Part shown: positions 1-64,000 of the stretch, piece after piece
Layout: each line of letters opens with the position of its first letter
How positions within the stretch are numbered: the first letter of the stretch is position 1
Notes under the pieces: model-generated
Seen by the model: only the letters and a program-made list of their open reading frames with translations
What the model was told of the DNA's origin: nothing
Databases searched by the model: none
Origin: Methylococcus sp. EFPC2
GTDB lineage: Bacteria > Pseudomonadota > Gammaproteobacteria > Methylococcales > Methylococcaceae
DNA: 64,000 nt
Reading direction: 5' to 3'
Assembly: GCF_016925495.1 (NCBI RefSeq)
Contig: NZ_CP070491.1
Coordinates: forward strand, 2,790,001-2,854,000
Program-made: the position numbers and the translations under genes

Positions 1-737
1 AGGCCATAGGTGCGCACCGGTTTGTGTATGCGCGGCAACACGTCGCGCACGCCGGGATCGTCCAGGCACAGCACGGTCAAGCCGTAAAAAGGCACATGGT
101 GCAGGAACTCGACGAAGGCGTCCTTGAGCCGGCGCAGATCGCCGCCGTAGGTATCCATGTGGTCGGCGTCGATATTCGTGACGATGGCGATCATGGGCTG
201 CAGGTGCAGAAAGGAGGCATCGCTCTCGTCGGCTTCGGCCACCAGGTATTCGCCCTTGCCGAGCTGGGCATTGGCACCCACGCTGTTGAGCCGGCCGCCG
301 ATGACGAAGGTGGGATCCAACCCCGCCTCGGCCAGCACGCTGGCGGCCAGGCTGGTGGTGGTGGTCTTGCCATGCGTCCCGGCCACGGCGATGCCGTAGC
401 GGAAACGCATCAGCTCGGACAGCATCTCCGCCCGCGAAATGACGGGGATCTTTCCTGCGCGCGCCGCACTAACCTCCGGATTGGAGGCATCGACCGCGCT
501 GGATATCACCACGACCTCGGCCTGAGCGACATGTTCGGCATCGTGGCCGATCAGCACCCGCGCTCCCAGATCGGCCAAACGGCGGGCATTGGCGTTCAGG
601 GCCAGATCGGACCCGGATACTTCGTAACCCAGGTTGAGCAGCACCTCGGCGATGCCGCTCATGCCGGCCCCGCCTATGCCGACGAAGTGCACGCGGCGTA
701 TGCGGTTCATGCCGGAAGCGGAAGGTGACGGGCTCAT
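1..737 (-). CDS. murC: UDP-N-acetylmuramate--L-alanine ligase, 3' part outside window
   Basis: MurC adds L-alanine to UDP-MurNAc in the cytoplasm, the first amino-acid step of peptidoglycan precursor synthesis. The N-terminal part is visible: the nucleotide-binding [13 protein letters not shown] near residue 20, the ATP-binding P-loop [15 protein letters not shown], and the central-domain [17 protein letters not shown] and [13 protein letters not shown] segments, all typical of Mur ligases. The start ATG at 737 overlaps the murG stop (ATGA arrangement), implying translational coupling. The C-terminal domain lies beyond position 1. Identity is secure; only completeness cannot be judged. Confidence 0.95.
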
Positions 738-1798
738 CGCGCGGCCTCCCGCAGACAGATGTCGGCCACGGTGCGCGTCGCATCGACCCGCGCCAGCGCG
801 CGGGCCTTGCCGGACATCTCGGCCAGCCGGCCAGGGACGAGCAAGTCGCGCAGGACGGCCGTCAGAACGGTCGGATTCAATTCGGATTGCGGCAATAATA
901 CGGCGGCGCCGGCATCGGTCATCACGTGTGCGTTTTGTGTCTGGTGATCGTCTATGGCATAGGGATAAGGGACGAGGACGGCCGGCACGCCCATCGCGGT
1001 CAATTCACTGATGGTCATGGCCCCCGCCCGACATATCGCCAGATCGGCCCAGCGGTAGGCCTCGGCCATGTCTTCGATGAAAGCCTGAACCCGGACCTCC
1101 AGTCCCAGTTCCCGGTATCGAGCCTCGGTTTCGGTCTGCGTGGCCGCTCCAGTCTGGTGCAAAACCGCCAGTTTTTCCCCGACTTGGGCCAGGACCTCCG
1201 GCACCACGCCATTCAGGACCTGCGCCCCTTGGCTGCCGCCGACGATCAACAGGCGTACGGGCACCTCATGGGGCGGCCTGATCAAATCCACCGCGGCCAC
1301 GATGTCGCGGCGCAAGGGATTGCCCACACCGACGGCCCCGACCCGCTCGGGGAAGCTCCCCGGGAAAGCTTCCAGCACTTTCCGCGCCCATTTTATCAAG
1401 ATTCGATTGGTCGTACCCGGCACCCGGTTCTGCTCGTGCACCACCAGCGGCAGGCCCATCAGGCGGGCCATGATGCCGCCGGGCGCCGCCGCGAAGCCGC
1501 CCATCCCGAGCACCACGTCGGGCCGGAAACGCCGCAAGATGCGTCCGGCCTGTACGCAGGCCAGCATCAGGCGCACGGGCGCTGCGATCCGCCCCGCCCA
1601 ACCCTTGCCGCGGAACCCCGAGACCGACAACCATTCGATAGCGATACCGGCCGCCGGCACGACACGGGCTTCCAGACCGCCGCGCGTGCCCATCCAGCTC
1701 ACCTCGCATCCACGGGCGATCAGTTCCTGCGCGACCGCTAGGGCGGGATAAACATGGCCGCCGGTACCGCCGGCCAGGATCATAACGCGCGCTGCCAC
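734..1798 (-). CDS. murG: UDP-GlcNAc:lipid I N-acetylglucosaminyltransferase MurG
   Basis: MurG converts lipid I to lipid II at the inner face of the cytoplasmic membrane. The N-terminus carries the donor-independent glycine motif [18 protein letters not shown], and the C-terminal half has the [10 protein letters not shown] and [20 protein letters not shown] motifs of family GT28. I place the start at GTG 1798, which overlaps the 3' end of ftsW by 19 bp; ATG 1783 is the alternative and starts just before the glycine loop. The frame stays open to 1882, but the extra residues resemble no MurG N-terminus. It is coupled to murC downstream by a 4-bp overlap. Confidence 0.95.
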
Positions 1799-2985
1799 AC
1801 CGCCCTCTCTCGCGGCGCGCCCACCGCATGGCCATCCACCACTTCGCTGCGCACTCTGAACAAAAGCGCCAGGGCCGAGCACATCACCATCATGCTGCCT
1901 CCGCCGTAGCTCATCAAGGGCAGCGTCAAGCCCTTGGTAGGCAACAGCCCCATGTTGACTCCCATGTTGATGAAGGCCTGCAGACCGAACCAGATGCCTA
2001 AGCCGTAAGCCAGGTAGGAGCCGAACCGGTGCCCGGCGCGCTCGGCCAACTGGCCGATGACGAAGGCACGCCAGACGATGACGGAAAAGAGGAAGATCAC
2101 GGCGCAGGCCCCCATCAGCCCCAATTCCTCACCGACGACGGAAAACAGGAAGTCGGTGTGGGCCTCGGGCAGATAGAACAGCTTCTGCACGCTGGATCCG
2201 AGCCCCACGCCCACCCATTCGCCACGGCCGAACGCGATCAGGGCCTGGGTCAGCTGGAATCCGGTGTTCAGGGGATCGGCCCAGGGATCGATGAAACTGA
2301 GCACGCGCTTTAAGCGATAGGAGGATGAATAAATCAGCACCGCGCCGGCGGAACCGACCACCCCCAGCAGTATGCCGAACTGCCACAGGCGAGCGCCGGC
2401 AAGAAACAGCATCCCCAAGGCGGTGGCCATGATGACGGCGGTGGCGCCGAAATCCGGCTCCAGGAGCAGCAGAACCGCCGCCACGGAGAGCAATCCCAAG
2501 GGCAGCAACATGCCGAACACCGACCCGCGGACCAGATCCAGCCTGCGCGTGATGAAGCTGGCCATATAAATCGTGGCGATCAGCTTGAACACCTCGGAAA
2601 CCTGGATGCGCACGCCCGCGATGCTCAGCCAGCGGGCGCTGCCGTTTACCGTCTTGCCCAGCCCCGGTATCAGCACCAGGACCAGCATGAACATACCGAA
2701 CAACAGGAGGTGACGGGCGTTTTTCTCCCAAAACTCCAGGGGCCGGGAGGCGGCCAGCAAGGCCGTGAACAAGCCCATGCCGATATGCACCAGCTGGTGT
2801 TTAGGGAAATAAAAGCTGTCGTCCGCCAATTTCTCACCCAGATGCAGGGAGGCGGATGCTACCATGATGTAGCCGAAAAGCAGCAGCGCCATCGAGGCGC
2901 CCAGCAGAACGGTGTCGAGGTAAAAACGGCTGGGCCCCCATTGCAGGACCAAGCCCCGGCTTCTTCCGGCCACCCGCGCCTTCAT
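1780..2985 (-). CDS. ftsW: Septal peptidoglycan polymerase FtsW
   Basis: FtsW is the SEDS-family glycosyltransferase that polymerises lipid II at the division septum together with FtsI. The 401-residue product has about ten hydrophobic segments and the family motifs NGSARWLSIAGVRIQVSE, LEPDFGATAV and, near the C-terminus, NMGLLPTKGLTLPLMSYGGG. The start ATG 2985 overlaps the murD stop by 4 bp. Position between murD and murG is the standard dcw order, which separates it from its paralogue RodA. Confidence 0.95.
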   Translation of the reverse strand: MKARVAGRSRGLVLQWGPSRFYLDTVLLGASMALLLFGYIMVASASLHLGEKLADDSFYFPKHQLVHIGMGLFTALLAASRPLEFWEKNARHLLLFGMFMLVLVLIPGLGKTVNGSARWLSIAGVRIQVSEVFKLIATIYMASFITRRLDLVRGSVFGMLLPLGLLSVAAVLLLLEPDFGATAVIMATALGMLFLAGARLWQFGILLGVVGSAGAVLIYSSSYRLKRVLSFIDPWADPLNTGFQLTQALIAFGRGEWVGVGLGSSVQKLFYLPEAHTDFLFSVVGEELGLMGACAVIFLFSVIVWRAFVIGQLAERAGHRFGSYLAYGLGIWFGLQAFINMGVNMGLLPTKGLTLPLMSYGGGSMMVMCSALALLFRVRSEVVDGHAVGAPRERAVWQRAL

Positions 2986-4352
2986 GCAGTCAACTCCTTC
3001 ACGGCATCGGCGAACACGCGCCCCCGCTCCTGGTAATCGGTGAACTGATCCAGGCTGGCGCAGGCCGGCGCCAGCAGCACGGTATCGCCGGTCCGGGCCT
3101 GGGAACGGGCGGCAGGGACCGCCTGTTTGAGCGTGTCGACGCGTACGGTAGGCACCACGTCCTTCAAGGCCTGCTCCAGCAGCGGCGCATCGCGCCCGAT
3201 CAGTACGGCGGCCCGTACCTTGCGCGCCACCACCGGACGCAGCACCGAAAAATCGGCGCCCTTGCCGTCGCCTCCGGCGATCAGCACCGCTTGGCCGTCC
3301 AGGCCCTCGAGCGCCGCCATGCAGGCGCCGACATTGGTCGCCTTGGAATCGTTGATGTACGACACGCCGGCGATATCGGCCACCCACTGCATGCGGTGGT
3401 CGAGGCCGGGAAATGCTCGCAGGGCGTGCGCCATCGAAGCATGGGAGATGCCCACCGCGTCGGCGAGCGCCACCGCCGCCAGCGCGTTGGCAAGATTGTG
3501 CCGGCCCTTGATGCGCAACTCGCGGGTCCTGAGCACCGGCTCGCCGCGGTACATCAGCCATTCCTCGCCCGCCACGGTGAGCGGCGAGCAATCGTGTTGC
3601 TCGCCTTCCCCCAGGCCGAACCAAGCCTGCCGCCTTCCGTCTTCGGCCATGGCCGCGACCAACGGATCATCCGCGTTCAACACCATCACGCCCTGGCCGC
3701 GAAAAATGCGGCGCTTGGCTTCGGCATAGGCCTCGATGCTCGCGTAACGATCCATATGATCGGGGCTGATGTTAAGCACGGTGGCAGCCGCGGGCTCCAG
3801 CAATACCGAGCGTTCGAGCTGGAAGCTGGACAATTCGAGCACATAGAGATCGGCCTGCTCGTCCAGCAGATCGAGCATGGGCGTCCCCAGATTGCCGCCC
3901 ACCCTGACCCGCCGACCATCCGCTTCGGCCATCAGGCCCGCCAGGGATGTGACCGTGCTCTTGCCGTTGGCGCCTGTGATGGCCACGACCGGCGCTTGCG
4001 CCATGCAGGCGAACAAATCCAGGTCCCCCAGCACGGGCACCCCGGCCTGCCGTGCCGCGGCGACGGCCGGATTGTCCAGGGCCACGCCCGGACTCACCAC
4101 CAGATGGGTGGCGGCGGCGAAGGCCACGGCATCGAAGCCGCCCAGGAATATTGCGATGTCCGGCAGGCACTCGCGCAATTCGGCCAGGGCGGGCGGCCGC
4201 TCGCGGCTGTCCGCGACCGCCACCGCGATGCCCTGCCCCGCCAGGAACCGGGCGACCGACAGACCGGTTTTGCCCAGCCCCACGACCAATACGCGGGAAT
4301 CCGGCCGAAAACCGAGTCGCGACAAGGGATGATTTGGATTTTTCATGCTCAT
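2982..4352 (-). CDS. murD: UDP-N-acetylmuramoylalanine--D-glutamate ligase
   Basis: MurD adds D-glutamate to UDP-MurNAc-L-Ala in the cytoplasm. Visible features are the N-terminal Rossmann motif VLVVGLGKTGLSVARFL, the P-loop ITGANGKSTVTSLAGLM, the NISPDHMDRY motif and the C-terminal NDSKATNVGA. At 456 residues it is close to the usual length. ATG 4352 is two bases past the mraY stop; ATG 4346 is a possible alternative giving a protein two residues shorter. Longer readings into mraY are not supported by homology. Confidence 0.95.
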   Translation of the reverse strand: MSMKNPNHPLSRLGFRPDSRVLVVGLGKTGLSVARFLAGQGIAVAVADSRERPPALAELRECLPDIAIFLGGFDAVAFAAATHLVVSPGVALDNPAVAAARQAGVPVLGDLDLFACMAQAPVVAITGANGKSTVTSLAGLMAEADGRRVRVGGNLGTPMLDLLDEQADLYVLELSSFQLERSVLLEPAAATVLNISPDHMDRYASIEAYAEAKRRIFRGQGVMVLNADDPLVAAMAEDGRRQAWFGLGEGEQHDCSPLTVAGEEWLMYRGEPVLRTRELRIKGRHNLANALAAVALADAVGISHASMAHALRAFPGLDHRMQWVADIAGVSYINDSKATNVGACMAALEGLDGQAVLIAGGDGKGADFSVLRPVVARKVRAAVLIGRDAPLLEQALKDVVPTVRVDTLKQAVPAARSQARTGDTVLLAPACASLDQFTDYQERGRVFADAVKELTA

Positions 4353-4354
4353 CG

Positions 4355-5437
4355 TCAGCGCAGTTTCAAGGTCGCCAGGCCGCAGAGGACCAGGATGACG
4401 GTGATGATCCAGAACCGCACGATGACGCGGGGCTCGGGCCAACCTTTGAGTTCGAAATGATGATGTATGGGGGCCATGCGGAAGATGCGCTTGCCGGTCA
4501 GCTTGAACGACAGGACCTGCAGCATCACCGATACGGTTTCCATGACGAACACGCCGCCCATGATCATCAGCACGATTTCCTGACGCACGAGCACCGCGAT
4601 CACCCCCAGCCCAGCCCCCAGCGCCAGGGCGCCGACGTCGCCCATGAAAACCTGCGCCGGATAGGCGTTGAACCACAGGAAACCCAGCCCCGCGCCCACC
4701 AAGGCACCGCAATAGACGATCAGCTCGCCCGCCAGAGGCAAGAACGGGATGCCCAAGTATTCGGCGAATTTAATGTTGCCCGATGCATAGGCGAAGATCC
4801 CCAGGGCGCCGCCCACCAGCACCGTCGGCATGATGGCCAGGCCGTCGAGGCCGTCCGTGAGGTTCACGGCATTGCTCGTACCCACGATGACGAAATAGGT
4901 CAGCAGCACATACACCCAGCCTATATTGAGCATGATCTGCTTAAAAAAGGGCACGATCAGGGTGGTCTCGGCGGGCAGCACGGCGGTTGAGTAGAGGAAA
5001 ATCGCCGCGGCGAAGCCGAACACCGACTGCCAGAGATATTTATACCGGGCAGCCAATCCCTTGCTGTTGCGCAGCACCAGTTTCTTGTAATCGTCGACGA
5101 ATCCGACGATGCCGAAACCCAGGGTCACCAGCAGAGTCACCCAGACATAGCGATTGCTCAAATCCGCCCACAGCAGCGTGGTGATGCCGATGGAAACCAG
5201 GATCAGCGCACCGCCCATCGTCGGCGTCCCGGCCTTGGAAAAATGCGACTGCGGCCCGTCGTCGCGCACGCTCTGGCCGATCTTGTAGCGGCTGAGCTGG
5301 CGTATCATGGCCGGACCGATGATGAAGGAGATGATGAGCGCGGTCAGCACGCCCAGGATCGCCCGGAAGGTCAAATAATGGAATACGCGGAAGACGTTGA
5401 AATAGCCTTCCAGCAATAGGGCAAGTTTCAGCAGCAT
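4355..5437 (-). CDS. mraY: Phospho-N-acetylmuramoyl-pentapeptide-transferase
   Basis: MraY transfers phospho-MurNAc-pentapeptide to undecaprenyl phosphate, forming lipid I in the inner membrane. The 360-residue polytopic protein contains the catalytic aspartates in VGFVDDYKK and [10 protein letters not shown], and the cytoplasmic histidine motif [11 protein letters not shown]. Length equals that of the E. coli protein. The first 10 bp overlap the end of murF. Confidence 0.97.
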
Positions 5438-6801
5438 GTCTTGGACTCTCGGCCCACGCTCAGGGCTTGTACGACGCGCTCCATGCGCTGGCTGCGCGAT
5501 CCCTTGACCAGGACGACGACGCCCGGCCGCACGGCTTGTTCGAGATGGCCGATCAGATCATCCTGATCGGCGAAATATTCGGCTCCCTCGCCGAAGGTCT
5601 CCACCGCCTTTTCGGCGAGGGAGCCTGTGGCATACAGGCGCGCCACTCCGCGCCGCTTGGCCTCCCGCCCCAATTCGGCGTGTAATCCGGCGCTGTCTGC
5701 GCCCAACTCGCCGAACGCGCCCAGGGCGATCCAGGGCTCGCCGGGCAGATCCAGCAGCACGTCCAGGGCGGCCGCGAAGGAGGACGGATTGGCGTTGTAG
5801 GTATCGTTGACGATCGAGGCGCCATGGCCGGTGTGCAGGAGTTGCAGGCGGCCGGGCACCGGCTTCACGCGCGACAGGCCTTCGGCGATCTGCTCCGGGC
5901 CTATGCCCAGCGCGTCCGCGACTGCGATCGCAGCCAACGCGTTGGCGACGTTGTGCCGCCCCGCCAAGCCCAGCCGTATGCTCTGACACCGGCCGGCCTG
6001 CTCATATTCGAAGCGGGTCTCGAAACCGTCCTCGCCGCAGGCCTGACCGATCGTTTCGGCCAAGCCGCGCACATCGGCGCCGGCGCCGAATCCGAAACTC
6101 TGCACGCGGCGCCGACCGGCGATTTCCCGCCACAGGCTGAAGAACGGATCGTCGGCGTTCAGCACGGCGATGCCTTCTGTGCCCAGGGCGGCGACGATCT
6201 CGCCTTTGGCTCGGGCCACACCCTCGCGGCTGCCGAACCCTTCCAGATGGGCGGAACCGGCATTGGTGATCACGGCAATCTCGGGCTGGGCCAGGCCGGC
6301 GACATATGCGATTTCGCCTGGGTGATTGGCACCCATCTCGATAACCGCGTAACGGTGTTCGGGGCGCAGGCCGAGCAAGGTCAACGGTACCCCGAGATCG
6401 TTGTTGAGGTTACCGCGCGTGCTCAGCACGGACGCGCCTACCCCGAGAATGGCGGCAATCATTTCCTTGACCGTGGTCTTGCCGTTGCTGCCGGTCAGGC
6501 CGACCACCCGGGCCCGCCGGCTCAGCCGCCAGGACTTACCCAACTGCCCCAGGGCCAGCCGGGTATCGGCGACCCGAATCTGCGGCAAATCACCGTCGAC
6601 CCAGCGTTCGACCACGGCCCCGCACGCGCCGCGATCGAACGCATCCGCGATGTAGGCATGGCCGTCGAAGCGCGGCCCGGTCAGTGCGAAAAACAAGTCT
6701 CTCGGCGCCAGGGTGCGGGAATCGATTCCGACCGTGGCGAATTCGCGGTCGGCGCCGCGCAGTTCGCCGCCGGTTAGGGCTGCCAGTTGGCTCAGGCGCA
6801 T
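5428..6801 (-). CDS. murF: UDP-N-acetylmuramoyl-tripeptide--D-alanyl-D-alanine ligase
   Basis: MurF adds D-Ala-D-Ala to complete the UDP-MurNAc-pentapeptide. The protein (457 residues) has the MurF-type N-terminal domain, the P-loop [16 protein letters not shown], the [15 protein letters not shown] motif specific to MurF, and [15 protein letters not shown] in the C-terminal part. It overlaps murE upstream and mraY downstream by 10 bp each, so the three genes are translationally coupled. Confidence 0.96.
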
Positions 6802-8321
6802 GAAGCCTCCCCCCGGGCCCGCAGCGATTCCTCCACAACCTCCCGGTCGCTGAACGGATATTTCACGCCCGCGATCTCCTGGTAGATTTCATGCCCCTTG
6901 CCGGCCACCAGCACGATGTCGCCCGCTTGGGCCTCCTCGATGGCCGCCTGGATGGCGAGGTGCCGGTCGCGCATGACCGCGACTTCGGTTTCCTCCCCTG
7001 CGGCGCCGGCCAAAATTTCGGCAACGATGGCATCGCCATCCTCGTAGCGCGGATTGTCGTCCGTCACGATGACCCGATCGGCCCCGCGTGCGGCGATATA
7101 ACCCATTTGCGGCCGCTTGCCGCGGTCGCGATCGCCGCCGCAGCCGAACACCACCCACAAGCGTCCCGGGCTGTGGCGCCGCAGGCCGCTCAGGGTTTTT
7201 TCCAGCGCATCTGGCGTGTGCGCATAATCGACCACCACGGCGGGGCTGTTGCCTTGTTGAAAGCGCTCCATGCGCCCCGGAACCGGACGCACCCGCGCCA
7301 AGCGCAGAGCGGCCTCATCCAGGGTCAATCCACGCCCCAGCAGCACGGCCATCGCGCCGAGCAGATTTTGTACGTTGTAGTCACCGTATACCGGCGCCTG
7401 TACCTCCACACTGCGTCCAGCGAAACGGGCGCGAAAACTCAGCCCGATCGGTTCGTGGCTCACGTCCTCGGCCGAAAGCACTTCGTCGGCCGCGCGGTGC
7501 TCGACGGACAGGCCGAATCCTATCTTGCGCAGCGCATTCGGCGCACGCGCCAGGATCGAGCCCGCGCTGGCATCGTCCAGATTGAACGCGAGATACTCCA
7601 AGCCAGGCCACTCCACCAATTTCAGCTTGGCTTCCAGATAAGCTTCCATGTTGCCGTGGAAATCCAGATGATCGCGGCTGAGATTGGTGAATAGCGCGCC
7701 ACGAAAGCGCACGCCGTTCAGACGTCCTTGCACCAAGCCGTGAGACGAGGCCTCCATGATCACACTGTCGACGCCTTCCGCATGCAAACGGGCGAGCAAG
7801 GCGTGGATTTCGATGGCATCGGGCGTGGTATGGCGGGTGGCGCGCAAGGCGCCCGGCCGGCCCCAGCCCAGGGTACCGATGACGGCGGACGTATGCTCCG
7901 CCGCCAGGGCATCGGCCAGGAAATGGCTGCACGAGGTTTTGCCGTTGGTGCCGGTGACGGCGATGGCTTCCAGCAGATGCGACGGTTCTCCGTAAAACCG
8001 GCCGGCCAAAAGTCCCAGGCGCTGATCGAGAAACTCGACCGGCACACAAGGTACCGCATCGATGCCCCAGGCCAGCCCGCGGCCGCCCTGGGCCGGGTCG
8101 TACAAGACGGCCGACGCACCCGCCGCCAAGGCCTGGGCGGCATGCGCCATGCCGTGGACGCGCGTGCCGGCCAGGGCGCAAAACACATCGCCCGCTTTCA
8201 GCGCCCGGCTGTCGTGGCACAGGCCACCCACCGGCAACGCCGGCGCAGCCTGGCCATCGGCTATACCGGCCAGCAGACGATCCAGGGTAATCACGGAGGC
8301 CTGATCCCGGCCGGGGCTCAT
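6792..8321 (-). CDS. murE: UDP-MurNAc-L-Ala-D-Glu--meso-diaminopimelate ligase
   Basis: MurE adds the third residue of the stem peptide. The ATP loop GTNGKTSCSHFLADAL and the EASSHGLVQGRL motif identify the enzyme. The C-terminal DDNPRYED contains the DNPR signature known to select meso-diaminopimelate, so this organism has the Gram-negative type of peptidoglycan. Length is 509 residues. The start overlaps the ftsI stop by 4 bp and the stop overlaps the murF start by 10 bp. Confidence 0.96.
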   Translation of the reverse strand: MSPGRDQASVITLDRLLAGIADGQAAPALPVGGLCHDSRALKAGDVFCALAGTRVHGMAHAAQALAAGASAVLYDPAQGGRGLAWGIDAVPCVPVEFLDQRLGLLAGRFYGEPSHLLEAIAVTGTNGKTSCSHFLADALAAEHTSAVIGTLGWGRPGALRATRHTTPDAIEIHALLARLHAEGVDSVIMEASSHGLVQGRLNGVRFRGALFTNLSRDHLDFHGNMEAYLEAKLKLVEWPGLEYLAFNLDDASAGSILARAPNALRKIGFGLSVEHRAADEVLSAEDVSHEPIGLSFRARFAGRSVEVQAPVYGDYNVQNLLGAMAVLLGRGLTLDEAALRLARVRPVPGRMERFQQGNSPAVVVDYAHTPDALEKTLSGLRRHSPGRLWVVFGCGGDRDRGKRPQMGYIAARGADRVIVTDDNPRYEDGDAIVAEILAGAAGEETEVAVMRDRHLAIQAAIEEAQAGDIVLVAGKGHEIYQEIAGVKYPFSDREVVEESLRARGEASCA

Positions 8322-10042
8322 AACTCTCCCGCTCCGCCGACGGCGGCGGTCTGGACGTTTTCGGCCTGATCCGGCGGGACGTTCAACTGGCGCAATGCGC
8401 CTTCCATCACACTGGAAAACACCGGCGCGGCCACCGCCCCGCCGTAGTATTCCCCCGCCGCCGGCTCATCGATCATCACCACCATGACCAGTTTGGGATC
8501 GCTGGCGGGTGCCATGCCCGCGAACAGGGACAAATGACTGGATTCCGTATAGCCGTGGCCGGAAGTCTTCTTGACCGTACCGGTTTTCCCGGCGACCCGA
8601 TAACCGGGAATGCTGGCCTTGAGGGCCGTGCCTTCGCGCGTCACCACACGCTCCAGCATGCTCACCACGCTGCCTGCGGTTTGCGCCGACATGATGCGAT
8701 GGGTTTCGACCTGTTTATCGCGTTTGAGCAAGCCAACCATGGGCATCACGCCCTCGTTGGCCAAGGCCAGGTAGGCGCGCCCCAGTTGCAACAGGGAAGT
8801 GGACAGGCCATAGCCGAACGACAGCGTCGCCTGCTCGAACTGGCGCCAACTCTGGTGTTCGCTCAAACGGCCGCTGGACTCGCCGGGGAAACCGGTATCC
8901 AGCGGCTGGCCGAATCCGAGGTTATTGTAAAAGGCCCAGAATTTGTTCGAAGGCAGGCCGAGCGCGATCTTGGTGACCCCGACGTTGCTGGATTTCTGCA
9001 GGACACCGGCGACGTCCAGCCTGCCGTAGTTGTGCACGTCCTTCACGATGTTGTGGCCGACGTGCATCTGTCCCGGCGCGGTGTCGATGGGAGTATCCGG
9101 CCTGACCTTGCCCAGTTCGAGAGCGCAAGCCACCAGGAAAGGCTTGATGGTGGATCCGGGCTCGAACACGTCGGTGATCGCGCGGTTGCGCGTGACGCTG
9201 CCACTCAGCTTGCCCCGGCTGTTCGGATTGAACGACGGCTGGTTGACCATGGCCAAGACTTCACCATTGGTCGCATCAAGCAACACCAGGGACCCCGATT
9301 TCGCCTTGTGCTGCAACACGGCCTTCTTCAACTCGCGGTAGGCGAGGTATTGAAGGCGTTGATCCACACTGACGGTCAAATCCTTACCGGGCGTGGGCTG
9401 CCTGACGGTTTCCAGATCCTCGATGATGCGGCGCTTGCCGTCGCGGATGATGCGATGAGCGCCGGGCACGCCTTTCAGCCAATCGTCGTACGCCAGTTCC
9501 AGGCCTTCCTGGCCATGGTCGTCGATATTGTTGAAACCCAGTAGATGCGAGGTGACTTCGCCGGCGGGGTAGTAGCGTCGAAACTCGCGCTCGGCGTATA
9601 AGCCGGGCAGGTCCAGCGCCATGGCCTGATCGGCCAACTCGGGGCTGATGCGTCGCTTCAAATAGACGAAACCCCGCTCCGTATCCGCTACCCGTTTACG
9701 CAGTTCCGCCACGGGCACACCAAGGGTATCGCCCAGGACCTTCAGGTTACGCGGACTGGCATCGAACTCCTTGGGATTGACCCACACGGACTTGACCGGC
9801 GTGCTGATCGCCAGCAGTTCTCCGTTGCGATCGATGATGCGACCGCGATGGGCAGGCACGGGCATGAGGCCGACATGACGCATATCGCCCTGGTGCTGAA
9901 GAAACTGGTGATCCAGTACCTGCAGATCGACCGCCCTCCCCACCAGCACGAGCATCCCCGTCAAAATGCCCAGCAAGAGGAAACGCCAGCGGCCGACATA
10001 GTCTGCCTCCTCCTTTGCTTTCGGTCGGTGTATCAGCATCAT
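8318..10042 (-). CDS. ftsI: Peptidoglycan D,D-transpeptidase FtsI (PBP3)
   Basis: FtsI is the class B penicillin-binding protein that cross-links septal peptidoglycan. One N-terminal membrane anchor (about residues 22-43) precedes the pedestal domain with the RGRIIDRNGELLA motif. The three active-site motifs are present: STIK in the segment FEPGSTIKPFL, SSN in QKSSNVGVTKI, and KTGT in VAGKTGTVKKTSG. The length of 574 residues matches gammaproteobacterial PBP3. It follows ftsL by 9 bp and overlaps murE by 4 bp. Confidence 0.96.
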   Translation of the reverse strand: MMLIHRPKAKEEADYVGRWRFLLLGILTGMLVLVGRAVDLQVLDHQFLQHQGDMRHVGLMPVPAHRGRIIDRNGELLAISTPVKSVWVNPKEFDASPRNLKVLGDTLGVPVAELRKRVADTERGFVYLKRRISPELADQAMALDLPGLYAEREFRRYYPAGEVTSHLLGFNNIDDHGQEGLELAYDDWLKGVPGAHRIIRDGKRRIIEDLETVRQPTPGKDLTVSVDQRLQYLAYRELKKAVLQHKAKSGSLVLLDATNGEVLAMVNQPSFNPNSRGKLSGSVTRNRAITDVFEPGSTIKPFLVACALELGKVRPDTPIDTAPGQMHVGHNIVKDVHNYGRLDVAGVLQKSSNVGVTKIALGLPSNKFWAFYNNLGFGQPLDTGFPGESSGRLSEHQSWRQFEQATLSFGYGLSTSLLQLGRAYLALANEGVMPMVGLLKRDKQVETHRIMSAQTAGSVVSMLERVVTREGTALKASIPGYRVAGKTGTVKKTSGHGYTESSHLSLFAGMAPASDPKLVMVVMIDEPAAGEYYGGAVAAPVFSSVMEGALRQLNVPPDQAENVQTAAVGGAGEL

Positions 10043-10051
10043 GGCGGTTCG

Positions 10052-10309
10052 TCAGGGTTTGATGTAAATAATGGATTCCCGCTGCGGCAGCACCATGCCC
10101 AAGCGGGTGCGGGCCAGCCTTTCTATACGACTGCGCTCGGCCCAGGTGTTCTGCTCCAACTGGAGCTGCCCCCATTCCACTTCATAGGCCTCCAGCTCCT
10201 GTTCGAGCCTTTGAATTTCAGCGAACAGCATGCGCGAGCGGTATTTGGTGTAGACGACCGCCAACGCCGAGGCCAGAACCAATGTCAACAACAGCAATAG
10301 CCCTCTCAT
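10052..10309 (-). CDS. ftsL: Cell division protein FtsL
   Basis: A short bitopic protein of 85 residues: a cytoplasmic Met-Arg, one transmembrane helix (about residues 3-20), then a heptad-like leucine/glutamate stretch (FAEIQRLEQELEAYEVEWGQ) that would form the FtsB-FtsL coiled coil. FtsL bridges FtsB/FtsQ to the FtsWI synthase. Sequence identity in this family is low, so the call rests on size, topology and position between rsmH (4-bp overlap) and ftsI. Confidence 0.9.
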   Translation of the reverse strand: MRGLLLLLTLVLASALAVVYTKYRSRMLFAEIQRLEQELEAYEVEWGQLQLEQNTWAERSRIERLARTRLGMVLPQRESIIYIKP

Positions 10310-11235
10310 TCCGCAACTCGCTCCGCTACGCGCAGGACTGCGCTCCGGGCGCGAACATTGATTTCGGTTTCCTCCCGCCCCGGTAGTTGCGCCTTGCCGA
10401 TGCGCTTGAGGCGCGACGGTGGCTGATCCACCCAGGGGAGGTGGCTCGGCTGGGGCTTGCCTCGCTCTTGTTCACGGATAAAACGCTTCACGATGCGATC
10501 CTCGAGCGAATGGAATGCGATAACGACCAGTCTTCCCCCAGGCTGCAGCACATCGAGGGTCTGCGCCAGCGCCGCGTCCAGGTCGTCCAGTTCCCGATTG
10601 ACCGCGATGCGTATCGCCTGGAATGCACGGGTCGCGGGATGCTTGTTCTTTTCCCTGGACGGAGCGGCTTTCTCGATCACCTCGGCCAACTCACGGGTAG
10701 TGGCCAGCGGCCGTGCCGCGACTATGGCGCGCGCGATGCGCCCGGCATAACGCTCCTCGCCGTACTCCCGTAACACACGGACCAACTCCCGCTCGCCGAT
10801 CGTAGCCAGCCATTCCGCAGCGGTCGGACCTCGAGTGATATCCATGCGCATATCCAAAGGCCCCTCGCGCAAGAAGCTGAATCCCCTGTCGGTGTCGTCC
10901 AGTTGCGGCGAAGACACACCCAAATCCATCAGGACCCCTGCTACACGACCCAAGGCCCCGTGAGACTCGAGCCGCGACCTCAGTTCCGCATAGCTGGCGT
11001 GTTCGATAGTGAAACGCGCATCGTCCCGGCTTAGAGCTTCCCCCGCCGCGACGGCATGCGGATCTTTGTCCAACGCCAACAATCGGCCTTCGGGCCCCAA
11101 GCGATCCAGGATGGCACGCGCGTGCCCACCCCGGCCGAAGGTGCAGTCCACATAAAATCCATCTGGACGTATCGCAAGCCCGGCCAGAGATTCGGCCAGC
11201 ATCACCGGCGTGTGTGCGTGCTGAGGCTCGGTCAT
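10306..11235 (-). CDS. rsmH: 16S rRNA (cytosine(1402)-N(4))-methyltransferase RsmH
   Basis: RsmH (formerly MraW) methylates C1402 of 16S rRNA in the decoding centre. The SAM-binding motif VDCTFGRGGHARAILD follows the N-terminal HTPVMLAESL, and VLMDLGVSSPQLDD and VIAFHSLEDRIVKRF are also characteristic. The protein has 309 residues. ATG 11235 overlaps the last base of the mraZ stop codon (TAATG), so the two are coupled; the open frame further upstream lies inside mraZ and is not used. Confidence 0.96.
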   Translation of the reverse strand: MTEPQHAHTPVMLAESLAGLAIRPDGFYVDCTFGRGGHARAILDRLGPEGRLLALDKDPHAVAAGEALSRDDARFTIEHASYAELRSRLESHGALGRVAGVLMDLGVSSPQLDDTDRGFSFLREGPLDMRMDITRGPTAAEWLATIGERELVRVLREYGEERYAGRIARAIVAARPLATTRELAEVIEKAAPSREKNKHPATRAFQAIRIAVNRELDDLDAALAQTLDVLQPGGRLVVIAFHSLEDRIVKRFIREQERGKPQPSHLPWVDQPPSRLKRIGKAQLPGREETEINVRARSAVLRVAERVAE

Positions 11236-11693
11236 TAGAAAGACAAGGAGCCCAGTTCCGGGGACAGATCGGTCAAATCGTCCAATCCCTCCTCGTCCAT
11301 CCACTCGTCGCGGCTGCGGTTCCACACCTCCTCATCCCACAATTCGAACTTGTTGCCCTGGCCGATCAAGACCACTCGTTTTTCGAGGCCGGCAAACTTG
11401 CGCAAGGGTTCCGAGATCAATACCCGCCCCTGACCGTCCATCTCGCACTCGGTGGCGTGGCCGATCAGCAGTCGTTGCAGGCGTTTCGTACGCTTATCGA
11501 GGCTGGGAAGCTTGACCAGCTTGCGTTCGATGTCCTCCCATTCGGGTAATGGATAAAGCATGAGGCACTTATCGAGACCGACCGTCAGCACCAATTGATG
11601 GTCGCAACAATCCTTCAACTCCGGCCGATAGCGAGTCGGTATGGCCAAACGGCCTTTTTCATCAAGGTTGATTGGATTGACGCCCCGAAACAA
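11235..11693 (-). CDS. mraZ: Transcriptional regulator MraZ
   Basis: MraZ is a DNA-binding ring-forming protein that regulates the dcw operon it heads. The 152 residues contain two SpoVT/AbrB-like repeats, each with a DxxGR motif: LDEKGRLAIPTRYR near the N-terminus and MDGQGRVLISEPLRKF in the middle. An acidic C-terminal tail (EEGLDDLTDLSPELG) follows. The promoter and four putative MraZ boxes lie directly upstream, consistent with autoregulation. Confidence 0.95.
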   Translation of the reverse strand: MFRGVNPINLDEKGRLAIPTRYRPELKDCCDHQLVLTVGLDKCLMLYPLPEWEDIERKLVKLPSLDKRTKRLQRLLIGHATECEMDGQGRVLISEPLRKFAGLEKRVVLIGQGNKFELWDEEVWNRSRDEWMDEEGLDDLTDLSPELGSLSF

Positions 11694-11707
11694 TGCCCCC
11701 CCCTAAC

Positions 11708-11741
11708 CCCATTAATCTCCATTTTTACCCACTTCACTCCA
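11708..11741 (-). promoter_or_regulatory. mraZ: Array of four MraZ boxes in 10-bp phase
   Basis: Read on the minus strand, TGG(A/G) occurs four times at exactly 10-bp intervals: TGGA at 11741-11738, TGGG at 11731-11728, TGGA at 11721-11718 and TGGG at 11711-11708. Direct repeats of TGGG spaced 10 bp apart are the known MraZ operator. The array lies between the -10 box and the mraZ start, where it could block promoter clearance. Confidence 0.85.
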
Positions 11742-11751
11742 CTTTTGGGGC

Positions 11752-11780
11752 AATATAGAAACCAACCGTGATTAAGTCAA
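11752..11780 (-). promoter_or_regulatory. Sigma70 promoter of the dcw operon
   Basis: On the minus strand, TTGACT (11780-11775) and TATATT (11757-11752) are separated by exactly 17 bp, close to the sigma70 consensus. Transcription would start near 11745, at the edge of the MraZ box array, about 50 nt before the mraZ ATG. The rest of the 292-bp gap to lplT (11781-11985) shows no further feature I can support. Confidence 0.85.
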
Positions 11781-11985
11781 GCGGATCGCCGACCGCCGCC
11801 AGGCGCTCAGACAGACCTTCTATTTCTTTTATTTACATGTAGTTGCCAGTAATCAATCGGCAAAAAACCGCACTCGGCCCAAGCCAGACTAGCCGCCATC
11901 CACACCCTGAGCTGGAGCGACTGCGCGTCGCCCTTGAACGATTTCCCGCCTTGCCGACCGTCTCGATTCCGAATAAATTGCCGCC

Positions 11986-13191
11986 ATGAAGGCCACTCCC
12001 ACCGCTCAAGCCACTCTGCCTAACGCACTGACGGCGGTGCTGATCGCCCAGTTTCTCTCCGCCTTGGCCGACAATGCCTTGTTGTTCGCCGCCATTGCGC
12101 TGATCAAGTCGCAACAACGGCCGGAGTCCTGGATTCCCCTTCTGCAGGAATTTTTTGTCGTCGCATTTATCCTGCTCGCACCTTTCGCCGGCCCGCTCGC
12201 CGATGCGTTCGCCAAAGGACGGGTAATGCTGCTGGCCAATTCGCTTAAACTGGCGGGGGGAGTCGCCATGCTGGGGGGTATCCACCCCTTATGGGCGTAC
12301 GGTTTGGTAGGCGTAGGTGCCGCGGCTTATTCGCCGGCCAAATATGGGATACTTTCCGAGATGGTAAGCGCCGACCGATTGGTTGCCGCCAACGGCCTGA
12401 TGGAAGGCTCGACGATCGTGGCTATCCTGCTAGGCGTCGCTGCCGGCGGTTGGCTCGCCGACATCGCCGTTCCTCTGGCCCTATGGACCGTCCTCGCCTG
12501 CTACGCGGGCGCTATGCTGGCCAATCTGTTCATCCCCAATATCCCCGCCGCCCATACTGGGGAGCGCTTTAGCCCGTCTGAACTTCTCCGGGGATTCATA
12601 ACAAGCAGCGCACTCATGCTTAAAGATCGGGACGCGCGCTTTTCTCTAGGCTGTACCAGCCTTTTTTGGGGCAGCGGGGCAACGCTGCGCCTTCTATTGG
12701 TGGCCTGGGTCCCGCTCGCGCTGGACATCCACGACACGAGCACACCCGCCAATCTAAACGGGGCGGTCGCCATCGGCATCGCTGGCGGCGCCGCATTGGC
12801 ATCGGCCTGGATACGTCTTGACACCGTCAACCGCGCGTTATGGCCGGGTCTGTTGATAGGGCCTGTCATCATGATGCTCGCGCCGGCGCACGACTTGGTG
12901 CTGGCAGTTGTATTCCTGGTCACGATCGGACTCAGCGGCGGAATGTTCGTTGTACCACTGAACGCCCTGTTACAAGAGCGCGGACATCACACGGTCGGTG
13001 CCGGCCATGCTATAGCCATCCAAAATCTATTCGAGAATCTCGCCATGCTCTTCATGGTTGGCTTATACACATTTTCCATAGATCATGGGGTCGATGCGGC
13101 TCATGCCGCAGTTGGCTTCGGAGCCATTATCTTCATTGGACTCACCCTCATAGGTGTGGGACGCCTCAAACTGTCCACCCGTCGCTCATGA
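11986..13191 (+). CDS. lplT: Lysophospholipid transporter LplT-like (MFS)
   Basis: A 401-residue polytopic membrane protein with about 11-12 hydrophobic segments. The N-terminal ALTAVLIAQFLSALADNALLF and AAYSPAKYGILSEMV are diagnostic of LplT, an inner-membrane flippase that returns lysophospholipids to the cytoplasm for reacylation by Aas. No aas gene is adjacent; the gene instead overlaps a YcgN-like gene by 4 bp. LplT is the best family match, but the substrate is known only from the family. Confidence 0.85.
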   Translation: MKATPTAQATLPNALTAVLIAQFLSALADNALLFAAIALIKSQQRPESWIPLLQEFFVVAFILLAPFAGPLADAFAKGRVMLLANSLKLAGGVAMLGGIHPLWAYGLVGVGAAAYSPAKYGILSEMVSADRLVAANGLMEGSTIVAILLGVAAGGWLADIAVPLALWTVLACYAGAMLANLFIPNIPAAHTGERFSPSELLRGFITSSALMLKDRDARFSLGCTSLFWGSGATLRLLLVAWVPLALDIHDTSTPANLNGAVAIGIAGGAALASAWIRLDTVNRALWPGLLIGPVIMMLAPAHDLVLAVVFLVTIGLSGGMFVVPLNALLQERGHHTVGAGHAIAIQNLFENLAMLFMVGLYTFSIDHGVDAAHAAVGFGAIIFIGLTLIGVGRLKLSTRRS

Positions 13192-13619
13192 GCATGGATT
13201 TTTGGCGAACCAAAACCCTGAACGAAATGACGGACGACGAATGGGAATCCCTCTGCGACGGCTGTGGTAAGTGTTGCCTGCACAAAATTGAGGACGAAGA
13301 TAGCGGAGAAATATTCTTCACCCGCGTCGCCTGCAGACTGCTCGATATTGATAGCGCGCGATGCACGCAATATTCCGAGCGCTTCCATCTCGTAAGCAAC
13401 TGCCTGAGCCTGCGGCACGCCAATTATCTACTCTCGTGGCTGCCATCCAGTTGCGCTTATCGCCTGCTGGCAGAGAACAAGGATTTGCCTGCCTGGCACC
13501 CGTTACGCACCGGCGACCCCGCGTCCGTACATCTTGCCGGTATCTCCGTCCGGGAATTCGGCATTGCCGAAACACCGGACACCGACCCGGCCGACTTCGT
13601 TATCGAAGACTTCGAATAA
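13188..13619 (+). CDS. YcgN-like Cys-cluster protein (UPF0260)
   Basis: A 143-residue soluble protein with the family's N-terminal motif CDGCGKCCLHKIED (about residues 24-37), followed by RVACRLLD, RCTQY, NCLSL and SSCAYRLL. The eight or so conserved cysteines suggest metal or Fe-S binding, but the family has no established function. ATG 13188 overlaps the lplT stop (ATGA) and opens with MSMDFW, which matches family N-termini; the frame is open further upstream inside lplT. Confidence 0.85.
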   Translation: MSMDFWRTKTLNEMTDDEWESLCDGCGKCCLHKIEDEDSGEIFFTRVACRLLDIDSARCTQYSERFHLVSNCLSLRHANYLLSWLPSSCAYRLLAENKDLPAWHPLRTGDPASVHLAGISVREFGIAETPDTDPADFVIEDFE

Positions 13620-14124
13620 ACTCGCCCCAATGCACTTAAGCTTAAGCCTCCCTATTCGTACTCCCGCCGGATAGAAGAAGGTGGTTGCGGACAGACCAAA
13701 GGCGTGCGCCACGCAACAGGGCCGGCCGCCACTGGCGACACCGAATACGCGCTCGCGCGCTCCGACGAGGGTCAGACACTCGTTCAAAGCCTCGAATGTA
13801 GCGACGATCAATTTATCTGACTTGCGAAGCGGCGCGTTAGCCCGCCACGCGGAGCCAAGAAGTCTGAGGCTGACGAACTACGCGTCCGGCAAAGAATTGC
13901 AGGCCGTCTTCGAAGGCGCCGGGCAGGAATGCGGATACGACGGAAAAGGCGATTTCGTGGATCCGGTGCGCGGCAACGAATGCTGGATCAAAGGGGAGAC
14001 GCCGTCGGAGAGAATGGCGGCATGGGTCCACCCAAGCGACTCTCATGACTTTATGCTTTTAATTCAAACGAATAGCCCCATATCTCTGCACAACTCCTTA
14101 ACTTAACGGCAAGTCCCCAATACC
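13620..14124. other. 505-bp gap, possible gene remnant
   Basis: No convincing intact gene. The plus frame at about 13861-14060 has coding-like codons and encodes segments such as KELQAVFEGAGQECGYDG and VRGNECWIKGETPSERM. Its only upstream extension (from 13681) is low-complexity Arg/Pro/Ala text without a ribosome-binding site. I read this as a degraded or fragmentary gene of unknown family; it could also be chance. Confidence 0.35.
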
Positions 14125-14568
14125 ATGAACGACTATCTGCAGACGTCCACGCGGTTACTGAGAACATCCTTCGATGCTAAAGGAGAAAATTTGACAGACT
14201 TGGTCGCCGATATCGACGGGGAATTGCCGAAGGAACTAGCAAGCGAACTCCTGGCACTGGATCGGCTCGCCCATGAGTTAGCGCAATCAGCTTCTGATCC
14301 AGACGCCCTGGCCGACTTCGCCTTTCGTTGCGGACAAGCCCAAGAAAGAATCGCTGCACTGAGTCAAGGCTACCAATTCGAACGTCTGGGATTTGTTCCC
14401 ACCAGTACGCTTGAAGACGAAGACGTCGGAAAAATCGACCTCGACGCAATTGCACGGCTGGCCGAGTTTCGAGATCGGATACTAAAAACCATTGCCGACT
14501 TCACACTGAAATTCTTAGTCGTCGCAGTCCTTTTGCTCTTCCTTGGATTGGCCCTGGGGTTGATATGA
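14125..14568 (+). CDS. Hypothetical protein with C-terminal membrane anchor
   Basis: I do not recognise this 147-residue protein. It is mostly helical and acidic, with leucine-rich segments (LASELLALDRLAHELAQ), and ends in a single hydrophobic helix (FLVVAVLLLFLGLALGLI), so it would be a tail-anchored inner-membrane protein with a cytoplasmic body. Codon usage is consistent with a real gene although slightly more AT-rich than the dcw genes. It converges on the ribosomal operon, and the terminator at 14592-14625 lies just beyond its stop. Confidence 0.65.
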   Translation: MNDYLQTSTRLLRTSFDAKGENLTDLVADIDGELPKELASELLALDRLAHELAQSASDPDALADFAFRCGQAQERIAALSQGYQFERLGFVPTSTLEDEDVGKIDLDAIARLAEFRDRILKTIADFTLKFLVVAVLLLFLGLALGLI

Positions 14569-14591
14569 CGTTCGAGCAATCAATCCTGAGC

Positions 14592-14625
14592 AAAAAAAAC
14601 GCGGCGCCATTTAAGTCGCCGCGTT
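14592..14625 (-). terminator. Intrinsic terminator of the ribosomal super-operon
   Basis: AACGCGGCG (14598-14606) pairs with CGCCGCGTT (14617-14625) in a 9-bp stem with a 10-nt loop. On the minus strand it is followed by eight U residues (14599-14592). It lies 42 bp after the rplQ stop. On the plus strand there is no U-run, so it should act mainly on the minus operon. Confidence 0.88.
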
Positions 14626-14667
14626 CTATCCCGAACTCGCCGTAACGAGTAATCGGATTGAATCACA

Positions 14668-15042
14668 TCAATCAGAGCTGCCCTGGCTTCGATCGACCAA
14701 CTCCACATACGCCATCGGCGCGGAGTCGCCCGGCCTAAAGCCGCACTTCAAAATGCGCAGATACCCGCCTGGACGGCCGGCGTAACGGGGCCCCAATACA
14801 TTAAACAACTTGGCCACCGCATCGCGGCTCCGCAAGCGATCGAATGCAAGCCGCTTGGCTGCGAAGCTATCGGTCTTCGATAACGTGATTAAAGGCTCAG
14901 CAAACCGTCTAATTTCCTTCGCCTTAGGCAACGTTGTCTTGATGATTTCGTTCTCAAAAAGCGAAACCGCCATGTTGCGAAACAGCGCTTTTTTATGGCT
15001 GCTGGTGATATTAAGCTTTTTACCCGACTTGCGATGCCGCAT
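14668..15042 (-). CDS. rplQ: 50S ribosomal protein L17
   Basis: The last gene of the alpha operon. Its N-terminus [20 protein letters not shown] and the internal [19 protein letters not shown] are the L17 signature. At 124 residues it matches the normal proteobacterial length. L17 sits near the peptide exit tunnel on domain III of 23S rRNA. It lies 31 bp after rpoA and is followed by the terminator. Confidence 0.97.
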
Positions 15043-15073
15043 ATGTGTTCCCAGACAATTTAATTAAAGCTCT

Positions 15074-16057
15074 TTAGTCGTTTTTCAAACCTTCAGGAGG
15101 CCAGTTTTCCAAGCGCATCCCGAGAGAAAGTCCCTTATTGGCGAGAACGTCTTTGATCTCAGTGAGGGACTTCTTGCCTAAATTCGGAGTTTTTAACAAA
15201 TCGACTTCCGTCCGTTGAATCAAATCCCCGATATAGAAAATATTCTCTGCCTTCAGGCAATTAGCTGAGCGGACCGTCAACTCCAGATCATCGACCAGCC
15301 TCAGCAGCAAAGGATCGAAAGACGGCTTGGATTCCGAACGACCACCCGCGACCGGGCCTTTCAGATCGACGAATACCGACAAATGATCATTGAGTATCGA
15401 AGCCGCATGCCTGACCACCTGCTCGGGATCGACGGTGCCGTTCGTTTCCATCTCGATAATCAGCCTATCCAGGTCTGTACGCTGCTCTACGCGCGCACTC
15501 TCGACCGTATAAGACACCTTCCTAATGGGGCTAAATGACGCATCGATCTGTAATGAACCTATGGGAGCCTCCTCCCCAAGCGCGCTCCTTTGCGCCACAG
15601 GCCGGTACCCACGACCCGTCTCAACCTTCAAGGTTGCATTCAATTCGCCCGCGTCGGTTAGATTGGCAATCACCAACCCCGGATTGACTATCTCGATATC
15701 ACTGGTCAGCTCAATATCCGCAGCGACAACCTGGCCCGCTCCGGATTTAGCAAGCTTCAAATAAGCCGGGCGGCCTGCGCTGTTCCGTATCGCCAAATTC
15801 TTAATATTCAGCAGTATATCGATAACATCTTCATGCACACCCTCCAGCGTAGAATACTCATGCAGGACGCCTTCGATTGTCACCTCGGTAACCGCGCAAC
15901 CAGGAATGGCGGAGAGCAGTACGCGTCTGAGCGCATTACCCAGAGTATGACCAAAGCCACGCTCCAAGGGTTCGATTACAATTCGCGCGCTATTTCTATC
16001 TATAGGACTTACGTCCACCAGACGCGGCTTGATGAGGTCAGCAATATCGCTATGCAT
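15074..16057 (-). CDS. rpoA: RNA polymerase subunit alpha
   Basis: The 327-residue protein has the N-terminal dimerisation domain ([38 protein letters not shown]) and a C-terminal domain with helix-hairpin-helix folds ([35 protein letters not shown]) that contacts UP elements and activators. Position between rpsD and rplQ is the standard alpha operon order. Confidence 0.97.
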
Positions 16058-16072
16058 TAAGTAACCCTATAC

Positions 16073-16693
16073 TTACTTCGAGTATAACTCTACAACCAGT
16101 TGCTCGTTTATATCGGAGCCCAGCTCGCTACGATCAGGCGCGGATTTGAATACGCCTTGCATCTTCTGCGCGTCGACGTCGACCCACACAGGGAAACCGT
16201 ATTGCTCGCTAACCTGTAACGCATCTTTAATGCGCTGCTGATTCTTAGACGACTCCTTGATAGCAACCACATCTCCCGCCCGAACTTGATACGACGGTAT
16301 ATTCAGTACACTACCGTTCACAAGGACAGACTTGTGGCTGACCAATTGCCGCGCTTCTGCGCGCGTGGAGGCGAATCCCATGCGATAAACCACGTTATCC
16401 AAGCGGGATTCCAATATATCCAACAGGTTTTCGCCGGTAGAGCCCTTGCCCTGCGCGGCTGCGAAATAATATTTACGGAACTGGCGCTCCAGCACCCCGT
16501 AGATTCGTCTCAGCTTCTGCTTTTCACGCAACTGAGTTGCGTAGTTGCTCATGCGCGGACGCTTCGACCCGTGCTGGCCTGGCTGCTGATCGAGCTTGCA
16601 CTTACCCTCCAGGGATTTCCCCCTGGACTTCAGGAACAGATCCGTTCCTTCTCTGCGCGCGAGTTTACACTTAGGTCCAAGATATCTTGCCAT
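16073..16693 (-). CDS. rpsD: 30S ribosomal protein S4
   Basis: S4 nucleates 16S rRNA assembly and in E. coli represses the alpha operon. [16 protein letters not shown] at the start, [13 protein letters not shown] in the S4 RNA-binding domain and LVVELYSK at the end are typical. The length of 206 residues equals the E. coli protein. The cysteine-free zinc-independent form is present: only C9 and one more cysteine occur. Confidence 0.97.
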
Positions 16694-16713
16694 TACTTTA
16701 TACTCCCAACCCC

Positions 16714-17100
16714 TTACACACGACGCCTTTTAGGCGGCCGGCAACCGTTATGCGGAATAGGCGTCCCGTCGATGATATTAGAGATCTTGAAACCCAAATT
16801 ATTAAGGGATCGCACGGCAGATTCCCTGCCCGGGCCAGGGCCCTTTATGCGAACGTCAAGATTTTTAATTCCGTATTCCTTAGCCACCAGACCGGCCTTT
16901 TCTGCCGCGACCTGCGCTGCGAAAGGAGTGCTCTTGCGCGACCCGCGAAACCCAGATGCTCCCGCGGTGGCCCAGGATAGCGCGTTGCCCTTGCGATCGG
17001 TGATGGTGATAATAGTGTTATTGAAGGACGCGCTAATGTATGCGATACCGTCTGAGATATCTTTTCTAATGCGCTTGGTCGAGCGGTTTGCACCAGCCAT
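16714..17100 (-). CDS. rpsK: 30S ribosomal protein S11
   Basis: S11 (128 residues) is located in the platform of the 30S subunit near the mRNA exit. The motifs [35 protein letters not shown] and the strongly basic C-terminus [12 protein letters not shown] are diagnostic. It lies between rpsM and rpsD as in other gammaproteobacteria. Confidence 0.97.
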
Positions 17101-17123
17101 TTATATTCCTCTAGATACCCTGA

Positions 17124-17480
17124 TTATTTACGAATAGGACGCCGGGGGCCTTTTCTTGTTCTAGCATTCGTTCTAGTTCTTTGCCCTCTTACCGGCAACC
17201 CTCTGCGGTGACGCAGCCCGCGATAGCAGCCCAGATCCATCAAACGCTTGATATTCATGGACACTTCACGCCTGAGATCACCTTCAACCAGGTATCTTGA
17301 CACGGCATCGCGAATTTTTTCGATTTGATCTTCTGCGAGGCTCTTAACTTTTACCGACGGCTCAACACCCACTTCCTTACAAATATCGGCCGCGCGAGAT
17401 CGCCCGATCCCGTATATCGCAGTCAAAGAAATCACTAGGTGCTTGTTGTCGGGTATATTGACCCCAGAAATACGTGCCAT
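17124..17480 (-). CDS. rpsM: 30S ribosomal protein S13
   Basis: S13 (118 residues) lies in the head of the 30S subunit and contacts the P-site tRNA and L5. [28 protein letters not shown] and the C-terminal [17 protein letters not shown] are the family signature. It opens the alpha operon portion after rpmJ. Confidence 0.97.
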
Positions 17481-17556
17481 CTCAAAAGTCTCCAGAACTC
17501 ATTAGGCGCCTCGGCAAAAAAGAGAATTTTATCGCATCGCGCGCGTTAAGACAATC

Positions 17557-17670
17557 TCAACCCTGCCTTTGCTTATGGCGGGCGTCTTTACAAATCACAC
17601 GCACCGTGCCACTTCGCTTCAAGATCTTACAATTTCTGCAAATCTTTTTTACCGATGCTCTTACTTTCAT
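17557..17670 (-). CDS. rpmJ: 50S ribosomal protein L36, zinc-binding form
   Basis: A 37-residue gene in the gap between secY and rpsM. It begins [18 protein letters not shown] and ends [12 protein letters not shown]. Cysteines 11, 14 and 27 with His 32 form the zinc ribbon of the C+ paralogue. Its position is standard for the end of the spc operon. Confidence 0.95.
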
Positions 17671-17696
17671 TTCAATTACTCACTGATAAACTTGAT

Positions 17697-19022
17697 TCAA
17701 TTGATGCTTATATGGGATTTCTTCATCAATCCTTCATACTGATGAGAGATGATATAAGTCTGCATTTGGGTCATGAAGTCCATAACGACCACGACGATAA
17801 TAAGCAATGACGTACCACCAAAATAGAAAGGCACGTTCCAATACACAATCAGGAATTCCGGCAACAGGCACACCAACGTGATGTAGATTGCACCGGCCAA
17901 AGTCAGACGCGTCATTACCCCGTCGATGTAACTTGCGGTATTCTGGCCCGGACGCACACCAGGTATGAAGGCACCAGACTTCTTCAAGTTCTCGGCGGTC
18001 TCGGTAGAATTAAACACCAGTGCCGCGTAGAAAAAGCAGAAGAACACTATGGCTGCCGCGTAAAAGATCACATAAAGAGGCTGTCCGGGCGAGAGCGTCG
18101 TCGCCACGTCTTGCAGCCAACCCATATTAGCCGAGTTACCAAACCAACCGGCTAACGTCGCCGGGAACAGGATAATACTCGAGGCGAAAATCGGTGGGAT
18201 AACGCCCGACATATTGAGCTTCAGAGGAAGAAAACTCTTGTGCGCCGCATACATCTTGCGGCCTTCCTGCCTCTTAGCATAATTGATGGTGATGCGTCTC
18301 TGCCCGCGCTCTACGAACACCACCAGAGCGGTAACCGCGAATGCGATCGCAAACAACGCTATCACGGCGAGAGGCCCCATTTCCCCGGTTCTAGCCAATT
18401 CGAGCGTACCCCCGACAGCGGAGGGTAGACCCGCCACGATACCGGAAAAAATGATAATCGAAATACCGTTGCCGATACCGCGCTCGGTAACCTGCTCACC
18501 GAGCCACATCAGAAAAACGGTTCCAGACACCAAGGAAACAGCCGTGATGAAAACAAATTGCCATCCTGGACTGATTACGACCGGAACGCCGGAGGCTACT
18601 TGGTTTTGTAGCGCCAATGCGATACCCACAGCCTGGAAGCTGGCCAAAACCACCGTCGCGTACCGGGTGTACTGATTTATTTTTTTTCGCCCGGACTCGC
18701 CTTCTTTCTTGATCTGCTCCAGTTGCGGGATTACCACCGCCATCAATTGGAGGATGATGGACGCCGATATATAGGGCATGATGCCCAAGGCAAAGATACT
18801 GAGCCTCTTGAGCGCGCCACCGGAAAACATGTTGACCATGTCGAGAATCGACCCGCCCTGCTGCTGAAACATCGCAGCCAGTGCCCTAGGGTCCACCCCA
18901 GGTATCGGTATGTGTGCGCCTATCCTATAAACAACCAACGCGCCGAGAACAAACAGCAAACGCTGGCGCAACTCGGTTAAACGACCAAATCTCTCTGTCA
19001 GCGCTGGATTCAAGGTATTCAC
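17697..19022 (-). CDS. secY: Preprotein translocase subunit SecY
   Basis: SecY is the channel subunit of the Sec translocon in the inner membrane. The 441 residues contain ten hydrophobic helices; [14 protein letters not shown] after helix 1, [18 protein letters not shown] (helix 2b), [14 protein letters not shown]-like [14 protein letters not shown] and the C-terminal loop [17 protein letters not shown] are well conserved. Its start abuts the rplO stop with no gap, suggesting coupling. Confidence 0.97.
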
Positions 19023-19460
19023 TTAGGCCTCTACTTTGCCGCCCTTGGACTCAATCAGCGCCCGCGCTCCGCGGGTAACCGATACTCCCCTGAGAGTCAC
19101 GGAACCGTTCAACTCTCCAGAGTCGAATACTCTCACCCGTTTTGTTCTAGCCGGCACGACATTGGCCGCGATAAGCGCAGCGATGTCTATGGTCACCCCT
19201 TCCGGGAAACCGTTTAGCTCGCTAAGCCGAACTTGAGCGACAGAAGCTTTGAGATGAGATTTGAAACCCACCTTAGGCAGACGGCGCTGTAACGGCATCT
19301 GACCGCCTTCGAAACCGACCTTGTGGAAGCCACCAGCCCGGGCATGTTGGCCCTTATGACCCCTACCGGCTGTTTTACCGAGCGTAGACCCGATGCCGCG
19401 GCCAAGTCTCTTGTTTTTCTTCCGGCTTCCCGGCGCAGGCGCAATTGTATTTAGAAACAT
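19023..19460 (-). CDS. rplO: 50S ribosomal protein L15
   Basis: L15 (145 residues) is a late-assembly protein of the large subunit. The glycine/basic N-terminus [20 protein letters not shown] and [15 protein letters not shown] are the family signature. One base separates it from rpmD. Confidence 0.97.
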
Positions 19461-19461
19461 G

Positions 19462-19647
19462 TTACTGAGCCTCGACTTTTAGCATGTAGGATACTTTCGC
19501 AATCATGCCCCGGTTTTCAGGCGTGTCCGACACGGAGACGGTCTGATGAATACGGCGTATCCCTAGCCCTCGCAGGCACGCCTTGTGAGCTTCCAGCCGG
19601 CCATTCTTGCTTTTGATCTGCGTTACTTTGAGCAGTTTCTGACTCAT
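19462..19647 (-). CDS. rpmD: 50S ribosomal protein L30
   Basis: A 61-residue protein, the usual length for bacterial L30. The segment [20 protein letters not shown] is diagnostic. The start overlaps the rpsE stop by 4 bp. Confidence 0.96.
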
Positions 19648-20162
19648 TTCTCCTGTCCCCTGAGTTCTGACAGTGTAAGCCCACGCTTAGCCGCGACATG
19701 TTTAGGATCCCGCATCTCGGACAGGCCCTTTATCGTTGCGCGAACGACATTGATTGGGTTATTCGTGCCGATGCATTTTGCGAGAACGTTATGGACACCC
19801 ACCACTTCGAAAACTGCGCGCATCGCGCCGCCGGCGATGATACCTGTACCCTCCGAGGCCGGTTGCATGAACACTTTCGCGGCTCCAGTACTAGCAACGA
19901 TCGGATACTGCAAGGTGTCGCCGTTTAGGGCAACTTTGCGCAGGTTTTTCCGCGCCTGTTCCATAGACTTCTGTATTGCAACCGGGACTTCCCTGGCCTT
20001 GCATAGCCCGTATCCAACGCGGCCGTTGCCATCGCCGACTACCGTCAACGCCGTAAAACCGAATTGTCGCCCGCCTTTTACAACTTTCGCCACTCGCCTG
20101 ACTGCGACGAGCTTTTCCTGAAGACCATCTGCGGAGCTCGCTTGACTCGATGTATTTGCCAT
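19644..20162 (-). CDS. rpsE: 30S ribosomal protein S5
   Basis: S5 (172 residues) shapes translational accuracy at the mRNA entry. The N-terminal double-stranded RNA-binding domain is seen in [19 protein letters not shown] and [15 protein letters not shown], and the C-terminal domain in [19 protein letters not shown]. No change is apparent at the spectinomycin loop region. Confidence 0.97.
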
Positions 20163-20171
20163 TTTCTTTCT

Positions 20172-20528
20172 CTACAAACTTAAACCGGCTTCACGGGCGG
20201 CATCGGCCAATGCTTTGACGCGGCCATGATATTTGAAACCCGAGCGATCGAAAGCCACATGAGTAATGCCTGCGGACAACGCCTTCTGAGCCAGCACGGA
20301 CCCGACTACTTTTGCTGCAGCCACGTTCCCCGTGTAGCTTTCGAGCTTGGATTTGACATCCGCTTGCAACGTAGATGCACTTACCACCACTTGTGATCCG
20401 TCGGCGGAAAACACCTGCGCGTAAATATGCTTTGGCGTCCTGTGTACGGTAAGGCGGTTGGCGCCGAGGGAGCGAATAATGTGCCTGGTCTTCGCAGCTC
20501 GCTTCAATCTAGATTCTTTCTTATCCAC
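20172..20528 (-). CDS. rplR: 50S ribosomal protein L18
   Basis: L18 (118 residues) binds 5S rRNA with L5 and L25. The basic N-terminus [35 protein letters not shown] and the C-terminal [19 protein letters not shown] are characteristic. Confidence 0.97.
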
Positions 20529-20536
20529 AGCGCACC

Positions 20537-21070
20537 TTATTTCTTCTTGGCTTCTTTCTTAATAATCACTTCATCCGAGTATCGCACGCCTTTCCCTTTG
20601 TAAGGCTCCGGCGGCCGGTAGGCTCTGATATTGGCAGCGACTTGGCCGACCAACTGGCGGTCGCAACCTTTTACGACTATTTCCGTTTGGACGGGCGTTT
20701 CGACTACGATACCTTCCGGCACTTCATATTCGACGGGGTGGGAATACCCCAAGGAAAGGCTCAATACATTGCCCTTCGCCTGCGCACGATACCCGACACC
20801 GACCAAAGTCAATTTCTTTTCGTATCCAGCGCTGACTCCGACCACCATGTTATTAATATTTGCGCGGGTGGTTCCGGCCAAGGCGTTTGCAACCTTATCC
20901 GTTTTGGAGTTATCTACGGTGATGGCGCCGTCACCGATGCCGACGCCGACCGAAGGATGCAGTCGGGCGGTCAATGCTCCTTTGGCACCCTTGACGTGAA
21001 GCAGTGTCCCGTTCAAAGTCGCTTCTACGCCTTTTGGCAATGCAACGGGATTTTTGGCTACTCTTGACAT
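20537..21070 (-). CDS. rplF: 50S ribosomal protein L6
   Basis: L6 (177 residues) lies near the GTPase-associated centre. Its two duplicated domains are visible; [19 protein letters not shown] at the start and [19 protein letters not shown] near the C-terminus are diagnostic. Confidence 0.97.
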
Positions 21071-21101
21071 GTTTAATTCCTGGACTGAAGAAGCGTATCG
21101 C

Positions 21102-21497
21102 TTATGACACGACGCAAAGGACTTCGCCCCCCTGACCCAGGTGGCTCGCGCGGTTTCCCGCCATCACACCTTTGGAGGTCGAAACGATGGCTATGCCCAA
21201 TCCGCCTAGTACGCTTGGCAGCTCGTCTTTCGACTTGTATACCCGGCGACCGGGTCTACTGACCCGCTTGTACGACTCTATAACAGGAGCACCCTTGTAA
21301 TACTTCAAGGAAATAGTCAACTCCGGCTTCGCATCGCTATCGCTCGCCGAGAAACTCTCGATATAACCTTCTTCTTTCAGAACAGAACAAATAGCCTGCT
21401 TCAACTTAGAAGATGGAACCGTCACCTCTGACTTACCGGCTGTTTGTCCATTCATGATGCGGGTAAACATATCCGCCAAGGGATCGGTCATACTCAT
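21102..21497 (-). CDS. rpsH: 30S ribosomal protein S8
   Basis: S8 (131 residues) binds the central domain of 16S rRNA and in E. coli is the spc operon repressor. [18 protein letters not shown] at the N-terminus and [20 protein letters not shown] at the C-terminus match the family. Confidence 0.97.
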
Positions 21498-21564
21498 AGT
21501 CGCTATTACCTTAAGTTAATTGTCTTGCCTTCGTGTCTTTATAGTCGCCGAGCTCTGCAGTTCT

Positions 21565-21870
21565 TTACCAGCTGGCCTTGACTACGCCCGGAACGTCACC
21601 GCGCATAACCGACTCGCGCAGTTTGTTTCTGCCTAGACCGAACTTTCTATAATACCCGTGGGGACGGCCGGTAAGATTGCAACGATTCCGGACCCTGGAC
21701 GGAGACGAATCACGCGGGAGCTTTTGTAGTTTCAATTGCGCATCAAAGCGCTCGTCATCCGTCAAGTTGGCGCTCTTTATGATTCCCTTCAGTTGCTGGC
21801 GTTTCTGATAGTGTTTCGAAGCCAGTGCCTTACGCTTGACTTCCCGAGCGATCATGGATTTTTTTGCCAT
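21565..21870 (-). CDS. rpsN: 30S ribosomal protein S14, zinc-free form
   Basis: The 101-residue long form of S14, lacking the CxxC zinc pairs of the short paralogue. [19 protein letters not shown] and the terminal [12 protein letters not shown] are diagnostic. Note that L36 in the same cluster is the zinc-binding form. Confidence 0.97.
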
Positions 21871-21884
21871 TGTCTTGTACGCGA

Positions 21885-22424
21885 TTAGGTGCGAAACGGA
21901 AACTTGAACTGTTCAAGCAGTACACGAGCCTCTTCGTCGGTGCGAGCACTCGTCGTGATCGTTATATCAAGACCCCGAATCGCATCGATTTTGTCGTAAT
22001 CGATCTCCGGAAAAATGATCTGCTCTCTAATTCCCAGCGAATAGCTGCCGCGTCCGTCAAAGGATTTCGGGCTCAAGCCGCGGAAATCCCGGATTCGAGG
22101 GATCGCAATACTGATAAGACGATCGAGAAACTCATACATTTTCTCGCGCCTGAGAGTAACCTTGCATCCTACCGCCATGCCTTCGCGAATCTTGAACCCC
22201 GCGATCGACTTCCTCGCGTAGGTGATTACCGGTTTCTGCCCGGCAATCTTCTGCATATCCTCTACGGCATTTTGCAGGATTTTCTTATCAGCCACCGCCT
22301 CGCCGACTCCCATGTTGAGAGTTATCTTTTGCAGTCTGGGAACCTGCATGACGGAGCTATACTGGTTTTTCGCGAATAACTCTGCGACTATCTTTTCTTT
22401 GTATAAACTTTGTAATCTGGCCAT
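21885..22424 (-). CDS. rplE: 50S ribosomal protein L5
   Basis: L5 binds 5S rRNA and touches S13 across the subunit interface. [17 protein letters not shown] starts at ATG 22424, giving the standard 179 residues; an ATG two codons upstream exists. [20 protein letters not shown] and the C-terminal [19 protein letters not shown] are typical. Confidence 0.96.
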
Positions 22425-22444
22425 GATCAACTCTTCGTTCGCTA

Positions 22445-22762
22445 TTAGGCGTCGACTACTTCGTTGGTAGACTTGAAATAGCGCACTTTACGCCCGTCAG
22501 CCAATAACCTGAAGCCTACGCGGTCGGCTTTGTTAGTCGCCGGGTTAAGTAGGGCGACGTTCGATACGTGCACAGGCAACGCTTTTTCGACTATGCCCCC
22601 CGCTCTGGACAGAGTCGGATTGGGTTTTTGATGCTTTTTGACGTGGTTTACGCCATCAACCAGGATTCGATCGTTGTTTGCGATTTCGAGCACCGTGCCT
22701 TGTTTGCCCTTATCCTTACCGGCGAGCACGACAACTCGATCACCTTTTTTAATTTTGCGCAT
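22445..22762 (-). CDS. rplX: 50S ribosomal protein L24
   Basis: L24 initiates large-subunit assembly and lies near the exit tunnel. The KOW motif is at [21 protein letters not shown] chose ATG 22762 (MRKIKKGD), which gives 105 residues as in relatives and is preceded by a GGGG ribosome-binding site; the frame is open to 22783, overlapping rplN. Confidence 0.95.
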
Positions 22763-22779
22763 TTCTTTACCCCGAACCG

Positions 22780-23148
22780 TCAAATCACTTCTGGAGCCAG
22801 AGAAATGATCTTCATAAATTTCTCCGACCGCAGTTCACGCGTTACCGGCCCGAAGATACGCGTTCCCAGTGGTTGATGCTGGTTATTCAACAAAACTGCG
22901 GCATTTCCGTCGAAACGGATCACGGAGCCGTCCGATCTCCGCACACCCTTGCGAGTACGAACGACGACGGCGTTATACACCTCGCCTTTTTTAACACGCC
23001 CGCGGGGAATAGCGTCTTTGACACTCACCTTAATTACATCGCCGATATTAGCGTAGCGTCGATGCGAACCGCCCAGCACTTTAATACACATAACCTGGCG
23101 AGCGCCGCTGTTGTCGGCGACGTCCAGACACGTCTGCATCTGTATCAT
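22780..23148 (-). CDS. rplN: 50S ribosomal protein L14
   Basis: L14 (122 residues) forms an intersubunit bridge. [20 protein letters not shown] and the [20 protein letters not shown] segment are nearly invariant across bacteria. Confidence 0.98.
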
Positions 23149-23184
23149 CGTATGATCCTCAAGCCCTAATTAATAATTATGTTC

Positions 23185-23445
23185 TTACTTCGCTTTTTCT
23201 ACGATACGATGAAGAACCCAGGTCTTGTTTTTCGATAACGGGCGGCTGGCCACAATTTCCACGATATCGCCTTCATGGCACTCGTTGTTTTCATCGTGCG
23301 CCATCAACTTTGTAGTCCGCTTGATGTATTTTCCGTATACCGGATGGGGAACCAACCGTTGCACTTCGACCGAAATGGACTTATCCATTTTGTTACTGAC
23401 GACCTTGCCAGCAACGGTACGCGGGCTTTGCTGTGCTTCACTCAT
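23185..23445 (-). CDS. rpsQ: 30S ribosomal protein S17
   Basis: S17 (86 residues) is a primary 16S rRNA binder with an OB fold. [20 protein letters not shown] and [19 protein letters not shown] are characteristic. The start overlaps the rpmC stop by 4 bp. Confidence 0.97.
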
Positions 23446-23639
23446 ACGGCCAAACCTCTTTCAGCTTTTACCGTGTTCACACGGGCGATATCTCGGCGGA
23501 CCTTCTTGATCCGGTCGGGCTTGCCCAACTGACCGGTCGCTTTCTGCATTTGAAGGTTAAACTGTTCTTTGTATAAATCGCTCAGAACTGTATCCAGTTC
23601 TTCCACGGTTTTCTGTCTCAATTCTGTTGCTTTCATCAC
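23442..23639 (-). CDS. rpmC: 50S ribosomal protein L29
   Basis: L29 (65 residues) is a two-helix protein at the tunnel exit where trigger factor and SRP dock. [20 protein letters not shown] and [12 protein letters not shown] are typical. It overlaps rplP by 4 bp and rpsQ by 4 bp. Confidence 0.97.
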
Positions 23640-24049
23640 ATCACCGTTCGATGCGTAAAGGTCGTCTTGATCGGCAGCTTGGCAGCCGCCAGACGAAACG
23701 CCTCGCGCGCAAGTTCCTCGCTCACGCCTTCGAGTTCATAGAGCATGGTTCCCGGCTTCACCTGAGCAATCCAGTATTCTACACTACCTTTGCCGCTTCC
23801 CATACGAACTTCTAGCGGTTTTCTCGAAATCGGCTTGTCCGGAAAAATCCGGATCCAGATTTTTCCACCGCGCTTGACATGACGAGAGATTGTCCGTCTT
23901 GCCGCTTCGATCTGCCGGGCAGTGATTCTGCCCCGGTCAACGGCCTTAAGCCCGAACTCACCGAAGCTAACCTTGCTCCCCTTGTGAGCAAGACCCCGGT
24001 TGTCTCCTTTCATCTGCTTTCTATATTTTGTTCTCTTCGGCTGCAACAT
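23636..24049 (-). CDS. rplP: 50S ribosomal protein L16
   Basis: L16 (137 residues) positions A-site t[22 protein letters not shown] at the N-terminus and [20 protein letters not shown] in the core are diagnostic. Confidence 0.98.
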
Positions 24050-24065
24050 ACTTCGAATTCCTCAG

Positions 24066-24734
24066 TTACGCTTCGGTTATGCCAGCTGATTTTGCGTCGC
24101 TCGCCGCATGGAATACTTCGCCCTTAAATATCCACACCTTGACGCCAATGACGCCATACGTCGTGTGAGCTTCCGCAAAGCCGTAGTCGATATCGGCCCG
24201 GAAGGTGTGTAACGGCACTCTTCCTTCGCGGTACCATTCCGTCCGCGCGATTTCTGCTCCGTTCAGACGACCGGCAACGTTGATTTTTATGCCCTCCGCA
24301 CCAAGGCGCAGCGTGTTTTGCACCGCGCGCTTCATGGCCCGACGGAACATGATGCGTTTTTCGAGCTGTTGCGCGACGCCTTCGGCCACCAATTGCGCGT
24401 CGAGCTCCGGCTTTCTTATCTCTTCGACGTTCAGCTGAACGGGTACCTCGAGGATTCGGGAGATCTCGCGGCGCAGCGCGTCGATGTCTTCGCCTTTCTT
24501 GCCGATCACCAAGCCTGGGCGCGCCGTGTGTACGGTTATGTGTGCGTTGTTAGCTGGGCGGTTGATCTGTATCCGGCTGATGGACGCGTGCCCCAGCTTG
24601 GCCTTCAGAAACTCGCGAATCTTGATGTCTTTATACAGGAATTCCGGATAGTTCTTGCTGCTGGCATACCAGCGCGAGGTCCAGTCTTTAATATATCCCA
24701 ACCGAATGCCGGTTGGATGTACTTTTTGCCCCAT
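24066..24734 (-). CDS. rpsC: 30S ribosomal protein S3
   Basis: S3 (222 residues) lines the mRNA entry channel and has helicase activity with S4/S5. [20 protein letters not shown], the KH-domain loop [16 protein letters not shown] and the C-terminal [19 protein letters not shown] mark the family. Confidence 0.98.
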
Positions 24735-24745
24735 GATAAAGACCC

Positions 24746-25081
24746 TTAGTTATTTTCTGAAACTTTAACAGTTATGTGACTGGTTCTTTTAGCTATTCTA
24801 TTACCCCGCCCCTTGGCTCTAGGCTGCATACGCTTCAGAACTGGTCCTTCATTTACATAGATGGAAGAGACTTTCAGCTCATCGACGTCGGCACCATCAT
24901 TGTGCTCGGCATTGGCGATGGCCGATTCAAGCACTTTCTTGACAATCTGAGCCGACTTCTTATTGCTGAAATTCAGCAGGTCTATCGCGCTACTAACGCT
25001 CAGCCCCCGAATCTGATCGGCAACCAATCGGGCTTTCTGTGGAGAGACGCGGGCATTGCTTAGCTTCGCTGAGGTTTCCAT
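24746..25081 (-). CDS. rplV: 50S ribosomal protein L22
   Basis: L22 lines the exit tunnel; its beta-hairpin is visible at [23 protein letters not shown] 25081 ([19 protein letters not shown]) gives 111 residues and has a GGTGA ribosome-binding site; four further in-frame codons upstream would overlap that site. Confidence 0.95.
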
Positions 25082-25098
25082 CGTTATCACCAAACCAC

Positions 25099-25371
25099 TT
25101 ATTTCGATTTCTTATCGGCCTGATGGCCTTTGTAAGTTCGCGTCGGAGCAAACTCACCCAATTTGTGCCCAACCATATTATCCGAAATAAGAACGGGCAC
25201 ATGTTGCTTACCGTTATGTATGGCCAGGGTCAGCCCTATCATTTCCGGGATTACCATCGACCTTCTCGACCAAGTCTTGATGGGTCTTTTCGTCCCACTT
25301 TGGCTGGCTTCCAGAACCTTTTTCAGAATGTGGTGGTCTACAAATGGACCTTTGCTAATAGAACGCGGCAC
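25099..25371 (-). CDS. rpsS: 30S ribosomal protein S19
   Basis: S19 (90 residues) forms a complex with S13 in the 30S head. [19 protein letters not shown] and [20 protein letters not shown] are diagnostic. Confidence 0.98.
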
Positions 25372-25390
25372 GCTTACTTACTCCTAACTT

Positions 25391-26218
25391 TTATCTTTGC
25401 TTGCGACTGCGAACGACCATTTCATCTGTTCGCTTGTTATTGCGAGTCTTGTAGCCCTTCGTCGGCGTTCCCCAAGGAGACACTGGATGACGGCCTCCTG
25501 AAGTCCGACCCTCACCACCGCCATGCGGATGGTCGACTGGGTTCATGGCCACGCCTCGAACGGTGGGCCGCACACCGCGCCATCGCGAGGCACCCGCTTT
25601 TCCCAACGACACCAAATTGTGTTCAGAGTTGGAAACTTCGCCGATCACAGCTTTGCAGCTTGCCAGGATTTTGCGCATCTCGCCGGAGCGCAACCTTACG
25701 GTCACATATGCGCCTTCTTTGGCCACGAGTTGTACCGAGGCACCGGCGCTGCGAGCGATCTGCGCCCCTTTACCGGGCTTAAGCTCGACGCAATGGATCT
25801 GCGAACCCAGCGGGATATTCCTCAATGGAAGACTGTTTCCAACTTTTATTGGCGCAAACTCCGACGAAATGACTTCCTGTCCCACCTGAAGCCCCTTGGA
25901 AGCGATCACATATCGTCTCTCGCCATCGCGATAAAGAATCAGGGCGATATGCGCGGTCCTGTTCGGATCATATTCGATTCGTTCCACGATTCCCGCGATT
26001 TCGAGCTTGTCGCGCTTGAAATCGATGACGCGATAATGCTGCTTGTGGCCACCGCCCTTGTGGCGCGTCGTCACCCGGCCTTGATTATTACGTCCTGACG
26101 TCTTCGACTTTTTCTCTAATAGGGCGTCATACGGTCGTCCCTTATAGAGCCCCTCAGTTTTTACCCGCACTACGAAGCGCGCGCCAGCCGACGTTGGTTT
26201 TGATTTAATTAGAGCCAT
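25391..26218 (-). CDS. rplB: 50S ribosomal protein L2
   Basis: L2 (275 residues) supports the peptidyl transferase centre. [39 protein letters not shown] and the catalytic-region [19 protein letters not shown] containing the conserved histidine are all intact. Confidence 0.98.
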
Positions 26219-26265
26219 TTTCTTGTTCCAGTATTTACTGATACCGCCTAGCCGGGGTGATTCGC

Positions 26266-26559
26266 TTAAGCCGCAGACAGGTCTATCGAGAAACCGGGCT
26301 GAAGTTTTACGTAGGCTTTCTTCCAGTCCGACTTCTGTCCGACAAATCTTCCGAAACGTTTGTCTTTCCCTTTCACATTAAGCACGTTGACCGACGCAAC
26401 TTTAACCTCGAACAATGTCTCGACGGCTTTTTTAATCTGTGCCTTATTCGCGGCGCTTTTCACCCGGAATACTACCTGATTATTACTTTCGGCCGCACTG
26501 GAGCTCTTTTCCGAAATTACCGGGCCCTTCAGCACTCGTATCAAGTCTTGTTTTTTCAT
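26266..26559 (-). CDS. rplW: 50S ribosomal protein L23
   Basis: L23 (97 residues) is the main dock for trigger factor and SRP at the exit tunnel. [19 protein letters not shown] and [20 protein letters not shown] are typical. The start overlaps rplD by 4 bp. Confidence 0.97.
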
Positions 26560-27176
26560 CCCAGGTTTTCCTCAAGATTCTTAACGGCTTGCGCGGTCAA
26601 TATCACCTTGTCGCTATGTACGAGCGACACCGGACTCAGGGCGCTAGTCGTGGAGACTTCAACGGCCTGAAGATTCCGGGCGGCCAAGTAGAGATCGACG
26701 TTTACGGCGTCCGTAATAATCAGTGCGTTACTCAGCCCCAGATTCTTCAGAGTGCTGTTCAGCTCTTTGGTCTTGGGCGCGGATGGGTAAATATCATCCG
26801 TCACGATCAAACGATCCTGTCTCAGCAATTCGGAAAAGATGGACCGCAGCGCAGCCCGGTACATTTTCTTGTTGAGCTTCTGTTTGTAGGAACGGTTACG
26901 CGCCGCGAAGGTAACACCACCGGTTCTCCACAACGGACTTCTCGTAGTACCGGCACGGGCGCGACCAGACCCCTTTTGCTTCCAGGGTTTCGCACCGCCT
27001 CCGCTTACGTCGGCCCGGGTTTTCTGACCCTTGGTCCCGGACCGGGCGGCGGCCAGGTAGGACACTACCAACTGATGCACGAGTGACTCGTTGAAGTCCT
27101 GACCAAACACAAGCTCTGAGACTTCTAGAGCTTCTCCACTCTTTCCGTTTTTAATTAACGGGATTTGTAGGCTCAT
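26556..27176 (-). CDS. rplD: 50S ribosomal protein L4
   Basis: L4 (206 residues) lines the exit tunnel and in E. coli represses the S10 operon. The tunnel loop is [40 protein letters not shown] at the N-terminus confirms the family. Confidence 0.97.
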
Positions 27177-27191
27177 TTCGATGTATCCTGA

Positions 27192-27830
27192 TTATTTCTT
27201 GACGGCCGGACGTACGACCACGTCGCCACCGCGCGGACCCGGCACCGCCCCTTTGATCAACAACAGCGACTTGGCCTGATCGATTGCCGCCACCTTAAGG
27301 TTTTCTGCCGTCTTATACTCGGCCCCCAAGTGGCCGGCCATCTTCTTGCCCTTAAATACACGTCCCGGCGTCTGGTTTTGGCCGATGGAACCGGGAGCAC
27401 GATGAGACAGGGAGTTACCGTGCGTCGCGTCCTGAGTCCGGAAGTTGTATCTCTTTATGACGCCAGCAAAGCCTTTGCCGATAGTGAAGCCGCGCACGTC
27501 GACATATTGGCCTTCCTCGAACTGATTGACATCCAGGACGGCTCCAACGGCATATTCGGTAGTATCGGCGTCGCTCAGTCTGAATTCCCACAGACCGCGA
27601 CCGGCCTCGACGCCCCCATTGGCATAATGGCCGGCGAGTGGCTTCGACAGACGCGATCGCTTCTTCTCACCGGTTGTTACCTGAACCGCGCGGTAGCCGT
27701 CATTGTCGACGGTCTTAACCTGGACAATTCGATTTGGATCTACCTGCAGCACCGTTACAGGAATAACCGAACCATCCTCGGCATAGATGCGCGTCATTCC
27801 GCATTTGCGCCCAACCAAACCAATCGCCAT
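27192..27830 (-). CDS. rplC: 50S ribosomal protein L3
   Basis: L3 (212 residues) is an early assembly protein with an extension to the peptidyl transferase centre. [19 protein letters not shown] and [20 protein letters not shown] (which contains the glutamine methylated in E. coli) are diagnostic. Confidence 0.97.
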
Positions 27831-27860
27831 TTCTTAACTCCAATAGAACTTTTTTATTTA

Positions 27861-28172
27861 TTAATTCAGCTTAATTTGTACGTCCACGCCGGCCGACAAA
27901 TCCAACTTCATTAGCGCATCCACCGTTTTGTCGGTAGGCTCGATGATATCGAGCAATCGCTTATGCGTCCGTAATTCATACTGGTCGCGCGCATCCTTGT
28001 TAACGTGCGGAGACACCAGAACCGTGAAGCGCTCTTTCTTCGTCGGAAGAGGAATCGGACCGAGGACCTGAGCTCCGGTGCGCTTTGCGGTTTCGACAAT
28101 TTCAGAAGCCGATTGGTCAATCAGGCGATGATCGAACGCTTTCAGCCGGATGCGTATTCTTTGCTTAGACAT
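27861..28172 (-). CDS. rpsJ: 30S ribosomal protein S10
   Basis: S10 also serves in NusB-dependent antitermination. ATG 28172 ([19 protein letters not shown]) gives the standard 103 residues; a GTG three codons upstream overlaps the tuf stop. [20 protein letters not shown] is conserved. There is no room for a long S10 leader before it, so L4-type leader regulation as in E. coli is not visible here. Confidence 0.96.
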
Positions 28173-28177
28173 TTTGC

Positions 28178-29368
<1,191 letters not shown>

Positions 29369-29405
29369 GGTTTACTACCTCGTTCTATCTTGAATTCTGG
29401 TTGCT

Positions 29406-31502
29406 CTAGGTGGTCAATCTTTTAATCACCACATCGGCGACATTCGAAGGCGCTTCGACGTACTTCTCGAATTGCATGCTGTACGTCGCTCGCCCCTGGG
29501 TCGCCGAGCGTAGATCCGTGGCGTACCCGAACATCTCCGACAGCGGGACTTCGCAGCTGATCGCCTTACCCGAAGGCATGTCTTCCATTCCATGGATCAC
29601 CCCTCGGCGCCGGTTAATATCGCCCACCACATCTCCCATGTAGTCTTCGGGCGTTACTACCTCGACCTTCATGATCGGCTCAAGCAAAACCGGATTAGCT
29701 TTGCGCGCGCCTTCTTTAAATCCGATCGAGCCCGCGATCTTGAAGGCCATTTCGTTCGAATCAACGTCGTGGTAGGACCCGTCAAACAGCGTCACTTTTA
29801 CGTCCACGACTGGGAAGCCAGCGAGTATACCATTCTGCAACTGCTCCTGGATACCCTTATCCACCGCTGGGATGTATTCCTTCGGAACCACCCCACCGAC
29901 GACCCCGTTGACGAACTCGTACCCGGTTCCCGGCGGCAGAGGCTCGATACGCAGCCAGACATGACCGTACTGCCCCCGCCCACCGGTTTGGCGGACGTAC
30001 TTGCCTTCCTGCTCCACGCCGGATCGTATGGTCTCGCGGTAAGCCACCTGCGGAGCGCCCACATTGGCATCCACCCCGAACTCACGCTTCATGCGATCGA
30101 CGATGATCTCTAGATGCAATTCACCCATCCCTGAAATGATGACCTGCCCCGTCTCTTCGTCGGTATGCACGCGGAAAGAAGGGTCCTCCTGCGCAAGCTT
30201 ACTCAGCGCCAAGCCCATCTTTTCCTGATCCGACTTCGTCTTGGGTTCCACGGCGACCGATATCACCGGCTCCGGGAATTCCATACGTTCGAGGGTGATC
30301 ATCTCTTTCTGATCGCAAAGGGTGTCACCCGTCGTGACGTCCTTCAGACCGATCGCTGCGGCGATGTCGCCCGCACGGACCTCTTTGATTTCTTCGCGAT
30401 TGTTCGCGTGCATCTGGACCAGGCGCCCGATACGCTCACGCCGACTCTTCACCGGGTTGTAAACGGTATCACCCGAAGCAAGAACCCCGGAATAAACACG
30501 GATGAATGTCAAAGCCCCGACGAAGGGGTCGGTCGCGATCTTGAACGCCAGCGCGGAAAAAGGCTCTTGGTCGTCCGCCTTGCGATGCCCCTCGCTCTCG
30601 CCGGAGAGATGCCCCGACACCGGCGGAATGTCTATCGGCGATGGCATATACTCGATCACGGCATCCAGCATCGCCTGCACGCCCTTGTTCTTGAAGGCCG
30701 AACCGCAGAGCACCGGCACGATCTCGCCCGCGATGGTCCTTTGGCGAATGGCGCTCTTGATCTCAGAAGGACTGAGCGCGACCCCCTCCAGATAGCGGAC
30801 CATCAGATCTTCGCTGGCCTCGGCCGCAGCCTCGACCAACTTCTCGCGCCAACCCGCGCAATCCGCCGCCATTTCGGCCGGAATATCCCTTTCCTCGAAG
30901 CGAGTGCCCTGAGTCGCGTCATCCCAGTAGATGGCCCTCATCTTCACGAGATCGACCACGCCCTTGAAATGCTCTTCGGCACCTATTGGCAATTGCAGCG
31001 GCACCGGATTGCCACCCAGCCGGCTCTTGATCTGACCGACAACCCGCAGAAAGTCTGCCCCGGTGCGATCCATCTTATTTATGAACGCGAGACGGGGAAC
31101 GCGGTACTTGTCGGCTTGACGCCAGACGGTCTCCGATTGCGGCTCAACTCCGCCGACCGCACAAAACACAGCGCAGGCGCCGTCCAGCACACGCAAGGAC
31201 CGCTCTACCTCGATCGTGAAATCGACGTGTCCCGGCGTATCGATAATGTTGATCCGATGCTGCGGAAACCCGCCATCCATACCCCGCCAGAAACAGGTGG
31301 TCGCCGCGGACGTGATCGTGATTCCGCGCTCCTGCTCCTGCTCCATCCAATCCATGGTGGCCGCACCGTCGTGGACTTCGCCAATCTTGTGCGAAACCCC
31401 GGTATAAAAAAGCACACGCTCGGTCGTGGTCGTCTTGCCCGCATCGATATGAGCCATGATGCCTATATTTCTATAGTGCTCAATGGGCGTTGTGCGGGCC
31501 AC
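29406..31502 (-). CDS. fusA: Elongation factor G
   Basis: EF-G (698 residues) drives translocation. G1 is [20 protein letters not shown]3 [15 protein letters not shown] and G4 [10 protein letters not shown]; the domain IV tip region and C-terminal [17 protein letters not shown] are normal. It lies in the str operon between rpsG and tuf. Confidence 0.98.
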
Positions 31503-31540
31503 GACCTCAACCTACCGGCGTTATAGTAATTACAGCGGAC

Positions 31541-32011
31541 TTACCAGCGATAATGCGAGAACGCCTTATTCGCCTCAGCCATCTTATGGGTATCTTCGCG
31601 CTTCTTAACGGCCGAACCGCGATTCTCATGGGCGTCAATGACCTCACCGGCCAATTTCAAGCCCATGCCTTTCTCGCCCCGCTTGCGGGCCGCATCGATC
31701 AGCCAACGCATCGCGAGCGCGGATCGTCTGGCGGGACGTACCTCCACCGGTACCTGATAAGTGGCACCGCCCACGCGACGCGACTTCACCTCGACCACCG
31801 GCTGCACATTTTCCAAGGCCTTCGTCAGAACATCGACGGAGTTCTGACCGGTCTTGCCTTCGATATAATCCAGCGCGCCGTAAACGATCTTCTCGGCGAC
31901 AGACTTCTTTCCATCGACCATCAGCATATTGACGAAGCGCGCCAGCGTCTCGCTGCCAAAACGCGGATCCGGATTGACTTCTCTTTTAACTGAATTTCTT
32001 CTTCTGGACAT
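31541..32011 (-). CDS. rpsG: 30S ribosomal protein S7
   Basis: S7 (156 residues) nucleates the 30S head and is the str operon repressor in E. coli. [20 protein letters not shown] and [20 protein letters not shown] are diagnostic. Confidence 0.98.
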
Positions 32012-32032
32012 TGCTATAAGACCCGCAATTAA

Positions 32033-32407
32033 TTAAGCCTTAGGACGCTTAGCGCCGTACTTGGAACGCCCCTGACGGCGCTTCGCCACACCCGCAGTAT
32101 CGAGACTGCCGCGCACGATGTGATAACGCACACCCGGCAAGTCCTTTACACGACCGCCACGAATCAGTACGACAGAGTGTTCCTGGAGGTTATGCCCCTC
32201 ACCGCCGATATAACTCGTGACCTCGGCACCATTCGTCAAGCGCACACGAGCGACCTTACGAAGCGCGGAATTCGGCTTTTTCGGGGTCGTGGTATAAACC
32301 CTCGTACATACGCCGCGGCGCTGCGGGCAACTATCAAGCGCCGGCACATTACTTTTTTCTTTCTTACTAACTCGCGGCTTCCGAACCAATTGATTGATAG
32401 TGGTCAT
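32033..32407 (-). CDS. rpsL: 30S ribosomal protein S12
   Basis: S12 (124 residues) controls decoding accuracy. [18 protein letters not shown] and [17 protein letters not shown] carry the two lysines whose mutation gives streptomycin resistance; both are wild type. It is the first gene of the super-operon, about 100 nt after the predicted start of transcription. Confidence 0.98.
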
Positions 32408-32513
32408 TCCCGATACTCCGGTATATTGCCTAACCCTGCAGCTACATTAATAAAAACAAACGCCACAACCCGCGCCCCGCTAAGCAGCGCGGCCGCGCGC
32501 AGTGAAGAGGGCA

Positions 32514-32542
32514 AATCTATAGCAAATGCCACACCACGTCAA
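32514..32542 (-). promoter_or_regulatory. Sigma70 promoter of the str-S10-spc-alpha cluster
   Basis: On the minus strand TTGACG (32542-32537) and TAGATT (32519-32514) are 17 bp apart. The region just after the -10 box is very GC-rich, the discriminator type associated with stringent control of ribosomal promoters. It sits directly after the tRNA terminator, so rpsL transcription is separated from the tRNAs. Confidence 0.8.
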
Positions 32543-32557
32543 CCGCGAACGTTGTGT

Positions 32558-32590
32558 AAAAAAAAGAGCTTACACGCATGTAAGCTCTTT
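32558..32590 (-). terminator. Intrinsic terminator of the tRNA-Arg/tRNA-Asn unit
   Basis: AAAGAGCTTACA (32563-32574) and TGTAAGCTCTTT (32579-32590) form a 12-bp stem with a CGCA loop. On the minus strand this is followed by a run of eight U (32565-32558). It lies 6 bp after the tRNA-Asn CCA end. Confidence 0.9.
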
Positions 32591-32596
32591 ACGATT

Positions 32597-32672
<76 letters not shown>

Positions 32673-32735
32673 GTAACGTAGAATTTACCAACCACAGGAG
32701 GATGGAACCGCCCTGTGATTACTGCGCAAAAAAAA

Positions 32736-32812
32736 TGGCGCGCCCGGAGAGATTCGAACTCCCGACCACCTAGTTCGTAGCCAGGTACTCTATCCAACTG
32801 AGCTACGGGCGC
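32736..32812 (-). tRNA. tRNA-Arg (ACG)
   Basis: A 77-nt cloverleaf on the minus strand with acceptor stem GCGCCCG/CGGGCGC, a seven-base anticodon loop CTACGAA (anticodon ACG, read as ICG after deamination by TadA), GAGTTCGAATC in the TpsiC arm, and encoded CCA. It is transcribed before tRNA-Asn, 63 bp apart. Confidence 0.97.
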
Positions 32813-32826
32813 GCTACAGAATGCGC

Positions 32827-32855
32827 ATTATGGACATCCCACCCTTTCCTGTCAA
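32827..32855 (-). promoter_or_regulatory. Sigma70 promoter of the tRNA pair
   Basis: TTGACA (32855-32850) and CATAAT (32832-32827) on the minus strand, with a 17-bp spacer. The start would be about 8 bp before the mature tRNA-Arg 5' end, leaving a very short 5' leader for RNase P. Confidence 0.88.
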
Positions 32856-33009
32856 CACCTATTTTGCATCGGCTCAGAGCTCACCTCGGTCTCCTCGGCT
32901 CCACACCGTCGCGCGGGGCGGCCTGCGAGCGGATCGCAACAGTCTGATTCATCCAATTTACGTTCAGGCACGGTATAAAGATATCCTCCCTCTCAGCGGA
33001 CAATGCGGC

Positions 33010-33615
33010 GTGGAACCTTCCATCAAACCTCATGCTCCTTCCTGCATACGTAACAGGGAGCCGATATTGGACATCCTACGCACATATTTCGCGCGCTGCG
33101 GTCATGTTCTGGAGATAGGAAGCGGCACTGGGCAGCACGCGGTTTACTTCGCCGAAGCCCTGAGCCATCTGGCTTGGCAATGCTCCGATCGCGCGGAAAA
33201 TCTGTCGGGCATTCGAACATGGCTGGATGAAGCGGCCCTGCCCAACACGCCGCCCCCTATTGAACTGGACGTAAGCGGTGCCTGGCCCGGCGGACCCTAC
33301 GATGCGATCTTCAGTGCGAACACCCTGCACATCATGCACTGGACCGAGGTCGAGCGATTCTTTGCCGGGCTCAAATCCGTCATGGCCTCCGGGGCCAAAT
33401 TGGCGATCTACGGCCCTTTCAACTACGAAGGCCGGTACAGCAGCCCGAGCAACGCCGACTTCGACGCCTGGCTTAAGGCCAGGGATATGCGCCAAGGCAT
33501 ACGCGACTTCGAAGCGGTGGCCGATTTGGCAACCGGCATCGGCCTGGAATTGCTCGAAGACCGAGCGATGCCTGCCAATAACCGCGCCTTGATCTGGCAA
33601 TTCGTGAGGCCTTGA
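33010..33615 (+). CDS. DUF938 SAM-dependent methyltransferase-like protein
   Basis: A 201-residue soluble protein of the DUF938 family. The SAM motif VLEIGSGTGQHAVYFAEAL is at about residues 33-51, the acidic LDVSGAW and the family-specific FSANTLHIMHW follow, with GPFNYEGRYSSPSN after them. Family members begin with a KPxAPSCxRNxxPI segment, which fits a GTG start at 33010 with an upstream AGCGGA site; the frame is open to 32821, but those residues lie over the tRNA promoter. The substrate is unknown. The next gene follows after 3 bp. Confidence 0.85.
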   Translation: MEPSIKPHAPSCIRNREPILDILRTYFARCGHVLEIGSGTGQHAVYFAEALSHLAWQCSDRAENLSGIRTWLDEAALPNTPPPIELDVSGAWPGGPYDAIFSANTLHIMHWTEVERFFAGLKSVMASGAKLAIYGPFNYEGRYSSPSNADFDAWLKARDMRQGIRDFEAVADLATGIGLELLEDRAMPANNRALIWQFVRP

Positions 33616-33618
33616 ATT

Positions 33619-34764
33619 ATGCGTGCAATCCTACTCGAACATGCGCACGATTTACCCGAAGCCGATTGGAATGCACTCGACACGGACGACGACCCCTTCA
33701 TCAACCGCGCATTCCTGGGCATAGCCGAGCAGACGGGCGCGGCCGATGAAGGTCTCGGGTGGCGCCCCCTGCATTTGACTCTGCGCGACGACCACGATCG
33801 CTTGACCGCACTGCTCCCGCTCTATCTGCGCAGTCATTCCTTCGGGGACTTCTCCCAGGATTGGCATTGGCCCTCGGCCTGGCGCCAGGCCGGGCTGGAC
33901 TATTACCCCAAGCTGGTGACCGGCGTTCCGTTTACGCCCTCGCCCGGTCCGCGCCTGCTGACGCGGGCAGAACCGGAGGTAAGCGCCGCGCCCACCCTCA
34001 TAGCCGCGGCGCTCGACCTGGTGCAGGAATTGGGGGTTTCGTCCTGGCAATGCCTGTTTGCCCGCGAGGCGGACCACGGTCTGCTGGAATCCGCCGGCCT
34101 GCTGCTCCGGCGCGGAGTCCAGTTCCACTGGTTCAACCGGGGTTACCGCGATTTCACAGACTTCCTCGAAACCTTCAACGCCGAAAAACGCAAGAAGGTC
34201 AAGCGCGAGCGCCGCCAGGTGAGCGATGCCGGGCTGCGCATCGAGGTCCGGCATGGCGACGAGATCGATGCCTCGTTGTGGAAGGCGATCCACAGGCATT
34301 ACCGAGATACCTTCAGCCGCTACGGCAATCACCCCGCATTCTCCCTGGAGTTCTTCCAGCGCGTTGGGGCAGCCCTGGCGCGTCGGATGGTGGTGTTCGT
34401 CGCCTGGCGAGACGAGCAACCGGTCGCTTCGGCCATTTGCTACCGGAACGGCGCCGTCCTGTTCGGCCGTCACTGGGGGACGGACATCGATAGCCCCGGC
34501 CTGCATTTCGAACTGTGTTATTACAGCGGCATCGAATACGCCATCGCCCACGGCCTGCGACGCTTCGAGCCCGGAGCCCAAGGCGAGCACAAACTGGCCC
34601 GCGGCTTCGAACCTGCACCGACCTGGTCGGCATTCTGGATCGCGGATCCACGCATGCGCCGCGCCGTGGCCGACTTCCTGGCCCGCGAAGACACGGCCGT
34701 GCAGGACTACGAGGCGGAAATGGCGGAGCGTTTACCCTACAAAATTCAGCAGCAAACTTCCTGA
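33619..34764 (+). CDS. FemAB/GNAT-like N-acyltransferase family protein (PF04339 type)
   Basis: A 381-residue soluble protein matching the family annotated as peptidoglycan biosynthesis/recognition proteins, with a GNAT-like double fold. Diagnostic segments are SQDWHWPSAWRQAGLDYYPK, FTPSPGPRLL, NAEKRKKVKRERRQV, GRHWG and the C-terminal RFEPGAQGEHKLARGFEP. It probably transfers an acyl or aminoacyl group, but the substrate is unproven. It starts 3 bp after the DUF938 gene, so both are likely co-transcribed. The 139 bp to the convergent next gene hold no clear terminator. Confidence 0.8.
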   Translation: MRAILLEHAHDLPEADWNALDTDDDPFINRAFLGIAEQTGAADEGLGWRPLHLTLRDDHDRLTALLPLYLRSHSFGDFSQDWHWPSAWRQAGLDYYPKLVTGVPFTPSPGPRLLTRAEPEVSAAPTLIAAALDLVQELGVSSWQCLFAREADHGLLESAGLLLRRGVQFHWFNRGYRDFTDFLETFNAEKRKKVKRERRQVSDAGLRIEVRHGDEIDASLWKAIHRHYRDTFSRYGNHPAFSLEFFQRVGAALARRMVVFVAWRDEQPVASAICYRNGAVLFGRHWGTDIDSPGLHFELCYYSGIEYAIAHGLRRFEPGAQGEHKLARGFEPAPTWSAFWIADPRMRRAVADFLAREDTAVQDYEAEMAERLPYKIQQQTS

Positions 34765-34903
34765 GGCCATCGATGTCTCAGGCTTCGGTGCCACCTGCCT
34801 CGGCCTATTGAATAAGCCTTGCCGCAATACTGTAAAAGCCGCGACGGGCCGCCGGCCACTTCGAGAACGACGCCGAACGATAGACCGGCGTCATCTGATC
34901 GAG

Positions 34904-36853
34904 CTAACTCGATGCCCGCTTGAGCCCGTATACCTTCAACTGACTGCCCACGACCGTCTCGTTGTCCGCCGCGACGCGGTAGATCATCACATAGACGCGC
35001 CCATTGGCGACCACGGGCGGTATCATGCGGGACATCTTGCCGAGACCGCCGCGCGATCCATCGCCCGTGCGGAACAGCCGTTTCAGCTTGCCGCCGGGCA
35101 GGATGGTGGTGGCGTCATAGGCGACCAACTGGCCTTCGGCGAAATGCTTGTTGGCATCGCCGTATTTGGCGTAGACCACCCACAATATGGCCGAACCGAA
35201 ATCGACCGCGCCCGGCAGCCCGGAAATGGCCGAGGGCTTGCCCGACACCATCAGCAATCCGCCGGGCATGCCGCCCGGAGAGTCCTCGTTACCAGACGCG
35301 ATCTCCGATCCCTCGGCCCGGAAGGTCGGACGCACGCCGGCCGAGGTGGAAACGTTGTAGGACTTGAGATTGGCGTTTTCGCCCCAGACATGCACGATGC
35401 CGCCGGAGTTGTCGCGCAGCACCAGCGCCAGGGAATGGATATGGTGCATGCGGTTGTTTTCCGGATCGCCGCAAGGCTGGAACCAGCCGTGATCGGAATT
35501 CGACGGACAAGGCAGGCTGCGGTTGAGGCGGTTCGCCCGGTCCCAGTTCTCCGCCTCGCCGCCGCCGTGGTAGGAAGCCACCAGCGGCGGCTTGAACAAG
35601 AGGCGGTCGAACTTGTCGTGCCGGCCGAGATCGTTCTTGTCCAGACCGTAGAGAATGCCGTCCTTGGTGCCCTGTAGCAGCACGCTCGATCCCGGAATCA
35701 TCAGAGGACCCGCCGCGCCGAAATCCCAGTCGGCGCCGGCGCTGCCCACCGGCGCGCGGCCGCAGGAGACTTCCGTGTCGTTGCCGCTCCACAAGCAACC
35801 CGCGCCCGAAGTCCGTTCGTCCATGAAAGCCTTGTAGAAATCTATCCTGTTGAGCGACGGCCGCGAGCCGCCGCTGCCCGGAACGAATTGGAGCTTGACC
35901 ATGCTCTCGCTCAGATCCGTGTCGCCGTTGTTGGACGTGCCGTTGGAACTGGCCACGTAGATCATGTCGCCGTCGGTGACCGGCGCGCCGCCCGCGTGCC
36001 AGATGCCGCCGCCCCAGGAATTGAAGGCGGTCGCGCAAAATATGGCCGGATCGCGCGAAACGCCGGCCTGCTGAAGCAGGCCGCGGGTGTCGTAGGCCAC
36101 GACGAAACCGTGCGGATTGGCCCGCCCGCCCTTGAATGATTCGCCGTTGGCGGCAAAGGCCAGCACCAGGCCGTCGTTGCCCGTCAGGGCCAGCCCGGCG
36201 CGCAGTTTCGGATAGGCATATTGTTTCTGCTGGCCACTGCCGTCGGTGAATGTCGCGTTTGCGTCGTTGAACCAGCAGCCATTGCCTTCCTGCGATTGGC
36301 CGAAGATGCGCACCGGCGCGGCCTTGGGCGTGCCGTTCAAGGGATTCAGGACGTGTACATAATAATCCCGGAAACGGTTGTCGCCCGGCGTCTTGAGCAC
36401 CCAGGCAGCCACGAACAGCGTGTTGCTCGCCGGGTCGATGATGGGCGTCGCCGAGATGCCCCACGTCGGCGTGTGCCCCCACATGTCCATATCGTCGCGG
36501 CCCGATGTGTCCGCGGCGGGACCGAGCTTCACCTTGTAGACGGTGGCATTGGTGCGGCCATTGATGCCGATGACCTCGTTCTGCATGGTGGTCACGATGA
36601 CCAGGTCATCCGAGCCGGCGCCGTTTTCCACCACCAAGGGCTGGGTTTCCACTTTTGCGTCGAAATCGTAGGTGCGCAGCAGGCCGAATTTCTTGGCGGT
36701 GACGTTTTGCTTGTCGAGCAAGAATTCGTGGTTATTCGCGGCGGTGCGGAAGTTGTCTCCGGCACGCTGGGTGATGCTGACCGCCCTCGATTGGCCGCTG
36801 GACACGATACAGAGTACGGCAACCAAGGATAAGGCAAAGTTTCCGAGTCGCAT
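34904..36853 (-). CDS. Secreted PQQ-like beta-propeller protein
   Basis: A 649-residue exported protein. It has a Sec signal (LGNFALSLVAVLCIVSS, cleavage after about residue 24) and repeated blades with hydrophobic beta-strands and WGISATPIIDPASNTLFVAA, YDTRGLLQQAG, WGGGIWHAGGAPVTDGDMIYVASSNG-like segments (the latter split across 35 residues). These resemble PQQ-dependent dehydrogenase propellers but I see no cytochrome CxxCH and no clear PQQ disulfide (adjacent CC). About eight cysteines suggest disulfides in the periplasm or outside. It is a stand-alone gene; function is unknown. Confidence 0.6.
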   Translation of the reverse strand: MRLGNFALSLVAVLCIVSSGQSRAVSITQRAGDNFRTAANNHEFLLDKQNVTAKKFGLLRTYDFDAKVETQPLVVENGAGSDDLVIVTTMQNEVIGINGRTNATVYKVKLGPAADTSGRDDMDMWGHTPTWGISATPIIDPASNTLFVAAWVLKTPGDNRFRDYYVHVLNPLNGTPKAAPVRIFGQSQEGNGCWFNDANATFTDGSGQQKQYAYPKLRAGLALTGNDGLVLAFAANGESFKGGRANPHGFVVAYDTRGLLQQAGVSRDPAIFCATAFNSWGGGIWHAGGAPVTDGDMIYVASSNGTSNNGDTDLSESMVKLQFVPGSGGSRPSLNRIDFYKAFMDERTSGAGCLWSGNDTEVSCGRAPVGSAGADWDFGAAGPLMIPGSSVLLQGTKDGILYGLDKNDLGRHDKFDRLLFKPPLVASYHGGGEAENWDRANRLNRSLPCPSNSDHGWFQPCGDPENNRMHHIHSLALVLRDNSGGIVHVWGENANLKSYNVSTSAGVRPTFRAEGSEIASGNEDSPGGMPGGLLMVSGKPSAISGLPGAVDFGSAILWVVYAKYGDANKHFAEGQLVAYDATTILPGGKLKRLFRTGDGSRGGLGKMSRMIPPVVANGRVYVMIYRVAADNETVVGSQLKVYGLKRASS

Positions 36854-37148
36854 GAGATCCTCCTGCAGGGCTGGCGCAAACCTGAACAGTTAGTCCGGCA
36901 TCATCGACAGCGAGGCGCCGGACGGCTTCTTATCGATGCAATCGGGCGAAAATGATGCCGCGACAGCTTACGGCTAGGAGCCGCACTTTTCTGTACGGAA
37001 TATGCGAATTATGCCACCACGACGAACGGGATTATGGTTTCCGTTATAGATTTCTACTTGCGCAATCTCAAAGTGATTTCGTGCAACCAATCCGCCAGCC
37101 AATACCATTAAACTGTGCCGCAACGCATGGTTCGGCCTATGAAAGGCC
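36854..37148. other. 295-bp gap between PQQ-like gene and NYN gene
   Basis: Contains the upstream region of the beta-propeller gene and the 3' flank of the NYN gene. Base composition shifts from GC-rich to AT-rich in this interval, marking one edge of the foreign-looking NYN segment. No promoter, RNA or repeat that I can support. Confidence 0.5.
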
Positions 37149-38579
37149 TCAAACCCCTGAGGAATCAGGCTCCCGAAGGGATTCAATCATACTAACAAGG
37201 CATGATTGATTATACTCCCCATACAGAATCCTAAGCAAAGAAACTGGTTCCAGTACGACGCTTCTCTCTTTACAAGCAACGACAAGCTTGGAAAGCAGAG
37301 CCCGGTCGATTCGATCAAAAACATCAGGGAAGTCTAATAACATGATTTTCTTGCGACCATCCAAATCTTTGCTAACTTCGAAGAGCTTGGCTTTCCAAAA
37401 AATGTCGAATACGTTGTTCGCAACATCTCCCGTGGAACTCGGGCGGGCATGCAATGAATGATTTATTAATTCATCTTTGCCATAAAAAGCCTTGCCTTTC
37501 ATAACGCGATAAAAGTTAAGCAACGCAAACTTGGATACCATAGTCCATTGGCTCTCTCTTAATAGCTCGATATATTTATCTACTAGGGATTTAATTTCCT
37601 TAGTATTTCCGCTAGTTATCATATCCATGCTTGATGCAATAGAGTTTACGGCGTCAAAGCCCGCCATTCGACCCTTATTATTTCTACTCGCGACCGGTCT
37701 TACTGCTATTCCCTTCGAGGTTTTTCTAACATCAAACGACCCATAAGCTAGGAACAAGTCACTCAGCTTTTTGAAGCCGTAATTCCGCGAATCAAAAGAT
37801 GTCCGATTGGAGATGTGGGTACCAACTGCACTCAATGGAGACCAGCCATCGTCGGTCACAGTTGCCGCAACTGCGGTTTTCAGCAGATGGATCAATTGTT
37901 TGTCTACACTCAGGTTGGTCGCCACCTTGTTAAGTGACGAGACAACTGGTAAAGCGCCCTCTATTTTGCCATTTTTCAGGCCTTTGTCCGAAGGCAGGTT
38001 TATTCTGCTAGATGGCTTGCCAGATGGCGGTACAACAGACGGACTTTTTTCGAGGAAATGAGTTTCTGGAGGAGGACACGACAATCGCGCTGACTCAGTG
38101 CCGAGCATAATTGACGGTTTGACGTCTTGCTCCCCATCAATATCTGTCAAAGCCTCAAGATAAACGAATCGGGAACACGCTTTGACAAAAGGTAGGGGGG
38201 TCTTTTTTTCACCAAATCCATAAACCTTCAGACCGTTGGTGAGTATCCTCATAATCAGTGGTGTGAAGTCGCTATCACTGGATACTATGCAGAAAGCATC
38301 GAGCCGTTGACTGTATAACAAATCCATTGCGTCTATTACTAACGCGATGTCTGTAGCGTTCTTACCTTTGGTATAAGCGAACTGTTGTATAGGACGGATG
38401 GCATATTCATGGAGTACATTCTCCCAAGGCTTTAGATTAGGATTTTTCCAATTACCATAAGCCTGTCGAATGTTTGCCACTCCATATTTCGCCAGTTCGG
38501 CAAGGATAATGTCAATTTTTGTAGCAGGAGAATTATCGGCGTCTATCAACAAAGCTATTTTTGCGTCCGCTTGGGACAT
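37149..38579 (-). CDS. NYN-domain nuclease with LOTUS/OST-HTH domain
   Basis: A 476-residue protein with an N-terminal NYN (PIN-like) ribonuclease domain: ALLIDADNSPATKIDIIL, ATDIALVIDAMDLLYS and CIVSSDSDFTPLIMRI supply the conserved acidic residues. After a low-complexity linker, about residues 225-300 (LLKTAVAATVTDDGWSPLSA ... NYGFKKLSDLFLAYGSF) match a LOTUS/OST-HTH RNA-binding domain; the C-terminal 150 residues form a further helical domain. LabA/DUF88-type proteins share this plan and are thought to act on RNA. The gene is clearly AT-richer than its neighbours, a sign of transfer. It sits 27 bp after the gspE stop on the same strand. Confidence 0.82.
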   Translation of the reverse strand: MSQADAKIALLIDADNSPATKIDIILAELAKYGVANIRQAYGNWKNPNLKPWENVLHEYAIRPIQQFAYTKGKNATDIALVIDAMDLLYSQRLDAFCIVSSDSDFTPLIMRILTNGLKVYGFGEKKTPLPFVKACSRFVYLEALTDIDGEQDVKPSIMLGTESARLSCPPPETHFLEKSPSVVPPSGKPSSRINLPSDKGLKNGKIEGALPVVSSLNKVATNLSVDKQLIHLLKTAVAATVTDDGWSPLSAVGTHISNRTSFDSRNYGFKKLSDLFLAYGSFDVRKTSKGIAVRPVASRNNKGRMAGFDAVNSIASSMDMITSGNTKEIKSLVDKYIELLRESQWTMVSKFALLNFYRVMKGKAFYGKDELINHSLHARPSSTGDVANNVFDIFWKAKLFEVSKDLDGRKKIMLLDFPDVFDRIDRALLSKLVVACKERSVVLEPVSLLRILYGEYNQSCLVSMIESLREPDSSGV

Positions 38580-38606
38580 GGTTGCTCCTTCGTTACCCGC
38601 CGTTGA

Positions 38607-40346
38607 TTATGTATCTGAGGTAACTCTCAGCACTTCCTCTATGGTGGTCAACCCGGCCACGGCCTTGCGCAATCCGTCTTCGTACATGGTGTGCATGCCC
38701 TCCTTCAGCGCTTGCTCCTCGATCTGCCGGGCCTGGGCATGGGTCATCACTAAGCGACGCAGGTCGTCGCTCATGACCAGGAACTCCAGGATAGCCAGCC
38801 GGCCTTTGTAACCGGTGCCGTCGCACAGTTCGCAGCCACCCGGCTTATGCAGCCGGACTTCGCCCTGCGGCTGAAAGCGGCGCAGTTTCAGCTCATCCAC
38901 CATTTCCGGCAGGGCCGGGTAACTTTCCTTGCAATGCGGACAGAGGCGGCGCACCAGGCGCTGGCCGATGATGCCGTTGACGGTGGAGGTGATGAGATAG
39001 TCTTCCAGACCCATGTCCATCAAACGGGTAACGCCGCCCGCCGCGTCGTTGGTGTGCAAGGTCGACAACACCAAGTGGCCGGTCAGCGCGGATTGCACGG
39101 CGATGCGGGCAGTTTCCAGATCGCGCATTTCGCCGATCATGATGACGTCCGGGTCCTGGCGCACGATGGAGCGCAAGGCGGTAGCGAAGGTGAGACCGAT
39201 CTGGCTCTTGGTCTGGATCTGGTTGACACCTTCGAGCTGGTATTCCACCGGGTCTTCCACGGTGATGATCTTACGCTCGGGGGTGTTGATCTTGTGCAGC
39301 GCCGTGTAAAGCGTGGTCGACTTGCCCGAGCCGGTGGGGCCGGTGATGAGGATGATGCCGTGCGGCAAATTCAGCACGTCGAGAAAGCGTTGCAAGACTT
39401 CGCCTTCGAATCCCAGCGAACCGAAGTCGAAGGAGATGCTCTCCTTGTGCAGCAAACGGATGACCACGCTCTCGCCGTACATGGTCGGCACGGTGGAGAC
39501 GCGCAGATCCAGTTCCTTGCCCTGCACCTGCAGCTTGATGCGTCCGTCCTGCGGCAATCGGCGCTCGGCGATGTTGAGCTTGGCCATGATCTTGATGCGC
39601 GAGATCACGGCGGCGGTGGAGCGCACCGGCGGCGCTTCCACTTCCTTCAGCACACCGTCGACGCGGAAGCGCACTTTCAGGCGCTCCTCGAACGGTTCGA
39701 CGTGGATGTCCGAGGCACGCGCTTCGACCGCCCGTTGCATGATGAGGTTGACCATGCGGATGACCGGCGCCTCGCTGGCCAGATCCTTCAAATGCTCGAC
39801 ATCGGCCTCGTCGATGTCCTCGTCGCCGCCGAAGTTGTCGACCAATTGCCCCATCAGCGATTTGCCGGAGCCGTGTTGCTGCTCGATGGCCTTTTCGATT
39901 TCGGAAGGCAGCCCCAAACGGGCGCGCACCGGCTTGTCGCAGGCCAGGGCGAGCGCTTCGAGCGTAAACGCATCGTAAGGGTCGGCGACCGCCACCTCGT
40001 AAGCCTCGTCGTTGCTCGCCAGCCCCACCACGCGGTTTTCCTTCAGGAAGCGCGTCGCGACGGTTTCGGGCAGGGGCGAGGCCTCCGGGTAATCGGTCGC
40101 CGCCACCAGGGGCAGCTGGCTGACCTCGGCCAGGGCATCCGCGGCGTCGCGTTCGGATACCACGCCAAGCTTGACCAGCAGGGCCGGCAGGGGCTGGTCG
40201 TCGGTCTGCGCAGAGAGCCTGCGGGCGCGGTGGATTTCATTGTCGCGCGCCTTGCCCTTGCGGATCAGGCAGTCGGCGAAGGCGGCGTAGGCATCGCTCC
40301 CGTTGGCCGGGGCGTCGGTGAGGGGTTCGTTAGGGTTGACGGCCAC
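38607..40346 (-). CDS. gspE: Type II secretion/type IV pilus assembly ATPase (GspE/PilB family)
   Basis: A hexameric cytoplasmic motor ATPase of about 580 residues. Present are the N-terminal GspE/MshE-type domain, Walker A ITGPTGSGKSTTLYTAL, the Asp box ARASDIHVEPFEERLKVRFR, Walker B DPDVIMIGEMRDLETA, the His box TGHLVLSTLHTNDAAG, and the CPHC...CELC zinc module. I prefer GTG 40346 (VAVNPNEP), which has AAGGA seven bases upstream; TTG 40421 overlapping the previous gene's stop is the alternative. The expected partner gspF is absent downstream, where the NYN gene begins. Confidence 0.85.
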   Translation of the reverse strand: MAVNPNEPLTDAPANGSDAYAAFADCLIRKGKARDNEIHRARRLSAQTDDQPLPALLVKLGVVSERDAADALAEVSQLPLVAATDYPEASPLPETVATRFLKENRVVGLASNDEAYEVAVADPYDAFTLEALALACDKPVRARLGLPSEIEKAIEQQHGSGKSLMGQLVDNFGGDEDIDEADVEHLKDLASEAPVIRMVNLIMQRAVEARASDIHVEPFEERLKVRFRVDGVLKEVEAPPVRSTAAVISRIKIMAKLNIAERRLPQDGRIKLQVQGKELDLRVSTVPTMYGESVVIRLLHKESISFDFGSLGFEGEVLQRFLDVLNLPHGIILITGPTGSGKSTTLYTALHKINTPERKIITVEDPVEYQLEGVNQIQTKSQIGLTFATALRSIVRQDPDVIMIGEMRDLETARIAVQSALTGHLVLSTLHTNDAAGGVTRLMDMGLEDYLITSTVNGIIGQRLVRRLCPHCKESYPALPEMVDELKLRRFQPQGEVRLHKPGGCELCDGTGYKGRLAILEFLVMSDDLRRLVMTHAQARQIEEQALKEGMHTMYEDGLRKAVAGLTTIEEVLRVTSDT

Positions 40347-40417
40347 GATCGATTCCTTGTGGGTGAGGTATTCGGCAAGCGGATGAGCGGCGGTATAACC
40401 CGCAACCGCCGCAACGG

Positions 40418-43400
40418 TCAAGACACGGTCAACTCGGCGAGCGGCCTGGGTTGGCCGGTATGGTAGCCCTGCGAGTAGTCGACACCGATTTCCCGCAGTT
40501 TCTCCAGTATCGCCTCGCTTTCCACATATTCGGCGATGGTCTTCATCCCCAGGGAATGGCCGATTTCGTTCATGGATTTGACCATGGCGTAATCGATGGG
40601 GCTATCGGCCAAATCCTTCACGAAGGAGCCGTCGATCTTGAGATAGTCCACGTGCAGGTTTTTCAGGTAGCCGTAGGACGACGACCCGCTGCCGAAGTCG
40701 TCGAGCGAGAATTTGCAGCCGTAACGGCGGATCTGGCGGATGAACTTCACCGCTTCGCCGAACTCGCCGATCGCCGCGGTTTCAGTCACTTCGAAGGTGA
40801 TTTTGCCCAGTGGCCAGTCGGCCGCGAGCAACTCGCCCTGCAAAAACTCCAGGAACGACAGGCTGGTGAGGGACTGCCCGGAAAGGTTGATGGAGAATCC
40901 TCCGACCGCGTCGAACTGCGCCCGGTTCCGCCGTATCCACTCGAAAGCCGAGTGCACCTGCCAGCGGTCGATTTCGGGCATGCGTTTCCACCGTTCGGCG
41001 GCCACGACAAAATCGTAGGGCGGAACCACCCTCCCCTCTTCGTCACGCAAGCCCAGCAATATTTCGTAATGACTGTGGCTGTCCCGCTCGGGAAAGACGG
41101 GAGCGATGAGTTGACAGCGAACGAACAGGGAGTCTTCGGCGAGCAGGCGGTCGATACGGCCGGCCCAATCCAACTGCTGCGCCTGTACTTTCAAGGCCGC
41201 ATCGTCCTCGGCGTAACTATGGATGTTGTTATGCCCCTGTTCCTTGGCGGTTACGAAAGCGGCGTCGGCTTGTTTCAGCACGGTATGGATACTTCCGGGC
41301 GGCACGAACGCCGCCAGGCCGATATGAGCCCCCGGCGCGAAATTGTGCTCGCCCCAGCGGAAATGGAAATCGGACAAGACGCCCAGCAAGGATTCCGCCT
41401 GCGCCTGTCCTTCCCTCCGGTCGACCCCGCTCAACCAAAAGCCGAACGCGTGATCGCCCATGCGCGCGAGTGGTACATGCGCCCCCAGATGAGCACCGAT
41501 CAGTTCGCCGGTCTCTCTTAGCAGGCGGTCGCCGGCCTCCATGCCGCAAAGATTGTTGATGACGCGAAACTGGGCGATGTCTACCAGCCCCAACGTGGCC
41601 TGCGCATTCATTCCTGCCCCGTCCATCTGGGTTCGCTCCAGCCGGCGAATGAACTCCTTGCGGTTGGCCAGGCCGGTGATGGGATCGTGAGTCGCCTGAT
41701 ACCGCAGCTTGTCCTGCATGGACTGGATCAAAGCTCCAGTCGTACGTTCCATTAAGGGGGCATCCAGGCTATCGGATTCGACGGCCTTGTTTTCTTGCAA
41801 GTAGCGGGAAAGCTCCCCCGCCGTGAGTTCGAGCACCTTGGCGCCCCTGCGGTTGACGAAAACGCAACGCCTGGGGTTACCGTCCATCCAGGTCAACTGT
41901 GCCGGCGTCCAGGAATCCGGAGTAAGGGCGAACTTGAACCAGTCGCCGACGCGGAACCGCCGCACGATGGCATCCTCTTCCGGCTCGGGCTCAGCGGATT
42001 TCGGGGGCACAGGAATGAACACCCACTCGGGCTCCGCCCGCTCGCCGGCCTCTCCCACTCCAAGCAACAAGTCGGCCAGCACCTCGATGATATGGTTTTG
42101 CTTCACCTGATCGGGGCAGACATAGACGAGTTGCTCGTCGATATAGTCGAGCAGCCGGTGCACGTCGCTGGCAGGCAGCCGCTCCCGGGGGTGATCACGG
42201 TCCAGCCAGATCTGCAGCTGATCCACCACCTGGATAGCTCGCCGCCATTCCCCGCTCTCCACGCCGTGACGCAGGGCAGCCAGTATCAGCCACCGGCGCC
42301 AGCCGGCTTCGAGCAACTCCGGCAACACCCGGGCCACGTATTTTCCGCCCAGGCGGGCGTCGATCGCGCGCTCGACCGCCCGATGCGAGTCCTCCGTGCG
42401 TTGCCGCGCCGCGCAAGTCTCCCGCAGCCGTTCCAGACGCAGATCGCGCGCCTTGATCAAGGGCTCCGCCAGCTTTTCCAACTCGGCGCGAGCCGAAATC
42501 AACACATCCGGCCGACCGGCGGATTCTCGGGCGATACGCTGGGTGATTTCATCCAATGCATGTTTCAACTGAGGCCACTTGATCTCGCCGCGGTCATCGG
42601 CCGCCAGGGAGAAATGATCCAGTACGTTGAGCACGTCACGGGCCGGATGCGTTTCCATATGCATCAGTCCGGGCGTGGCCAGTGCGCCTTCCAGCAAGGG
42701 GATTTGCAGTACCTGTAGGTAGCGTTTGATGTCCGCTGCCAGGGACTCTTCCTTGAGCGTGTTGTCCAGCAAAGCGCCGAGTACGTCCATCGCCTGCTTG
42801 TTTTCGTCGTTCGGCTGCAGACCCGCCTGCCCGGACGCCGCGAGAGCCTGCGACAACTCCGTCTCCAGAACATGTGGAGCGAGATAGTCGACTTGCTGGG
42901 CGAGTTTGCGGTGCTGGATTTCGCGCAAGGCGGCCTGCAGAGCCGCCGGGCTGACGGCGCCGGCCGGCGCCTGCTGAACGGCCTGCGGAGCGACGCCGCC
43001 CTGCGCCGGGGCGGTCAGGGTCATCAGCAGGCTGGCAGCATCCAGCGGCCCCGGATTGTGCTTTGCGGGAACGGCCGGCGCCGGGGTGTAAGGCTGGGGC
43101 GTGGACTTCTCGTGCTGCGATTCGGCCACGCGCTCCGGAACGACCGGCGCCGCCGGCTGCTCGGGCGCGTGAGCGGATGCCCGATGGACCGCTCTGGGCT
43201 GGATGGTGCTGGCGAGCGCGGATGTCCGCTCCAGCAGGCCGACATACAGGTTGGCCAACTGCGGGACCAAGGCGCGGGCGAAAGCCGCATAGATGACGCG
43301 TCTGGCCGGGACAGAAAAATCCAGGCCGTTCAGGCCGACGCGGAACGCCTCCAGCAATACGGCCGGCCCCAGCGGGTGCCGCTGGCCGGGGACCGAAGCG

Positions 43401-44158
43401 TCCCATGCCAGGCCGAGCCGGTCAGACAAGGTAACCAGACTGCTTTCGTAGCGATGTTCCAGCCGGGTTTGCTCTTCGGCCAGGCTGAGCCAATCGTCGA
43501 AAGACACCTTATCGACCAGCGACAATCCGCCCCGCTCCGCGGCAACCCGCCCGGACGCATCGAGGTATTGGGGAGCGCCTGCCTCGGGATGGTCGATCTG
43601 CCCGAGAAAACGGCGTTCGATATCGCCCCGGCTCTGCTCCAGCAAGGTCAAGGCGTCGAAAAACTCGGCCTGAGCCGCATTGGAGGGCGCTTTATCCGCC
43701 GCCTTGATGAGGGGCTGCCGGATGTCGGCGAAAAACGCGTCCAACACCGGCCGGACGATCATCTGCAAGTCTTGTTCGCAGCGTCGACGGATGGCTTCCG
43801 CCTCACCATGACCGGACGCGTGTTGGGCGCGACTCCGAGCGGCAGTATCCCGGTGCAAGGCCCGTACGGCCGCCGCAGCCGAAACGGGTTCCCGGAAGGC
43901 CAAGCCGACCCCTTGGGGGCTGACATGGGAGATGAGGCCTGCCAGTTGGAAGCTATGAGCATCGGCAGTCAGGCGAATTTCTACTTCGCGGACGGACAGG
44001 GCGCTCACCGTCTCGAGCGCCGGTCCGCCGCCCGCCAGCCACAGGAGCACACCGCCCTCGCAGAAATTTCGGATTTCGCCTGCCAGTTTGGCGACGCCGG
44101 GCAGGAATAGCGTTGCTTGCGCCACGGTGGCATGGCGCTCATATCGACGTTTGTTCAT
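40418..44158 (-). CDS. PilZ-DUF1631-GGDEF-EAL signalling protein
   Basis: A 1246-residue cytoplasmic protein. The N-terminus (RRYERHATVAQATLFLPG ...) resembles a PilZ c-di-GMP-binding fold, followed by a long helical DUF1631 region with a Pro/Ala-rich linker. The GGDEF domain begins near THDPITGLANRKEFIRRLE, but its active-site loop reads RMGDHAF (about residue 899) instead of RxGGDEF, so cyclase activity is unlikely. The EAL domain keeps EILLGL (a variant EAL), SINLSGQSL, FEVTETAAIG, LDDFGSGSSSYGYLK, LKIDGSFV and IAEYVES, so phosphodiesterase activity is plausible. ATG 44158 gives MNKRRYER; an open extension to 44239 adds no recognisable sequence. GspE follows directly. Confidence 0.85.
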   Translation of the reverse strand: MNKRRYERHATVAQATLFLPGVAKLAGEIRNFCEGGVLLWLAGGGPALETVSALSVREVEIRLTADAHSFQLAGLISHVSPQGVGLAFREPVSAAAAVRALHRDTAARSRAQHASGHGEAEAIRRRCEQDLQMIVRPVLDAFFADIRQPLIKAADKAPSNAAQAEFFDALTLLEQSRGDIERRFLGQIDHPEAGAPQYLDASGRVAAERGGLSLVDKVSFDDWLSLAEEQTRLEHRYESSLVTLSDRLGLAWDASVPGQRHPLGPAVLLEAFRVGLNGLDFSVPARRVIYAAFARALVPQLANLYVGLLERTSALASTIQPRAVHRASAHAPEQPAAPVVPERVAESQHEKSTPQPYTPAPAVPAKHNPGPLDAASLLMTLTAPAQGGVAPQAVQQAPAGAVSPAALQAALREIQHRKLAQQVDYLAPHVLETELSQALAASGQAGLQPNDENKQAMDVLGALLDNTLKEESLAADIKRYLQVLQIPLLEGALATPGLMHMETHPARDVLNVLDHFSLAADDRGEIKWPQLKHALDEITQRIARESAGRPDVLISARAELEKLAEPLIKARDLRLERLRETCAARQRTEDSHRAVERAIDARLGGKYVARVLPELLEAGWRRWLILAALRHGVESGEWRRAIQVVDQLQIWLDRDHPRERLPASDVHRLLDYIDEQLVYVCPDQVKQNHIIEVLADLLLGVGEAGERAEPEWVFIPVPPKSAEPEPEEDAIVRRFRVGDWFKFALTPDSWTPAQLTWMDGNPRRCVFVNRRGAKVLELTAGELSRYLQENKAVESDSLDAPLMERTTGALIQSMQDKLRYQATHDPITGLANRKEFIRRLERTQMDGAGMNAQATLGLVDIAQFRVINNLCGMEAGDRLLRETGELIGAHLGAHVPLARMGDHAFGFWLSGVDRREGQAQAESLLGVLSDFHFRWGEHNFAPGAHIGLAAFVPPGSIHTVLKQADAAFVTAKEQGHNNIHSYAEDDAALKVQAQQLDWAGRIDRLLAEDSLFVRCQLIAPVFPERDSHSHYEILLGLRDEEGRVVPPYDFVVAAERWKRMPEIDRWQVHSAFEWIRRNRAQFDAVGGFSINLSGQSLTSLSFLEFLQGELLAADWPLGKITFEVTETAAIGEFGEAVKFIRQIRRYGCKFSLDDFGSGSSSYGYLKNLHVDYLKIDGSFVKDLADSPIDYAMVKSMNEIGHSLGMKTIAEYVESEAILEKLREIGVDYSQGYHTGQPRPLAELTVS

Positions 44159-44335
44159 GAGACATCCCGGTAACAATGTTCCCTTGCCGGCGTTTAGAAC
44201 CGGACGAACGAACGGCGTCGACTCGACTACCCCATGCAACTGCGGTAGGCCAGCCGCCTCGCCCCACTATAACTTAGCCAACTTGCCGGCGCTGTGTAAA
44301 AATACCGCGCGTTCTGCCCGGCCTGCCCGCAACGC

Positions 44336-44362
44336 GCAACTTTTCCCCGCGACCGTGTCTAA
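44336..44362 (+). promoter_or_regulatory. Possible ECF-sigma promoter of the hvfABC-like cluster
   Basis: GCAACTT (44336-44342) and GTCTAA (44357-44362) are 14 bp apart, resembling the GGAACTT-N15-GTCTAA pattern of RpoE/ECF sigma factors. It lies 51 bp before the precursor gene. Related hvf clusters are often under ECF control, but the match is imperfect and no sigma gene is adjacent. The remaining part of the 255-bp divergent gap shows no clear sigma70 promoter. Confidence 0.35.
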
Positions 44363-44413
44363 CCGGAGCGTGACGCTACCCCCTTAGTTCACCACACGAG
44401 AGGTTAATCTCCC

Positions 44414-44758
44414 ATGAAGAAACTCGACAAAAAACCGCTGGCCGCCCTCGTCGGCGCTACCTTCGTCGGCACCTTGTCGGCCGGCGTGGTCACCGCGGCA
44501 GAAAATCCCTTCGCCCTGAAGGAACTGAACTCCGGTTACAACCAGGTCGCCGCCGCCGAAACCGCCAAGGAAAAGAAGGAAACCGCCTGCGGCGAAGGCA
44601 AGTGCGGCGCCGAGATGATGAAGCAACACGACATGAAATGCGGCGCCGGCATGACGGGAGCGAAAGACGATAAGGCCGCGCTCAAGAAAGCGACCGAAAG
44701 CAAGTGCGCCGGAATGACTACGGACAAGGCGCCGGCTCAACCTCCCAAAGCGCCCTGA
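44414..44758 (+). CDS. HvfA-like Cys-containing RiPP precursor (predicted metallophore)
   Basis: A 114-residue exported peptide: Sec signal with core LAALVGATFVGTLSAGVV and cleavage near residue 28, then the ENPFALKELNSGYNQVA segment seen in HvfA-type precursors, then a low-complexity Lys/Ala/Glu/Gly tail. The tail holds four cysteines in CGEGKCG, MKCGAG and SKCAGM contexts; EGKCG is the motif known in Haemophilus HvfA to be converted to an oxazolone/thioamide copper ligand. The maturase genes follow after 8 bp. The precursor call is firm from context; the actual modification is inferred. Confidence 0.85.
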   Translation: MKKLDKKPLAALVGATFVGTLSAGVVTAAENPFALKELNSGYNQVAAAETAKEKKETACGEGKCGAEMMKQHDMKCGAGMTGAKDDKAALKKATESKCAGMTTDKAPAQPPKAP

Positions 44759-44766
44759 GTTAGGCG

Positions 44767-45651
44767 ATGATCGGGCCGGTTATCCGGCCTGCTTTTACCG
44801 CCATGAAACCGGGACTGACATCGATACGCGGCGCGGGCTTGGGATTGCGCCGTGTTTTCGCGGCAGAAATCGTCGCTCACCCGCCCGCGCGGGTCGACTT
44901 CTACGAAGTCGCGCCGGAAAACTGGATGCATGTCGGCGGCCGGTTGGGGAAGCAGTTCCGCGCCCTGACCGAGGCCCACACCATCGTCTGCCATGGCTTG
45001 TCGCTATCGCTGGGCGGCACGGCGGCCCTGGACGAAGAGTTTCTAGGCGATCTGCGCGATTTCCTCATCCTCCATGGAATCGGGATCTACAGCGAACACC
45101 TGAGCTACTGCGGCGATGACGGCCTGCTCTACGACCTCATGCCCATCCCTTTCACCGAAGAAGCCGTGATCCATACGGCCCGCCGCATCCGCCACACTCA
45201 GGAAATACTCGAGCGGCGCATCGCCATCGAAAATATCTCGTACTACGCGGCACCGGGCCAGGAAATGGCCGAGATCGACTTCCTCAACGCCGTGCTGCAA
45301 GAGGCCGATTGCGACCTGTTGCTGGACATCAACAACATCCACGTCAACGCGGTCAACCACGCTTACGACGCCGCACGATTCCTCGCCCGCATACCGGCCG
45401 ACCGCATCGTCTACGCCCACATCGCCGGCCACTACGTGCAGGCGCCCGACTTACTGGTCGACACCCACGGCGCGCCGGTGATCGACCCGGTTTGGGCCTT
45501 GCTGGAGCAAGCCTACGCCCTCCACGGTGTATTCCCCACCCTGCTGGAGCGTGACTTCAACATTCCGCCGCTGGCCGACCTGCTGGCCGAAGTGGACACC
45601 ATCCACGCCATACAGCAAAACGCGATGACACCGCTTCGCCGCCATGGCTGA
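44767..45651 (+). CDS. HvfB-like MNIO maturase (DUF692)
   Basis: A multinuclear non-heme iron oxidative enzyme of the DUF692 TIM-barrel family, about 294 residues. Metal-ligand motifs are visible in order: [63 protein letters not shown] and [10 protein letters not shown]. These enzymes oxidise cysteines of RiPP precursors. ATG 44767 is only 8 bp after the precursor stop; ATG 44803 ([17 protein letters not shown]) is an alternative that fits the family N-terminus. The 3' end overlaps the next gene by 8 bp. Confidence 0.9.
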
Positions 45652-46399
45652 CACCGGTTTCCGGCACACCCAACAGGCATTCACCGCCTATCTACGCAAC
45701 CCGGCGCGGCAAGCACCGCCGGAGGACGTGGCTCCCGAGCGCATCGGACTCTACCGGGAGCTATTCCTCAATAATGTATTAAGCGCCCTGGAAAGCGGTT
45801 TCCCGGTGCTGAATCAGACGTTGGAGTCCGAGTCATGGCAGGCTTTGGCGGAAGACTTCTTCGCCCGCCACCGCAGCCGCACACCTTATTTCTACGGCAT
45901 ACCGGAAGAATTCCTGCGCTACCTGCACGACGAGCGGGAAGGCCAGGTCGACGATCCGCCCTACCTGCTCGAACTGGCGCATTACGAATGGGTGGAACTA
46001 GCACTGGCCATCGCCACGGACGACGCGCCGGAGGAACGACCGGAATTGGCCGAGAACCCGCTAAACGCCGTCATCGCGCTGTCCCCCGTCGCCTGGCCGC
46101 TCGCCTACCGCTTTCCGGTCCAGCGCATCGGCCGCGACTACCGACCGCAACAGCCGCCCGCCGTATCCACTTGCCTTGCGGTCTACCGCGACCGCAGCGA
46201 CCGGGTACACTTCCTTGAGTTGGCTCCGCTCACCTACCGCTTGCTTCAACTCCTGCAGGAACAGGGCCCGCTCCCGTCGGCGGACTGTTTCGCACGCCTC
46301 GCGGACGAAGCGGGTCTGTCCGACCCCCACGCGCTGCTCGAGCATGGCCAGGGTTTGTTGCGTGACTTGCACGCGCGCGGCGTGATCGGACTGGCATAA
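45644..46399 (+). CDS. HvfC-like RiPP maturation partner (DUF2063)
   Basis: A 251-residue protein with the N-terminal DUF2063 domain ([62 protein letters not shown]) and a C-terminal region that in this family acts as the precursor-recognition element and partners the MNIO enzyme. It overlaps hvfB by 8 bp, so the two are made together. The DoxX-like hvfD found in other clusters is absent; unrelated genes follow. Confidence 0.88.
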
Positions 46400-46552
46400 G
46401 CATCTCGCTCGCCAGCGTGCGCCCACGTCCCGTCGCCCCCTGAGACGGCACGAGACAGTTGCCGGATGGAAACGGCTACGCCCGCCCTTGCTTTTCCTCA
46501 CACGCGCTAGGATTATTCTCCCGCCTGTCGATTCAATTCAGAGGAGACGACC

Positions 46553-46813
46553 ATGAACATCCCGAGTGAGATAACAAAACTGAGAGACGGCTTGCTGCAG
46601 CAGCGCGACGAACTCAAAGTGCAACTGAATCTGGCACGGATGGAGGCGAGGGAAGAGTGGGAGAAAGCGGAGGCGAAACTGGAGCAACTGGCCGATAAGG
46701 TCGAAGGTGTTGGCGCCGAAGCCAAGGATGCCTCGGAAGATATCTGGGAAAGCGCGAAATCATTGGGCGAAGAAATCAAAAACGCCTACGAGCGCATCAA
46801 AAAACAGCTTTGA
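46553..46813 (+). CDS. Small coiled-coil protein of unknown function
   Basis: An 86-residue highly charged helical protein (QLNLARMEAREEWEKAEAKL, KDASEDIWESAKSLGEEIK) without signal peptide or cysteines. Start ATG 46553 has GAGGAGACGACC upstream, a strong ribosome-binding site. Similar small apolipoprotein-like helical proteins are common and may respond to envelope or osmotic stress, but no function is established. Confidence 0.75.
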   Translation: MNIPSEITKLRDGLLQQRDELKVQLNLARMEAREEWEKAEAKLEQLADKVEGVGAEAKDASEDIWESAKSLGEEIKNAYERIKKQL

Positions 46814-46861
46814 ATCCATCTTCCGAGCGGGCCGGCATCCCCGGCCCGTCGGACTTACACG

Positions 46862-47047
46862 TCAGCAGCAACGTTTCACGCCACTCCACTTGCGATCCAC
46901 CTCGGCCTGCTGGAATGCCGCTCGCGAAAGCGGCGCTCCTTCAGAAGGGTGATGGACCTGCCAATGAGCCAGGTAGCGCTCGTAAGCGTCGTCCCCGCTC
47001 ACTCGGCGCAAGCCCTGCCAAAACGATTTAAGCCAACGTATCACCAT
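46862..47047 (-). CDS. YbdD/YjiX family small protein
   Basis: A 61-residue protein with the family pattern: MVIRWLKSFWQGLRRVSGDD, YERYLAHWQVHHP, APLSRAAFQQAEVDRKW and a cysteine-ended C-terminus. ATG 47047 matches family starts better than the longer reading to 47077. YbdD normally follows the pyruvate/peptide transporter cstA/btsT and modulates it; no such transporter is in the window, so this is an orphan copy. Confidence 0.8.
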   Translation of the reverse strand: MVIRWLKSFWQGLRRVSGDDAYERYLAHWQVHHPSEGAPLSRAAFQQAEVDRKWSGVKRCC

Positions 47048-47110
47048 GGGCCCCGAAACCTCCCGACTTGAGGCCATAGCTTAACGCGAAACCCATTCCT
47101 AATGGGTGAT

Positions 47111-47482
47111 TTAGCCCTTACCCGGGAACAAGCCCACCGAACCCGGCTTGATCCGTTTGCACGTCACCACGACATCTTCCAGATGGCATTGGAATTTGCC
47201 GGTGTCATTGCCGCCGCACTCATTGCAAACCACTTTTCCGGTGCTCTTGGTTTCGGAAACATGCCAGCCGTATCCCTGGACCTCGCAAAAAACCTTGGTG
47301 TGTTTCTTGATGTTGTACGCATCCTCGGCTTGAGCGGCGGACTCGGCCTGAGTGGCGCATTTCTGCGGCGGCAATGTATTCGCGGCGAGATCCCTGTACA
47401 CATAGTCTGCGGCGGACGAAATCCCGGCAAACCCGAGACAGGCGAGGAACAACGCGATCGTTGCAATTCTTGTTTTAATCAT
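47111..47482 (-). CDS. Exported Cys-rich hypothetical protein
   Basis: A 123-residue protein with a Sec signal (MIKTRIATIALFLACLGFAG, cleavage after ISSAA). The mature part has six cysteines (KCATQ, FCEVQ, VCNECGG, FQCHLE, TCKRI) suited to disulfides or metal binding. ATG 47482 is preceded by GAGGT at 7 bp, better than the start at 47506. I do not recognise the family. It is the last of a small minus-strand group divergent from haoA. Confidence 0.65.
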   Translation of the reverse strand: MIKTRIATIALFLACLGFAGISSAADYVYRDLAANTLPPQKCATQAESAAQAEDAYNIKKHTKVFCEVQGYGWHVSETKSTGKVVCNECGGNDTGKFQCHLEDVVVTCKRIKPGSVGLFPGKG

Positions 47483-47525
47483 TTTTATACCTCGGCGATA
47501 AAACATGGATAGCCGCTAATACGGC

Positions 47526-47711
47526 CTAGTAATCTTTCAAGATGCGAATATTCATCTTGGCCGATTCTTCATTTTGCTGCTGCTGTATCGGCTCGTATTT
47601 TTCGGTTTCGCTTTGCTTGACCATCAGGATCACGCCCACCAAGGCGATCGTGACGACGGCAACATATAACCAAAAATAATCTCTCTCCTGCGGCACGTGT
47701 TCTGCGCTCAT
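47526..47711 (-). CDS. Small single-span membrane protein
   Basis: A 61-residue protein with one transmembrane helix (FWLYVAVVTIALVGVILMV) and a polar C-terminal tail rich in Glu and Gln. A GAGGTG ribosome-binding site lies 6 bp before ATG 47711. It resembles the small accessory subunits often encoded beside respiratory complexes, but no family is recognised. Gap to the following Cys-rich gene is 43 bp. Confidence 0.6.
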   Translation of the reverse strand: MSAEHVPQERDYFWLYVAVVTIALVGVILMVKQSETEKYEPIQQQQNEESAKMNIRILKDY

Positions 47712-47815
47712 ATCGGCACCTCGATGTAGTTTTTATTTGGAATGCTCTATCGTGAAATTGCAGGACCTGAGGTCCCGCCCGAACTCGCGTCACCCAGCCT
47801 CCTTGCCCGACGGAG

Positions 47816-47998
47816 TTACTCTCCGGACTCGACATTGCGCAGGCCCGGTCGCCCGTGCAGGCCCCTCCCTGTTCCGGGCCGGTACGCCCGCTGTAAATCC
47901 GACTCGCCGTCCATGCTTTTGGTACAGCGATCTCCTCGATACGTCCCCTCACCCGGCCAAGCCTTTTTCCAGGCGTTGTTCTCTACGGCTTGCGTCAT
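47816..47998 (-). CDS. Possible 60-residue hypothetical protein
   Basis: Begins MTQAVENNAWKKAWPGEG and has a GGAG ribosome-binding site seven bases before ATG 47998. The sequence is Gly/Arg-rich without membrane segment or recognisable motif (one cysteine). It would be the first gene of the minus group that diverges from haoA. Other frames over this stretch are also open, so I hold it only tentatively. Confidence 0.35.
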   Translation of the reverse strand: MTQAVENNAWKKAWPGEGTYRGDRCTKSMDGESDLQRAYRPGTGRGLHGRPGLRNVESGE

Positions 47999-48255
47999 TT
48001 TTTTCTCCGCTAGAGGTTGAACTAAGCCTCGGCCGGCCCTTGCGCCCGACCAAGGTATCGCGACGAAACAACCTACACGCCATCTTGTATCGCGTCAATA
48101 CTGTGATCAAAATTAGGGCGCCGCATGTCGGCCAAGATTTCGAGGCAGAACAACGAGAAAGATCTAACAGATTGAAATAACAGAGATTATTTACAGGCCT
48201 AGCGAATTTCGGATCGGCTGCTGGGGAGCGAAACCTCTTTCTCGAGATGGTTGTA

Positions 48256-48284
48256 TTGACCCAAAACGTTAACATGGGAATAAT
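48256..48284 (+). promoter_or_regulatory. Sigma70-like promoter of haoAB
   Basis: TTGACC (48256-48261) and AATAAT (48279-48284) with a 17-bp spacer, about 38 bp before the haoA ATG. A GGGGGAGAAC ribosome-binding site precedes the start codon. The spacer carries an AACGTT palindrome (48266-48271) and GTTAAC, which could serve a regulator, but this is speculative. The rest of 47999-48255 has no supported feature. Confidence 0.65.
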
Positions 48285-48322
48285 GGCGGCCGCCGATCGG
48301 ACGCCGATCCCAGGGGGAGAAC

Positions 48323-49939
48323 ATGAATTACAAAACCATAAGCAGACTATTTTTTTGGGCGCTGGCGCTCACGCTGGCGTTCGCCTCAATCGCCCGGGCG
48401 GCCACGCCCGACATTCAGGACCTGAAGAGCAGTTACTACAAGGACCATCCCGGCAAGGGGAAACACGGTCAGTACTGGGAACCGATCCCGATCCAGAAAT
48501 ACTGGAATCCCAAGGATTTCTATAAGCCGCCAGCTACAGTGCAGGGCGAAAAGACCAGCGCGGAATGTACGACCTGTCATCAGGCACTGACTCCCGGCGC
48601 TTACCACGCCTGGAAGACCAGCGTGCACGCCAACCTGGACAACATCCGCAACCTGAGCAACGGCGCGGACGCCCGCTACTACAAGAAACAAAAGCTGGAA
48701 GAAGTCGAGCAGAACCTGCGCAAGCAGGGGCTGCTGGCCGAAGGCGAACCGCTCAAGGAAGTCGGCTGTATCGACTGTCACGGCGGCGTCGGCGCCAAAT
48801 CGGTCGACCACGGCAAGAAGCTGGTGATGCCGGACCGCGCCGCCTGCGGCACCTGCCACGTCGACCAGTTCGCGGAATCCGAAGCGGAGAAGAAGCAGGA
48901 ATGGCCGCAAGGCCAATGGCCCAAGGGACACCCTTCGCATGCCCAGGACTGGAAAGCCAACGTCGAAACGGCCATCTGGGCCGGCATGCCGGAGCGCGAA
49001 ATCGCCCAGGGCTGCGACATGTGCCATTACCAGCAGAACAAGTGCGACGGCTGCCACACCCGGCACAGCTTCTCGGTCGCCGAGGCCCGCCAGCCGGAAG
49101 CCTGCGCCACCTGCCACAACGGCGTCGACCACAACGAATACGAAAACTTCCAGCTATCCAAGCACGGCACGATTTATCAGACCCTGGGCAAGGCCAAGTG
49201 GAATTTCGAAGCGCAGTTGAAGGATGCCGTGACCAAGGGCGGCTATACCGCGCCGACCTGCCAGTACTGCCACTTCGAATTCGAGGGCGAGTTCTCCCAC
49301 AACCTGGTGCGCAAGGTGCGCTGGGGCTTCAACCCGACGACTGCCATCGCCGACAACCTGAACCACCCCTGGTTCCAGGACCGCAAGGAAGCCTGGCAGA
49401 AGACCTGCGAGAACTGCCATTCCGCCAGCTTCGCGGAGGCCTATCTGACCACGGCCGACAAGGGCACGATCTCCGGCCTCAAGGTCGAGCAGGAAGCCAA
49501 GAAGGTGGTCGAAGCGCTACATAAGGACGGCCTGTTGCCCGGCCAGAAAACCAACCGCCCTGCCCCGCCCGCACCGGAAAAAGACGCCGCCGGCGGTTTC
49601 TTCCAGTTGTTCTGGGCCAAGGGCAATAACCCGAGCGCGGTCGAGCGCGTGCATGCCGACATGTGGGAGCACGACCTGATCAAGCTGTACAAGGGCCTGT
49701 TCCACGCCAATCCGGGCGGGTTCACCTACACCGAAGGCTGGTCCGAGTTGATGAAGGACTACACTCTGATCATGGACGAGAACACCAAGCTGCGCGAAGG
49801 CAAGAGCCACACCAGCCAGGCCGAACCGGAAGCCAAGTCGATACGCCAGGCCTTCATCGACGACTTGAGCAACCGCTACGTGCTGGGAACCGCCCTGGCC
49901 GGCGCAGGCATCATCGTGATCCGCCGCCGCAGACGCTAA
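48323..49939 (+). CDS. haoA: Octaheme hydroxylamine oxidoreductase HaoA
   Basis: A periplasmic multiheme cytochrome of 538 residues that oxidises hydroxylamine. There is a Sec signal (FFWALALTLAFASIARA) and exactly eight CxxCH heme motifs between about residues 82 and 366: CTTCH, CIDCH, CGTCH, CDMCH, CDGCH, CATCH, CQYCH and CENCH. The tyrosine-rich segment after the last heme (FTYTEGWSELMKDYTLIMDE) is where HAO enzymes carry the tyrosine cross-linked to the P460 heme; which Tyr it is I cannot fix. A C-terminal helix (LGTALAGAGIIVI) with an Arg tail would anchor it to the membrane. HaoB follows after 8 bp. Confidence 0.93.
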   Translation: MNYKTISRLFFWALALTLAFASIARAATPDIQDLKSSYYKDHPGKGKHGQYWEPIPIQKYWNPKDFYKPPATVQGEKTSAECTTCHQALTPGAYHAWKTSVHANLDNIRNLSNGADARYYKKQKLEEVEQNLRKQGLLAEGEPLKEVGCIDCHGGVGAKSVDHGKKLVMPDRAACGTCHVDQFAESEAEKKQEWPQGQWPKGHPSHAQDWKANVETAIWAGMPEREIAQGCDMCHYQQNKCDGCHTRHSFSVAEARQPEACATCHNGVDHNEYENFQLSKHGTIYQTLGKAKWNFEAQLKDAVTKGGYTAPTCQYCHFEFEGEFSHNLVRKVRWGFNPTTAIADNLNHPWFQDRKEAWQKTCENCHSASFAEAYLTTADKGTISGLKVEQEAKKVVEALHKDGLLPGQKTNRPAPPAPEKDAAGGFFQLFWAKGNNPSAVERVHADMWEHDLIKLYKGLFHANPGGFTYTEGWSELMKDYTLIMDENTKLREGKSHTSQAEPEAKSIRQAFIDDLSNRYVLGTALAGAGIIVIRRRRR

Positions 49940-49947
49940 AGGATCGC

Positions 49948-50949
49948 ATGGAGTCATCGAAAGTCGGGCGCCCAGGCTTCGGTCTCAAGACCGTCCTGGG
50001 CGCCGCCCTCATCCTGGCCGGCCTGGGCATCGCGCTGTTCGGCGTGCCGCCCTGGCCTTACCAGCACGATTTGAGCTTCAAACAAGTCGAGGAATTGAAG
50101 CCCGGCGATCCGGGCTTCCCGACCTTGAACGCATCCTACCCGGCGGAGAGCCTCCGCCGTTATCGCGTAACCCAGGGTGAAACGGCCTCGCTGACCCTGG
50201 ACGTGGTGCGCTACCGCAAGGATGGCGACACCCGCAGCGCGATTATTCATCTCGGCGACGAGCCATCCTCGTCTGCCCCGAACTCCAAAAAGATACGCCA
50301 AGAGCTGTGGACTTCCGCCATGGAAGCCGTCAACAAGCACACGGATGAAAAAGCCTTGTTTCTAAGCTGGTGGGACGACGCCCAGCGCATCGACTTCTCC
50401 ACCGGCCGCAACACCTGGACGCGGGTTCCCACCGCCGCGGCTTTCGGCGGCGACCCGGAAAAGCGTCTATGGGAAGCGGTGACGGGACCATACGCCGCGG
50501 ACGAAACGCGTCTGCGCCAACTGGCCAACTGGCTGGCCATGGATGCGGGTGCAGCGCTGGCCGAGATGGCCAAGGCACTGCCGGCCGACACGCCGGTCTA
50601 TTTTCTGGCCTGCCTGGACGATCTGGCCCGCGTGAGCGAGGTCGAAAGACTTTCCGGCAAAAAGCTGGGCTTCGAAGCCGCCCTATTCCCCGCCTCCGGC
50701 GACATGCACGGCCAGATCGCGGCCGTTAAGCGTTGGGCGGGCGAAAAAGGCAGCGGCAATTATCTGGTGCAACAGATACCCGGCCAGGGCATCCGCGCCT
50801 GGCGCATCACCGATGCCGCCACGGAAAACACGCTGCTCGCCAAGCTGCTGCCCTTCACCGGTTCGCTGGCCAATCCCGTTCCCGGACTCGAAACGGTCTA
50901 CCAATCCCCCTGGGGCGGCTATCTCACCATCTTTCAGTGGCAACGCTGA
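49948..50949 (+). CDS. haoB: Hydroxylamine oxidation protein HaoB
   Basis: A 333-residue protein encoded directly after haoA, as in methanotrophs and ammonia oxidisers. One N-terminal transmembrane helix (VLGAALILAGLGIALFG) is followed by a periplasmic domain with FLSWWDDAQRIDFSTGR and YLVQQIPGQGIRAWRI. Its precise role is unknown; it is taken to help HaoA assemble or anchor. ATG 49948 (MESSKVGRPGFGLKT) is 8 bp after the haoA stop. A transposon lies 17 bp after its stop. Confidence 0.9.
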   Translation: MESSKVGRPGFGLKTVLGAALILAGLGIALFGVPPWPYQHDLSFKQVEELKPGDPGFPTLNASYPAESLRRYRVTQGETASLTLDVVRYRKDGDTRSAIIHLGDEPSSSAPNSKKIRQELWTSAMEAVNKHTDEKALFLSWWDDAQRIDFSTGRNTWTRVPTAAAFGGDPEKRLWEAVTGPYAADETRLRQLANWLAMDAGAALAEMAKALPADTPVYFLACLDDLARVSEVERLSGKKLGFEAALFPASGDMHGQIAAVKRWAGEKGSGNYLVQQIPGQGIRAWRITDAATENTLLAKLLPFTGSLANPVPGLETVYQSPWGGYLTIFQWQR

Positions 50950-50966
50950 AATCCAATCCCGTCTTA

Positions 50967-52078
50967 TTAACCCGGCCAAATAATACCGTACTGAGTCTGG
51001 TAAAATTCGAGCATGGAAGCAGAACGAATCGATACTCGAAAACTGGAGCCGGCGGCACGAGAGCAATTGCGCCGTACGGTCATCCGCTTGCACCGGCGAG
51101 GGCATAGCCAGGCGGCGATTGCGCGGGAGTTGGGTTTGCGCCGTCCCACGGTGACGCTCTGGCTGCTTAAAGCCGAAGCCGGGCATGGCGTGAAAGAGGC
51201 CCAGCGTGGTCGGCCCGCAGGCAACGGTCGCCGTCTCACGCCCGCTCAGGAAAGCGTTCTCCAGAAAGACCTGGTGGACAAAACGCCGGATCAAGTGAAA
51301 CTGCGCTTCGCCTTATGGAGTGCGCAGGCGGTGCGAGCGCATATCCAGGCGTGTTTTGGGCTGAACCTGCCAGTGCGCTCGGTCAGAAACTATCTGAAGC
51401 GCTGGGGATTCACGCCGCAGCGCCCGCTCAAACGCGCCTTCGAGCAACGACCGGCGGCGGTGCAAAAGTGGCTCACAGAGGACTACCCAGCCATCGCCCA
51501 ACGGGCCAAGGCCGAAGGGGCGGAAATTTGCTGGGGCGATGAAACCGCTGTCAGTTCGGTCGAGCATTATCCGCGCGGTTACGCGCCGCGCGGCAAAACG
51601 CCGGTGCTGGTGTTGTCCCAGTCCAAGCGGGAGCGCATCAACCTCATCTCCGCCATCACCAACCAAGGGAAGATGCGCTTCATGATGTATCGAGAAACGC
51701 TCACCGCCGATGTCTTCATCCAGTTTCTCCAGCGCCTGGTCCGTGAGGCGGGGCGCAAGGTGTTTCTGGTCCTCGACAACCTGCGGGTTCATCACAGCCA
51801 AACGGTCAAAGCATGGCTGGCAGACAAAACCGACCAGATCGAGCTGTTTTTCCTACCCAGCTATTCCCCTGAACTCAATCCGGACGAATACCTCAATGCC
51901 GACCTCAAGGCACGGATGAGTGCCGCCGAACCCGTGCGCGACGGCTCTCACCTGAAGCGCAAGGTGACTTCGCACCTGCGTTCGATCCAGAAACAGCCCG
52001 CCCGCATCCGCGCCTACTTCAAAGCCGCCCCCATCAAGTACGCCGCTTAGAACGTACGGTATTTTATGGCCGGGTTAA
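50967..52078 (+). mobile_element. Complete IS630-family insertion sequence
   Basis: The element is 1112 bp. Its 25-bp terminal inverted repeats (50967-50991 and 52054-52078) begin TTAACCCGGCCA and match at 23 of 25 positions. Both ends are flanked by TA (50965-50966 and 52079-52080), the duplication made by IS630/Tc1-mariner elements. One transposase gene fills the interior. It looks intact and recent. Confidence 0.93.
51013..52050 (+). CDS. IS630 family transposase
   Basis: A 345-residue DDE transposase. The N-terminal helix-turn-helix (GHSQAAIARELGLRRPTVTL) binds the terminal repeats; the catalytic residues appear in ICWGDETAVSS, FLVLDNLRVHHSQ and SPELNPDEYLNADLK. There is no frameshift or stop, so the single-frame protein is probably active. 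It begins 46 bp inside the left end of the element. Confidence 0.95.
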   Translation: MEAERIDTRKLEPAAREQLRRTVIRLHRRGHSQAAIARELGLRRPTVTLWLLKAEAGHGVKEAQRGRPAGNGRRLTPAQESVLQKDLVDKTPDQVKLRFALWSAQAVRAHIQACFGLNLPVRSVRNYLKRWGFTPQRPLKRAFEQRPAAVQKWLTEDYPAIAQRAKAEGAEICWGDETAVSSVEHYPRGYAPRGKTPVLVLSQSKRERINLISAITNQGKMRFMMYRETLTADVFIQFLQRLVREAGRKVFLVLDNLRVHHSQTVKAWLADKTDQIELFFLPSYSPELNPDEYLNADLKARMSAAEPVRDGSHLKRKVTSHLRSIQKQPARIRAYFKAAPIKYAA

Positions 52079-52080
52079 TA

Positions 52081-52122
52081 GCGATCCCGCCTCTAGCCCT
52101 ACGGGGCTAAAAGCGGGATCGC
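52081..52122. repeat. REP-like palindrome abutting the IS630 copy
   Basis: GCGATCCCGC (52081-52090) pairs with GCGGGATCGC (52113-52122); inside, TAGCCC and GGGCTA form a second stem closed by a TACG loop, the very stable UNCG type. It starts at the base after the TA duplication. Before insertion it would have lain 17 bp after haoB, either as a terminator-like hairpin (no U-run is present) or as a REP element. Confidence 0.7.
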
Positions 52123-52244
52123 ACACAGGCTACGCGCGGGCTGGGACTGATGCTGACAACGGCGCGCCGGTCAGCCGGTTCCGCCGGCACGCCGGCGAAT
52201 TCAGGTCGATAACGAACCTCTAGAATTTTCGATCCAAACCGGCT

Positions 52245-52799
52245 TCAAGCGGGAGCCGCGATTTTTTCCAGCAGCAGGGGCTTAATCTGCGTCAACCAGG
52301 CCTCTATGCGCTCATCGGTGAGCATGCCCTGAGTACGCTGGTCGATCACCAGTCCGACGAAGCGTCCGTCGACGACCGACGGGGAATGCTCGAAAACATA
52401 ACCCTCCGTGCTCCAGTCGCCGACGATTTCCGCGCCCAAATCTTTGAACGATTGATACACCCGCACCAGGGACGCGGCGAAGCGGTCCGCGTAACGCTCC
52501 TGGGCGCCGAGTCCGAACAGGGCGATGCGCTTCCCGGCTAGATCGGTGCCCTGCAACTGCGCCAGAAACTCTTCCCAATTGGATTCCAGGCAGCCCGCGC
52601 TGCGTCCGGGTATATCCCCGATACCATAGCTCGGCGTCCCCAGTATCAGCGCGTCGTATTGCAGCAAGTCGTCAGGGGCGATGCGGTTGACGTTCACCGG
52701 CTTGGCGGCGATTTCGTCGCCAAGCTTGCCGTGGATTTTCTTGGCGACCAGCCGGGTGGTACCCGTTTCCGTGCCAAAAAAGATGCCGATCTTGTTCAT
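52245..52799 (-). CDS. Flavodoxin
   Basis: An FMN-binding electron carrier of 184 residues. The phosphate-binding loop is IGIFFGTETGTTRLVAKKI, followed by LILGTPSYGIGDIPG and LFGLGAQERYADRF around the isoalloxazine ring. The size fits long-chain flavodoxins (NifF/FldA type). It stands alone; there is no nif or isoprenoid gene beside it, so its partner is unknown. The 166 bp between the IS and this gene contain the REP palindrome and otherwise nothing clear. Confidence 0.92.
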   Translation of the reverse strand: MNKIGIFFGTETGTTRLVAKKIHGKLGDEIAAKPVNVNRIAPDDLLQYDALILGTPSYGIGDIPGRSAGCLESNWEEFLAQLQGTDLAGKRIALFGLGAQERYADRFAASLVRVYQSFKDLGAEIVGDWSTEGYVFEHSPSVVDGRFVGLVIDQRTQGMLTDERIEAWLTQIKPLLLEKIAAPA

Positions 52800-53212
52800 G
52801 GGCTGCCTCGAAGCGCATATGGACTGTCGTCATCATATCGCCGCGCCGTCCTGCGGGGAGGCAATGGTGTTTTTCCCATTCCATACAGTGAAAACCGGAG
52901 CGCGTGGCCGCGTGTCGGGTTTACTCCCTTCATCGTCGCAGCACTCTCGGCGGGTTTGTCGCAAAACTTACAAACGTAACGCGTTTTGTCGGCATTCCGC
53001 GCCCGCACCTCCGTGCAAAGCCTACAGTTTATCCATTCGATTCAATGCCTTATGACCTATCCCTTGAAATGGCACGGTGGTTGCCCCGATAGACGTCAAG
53101 ACAGTACCGAATCCCGGTCGGAAACCACGAGTTCCTGCCCGTGCCCGGTCTGACACGGTCGCCCGCGCGGCCATCGTTCGATCCGTACAACCTTCACACA
53201 GCGAGTACCCCC
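52800..53212. other. 413-bp gap without supported gene
   Basis: Upstream region of the flavodoxin gene and of the small peptide gene at 53213. Several short frames are open on both strands but none has a ribosome-binding site or family motif. I see no RNA gene, repeat or clear promoter. Confidence 0.5.
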
Positions 53213-53386
53213 ATGAATCCGGAAATCATCAGCGACCTGTCGTCCGAGCAAGCCGACTTGCCTTCCAGCGGAGCGGAAATCGTGGAATTGGCCAAGCCGG
53301 AATCCGCCTCCGAAGCCTATCCCTATTACATCGTTCCGCGTCCTCCGGTGCCCGGAAAAACCGCCTGGAGCGTGGTTCCCTGGTGA
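53213..53386 (+). CDS. 57-residue orphan peptide with aromatic/proline tail
   Basis: The peptide starts MNPEIISDLSSEQADLPSS, has an acidic middle, and ends in a Tyr/Pro/Trp-rich tail (EAYPYYIVPRPPVPGK then TAWSVVPW). No signal peptide, cysteine or membrane segment. A leader-like acidic N-terminus and a distinct hydrophobic C-terminus recall RiPP precursors, yet no modifying enzyme is adjacent; the next gene is an orphan clpX 137 bp away. The ribosome-binding site (GCGAG) is weak. Function unknown. Confidence 0.5.
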   Translation: MNPEIISDLSSEQADLPSSGAEIVELAKPESASEAYPYYIVPRPPVPGKTAWSVVPW

Positions 53387-53523
53387 GGGCAAACCTCCCC
53401 CGGCCAGGCCGGCCCCACATACTGGGTCCGCGAGGGACAGCGGCCCCGCGGGGTACCGCGCCGTTTGGGATCCGGGTAGGAAACTACCGGCCTGACGTCG
53501 TCAATCTAGCAAAGCTCTAAGCC

Positions 53524-54810
53524 ATGACCCGCACACAAGACCCCAGCCATTGCTCGTTCTGCGGCACGGAGAAAAGCCCGGACACCCCTCTGATCGCCGG
53601 CGCCGGCGGCGCCATTTGCGAAGAATGCGTGAAACTGGCCGATCAGGTCGTCGCCAACTGGGGACGCAAGCGCGCGCTCACCGAGATGCTGGGCACGGTG
53701 CCCAAGCCGGCCAGGATCAAGGAGATATTGGACGGCTATGTGGTGGGGCAAAATCTGGCCAAGGAGATCCTGGCGGTCGCCGTATATAACCACTACAAGC
53801 GGCTCAAGCACGAAAGCGGCGCCGCGGGCCTGGACGGCGAGGATGGCGTCGTGGAACTGGGCAAGTCCAACATCCTGCTGCTGGGGCCCACCGGCACCGG
53901 CAAGACCTTGCTGGCCTCCACCCTGGCCCGTATCGTCGGCGTGCCTTTCGTCGTCGCCGACGCCACCACCTTGACCCAGGCGGGTTATGTGGGGGAGGAC
54001 GTGGAAAGCATACTGTCGCGTTTGCTGGACGTGGCGGACGGCCAGGTCGAACGCGCCGAGTGGGGCATCGTCTATCTGGATGAAGTGGACAAGCTGGCGC
54101 GCAGCCCGGAAATGGCCAACTCGTCACGCGACATTTCGGGCGAGGGCGTGCAACAGGCCTTGTTACGCCTGGTGGAAGGCGCCCAGGTGAAAGTTTCCGT
54201 GAAAGGCAAGCGCCGCGACGGCAACCCCGAGGAAGTGCTGCTCGACACGCGCAACATCCTGTTCCTCGCCGGCGGCGCTTTTCCCGGGCTGGAAAAACAC
54301 GTCGCCAAACGCATCGGACCGGCCCGGAGCGGGATCGGATTCCACGTCAGCCCGGTGGATGCCGAGCAGGAACCGGCCCCGGAAGCCTTGCTCAACGAAA
54401 TCCAGCCCAACGACCTGCGCCATTTCGGTCTGATACCGGAGTTCATCGGACGCTTCCCCGTGCTGGCGCCGCTACAGCCCCTGGACGAAGCGGCACTGAT
54501 CAGCATCCTCACCGAGCCCAAGAACGCGCTGGTGCGCCAGTACCAGAAGCTGTTCGCCTACGAGAACGTGGACCTGGAGTTCACCGAGGACGCCCTCAAG
54601 CACATCGCCCGCAAGGCCATCGCGCGGGAAACCGGTGCCCGCGGACTGCGCAGTATCCTGGAGCAGGTATTGCGCAAGCCCATGTTCGAGATCCCATCGC
54701 GGACCGGGATCGAGCGCTGCATCGTGGACGAGGACGTCATCGAGGGGCGGACGGACATCAAGACCGTTCCCGACTCGGCCGTCGGACAGCCGTTGCGGGC
54801 CGCAGGCTGA
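53524..54810 (+). CDS. Orphan ClpX-type AAA+ unfoldase (second copy likely)
   Basis: A 428-residue AAA+ protein with the ClpX zinc-binding domain (CSFCGTEK ... ICEECVKLA, residues 10-36), Walker A LLLGPTGTGKTLLASTLA, pore loop GYVGEDVES, Walker B GIVYLDEVDKLA, SSRDISGEGVQQALLRLVEG and sensor-2 ARETGARGLRSILEQ. It would unfold substrates for ClpP. It lies without clpP or lon beside it; the housekeeping clpX normally sits in tig-clpP-clpX-lon, so this is probably a paralogue. Upstream bases 53387-53523 hold only a small GAAA-loop hairpin. Confidence 0.9.
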   Translation: MTRTQDPSHCSFCGTEKSPDTPLIAGAGGAICEECVKLADQVVANWGRKRALTEMLGTVPKPARIKEILDGYVVGQNLAKEILAVAVYNHYKRLKHESGAAGLDGEDGVVELGKSNILLLGPTGTGKTLLASTLARIVGVPFVVADATTLTQAGYVGEDVESILSRLLDVADGQVERAEWGIVYLDEVDKLARSPEMANSSRDISGEGVQQALLRLVEGAQVKVSVKGKRRDGNPEEVLLDTRNILFLAGGAFPGLEKHVAKRIGPARSGIGFHVSPVDAEQEPAPEALLNEIQPNDLRHFGLIPEFIGRFPVLAPLQPLDEAALISILTEPKNALVRQYQKLFAYENVDLEFTEDALKHIARKAIARETGARGLRSILEQVLRKPMFEIPSRTGIERCIVDEDVIEGRTDIKTVPDSAVGQPLRAAG

Positions 54811-54819
54811 GGCCAGAGC

Positions 54820-55431
54820 TTATTTCCGCGGCTGATCGTAGGGGAAGTTCCGCAGGATATCGAAGATGCTGCGCTGCAGCGTCTGCACGTCCATAGGGCC
54901 GTAGCCGCCCGGTTCCACCCAGCCGACCCAGGCGGGTTTGTGCGTGGTGCCGTCGTAGATCTCCACCACCAGGCGGCGCTCTTCGTAGACCTGGGCGCCG
55001 CCCATCCAAGGGGAGCCGTAATAATAATTTCCGTAATAGACCCAGCCGTGGCGGGAAACATAGGCAGGATAAGGCCAATAGCCCCAATTGTAAGGCTCCA
55101 CGCGCGGCAAGGATTCGCCCTTCACATGAACGGCGAAATCCGCGTTGTCGCGTGTGCCCTCCTTGTAACCCCTGGCAATCAGCGCGTCGCGCACCGCCTG
55201 TTCGGCGGGCTTGCCCAGCCGGATCACGACGCCGGGATCCATCCCCGCGCCGGCCGTGGACAGGGGCAGCACCGTGAAGGTCTTGTAGCGGACCAGATCG
55301 ACGCCGGCGTCGTGTTCGGTGTACACACGGGGAACGACCGCGCATCCCGCCAGCCCTGCCAGCAGCAAAATCGCCAGGGCGGCGAGGCGAGTGGCGAAGA
55401 AAAACCGTGAGCGGGGATCGTAGTGTTTCAT
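54820..55431 (-). CDS. DUF4136 lipoprotein
   Basis: A 203-residue lipoprotein with signal ALAILLLAGLAGCAVVPR; the cysteine at about residue 30 is in a LAGC lipobox. The mature part fits DUF4136: DAGVDLVRYKTFTVLPL, NADFAVHVKGES, a Tyr/Gly/Trp-rich loop (YVSRHGWVYYGNYYYGSP), ERRLVVEIYDGTTHKPAWVG and QRSIFDILRNFP. It likely sits in the outer membrane; function is unknown. It converges on the clpX gene. Confidence 0.85.
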   Translation of the reverse strand: MKHYDPRSRFFFATRLAALAILLLAGLAGCAVVPRVYTEHDAGVDLVRYKTFTVLPLSTAGAGMDPGVVIRLGKPAEQAVRDALIARGYKEGTRDNADFAVHVKGESLPRVEPYNWGYWPYPAYVSRHGWVYYGNYYYGSPWMGGAQVYEERRLVVEIYDGTTHKPAWVGWVEPGGYGPMDVQTLQRSIFDILRNFPYDQPRK

Positions 55432-55618
55432 GGCCTATGCTCCTGAGCCTCCCGGTTGTGCTTACACTCCGGTTCCGGATCCGCGTCCCACCCGGTATCG
55501 GGAGATCACATACGCGAGATTTTGAAAGCTAAGAGAGGGGCGATGCGTAAAAGTTCAACGCGGGCATAAGGCCTTTATGCCCGGGCTCGCCTGTTGCGGC
55601 GGCCGGCTTCCGCGCGGC

Positions 55619-56719
55619 TTAGAGCCGCATGGGCATGACGATGGACTTGTAGCGCGGATTGAGCGGGTCTTCTATCAGGCAGCTGCTGGCGGTTTCGGTG
55701 AAAGACAGCCTGACGGTGTCGGAGTCGATGTTGTTCGCCGCATCGAGCAGGTAAGCCGCGTTGAAACCGACCTCGAAGGGCTCGCCTTCAAGCCGGATTT
55801 CGATTTCCTCCTCGGCCTGATCGTGCTCCGGGTTCTGAGCCGAAAGCTTGAGGGTTTCCGCGCTCAAATCCAGGGCGACGCCGCGGAACTTGTCGGCAGC
55901 CAGAATGGATACGCGGGTGAGCGCAGCCTTGAGGGCATCTTTTTCGACCGTGACCACGCGCGCGATTTGTGCGGGCATGACGCGGCGGTAGTCGGGAAAG
56001 CGTCCCTCGATCAACTTGGCGGCGAAGCTGAGATCGGCCAGCGTGAGCCGGATATTGTTGGCGGAGATCTGTACGGTAATCGGACTCTCATCGTCCCGAA
56101 TCAGCCGGTAAAGCTCCAGCACGCCCTTGCGCGGAATGATGACCTGGCGGGACGGCAAGCCCAGGCCGGCCACATTTTCCTCAAACAGCGCCAGGCGATG
56201 GCCGTCCGAAGCCACGGTGCGCAGGGTGTCGCCGTCGAGGTCCAGCAGCAGGCCATTGAGGTAATAGCGCACGTCCTGCTGGGCCATGGCGAACAGGGTC
56301 TTCTCCATCGCCTGCTTCAACAGTCCGCCCGCCAGGGTAAATTCCACTTCGGCCTGCCCGGCATCGAATACCGGGTAGTTTTCCGCCGGCAAGGTGGCGA
56401 GGCTGAACCGGCTGCGCCCGGACTGCAAGCTCAGCTTGTCGTCTCCCACTTCGATCTTGAGCACGCCGCCTTCCGGCAGGGTGCGGCAGATGTCCAGCAG
56501 CTTGCGCGCCGGGGCGGTGAACTCGCCTTCCTCGCCGGACTCCGTGAGCGTATGGGTGACGAGCTGGACTTCCAGGTCGGTGCCGACGAGCTCCAGGCGA
56601 TCTCCGTTGAGGCGCGCCAGGACATTGGCCAGGATGGCCATGGTCTGGCGTTTTTCGATCACGCCGATCACTTGCTGTAACGGGGTCAGGAGGTTTTCTC
56701 GGGAGATCGCGAATTTCAT
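55619..56719 (-). CDS. dnaN: DNA polymerase III subunit beta (sliding clamp)
   Basis: The 366-residue clamp subunit, dimer of three-domain monomers around DNA. MKFAISRENLLTPLQQVIGV at the N-terminus, NVAGLGLPSRQVIIPRKGVL in the middle and the C-terminal IVMPMRL are diagnostic. It lies 40 bp after dnaA on the same strand. No recF or gyrB follows; the DUF4136 gene begins instead, so the usual dnaA-dnaN-recF-gyrB order is broken. Confidence 0.97.
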   Translation of the reverse strand: MKFAISRENLLTPLQQVIGVIEKRQTMAILANVLARLNGDRLELVGTDLEVQLVTHTLTESGEEGEFTAPARKLLDICRTLPEGGVLKIEVGDDKLSLQSGRSRFSLATLPAENYPVFDAGQAEVEFTLAGGLLKQAMEKTLFAMAQQDVRYYLNGLLLDLDGDTLRTVASDGHRLALFEENVAGLGLPSRQVIIPRKGVLELYRLIRDDESPITVQISANNIRLTLADLSFAAKLIEGRFPDYRRVMPAQIARVVTVEKDALKAALTRVSILAADKFRGVALDLSAETLKLSAQNPEHDQAEEEIEIRLEGEPFEVGFNAAYLLDAANNIDSDTVRLSFTETASSCLIEDPLNPRYKSIVMPMRL

Positions 56720-56759
56720 CGGCAGCGGCCTTGCGTGGGTGTGGGTTCGTGCGTCCGGT

Positions 56760-58091
56760 TCAGTTGGCGAGGATGCGCATCAGGTTGGAATAGTCTTCCA
56801 GGAACTTGGCGTCGCTATCCTTGAGCTCCTGCACCTTGCGGGTCGCATGGAGCACCGTGGTATGGTCGCGCCCGCCGAACATCTGGCCGATCTCCGGCAG
56901 GCTGTGACTGGTCAACTCCTTGGCCAAGGCCATGGCGATCTGGCGCGGTCGGGTCACGGTACGGGTGCGCTTGTTGGAAAGCAGATCGGAGACCCGGATC
57001 TTGAAATATTCCGACACCGTCTTCTGGATGTTGTCGACATTGATCATGCGGTCCTGCAGGGCGATCAGGTCGCGCAACGACTCCTTGGCGAACTCCAGGG
57101 TGATGGGTTTGCCGGTGAAATGGGCGTTGGCGATGACCCGTCGCAGCGCGCCTTCCAACTCGCGGATGTTGGAACGTATGCGCTTGCCGATGAAGAACGC
57201 GACTTCCGGCGACAGCTCCGCGCCGACGTGCTGCGCCTTGCTCATGAGAATGGCGACGCGCGTTTCCAGATCGGGCGGTTCGACCGCCACGGGCAGGCCC
57301 CAACCGAAACGGGATTTCAACCGCTCTTCCAGTCCCTTGATTTCCTTGGGATAGCGGTCGCAAGTCAGCACCACCTGATGCTTGTTCTCCAGCAAGGTGT
57401 TGAAGGTGTGGAAAAACTCTTCCTGCGAGCGCTCCTTGCCGGCGAAGAACTGGATGTCGTCGATCAGCAGCGCGTCGACAGTCCGGTAATACTCCTTGAA
57501 CGCGTTGATGGCATTGTGTTGCAGCGCCTTGACCATGTCCGAGACGAAACGCTCGGAGTGCAAGTAGACGATGTTGCTGCCGGGGTTGCCCCTGAGGATC
57601 TCGTTGCCGATGGCATGCATCAAATGGGTCTTGCCCAGGCCCGAACCGCCGTAGATAAACAGCGGGTTATAGGCGCGGCCGACGTTTTGCGCGACCTGCA
57701 GCGAAGCCGCTTTGGCCAGCTGGTTGGACTTGCCCTCGACGAAATTGTCGAAAGTGAACGCCGCGTTGAGATTGTTGGGCTGCTGCTTGCGCGTGGCGGC
57801 CGTTTTGCGCGCCGTCGGCAGTTTGCTTTCGGACCGCGGAACCTCCGCCGGGCGGGTGCCGATTTCGAGCAGAACCCGCAGCGGCGGCTGCGCCTTTTGC
57901 TGCGCGACCACCTCCTCGATCTTCTCGAAGAAATGTTGCTTGACCCAGTCCAGCACGAAGCGGTTGGGCGCGAGCAGCTTGAGCTCGCTGTCGTCCTCCA
58001 CGGCTTGCAAGGGGCGGATCCAGGTATTGAACTGCTGGGGCGGCAACTCGCCTTCCAATTTGCTTAAGCATGCGCTCCACAGCTTAGTCAT
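56760..58091 (-). CDS. dnaA: Chromosomal replication initiator DnaA
   Basis: DnaA binds 9-bp boxes at oriC and opens the duplex. The 443-residue protein has domain I ([20 protein letters not shown]), Walker [18 protein letters not shown], Walker [15 protein letters not shown] and the domain IV signature [19 protein letters not shown] 58091 (MTKLWSACL) matches family starts; the frame is open to 58238 but that would cross the intergenic DnaA box. Confidence 0.97.
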
Positions 58092-58186
58092 GGTAGGGAG
58101 TCTCGCGGCGACGGAACGAAAGGACGTGTAACAAGATGGACGGGGGGATGGAAGACCAGGGCGAACAACTATACAGCAAGCCTGGT

Positions 58187-58195
58187 TTATCCACA
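58187..58195 (+). promoter_or_regulatory. DnaA box, perfect consensus
   Basis: TTATCCACA in the dnaA-rpmH gap, 4 bp before the rpmH -35 box. A single perfect box here could serve dnaA autoregulation or form part of oriC; I find no second perfect box nearby. Confidence 0.75.
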
Positions 58196-58198
58196 GCA

Positions 58199-58228
58199 TT
58201 GACAGTCGATTAGCTTGTGGCTTAGGAT
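58199..58228 (+). promoter_or_regulatory. Sigma70 promoter of rpmH-rnpA-yidD-yidC
   Basis: TTGACA (58199-58204) and TAGGAT (58223-58228) with an 18-bp spacer. Transcription would start about 40 bp before the rpmH ATG. The -35 box is 4 bp from the DnaA box, so DnaA binding could affect it. Confidence 0.7.
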
Positions 58229-58272
58229 TCGCGGTCATTTTTCCCCCGCCAGCCCTTTCAGGTATGTGACCG

Positions 58273-58416
58273 ATGAAAAGAACTTACCAACCAAGCAAGA
58301 TCAAGCGTGTTCGTACGCACGGCTTCCGTGCCCGCATGAAAACCCGCGGCGGACGCGCCGTCATCAACGCCCGCCGCGCCAAGGGCCGCAAGCGTCTGAG
58401 CGTCTCCGACAAGTAG
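58273..58416 (+). CDS. rpmH: 50S ribosomal protein L34
   Basis: A 47-residue, strongly basic protein: [20 protein letters not shown] and [17 protein letters not shown] are diagnostic. It heads the rpmH-rnpA-yidD-yidC operon next to dnaA, the arrangement conserved near many replication origins. Confidence 0.97.
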
Positions 58417-58417
58417 C

Positions 58418-58813
58418 GTGGTGCCGGACGGCTGCGGCTTCCCCCGCACGCTGAGATTGACCAAGCCGGCGGACTTTGCCCGCGTGTTCGAGAACGCGCA
58501 AAAGTCGGCGGACGGCTATCTCACCGTGCTGGCCCGCACCAACGCCCTCGGCCATCCCCGCTTGGGGTTGGCCATTTCCAAAAGGAATATCCGCAATGCC
58601 GTCGACCGCAATCGCATCAAGCGGTGCGTTAGGGAAAGCTTTCGCCTGCAAGCCGCCGAGCTCGGTAACCTCGACATCGTGGTGATGGCCAGGCCGGCGG
58701 CGCGGCAGTCCGAGGGAGCGCAATTGCGAGGCTCGCTCGAACGGCATTGGAATAAGCTGGTTAAACGATGCAATTCGCGCTGCTCCGACTCATCCGAATC
58801 TACCGCTATTTGA
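58418..58813 (+). CDS. rnpA: Ribonuclease P protein component
   Basis: The protein cofactor of RNase P, which matures tRNA 5' ends. The motifs are [20 protein letters not shown] and the RNR-type [14 protein letters not shown]. The start is a GTG one base after the rpmH stop (a second GTG follows). The C-terminal 15 codons overlap yidD by 46 bp in another frame. Confidence 0.93.
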
Positions 58814-59001
58814 TCAGCCCCTGGCTGGGCTATCATTGCCGCTTTCATCCCACCTGCTCAAGCTATGCCATCACCGCCATCGAGCGGTTCGGCGCCTTGC
58901 GGGGTGTCTACCTCACGCTAAGAAGACTGTCCAAATGCCACCCCTGGCATAAAGGCGGCCTCGATCCCGTCCCGGAAAAACTTGGTGCCAAACATGGATA
59001 A
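58768..59001 (+). CDS. yidD: Membrane protein insertion efficiency factor YidD
   Basis: A 77-residue protein with an amphipathic N-terminus ([15 protein letters not shown]) and the family cysteine motif [20 protein letters not shown] and [16 protein letters not shown]. It assists YidC in membrane insertion. It overlaps rnpA by 46 bp and yidC by 8 bp. Confidence 0.95.
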
Positions 59002-60643
59002 CCTAAGGTTTGTGCTGTTCGTCTTTTTTGTATTTTTAACCTATTCCCTGTGGCAGGCCTGGCAACTGGATTACGGCCCCAAGCCGGCCATCCAGCAGGC
59101 CCAGGATGCCGGCGGACAAGCGGGGCAGCCAGGCGGCACGTCCAGCCCGTCCGCAGCGCCGTCCGTGTCCCAGGCCTCGCCCGCCGCCGATGAAGGCCTC
59201 AAGCAGGCGCAGCGCATCACGGTGTACACCGACGTGCTGCGGGTGGAAGTCGATACCGCCGGCGGCGATATCCGCGTCGTCGACCTGCAGGGCTACCCGG
59301 TCGACAAGAACGCGCCCGACAAGCCGGTGCGCCTGCTCAGCGACCAGCCCCAGGATCTCTTCATCTCGCAATCCGGCCTCCTCGCCGAAGGCGAAGCCGG
59401 CCCCACCCACCTCAGCCAGTGGCGCGCCGAAGCGGCCGAATACCGCCTGGCGGACGGCCAGGATACCCTGCGGGTACCCCTCACCTGGACCAACGACCAG
59501 GGCGTCAAGGTGGTCAAGACCTACGTGCTGCACAAGGGCAGCTACCTGATCGAGATGGAGCAGCAGGTTTCCAACCAGTCTTCCGGGGTTTGGAAGGGCC
59601 GCCAGTACACCCAGTTGCAACGCGTACGCCCCATCAAGAAAGCCGGTTCCGCATTCTCCACGTCGTCCGCCGACCGTGCCTACATAGGCGGTGTGCTGCA
59701 TACCCACGAGGAGAAGTATGAGAAAATCGATTTCGACGACATGGCCGAGCAGAACCTGAACCGCAAGAGCCAGGAAGGCTGGGTCGCCATGATCCAGCAC
59801 TACTTCATGGCGGCGTGGTTGCCGCAGGCCGGTGAAGAACTCACCTTCTACACCAAAGCCCTGCCGCAGGAACACTTCATCATCGGCGCGTTTTCCCAGC
59901 AGGCCGAGATCGCCCCGGGCAGCGAGCGAACCTTCACTTCGCGCCTGTTCGCCGGGCCCAAGCTGCAGCGCGTGCTGGAAGGCATCGCTCCCGGCCTGGA
60001 GCTGACCGTCGACTACGGGGCGCTCACCGTGATCGCCAAGCCCATCTTCTGGCTGCTGGAAAAATTCCACGCCTTCTTCGGCAACTGGGGCTGGGCGGTC
60101 ATCTTCGTGACCATCACCATCAAGGCCCTGTTCTACCGCCTGTCCGCCGCGAGCTACCGCTCCATGGCCAACATGCGCAAGCTGCAGCCCAAGCTGCAGT
60201 TGCTGAAAGAACAGCATGGCGCCGACAAGCAGAAGTTCAACATGGCGATGATGGACCTGTACCGCAAGGAAAAGGTCAATCCGCTGGGCGGCTGTCTGCC
60301 CATCCTGGTGCAAATACCGGTGTTCATCTCGCTGTACTGGGTGCTGGTGGAGAGCGTGGAATTGCGCCAGGCACCGTTCGCCCTGTGGCTGAACGACTTG
60401 TCGTCCATGGACCCTTATTTCGTCCTGCCCATCGTCATGGGCATCTCCATGTTCATCCAGCAGAAGCTGAACCCGCCGCCGAACGATCCGATCCAGGCCA
60501 AGGTGATGCAGTTCTTCCCGCTGATGTTCACTTTCTTCTTCGCCTTCTTTCCTTCGGGATTGGTGCTCTACTGGGTGGTCAACAACGTCTTGTCCATCCT
60601 GCAGCAATGGCGCATCACGCGGCTGATCGAAAAAGCCGCGTAA
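58994..60643 (+). CDS. yidC: Membrane protein insertase YidC
   Basis: YidC inserts and folds inner-membrane proteins alone or with SecYEG. The 549 residues comprise an N-terminal helix ([20 protein letters not shown]), a large periplasmic beta-domain, and five C-terminal helices with [36 protein letters not shown] and [23 protein letters not shown] 58994 fits the Gram-negative family start MDNLR; an in-frame TTG upstream is ignored. Confidence 0.96.
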
Positions 60644-60657
60644 GGGGAGCCCGACGG

Positions 60658-60692
60658 GGCCGGGGGGCGAGAGCCTCCCGGCCTTTTCTTTT
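60658..60692 (+). terminator. Intrinsic terminator after yidC
   Basis: GGCCGGGGGGC (60658-60668) and GCCTCCCGGCC (60673-60683) form an 11-bp stem with one G-U pair and a GAGA tetraloop, followed by TTTTCTTTT. It lies 14 bp after the yidC stop. Confidence 0.93.
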
Positions 60693-60733
60693 TGCGGGCA
60701 TACAACGGGGCTCTGATTAAGCCATCTCCCTGT

Positions 60734-61051
60734 GGGCATAGATATCTACACAAGTCCCTACGCAGGAACCGGCGACCGGAGGTCGCTCCTTATCCCCTTC
60801 TCCCTCTGGGAGAAGGTGGCCCGAAGGGCCGGATGAGGGAAGGGACCGCTCGGTTCCAGGGCTACAATCCGCGGGCCATGGGGCCGAGCGGTCTCTCCCT
60901 TTGGGAGAGGGATTTAGGGTGAGGGTAAAGCACCTGATTTTCAACGACTTTTTCTTAAGCGTTGAGCGCTCAGTCCCTCACCCCTGCCCCTCTCCCAAAA
61001 GGAGAGGGGTGAAAATCAATGCGTTGAGAAAATGTGTAGATACCTATGCCC
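60734..61051. repeat. Palindrome-rich intergenic element bounded by a 19-bp inverted repeat
   Basis: GGGCATAGATATCTACACA (60734-60752) recurs inverted at 61033-61051 with one mismatch. Between them are several hairpins: CTTCTCCC/GGGAGAAG (60797-60815), GGCCC/GGGCC (60818-60830), ACCGCTCGG/CCGAGCGGT around 60845-60892, and CTCTCCC/GGGAGAG-type stems near 60892-60911 and 60988-61006. The direct cue CCCTCACCC and its complement occur three times. It resembles a non-autonomous mobile or REP-cluster element in the yidC-mnmE gap. The remainder of that gap to 61139 holds nothing further. Confidence 0.65.
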
Positions 61052-61139
61052 TGTGGGAGAGGATTGGGTGAGGGTAATTAAAATCAGGACCTTGCATTCG
61101 ACTCATGCGCTGTAAGCGACCTACCAGAGGTTCGTCAAG

Positions 61140-62489
61140 ATGAACGATACGTCCAATGACACCATCGCCGCGGTCGCCACCCCCGCCGGACGCGGCGGGG
61201 TGGGCGTCATCCGCGTGTCCGGTCCCGCCACGAGCGGCCTGATAGAAAGCCTGTTCGGGCGGGTTTTGCAGCCCCGGCATGCGCATTTTCTGCCGTTCAA
61301 GGACGGTGCCGGCGAGTCTATCGATTCCGGCTTGGCCCTGTTCTTCCCGGCCCCCCACTCGTTCACCGGCGAAGACGTTCTCGAATTGCACGGGCACGGC
61401 AGCCCGGTGATCCTGGACCTGCTGTTGCGGCGCTTGTTGGAGTTAGGAGTGCGGCTGGCCCGGCCGGGCGAATTTTCCGAACGCGCCTTTCTCAACGACA
61501 AGATCGATCTGGCCCAGGCGGAAGCCATCGCCGACCTCATCGACAGCGCTAGTGAGCAGGCGGCGCGCAGCGCCCAGCGATCCTTGCAGGGCGAATTCTC
61601 ACGGCGCATCGATGCCCTGCTGGAAAGCCTGATCGAATTGCGCGCCTACACCGAGGTGGCCATCGATTTCGTCGACGAGGACATCGACTTCCTCGCCCAG
61701 GGCCAGATCGCCGAGAAGCTGGACGGTCTCGTCGGAAAACTGGACGGCATCCTGCGCACGGCGCGGCAGGGCCAGATCCTGCGCGACGGGTTCAGCGTGG
61801 TCATCGCCGGCCGGCCCAACGCCGGCAAGTCCAGCCTGCTGAACGCCCTCACCGGGCGCGACAGCGCCATCGTCACCGACATCGCCGGCACCACCCGCGA
61901 CGTGCTGCGCGAATACATCCAAATCGACGGCATGCCCTTGCACGTCATCGACACAGCCGGCTTGCGTGACAGCGACAATCCGGTCGAACGGGAAGGCATA
62001 CGCCGAGCCCGCGCCGCCATCGCGCAGGCCGACCGCATCCTCCTGCTCAGCGACGACCGTGAGACGGATGAAGGCGACGAATGTTTGGCCGAACTGCCGG
62101 AGAGGATGCCCGTCACCCGTATCCGCAACAAGATCGACCTGAGCGGCCGTGCGCCGGGTATCCGCGAATCCGGCCACGGCGTCGAGATCGACCTGTCGGT
62201 CAAAACCGGCGAGGGGCTGGAACTGCTGCGCCGCCACCTCAAGGAATGCGCCGGCTACGATGCTGAAGCCGGCCAGGTCTTCATCGCCCGCCGCCGACAC
62301 CTCGACGCCCTGGACCGCGCCCGCGACGCCATCCTCTCCGGACTGACCCAGCTACGCCTAAACCAAGCCCCCGAATTGCTGGCGGAAGACTTGCGCCAAG
62401 CGCAACAAGCCCTCGGCGAAATCACTGGCGCCTATACCACCGAGGATCTGCTGGGGAAAATTTTCAGCTCGTTCTGCATAGGAAAATAG
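61140..62489 (+). CDS. mnmE: tRNA uridine-5-carboxymethylaminomethyl modification GTPase MnmE
   Basis: MnmE with MnmG modifies U34 of certain tRNAs. The N-terminal folate-binding domain ([36 protein letters not shown]), the G domain ([48 protein letters not shown]) and the C-terminal FCIGK with its catalytic cysteine are complete. Length is 449 residues. It follows yidC in the order usual near oriC. A weak CCCAC/GTGGG hairpin with a T-run lies at 62525-62557. Confidence 0.97.
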
Positions 62490-62907
62490 TGTTACTTCCG
62501 GCGCGTTCTGTGACGTCCTGCTAACCCACTAAAACGACGCGAAAAGGTGGGCTTTTTGTTCCACTGTCGTCTTGCTTGTTCCGCTCAAATCCATCTGAAA
62601 ATGTTCCCACGAGTAGGAACAGATTGTTACCACCTCCATTTTTCTGGGGGCATTTATGGCCGATAAACATCGTAACAAAATGATCTGCCTAGCCTTGAAT
62701 GCTACGGTGTAAAAGGCATACAGGCGATTCCAGTGACGATACGCTAGCTTCATGGTCCTTATCCTCCGATAAGGCATCCAGTAGGCGCGTGCCAGTCCCC
62801 GGTTAACGCGACGTGGTGAAACAGATGGCCGCCCTCTATGCCACTGTTTGCGCCGGTCCCCTGCGTCCACCTTCTGTGGCTGATCGATCATGCCAGTGTG
62901 TGCGCGG
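62490..62907. other. 418-bp gap without supported gene
   Basis: The longest open frame here (minus, 62529-62891) has no ribosome-binding site, biased composition or recognisable motif. Apart from the weak mnmE terminator-like hairpin I see no repeat, RNA or promoter. The segment is less GC-rich than mnmE. Confidence 0.5.
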
Positions 62908-63153
62908 CTAAACCCTTCTGACCACGCGCAATAGAACCAAGAAGACGATGGCGCCCACGGTTGCTACGATCAAATCACCGACCCAGCCACCCCCACCGGA
63001 CATGCCCAGTACATCGAACAGGACACCGCCGAGCACCGCGCCAAACACGCCGACGATGATGTATCCGACAATACCGGAACCACCGCCCTTCACCAGTTTT
63101 CCGGCCAACCAACCGGCAGCCAGGCCAACCAACATATACACCAGGAATTTCAT
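62908..63153 (-). CDS. GlsB/YeaQ/YmgE family stress-response membrane protein
   Basis: An 81-residue protein with three hydrophobic helices and glycine-rich turns: YMLVGLAAGWLAGKLVKGGG, GYIIVGVFGAVLGGVLFDVL and VATVGAIVFLVLLRVVRRV. This is the transglycosylase-associated/GlsB family, found in the inner membrane and often induced by stress; molecular role unknown. An AGGAGG ribosome-binding site precedes ATG 63153. Confidence 0.92.
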   Translation of the reverse strand: MKFLVYMLVGLAAGWLAGKLVKGGGSGIVGYIIVGVFGAVLGGVLFDVLGMSGGGGWVGDLIVATVGAIVFLVLLRVVRRV

Positions 63154-63265
63154 AGTGCCTCCTCTTTTTTCAAATCAACACCATGGCTAAGAGTTTAAAG
63201 ATCACTGGTTGCCGCATCTACGGGACTGTAGTCAGCTTAGGACATGGCCGAAAATTAGTTCCCTA

Positions 63266-63373
63266 TTAACCCGGCCCAGAGGTCATGGTGGGAGCGGCCT
63301 TCAGGCCGCGATCTTCACGGGCTAAAGCCCGCGCCCACATAAAACTAACCAGGGATATTTCGGGTCGGGTTAA
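63266..63373. mobile_element. 108-bp MITE-like element with IS630-type ends
   Basis: Its ends TTAACCCGGCCC and (inverted) TTAACCCGACCC match the terminal repeats of the IS630 element at 50967-52078 at 11 of 12 positions, and both are flanked by TA (63264-63265, 63374-63375). It has no transposase gene. The interior is the REP-like palindrome described separately. It could be mobilised in trans by the full-length element. Confidence 0.7.
63288..63338. repeat. REP-like cruciform sequence
   Basis: GTGGGAGC (63288-63295) pairs with GCGCCCAC (63331-63338), and two inner hairpins GCGGCCT/AGGCCGC (63294-63309) and CGGGCT/AGCCCG (63318-63331) alternate with the outer stem. The opening GTGGGAGCGG resembles REP sequences of pseudomonads. 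It lies inside the MITE-like element. Confidence 0.65.
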
Positions 63374-63698
63374 TAAGCTGCTCCAGAGACTGCAAAAGGC
63401 AAGACCTGACCCTATTTACTCGCTATTTCGCCCTTGTATTATCGGTTTCGTAGTGCTCTTGCTGGCTTTGGGGATACCCCGCCTTAAGACTCACACCTGG
63501 AGGGCACTCCAGGCGCGAGCGACTGGATGCCGTTTGCGCCCTTGGGACACCAAGCCCGCAGCGTAGATCGATGCAGCAGTCGCTCACCCTCATCGAAAGA
63601 TCGAACAGTATCTACGGCCCTTGGAAGCCTGCTCTCTACTCTACCCAAAATGACCTTGCGATCGATTAAGGCGGCTGTTGTGCCTCCCGCCGGGTTCT

Positions 63699-64000
63699 TC
63701 AATGGATGTGCATTTCCCGATTATTAGCCTTGTCGCTTCTTTGCAATAGATACCTGTCCTGGTCTCCGGGCACGGGTTTTCCGCCGTTGTTCAGATAGAG
63801 CAAAGTACCCTCGTCTTTGATTGCGAGCCGGCGTTGAGGGGCCTCTTTGTTGGAGGTCAACAGTACGGTGCCTGTGGCTTCACTCCATTCGTATTTTCCT
63901 TTTTCGAAGGATTCCCGGTTTTGCGGCTTGGCGGGTTGGATGACCAAGAGATAATTATTCTTGGGATTCAACGATAGGGTCATTTTAATACCGTTGCAAT
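63699..64000 (-). CDS. NlpE-like protein, 5' part outside window
   Basis: The C-terminal part of a gene that enters from beyond 64000. The readable 100 residues include CNGIKMTLSLNPKNNYLLV, GKYEWSEATGTVLLTS and GKPVPGDQDRYLLQRSDK, matching the repeating NlpE_N beta-barrel pattern (CxGI followed by TLxLNxxxxY). NlpE is an outer-membrane lipoprotein that senses surface contact and copper. The full signal and first cysteine are not visible, so lipoprotein status is inferred from the family. Confidence 0.7.
   Translation of the reverse strand, partial: CNGIKMTLSLNPKNNYLLVIQPAKPQNRESFEKGKYEWSEATGTVLLTSNKEAPQRRLAIKDEGTLLYLNNGGKPVPGDQDRYLLQRSDKANNREMHIH

Follow-up and report, generated by a model that had tools for sequence, protein, structure and literature searches.

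Loci that pair an MNIO enzyme with a PME1 partner number over 24,000, and three groups of captophorin precursors, DUF2282, Lys-Cys and Cys-Lys, are distinguished (PMC12668002). EGKCG precursors, about 2,000 in number, were described as two types, and mention was also made of small precursors, hundreds of them, that contain 1 to 18 Cys and were left unclassified (PMC12452194). Fontiphorin, oxazolin and gonophorin, the products of the fon, hvf and ngo clusters, contain 5-thiooxazole formed with the loss of 4 H per Cys (PMC12668002), and this revision of the HvfA chemistry was accepted by the HvfB authors (PMC13419390); the oxazolone/thioamide ligand given for HvfA in an earlier note on this DNA is therefore outdated. 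Copper binding was reported for these three products (PMC13419390, PMC12668002) and for bulbicupramide of Microbulbifer (PMC12538549), and whether EGKCG products bind copper in an ordered or random manner was left open (PMC12668002).

The hvfABC locus and its host

The window, by which we mean the whole stretch of 64,000 nucleotides analysed from Methylococcus sp. EFPC2, carries on its + strand three ORFs, encoding a precursor peptide of 114 aa (44414..44758), a DUF692/MNIO enzyme (longest ORF 44767-45651) and a DUF2063/RRE partner of PME type 1 (45644..46399), whose start codon (ATG, 45644) lies before the end of the MNIO stop (45651), so that the two ORFs share 8 bp. Order, strand and place were as the earlier note had them, and its assignment of the cluster to the HvfABC type was borne out by curated family models for all three genes. 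The enzyme scored 338.9 bits against PF05114 and, as the longest ORF, 417.7 bits against the HvfB model NF003818 (cut-off 360 bits). The partner matched DUF2063 (PF09836, 88.5 bits) and the NGO1945 C-terminal domain (PF22106, 99.5 bits), and exceeded the cut-off of the HvfC model NF050145 (291.7 versus 142 bits). Residues 56-83 of the precursor passed NF050137, the KCGExKCG 'HvfA family' domain (31.2 versus 19.5 bits); as the precursor reached 20 of the 95 bits of the HvfA equivalog NF050188, it is not filed as HvfA itself. It had no Pfam match at E 0.1, hence none of the C-terminal EF-hand domains described for Buf_EGKCG type 2 (PMC12452194). The pass against NF050137, together with the finding of related precursors ahead of this MNIO in 34 of 37 loci, marks it as more than a chance ORF. 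The MNIO, the PME1 partner and the Cys-rich precursor with Lys-Cys 5-mers, by which the Lys-Cys group of captophorins is recognised (PMC12668002), are all present, Lys preceding Cys in three of the four sites and Ala in one. A methanobactin enzyme was rejected (32 of 325 bits with the MbnB model TIGR04159, and an HvfC-type partner), as was a bufferin (259.6 of 310 bits with the BufB model NF050167, and a precursor matching neither DUF2282 nor BufA2).

The host genome (4.56 Mb, three contigs, estimated as 100% complete) contains two genes of the PmoA/AmoA family (PF02461), found with equal score by profile search. These, and best enzyme matches that were mostly from Methylococcales, support well the presumption in the earlier note that the host is a methanotroph. 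Three MNIO genes were found in the genome, including that of the window, and none matched the MbnB model. The other two lie in bufferin loci: in L001 a BufA2 precursor (NF050166, 88 of 60 bits) has a zinc-finger protein and an ECF sigma factor as neighbours, and in L002 a DUF2282 precursor (PF10048, 78 bits) precedes the MNIO, its partner and DoxX. The genome thus appears to hold one captophorin locus of each precursor group.

The accessory DoxX-like gene, named hvfX (PMC13419390), was found in none of the 37 Methylococcaceae loci when loci of a few kb were searched by phmmer with a single DoxX query from a bufferin locus, a search that diverged or distant copies may escape; the same query found DoxX in the loci of four of the best 80 named matches. 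The only PF07681 (DoxX) match in the host genome, at C1:2603120, is inside a bufferin locus. The missing accessory gene, which the earlier note called hvfD, does not set the cluster apart, since no DoxX was found in any of the 37 loci and the characterised fon cluster also lacks it (PMC12668002). Four neighbouring genes in the window were tested, and none occurred in more than three of the 37 loci (the window's own included); judging by these loci, the conserved unit is hvfABC.

Other genes of the window were noted in passing. The divergent neighbour of the precursor gene encodes a DUF1631-GGDEF-EAL protein of 1273 aa (40418-44239, - strand), the like of which was present in three of the 37 loci, with the window's own counted in. 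Downstream lie a hydroxylamine-oxidoreductase-like multihaem cytochrome (48323-49939, +; PF13447, 489.7 bits) and, directly after it, an ORF without Pfam match (49954-50949), which from its position we take to be possibly HaoB. A DDE_3 transposase with winged-helix domains (51013-52050, +) and dnaN with dnaA (55619-58238, -) were also present; the replication origin may be close.

Enzyme, cysteine sites and upstream elements

The eight-letter distance between precursor and enzyme given in the earlier note holds for the longest ORF, which begins at ATG 44767. The likelier start is probably ATG 44803, 44 bp after the precursor, yielding an enzyme of 282 aa (44803..45651, +). In five relatives with the fixed-site precursor layout described below (L005, L007, L009, L018 and L024), the enzyme can start no earlier than 43-58 bp past the precursor stop. 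The L005 enzyme matches that of the window from residue 2, and L005 has no in-frame start codon before its position 6049. A terminator-like hairpin, with an 8-bp stem containing one G-U pair, a TTAT loop and TTTT, occupies 44772..44796 (+) between the two genes. On account of these distances, the L005 limit and the hairpin, ATG 44767 was rejected as the likely start. The hairpin is not significant alone (five terminator-like sites in the region against 2.8 expected, sd 2.0). Similar stems were recognised by eye and folding in G003, G011, G019, G025, G029, G033 and G036, the T-runs being weaker in G003 and G029; the automated scan chose another pairing for the window, and its tail rule excluded G003 and G029. 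That scan found a hairpin in ten of 34 loci, where shuffles gave an expectation of 4.2, and the hairpin was rejected as a family-wide feature.

The model of the enzyme (pLDDT 85.8) had 3BWW as its best PDB match, followed by TglH and MbnB. The iron ligands of VcMbnB are H55, H91, E135, D165, N168, H194, D209 and E238, with H211 named for Fe3 (PMC8888699). Counted along a phmmer alignment to 7DZ9, seven of these nine and the base D240 align with identical residues of the window enzyme; for the remaining two ligands we take H64 and H99, both aligned to His residues of 3BWW. The resulting set, H64, H99, E143, D175, N178, H206, D220, H222 and E249 with the catalytic D251, was invariant in all 18 aligned relatives; the check for replaced DUF692 iron ligands proposed in the earlier note thus left all nine intact. 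N175, D242 and H244 of HvfB, each required for activity (PMC13419390), we take by motif position to be N178, D220 and H222 here. Arg15, Arg16 and Phe250 of FonB mark the Lys-Cys group, and Asp249 is its base (PMC12668002); by motif, FonB itself being unaligned, they correspond to R16, R17, F252 and D251, and the Arg-Arg and Phe markers were likewise found in 18 of 18 aligned enzymes.

The precursor has an N-terminal Sec-type signal, judged by eye, the leader ENPFALKELNSGYNQVA and four Cys (C59, C64, C76 and C98); its predicted structure is mostly unstructured and of low confidence (pLDDT 50). Read as 5-mers with Cys at position 4, the sites are ETACG (C59, 44579..44593), EGKCG (C64, 44594..44608), DMKCG (C76, 44630..44644) and ESKCA (C98, 44696..44710), all on the + strand. 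The first two stand in tandem, DMKCG follows at a distance of 12 residues and ESKCA after another 22. The earlier note had counted one EGKCG and three variants, correctly, but its readings ACGEG, MKCGAG and SKCAGM are out of register.

The substrate rules of FonBC bear on its suggestion that the variants alter product or specificity. In its substrates position 3 may be Ala, Arg or Thr, and position 5, besides Gly, only Ala; every non-Pro residue tried at position 1 or 2 was accepted, apart from Arg at 1, as was DGKCG, whereas substrates with a charged residue after Cys were left unprocessed (PMC12668002). All four window sites fit these rules, Met at position 2 of DMKCG not being named among the residues tried in that source; acceptance of Ala at 3, Ala at 5 and DGKCG accounts for ETACG and ESKCA, and partly for DMKCG. 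The sites in register being mostly within FonBC tolerance, the suggestion is not supported, although the isolated position of two of them may matter. FonBC modified a two-repeat substrate and not a one-repeat substrate (PMC12668002); if that rule carried over, modification would be confined to C59 and C64, since sites 3 and 4 stand alone.

Set beside the characterised systems, the locus resembles that of oxazolin from Haemophilus influenzae, HvfABC(X), in its MNIO, DUF2063/RRE partner, Sec-signal precursor and EGKCG-type sites, and differs in having one tandem pair and two isolated sites where HvfA has three AEGKCGEGKCG units (PMC13419390), in the missing hvfX and in a precursor that falls below the HvfA equivalog model. 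It shares with fonABC of Fontimonas thermophila the minimal three genes without DoxX, the Arg-Arg and Phe residues and the 5-mer sites, whereas FonA has seven modified sites grouped by two or three (PMC12668002), against four here with two isolated. The mmrABC cluster for bulbicupramide is likewise a three-gene cluster with conserved leader, EGKCG units and Cu(I) binding, the last predicted here, but its precursor has five to eight Cys in cassettes (PMC12538549). The bufferins BufA1 and BufA2 have in common with it an MNIO with DUF2063-type partner and Sec-exported peptides with spaced Cys; theirs, however, are DUF2282 or Cys-Lys precursors, and the window enzyme falls below the BufB model. 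Methanobactin (MbnABC) shares the MNIO fold and iron site and is unlike it in enzyme model, partner (HvfC-type here), oxazolone/thioamide chemistry and role in copper uptake.

Upstream of the precursor, comparison across the family revealed an ECF/sigma-E-like promoter element, GCAACTT-N14-GTCTAA (44336..44362, +). With a spacer of 14 and at least ten of 13 matches, 25 of the 34 family regions compared contain it, 24 at a similar place (G024 having it elsewhere), and ten lack it at that place; in 23 of the 34, the best match was reached by at most five of 100 dinucleotide shuffles of 150 bp. In a separate comparison, scores were 11-13 in the five named loci with the fixed-site layout and did not exceed 9 in 38 loci without it. 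Since the motif derives from the sequences in which it was counted, these figures are descriptive. With at most one mismatch, the element occurred once in the host genome (reversed control 4); its core AACTT-N14-GTCTAA also occurred once (control 1). No broad regulon was found there at that stringency. A sigma-70 consensus scan found no promoter within 44100-46700. One RpoE over the cut-off and ten weaker matches were found in the genome, none within the 64-kb window. The Neisseria sigma-E consensus has -10 CGTCTAAH and a spacer of 12-13 nt, that of E. coli being GGAACTT with TCAAA, and the homologous Neisseria operon, which contains rpoE and a DoxX-like gene, is sigma-E controlled, like msrAB (PMC2893595); its identity as a captophorin operon follows from that of NGO1945 and NgoC. 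The window operon may be under ECF control. Further upstream, a distal element resembling an extended -10, TGTGTAAAAAT (44293..44303, +; family form TGTGTGAGAATA), recurred upstream of 26 of 34 family precursors, as found with a pattern of our own applied without control, and may also act as a promoter.

Conservation in the Methylococcaceae

The MNIO was present in all 36 same-family relatives searched, with best E values of 4e-102 or lower; the nearer of the host's own bufferin enzymes gave 4e-61 in that search. With the window's own, this gave 37 Methylococcaceae loci from 15 genus codes, of which 36 contained the partner (phmmer) and 34 a recognisable precursor upstream of the MNIO. Around the 124 Cys of these 34 precursors, position -3 was Glu in 117, Asp in 3, Gln in 3 and Pro in 1, and position +1 was Gly in 86, Ala in 34 and Ser or Asn in 4. 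A fixed-site layout, non-repetitive and built of three or four shared Cys sites flanked by Met-rich sequence, was recognised by pattern in 31 of 37 loci. The exceptions were G001, for which no precursor was found, G010, whose precursor is truncated, G012 and G020, which have lost the middle site, G015, with another precursor, and G022, with one Cys. The MNIO is present in the loci of G001, G010 and G022 (L133, L126 and L151), to whose precursor state assembly gaps may contribute; these three have no precursor row and stand outside the upstream, promoter and site tables of 34 rows.

Of the 246 core Met, 224 lie within five residues of a Cys, against a shuffle mean of 120 (33 rows, G015 with its other precursor type being left out of this count and of the precursor alignment), a figure inflated by shared descent. 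Twelve Methylococcaceae precursors have three Cys without any tandem pair, which suggests that the two-repeat rule fails in this family.

Methylococcales methanotrophs supplied most of the best 80 named enzyme matches (63-72% identity); Pseudoalteromonas, Thiogranum, Thiohalobacter and Nitrosomonas supplied a few. The fixed-site pattern occurred in the loci of five of the 80 matches (L005, L007, L009, L018 and L024), four of which are probably already counted among the Methylococcaceae loci. A class-wide profile search matched 106 of 369 genomes, with 3e-45 and 1e-39 for the two family genomes and 6e-18 for the best match outside; none of the 28 outside-family loci drawn from it (L158-L185) showed the pattern, 27 having a repeat-type precursor and L165 none that was extracted. 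Two of these precursors (L182 and L184) were seen by eye to have an internal, EF-hand-like DxDxDG stretch between EGKCG blocks, not C-terminal. We do not claim a single origin of the fixed-site type: a quick tree had a weak backbone and implied five label changes (two states) or six (four groups). It left out L005, L007, L018, L024 and L053, probably the same loci as G029, G036, G011, G006 and G020, and four named rows with a stop inside the aligned stretch.

Compared by their descriptions, neither of the two EGKCG types (PMC12452194) appears to fit the fixed-site type, though the unclassified small precursors mentioned there may include it, and no description of it was found in literature listings on methanotroph MNIO, Methylococcaceae DUF692 and methanotroph DUF2063. 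Going by these comparisons, the kind of system is already known and its Methylococcaceae fixed-site version would be mildly new.

Proposed function and alternatives

The locus is probably a three-gene captophorin operon of the HvfABC/fontiphorin type, of a fixed-site subtype, directing synthesis of a periplasmic Cu(I)-sequestering peptide. HvfA would be made with its Sec signal and the conserved leader ENPF..KEL..GY.QVA. HvfC, probably binding the precursor through its RRE-like domain, would help HvfB to its active mixed-valent diiron state, and HvfB would oxidise in the cytoplasm each Cys of [E/D]-x-x-Cys-[G/A], with loss of 4 H, to 5-thiooxazole; modification of all four Cys predicts a total of -16 Da. 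Exported through Sec to the periplasm, the modified HvfA would bind Cu(I) with its thiooxazole thiols, perhaps with the Met beside each Cys, and so sequester it under metal or envelope stress. The gene order, families, intact active site, specificity residues and site conservation on which this scheme builds were observed; the 5-thiooxazole, the partner requirement and the Cu(I) binding, known in relatives, we infer here by analogy, and the ECF-type promoter, the participation of Met and sequestration rather than uptake are likewise put forward as predictions. As an interpretation, the copper-binding peptide of the earlier note is thereby supported.

The peptide could also be stress-protective with a main ligand or task other than copper, such as other soft metals or the scavenging of oxidants by thiooxazole thiols and Met. 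The ECF/sigma-E-like element and the sigma-E control that the homologous Neisseria operon shares with msrAB (-10 CGTCTAAH, PMC2893595) are in keeping with this, and responses to gold and, in gonococci, to peroxide were mentioned (PMC12452194, PMC2893595). Meningococci, however, gave no peroxide response (PMC2893595), and the copper binding reported for fontiphorin, gonophorin, oxazolin and bulbicupramide (PMC12668002, PMC13419390, PMC12538549) speaks against this reading, which we judge improbable. A chalkophore, released and bringing copper to the particulate methane monooxygenase as a stand-in for methanobactin, would suit a methanotroph that has two PmoA-family genes and in which the models detected no methanobactin MNIO, and the presence of the MNIO in all 36 same-family relatives searched. 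Yet no transport gene travels with the operon (four neighbours tested, each in at most three of 37 loci), the same system occurs in relatives outside the methanotrophs, and the frequent inducer of the class is excess heavy metal, not copper starvation (PMC12668002). The missing transport gene and the inducer together make uptake less likely than sequestration, even though a relative in Microbulbifer was not induced by copper (PMC12538549), and we consider the chalkophore unlikely; the copper theme of the earlier note is sensible, yet the known relatives are linked to sequestration and detoxification, not to methanobactin-like uptake. Decay of the cluster, suggested by variant motifs and few Cys, with a single canonical EGKCG here, one Cys in G022, a truncated precursor in G010 and none found in G001, was rejected as most improbable, since the layout is kept in 31 of 37 loci across 15 genus codes and enzyme and partner are intact.

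Several observations count against the captophorin reading itself: six of 37 loci depart from the pattern, the precursor falls below the HvfA equivalog, ten of 34 upstream regions lack the promoter-like element at its place, two sites are isolated, and a related cluster in Microbulbifer went undetected under copper and protected E. coli little (PMC12538549). A further-reaching proposal, which we hold doubtful, is that the Methylococcaceae captophorins form a separate fixed-site class, in which every one of the three or four Cys would have a conserved place and Met neighbours of its own: a stoichiometric Cu(I) binder with mixed thiooxazole/thioether ligands, an MNIO that accepts isolated sites and its own single-target ECF promoter, by which periplasmic copper would be held or handed on beside the particulate methane monooxygenase.

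Copper drives methane oxidation in methanotrophs, and to our knowledge periplasmic copper handling in those without methanobactin is poorly known. With its enzyme in all 36 same-family relatives searched, hvfABC is a good candidate for this task, and its low, fixed number of sites makes testable both the need of MNIOs for tandem repeats and whether copper is bound in an ordered or a random manner.
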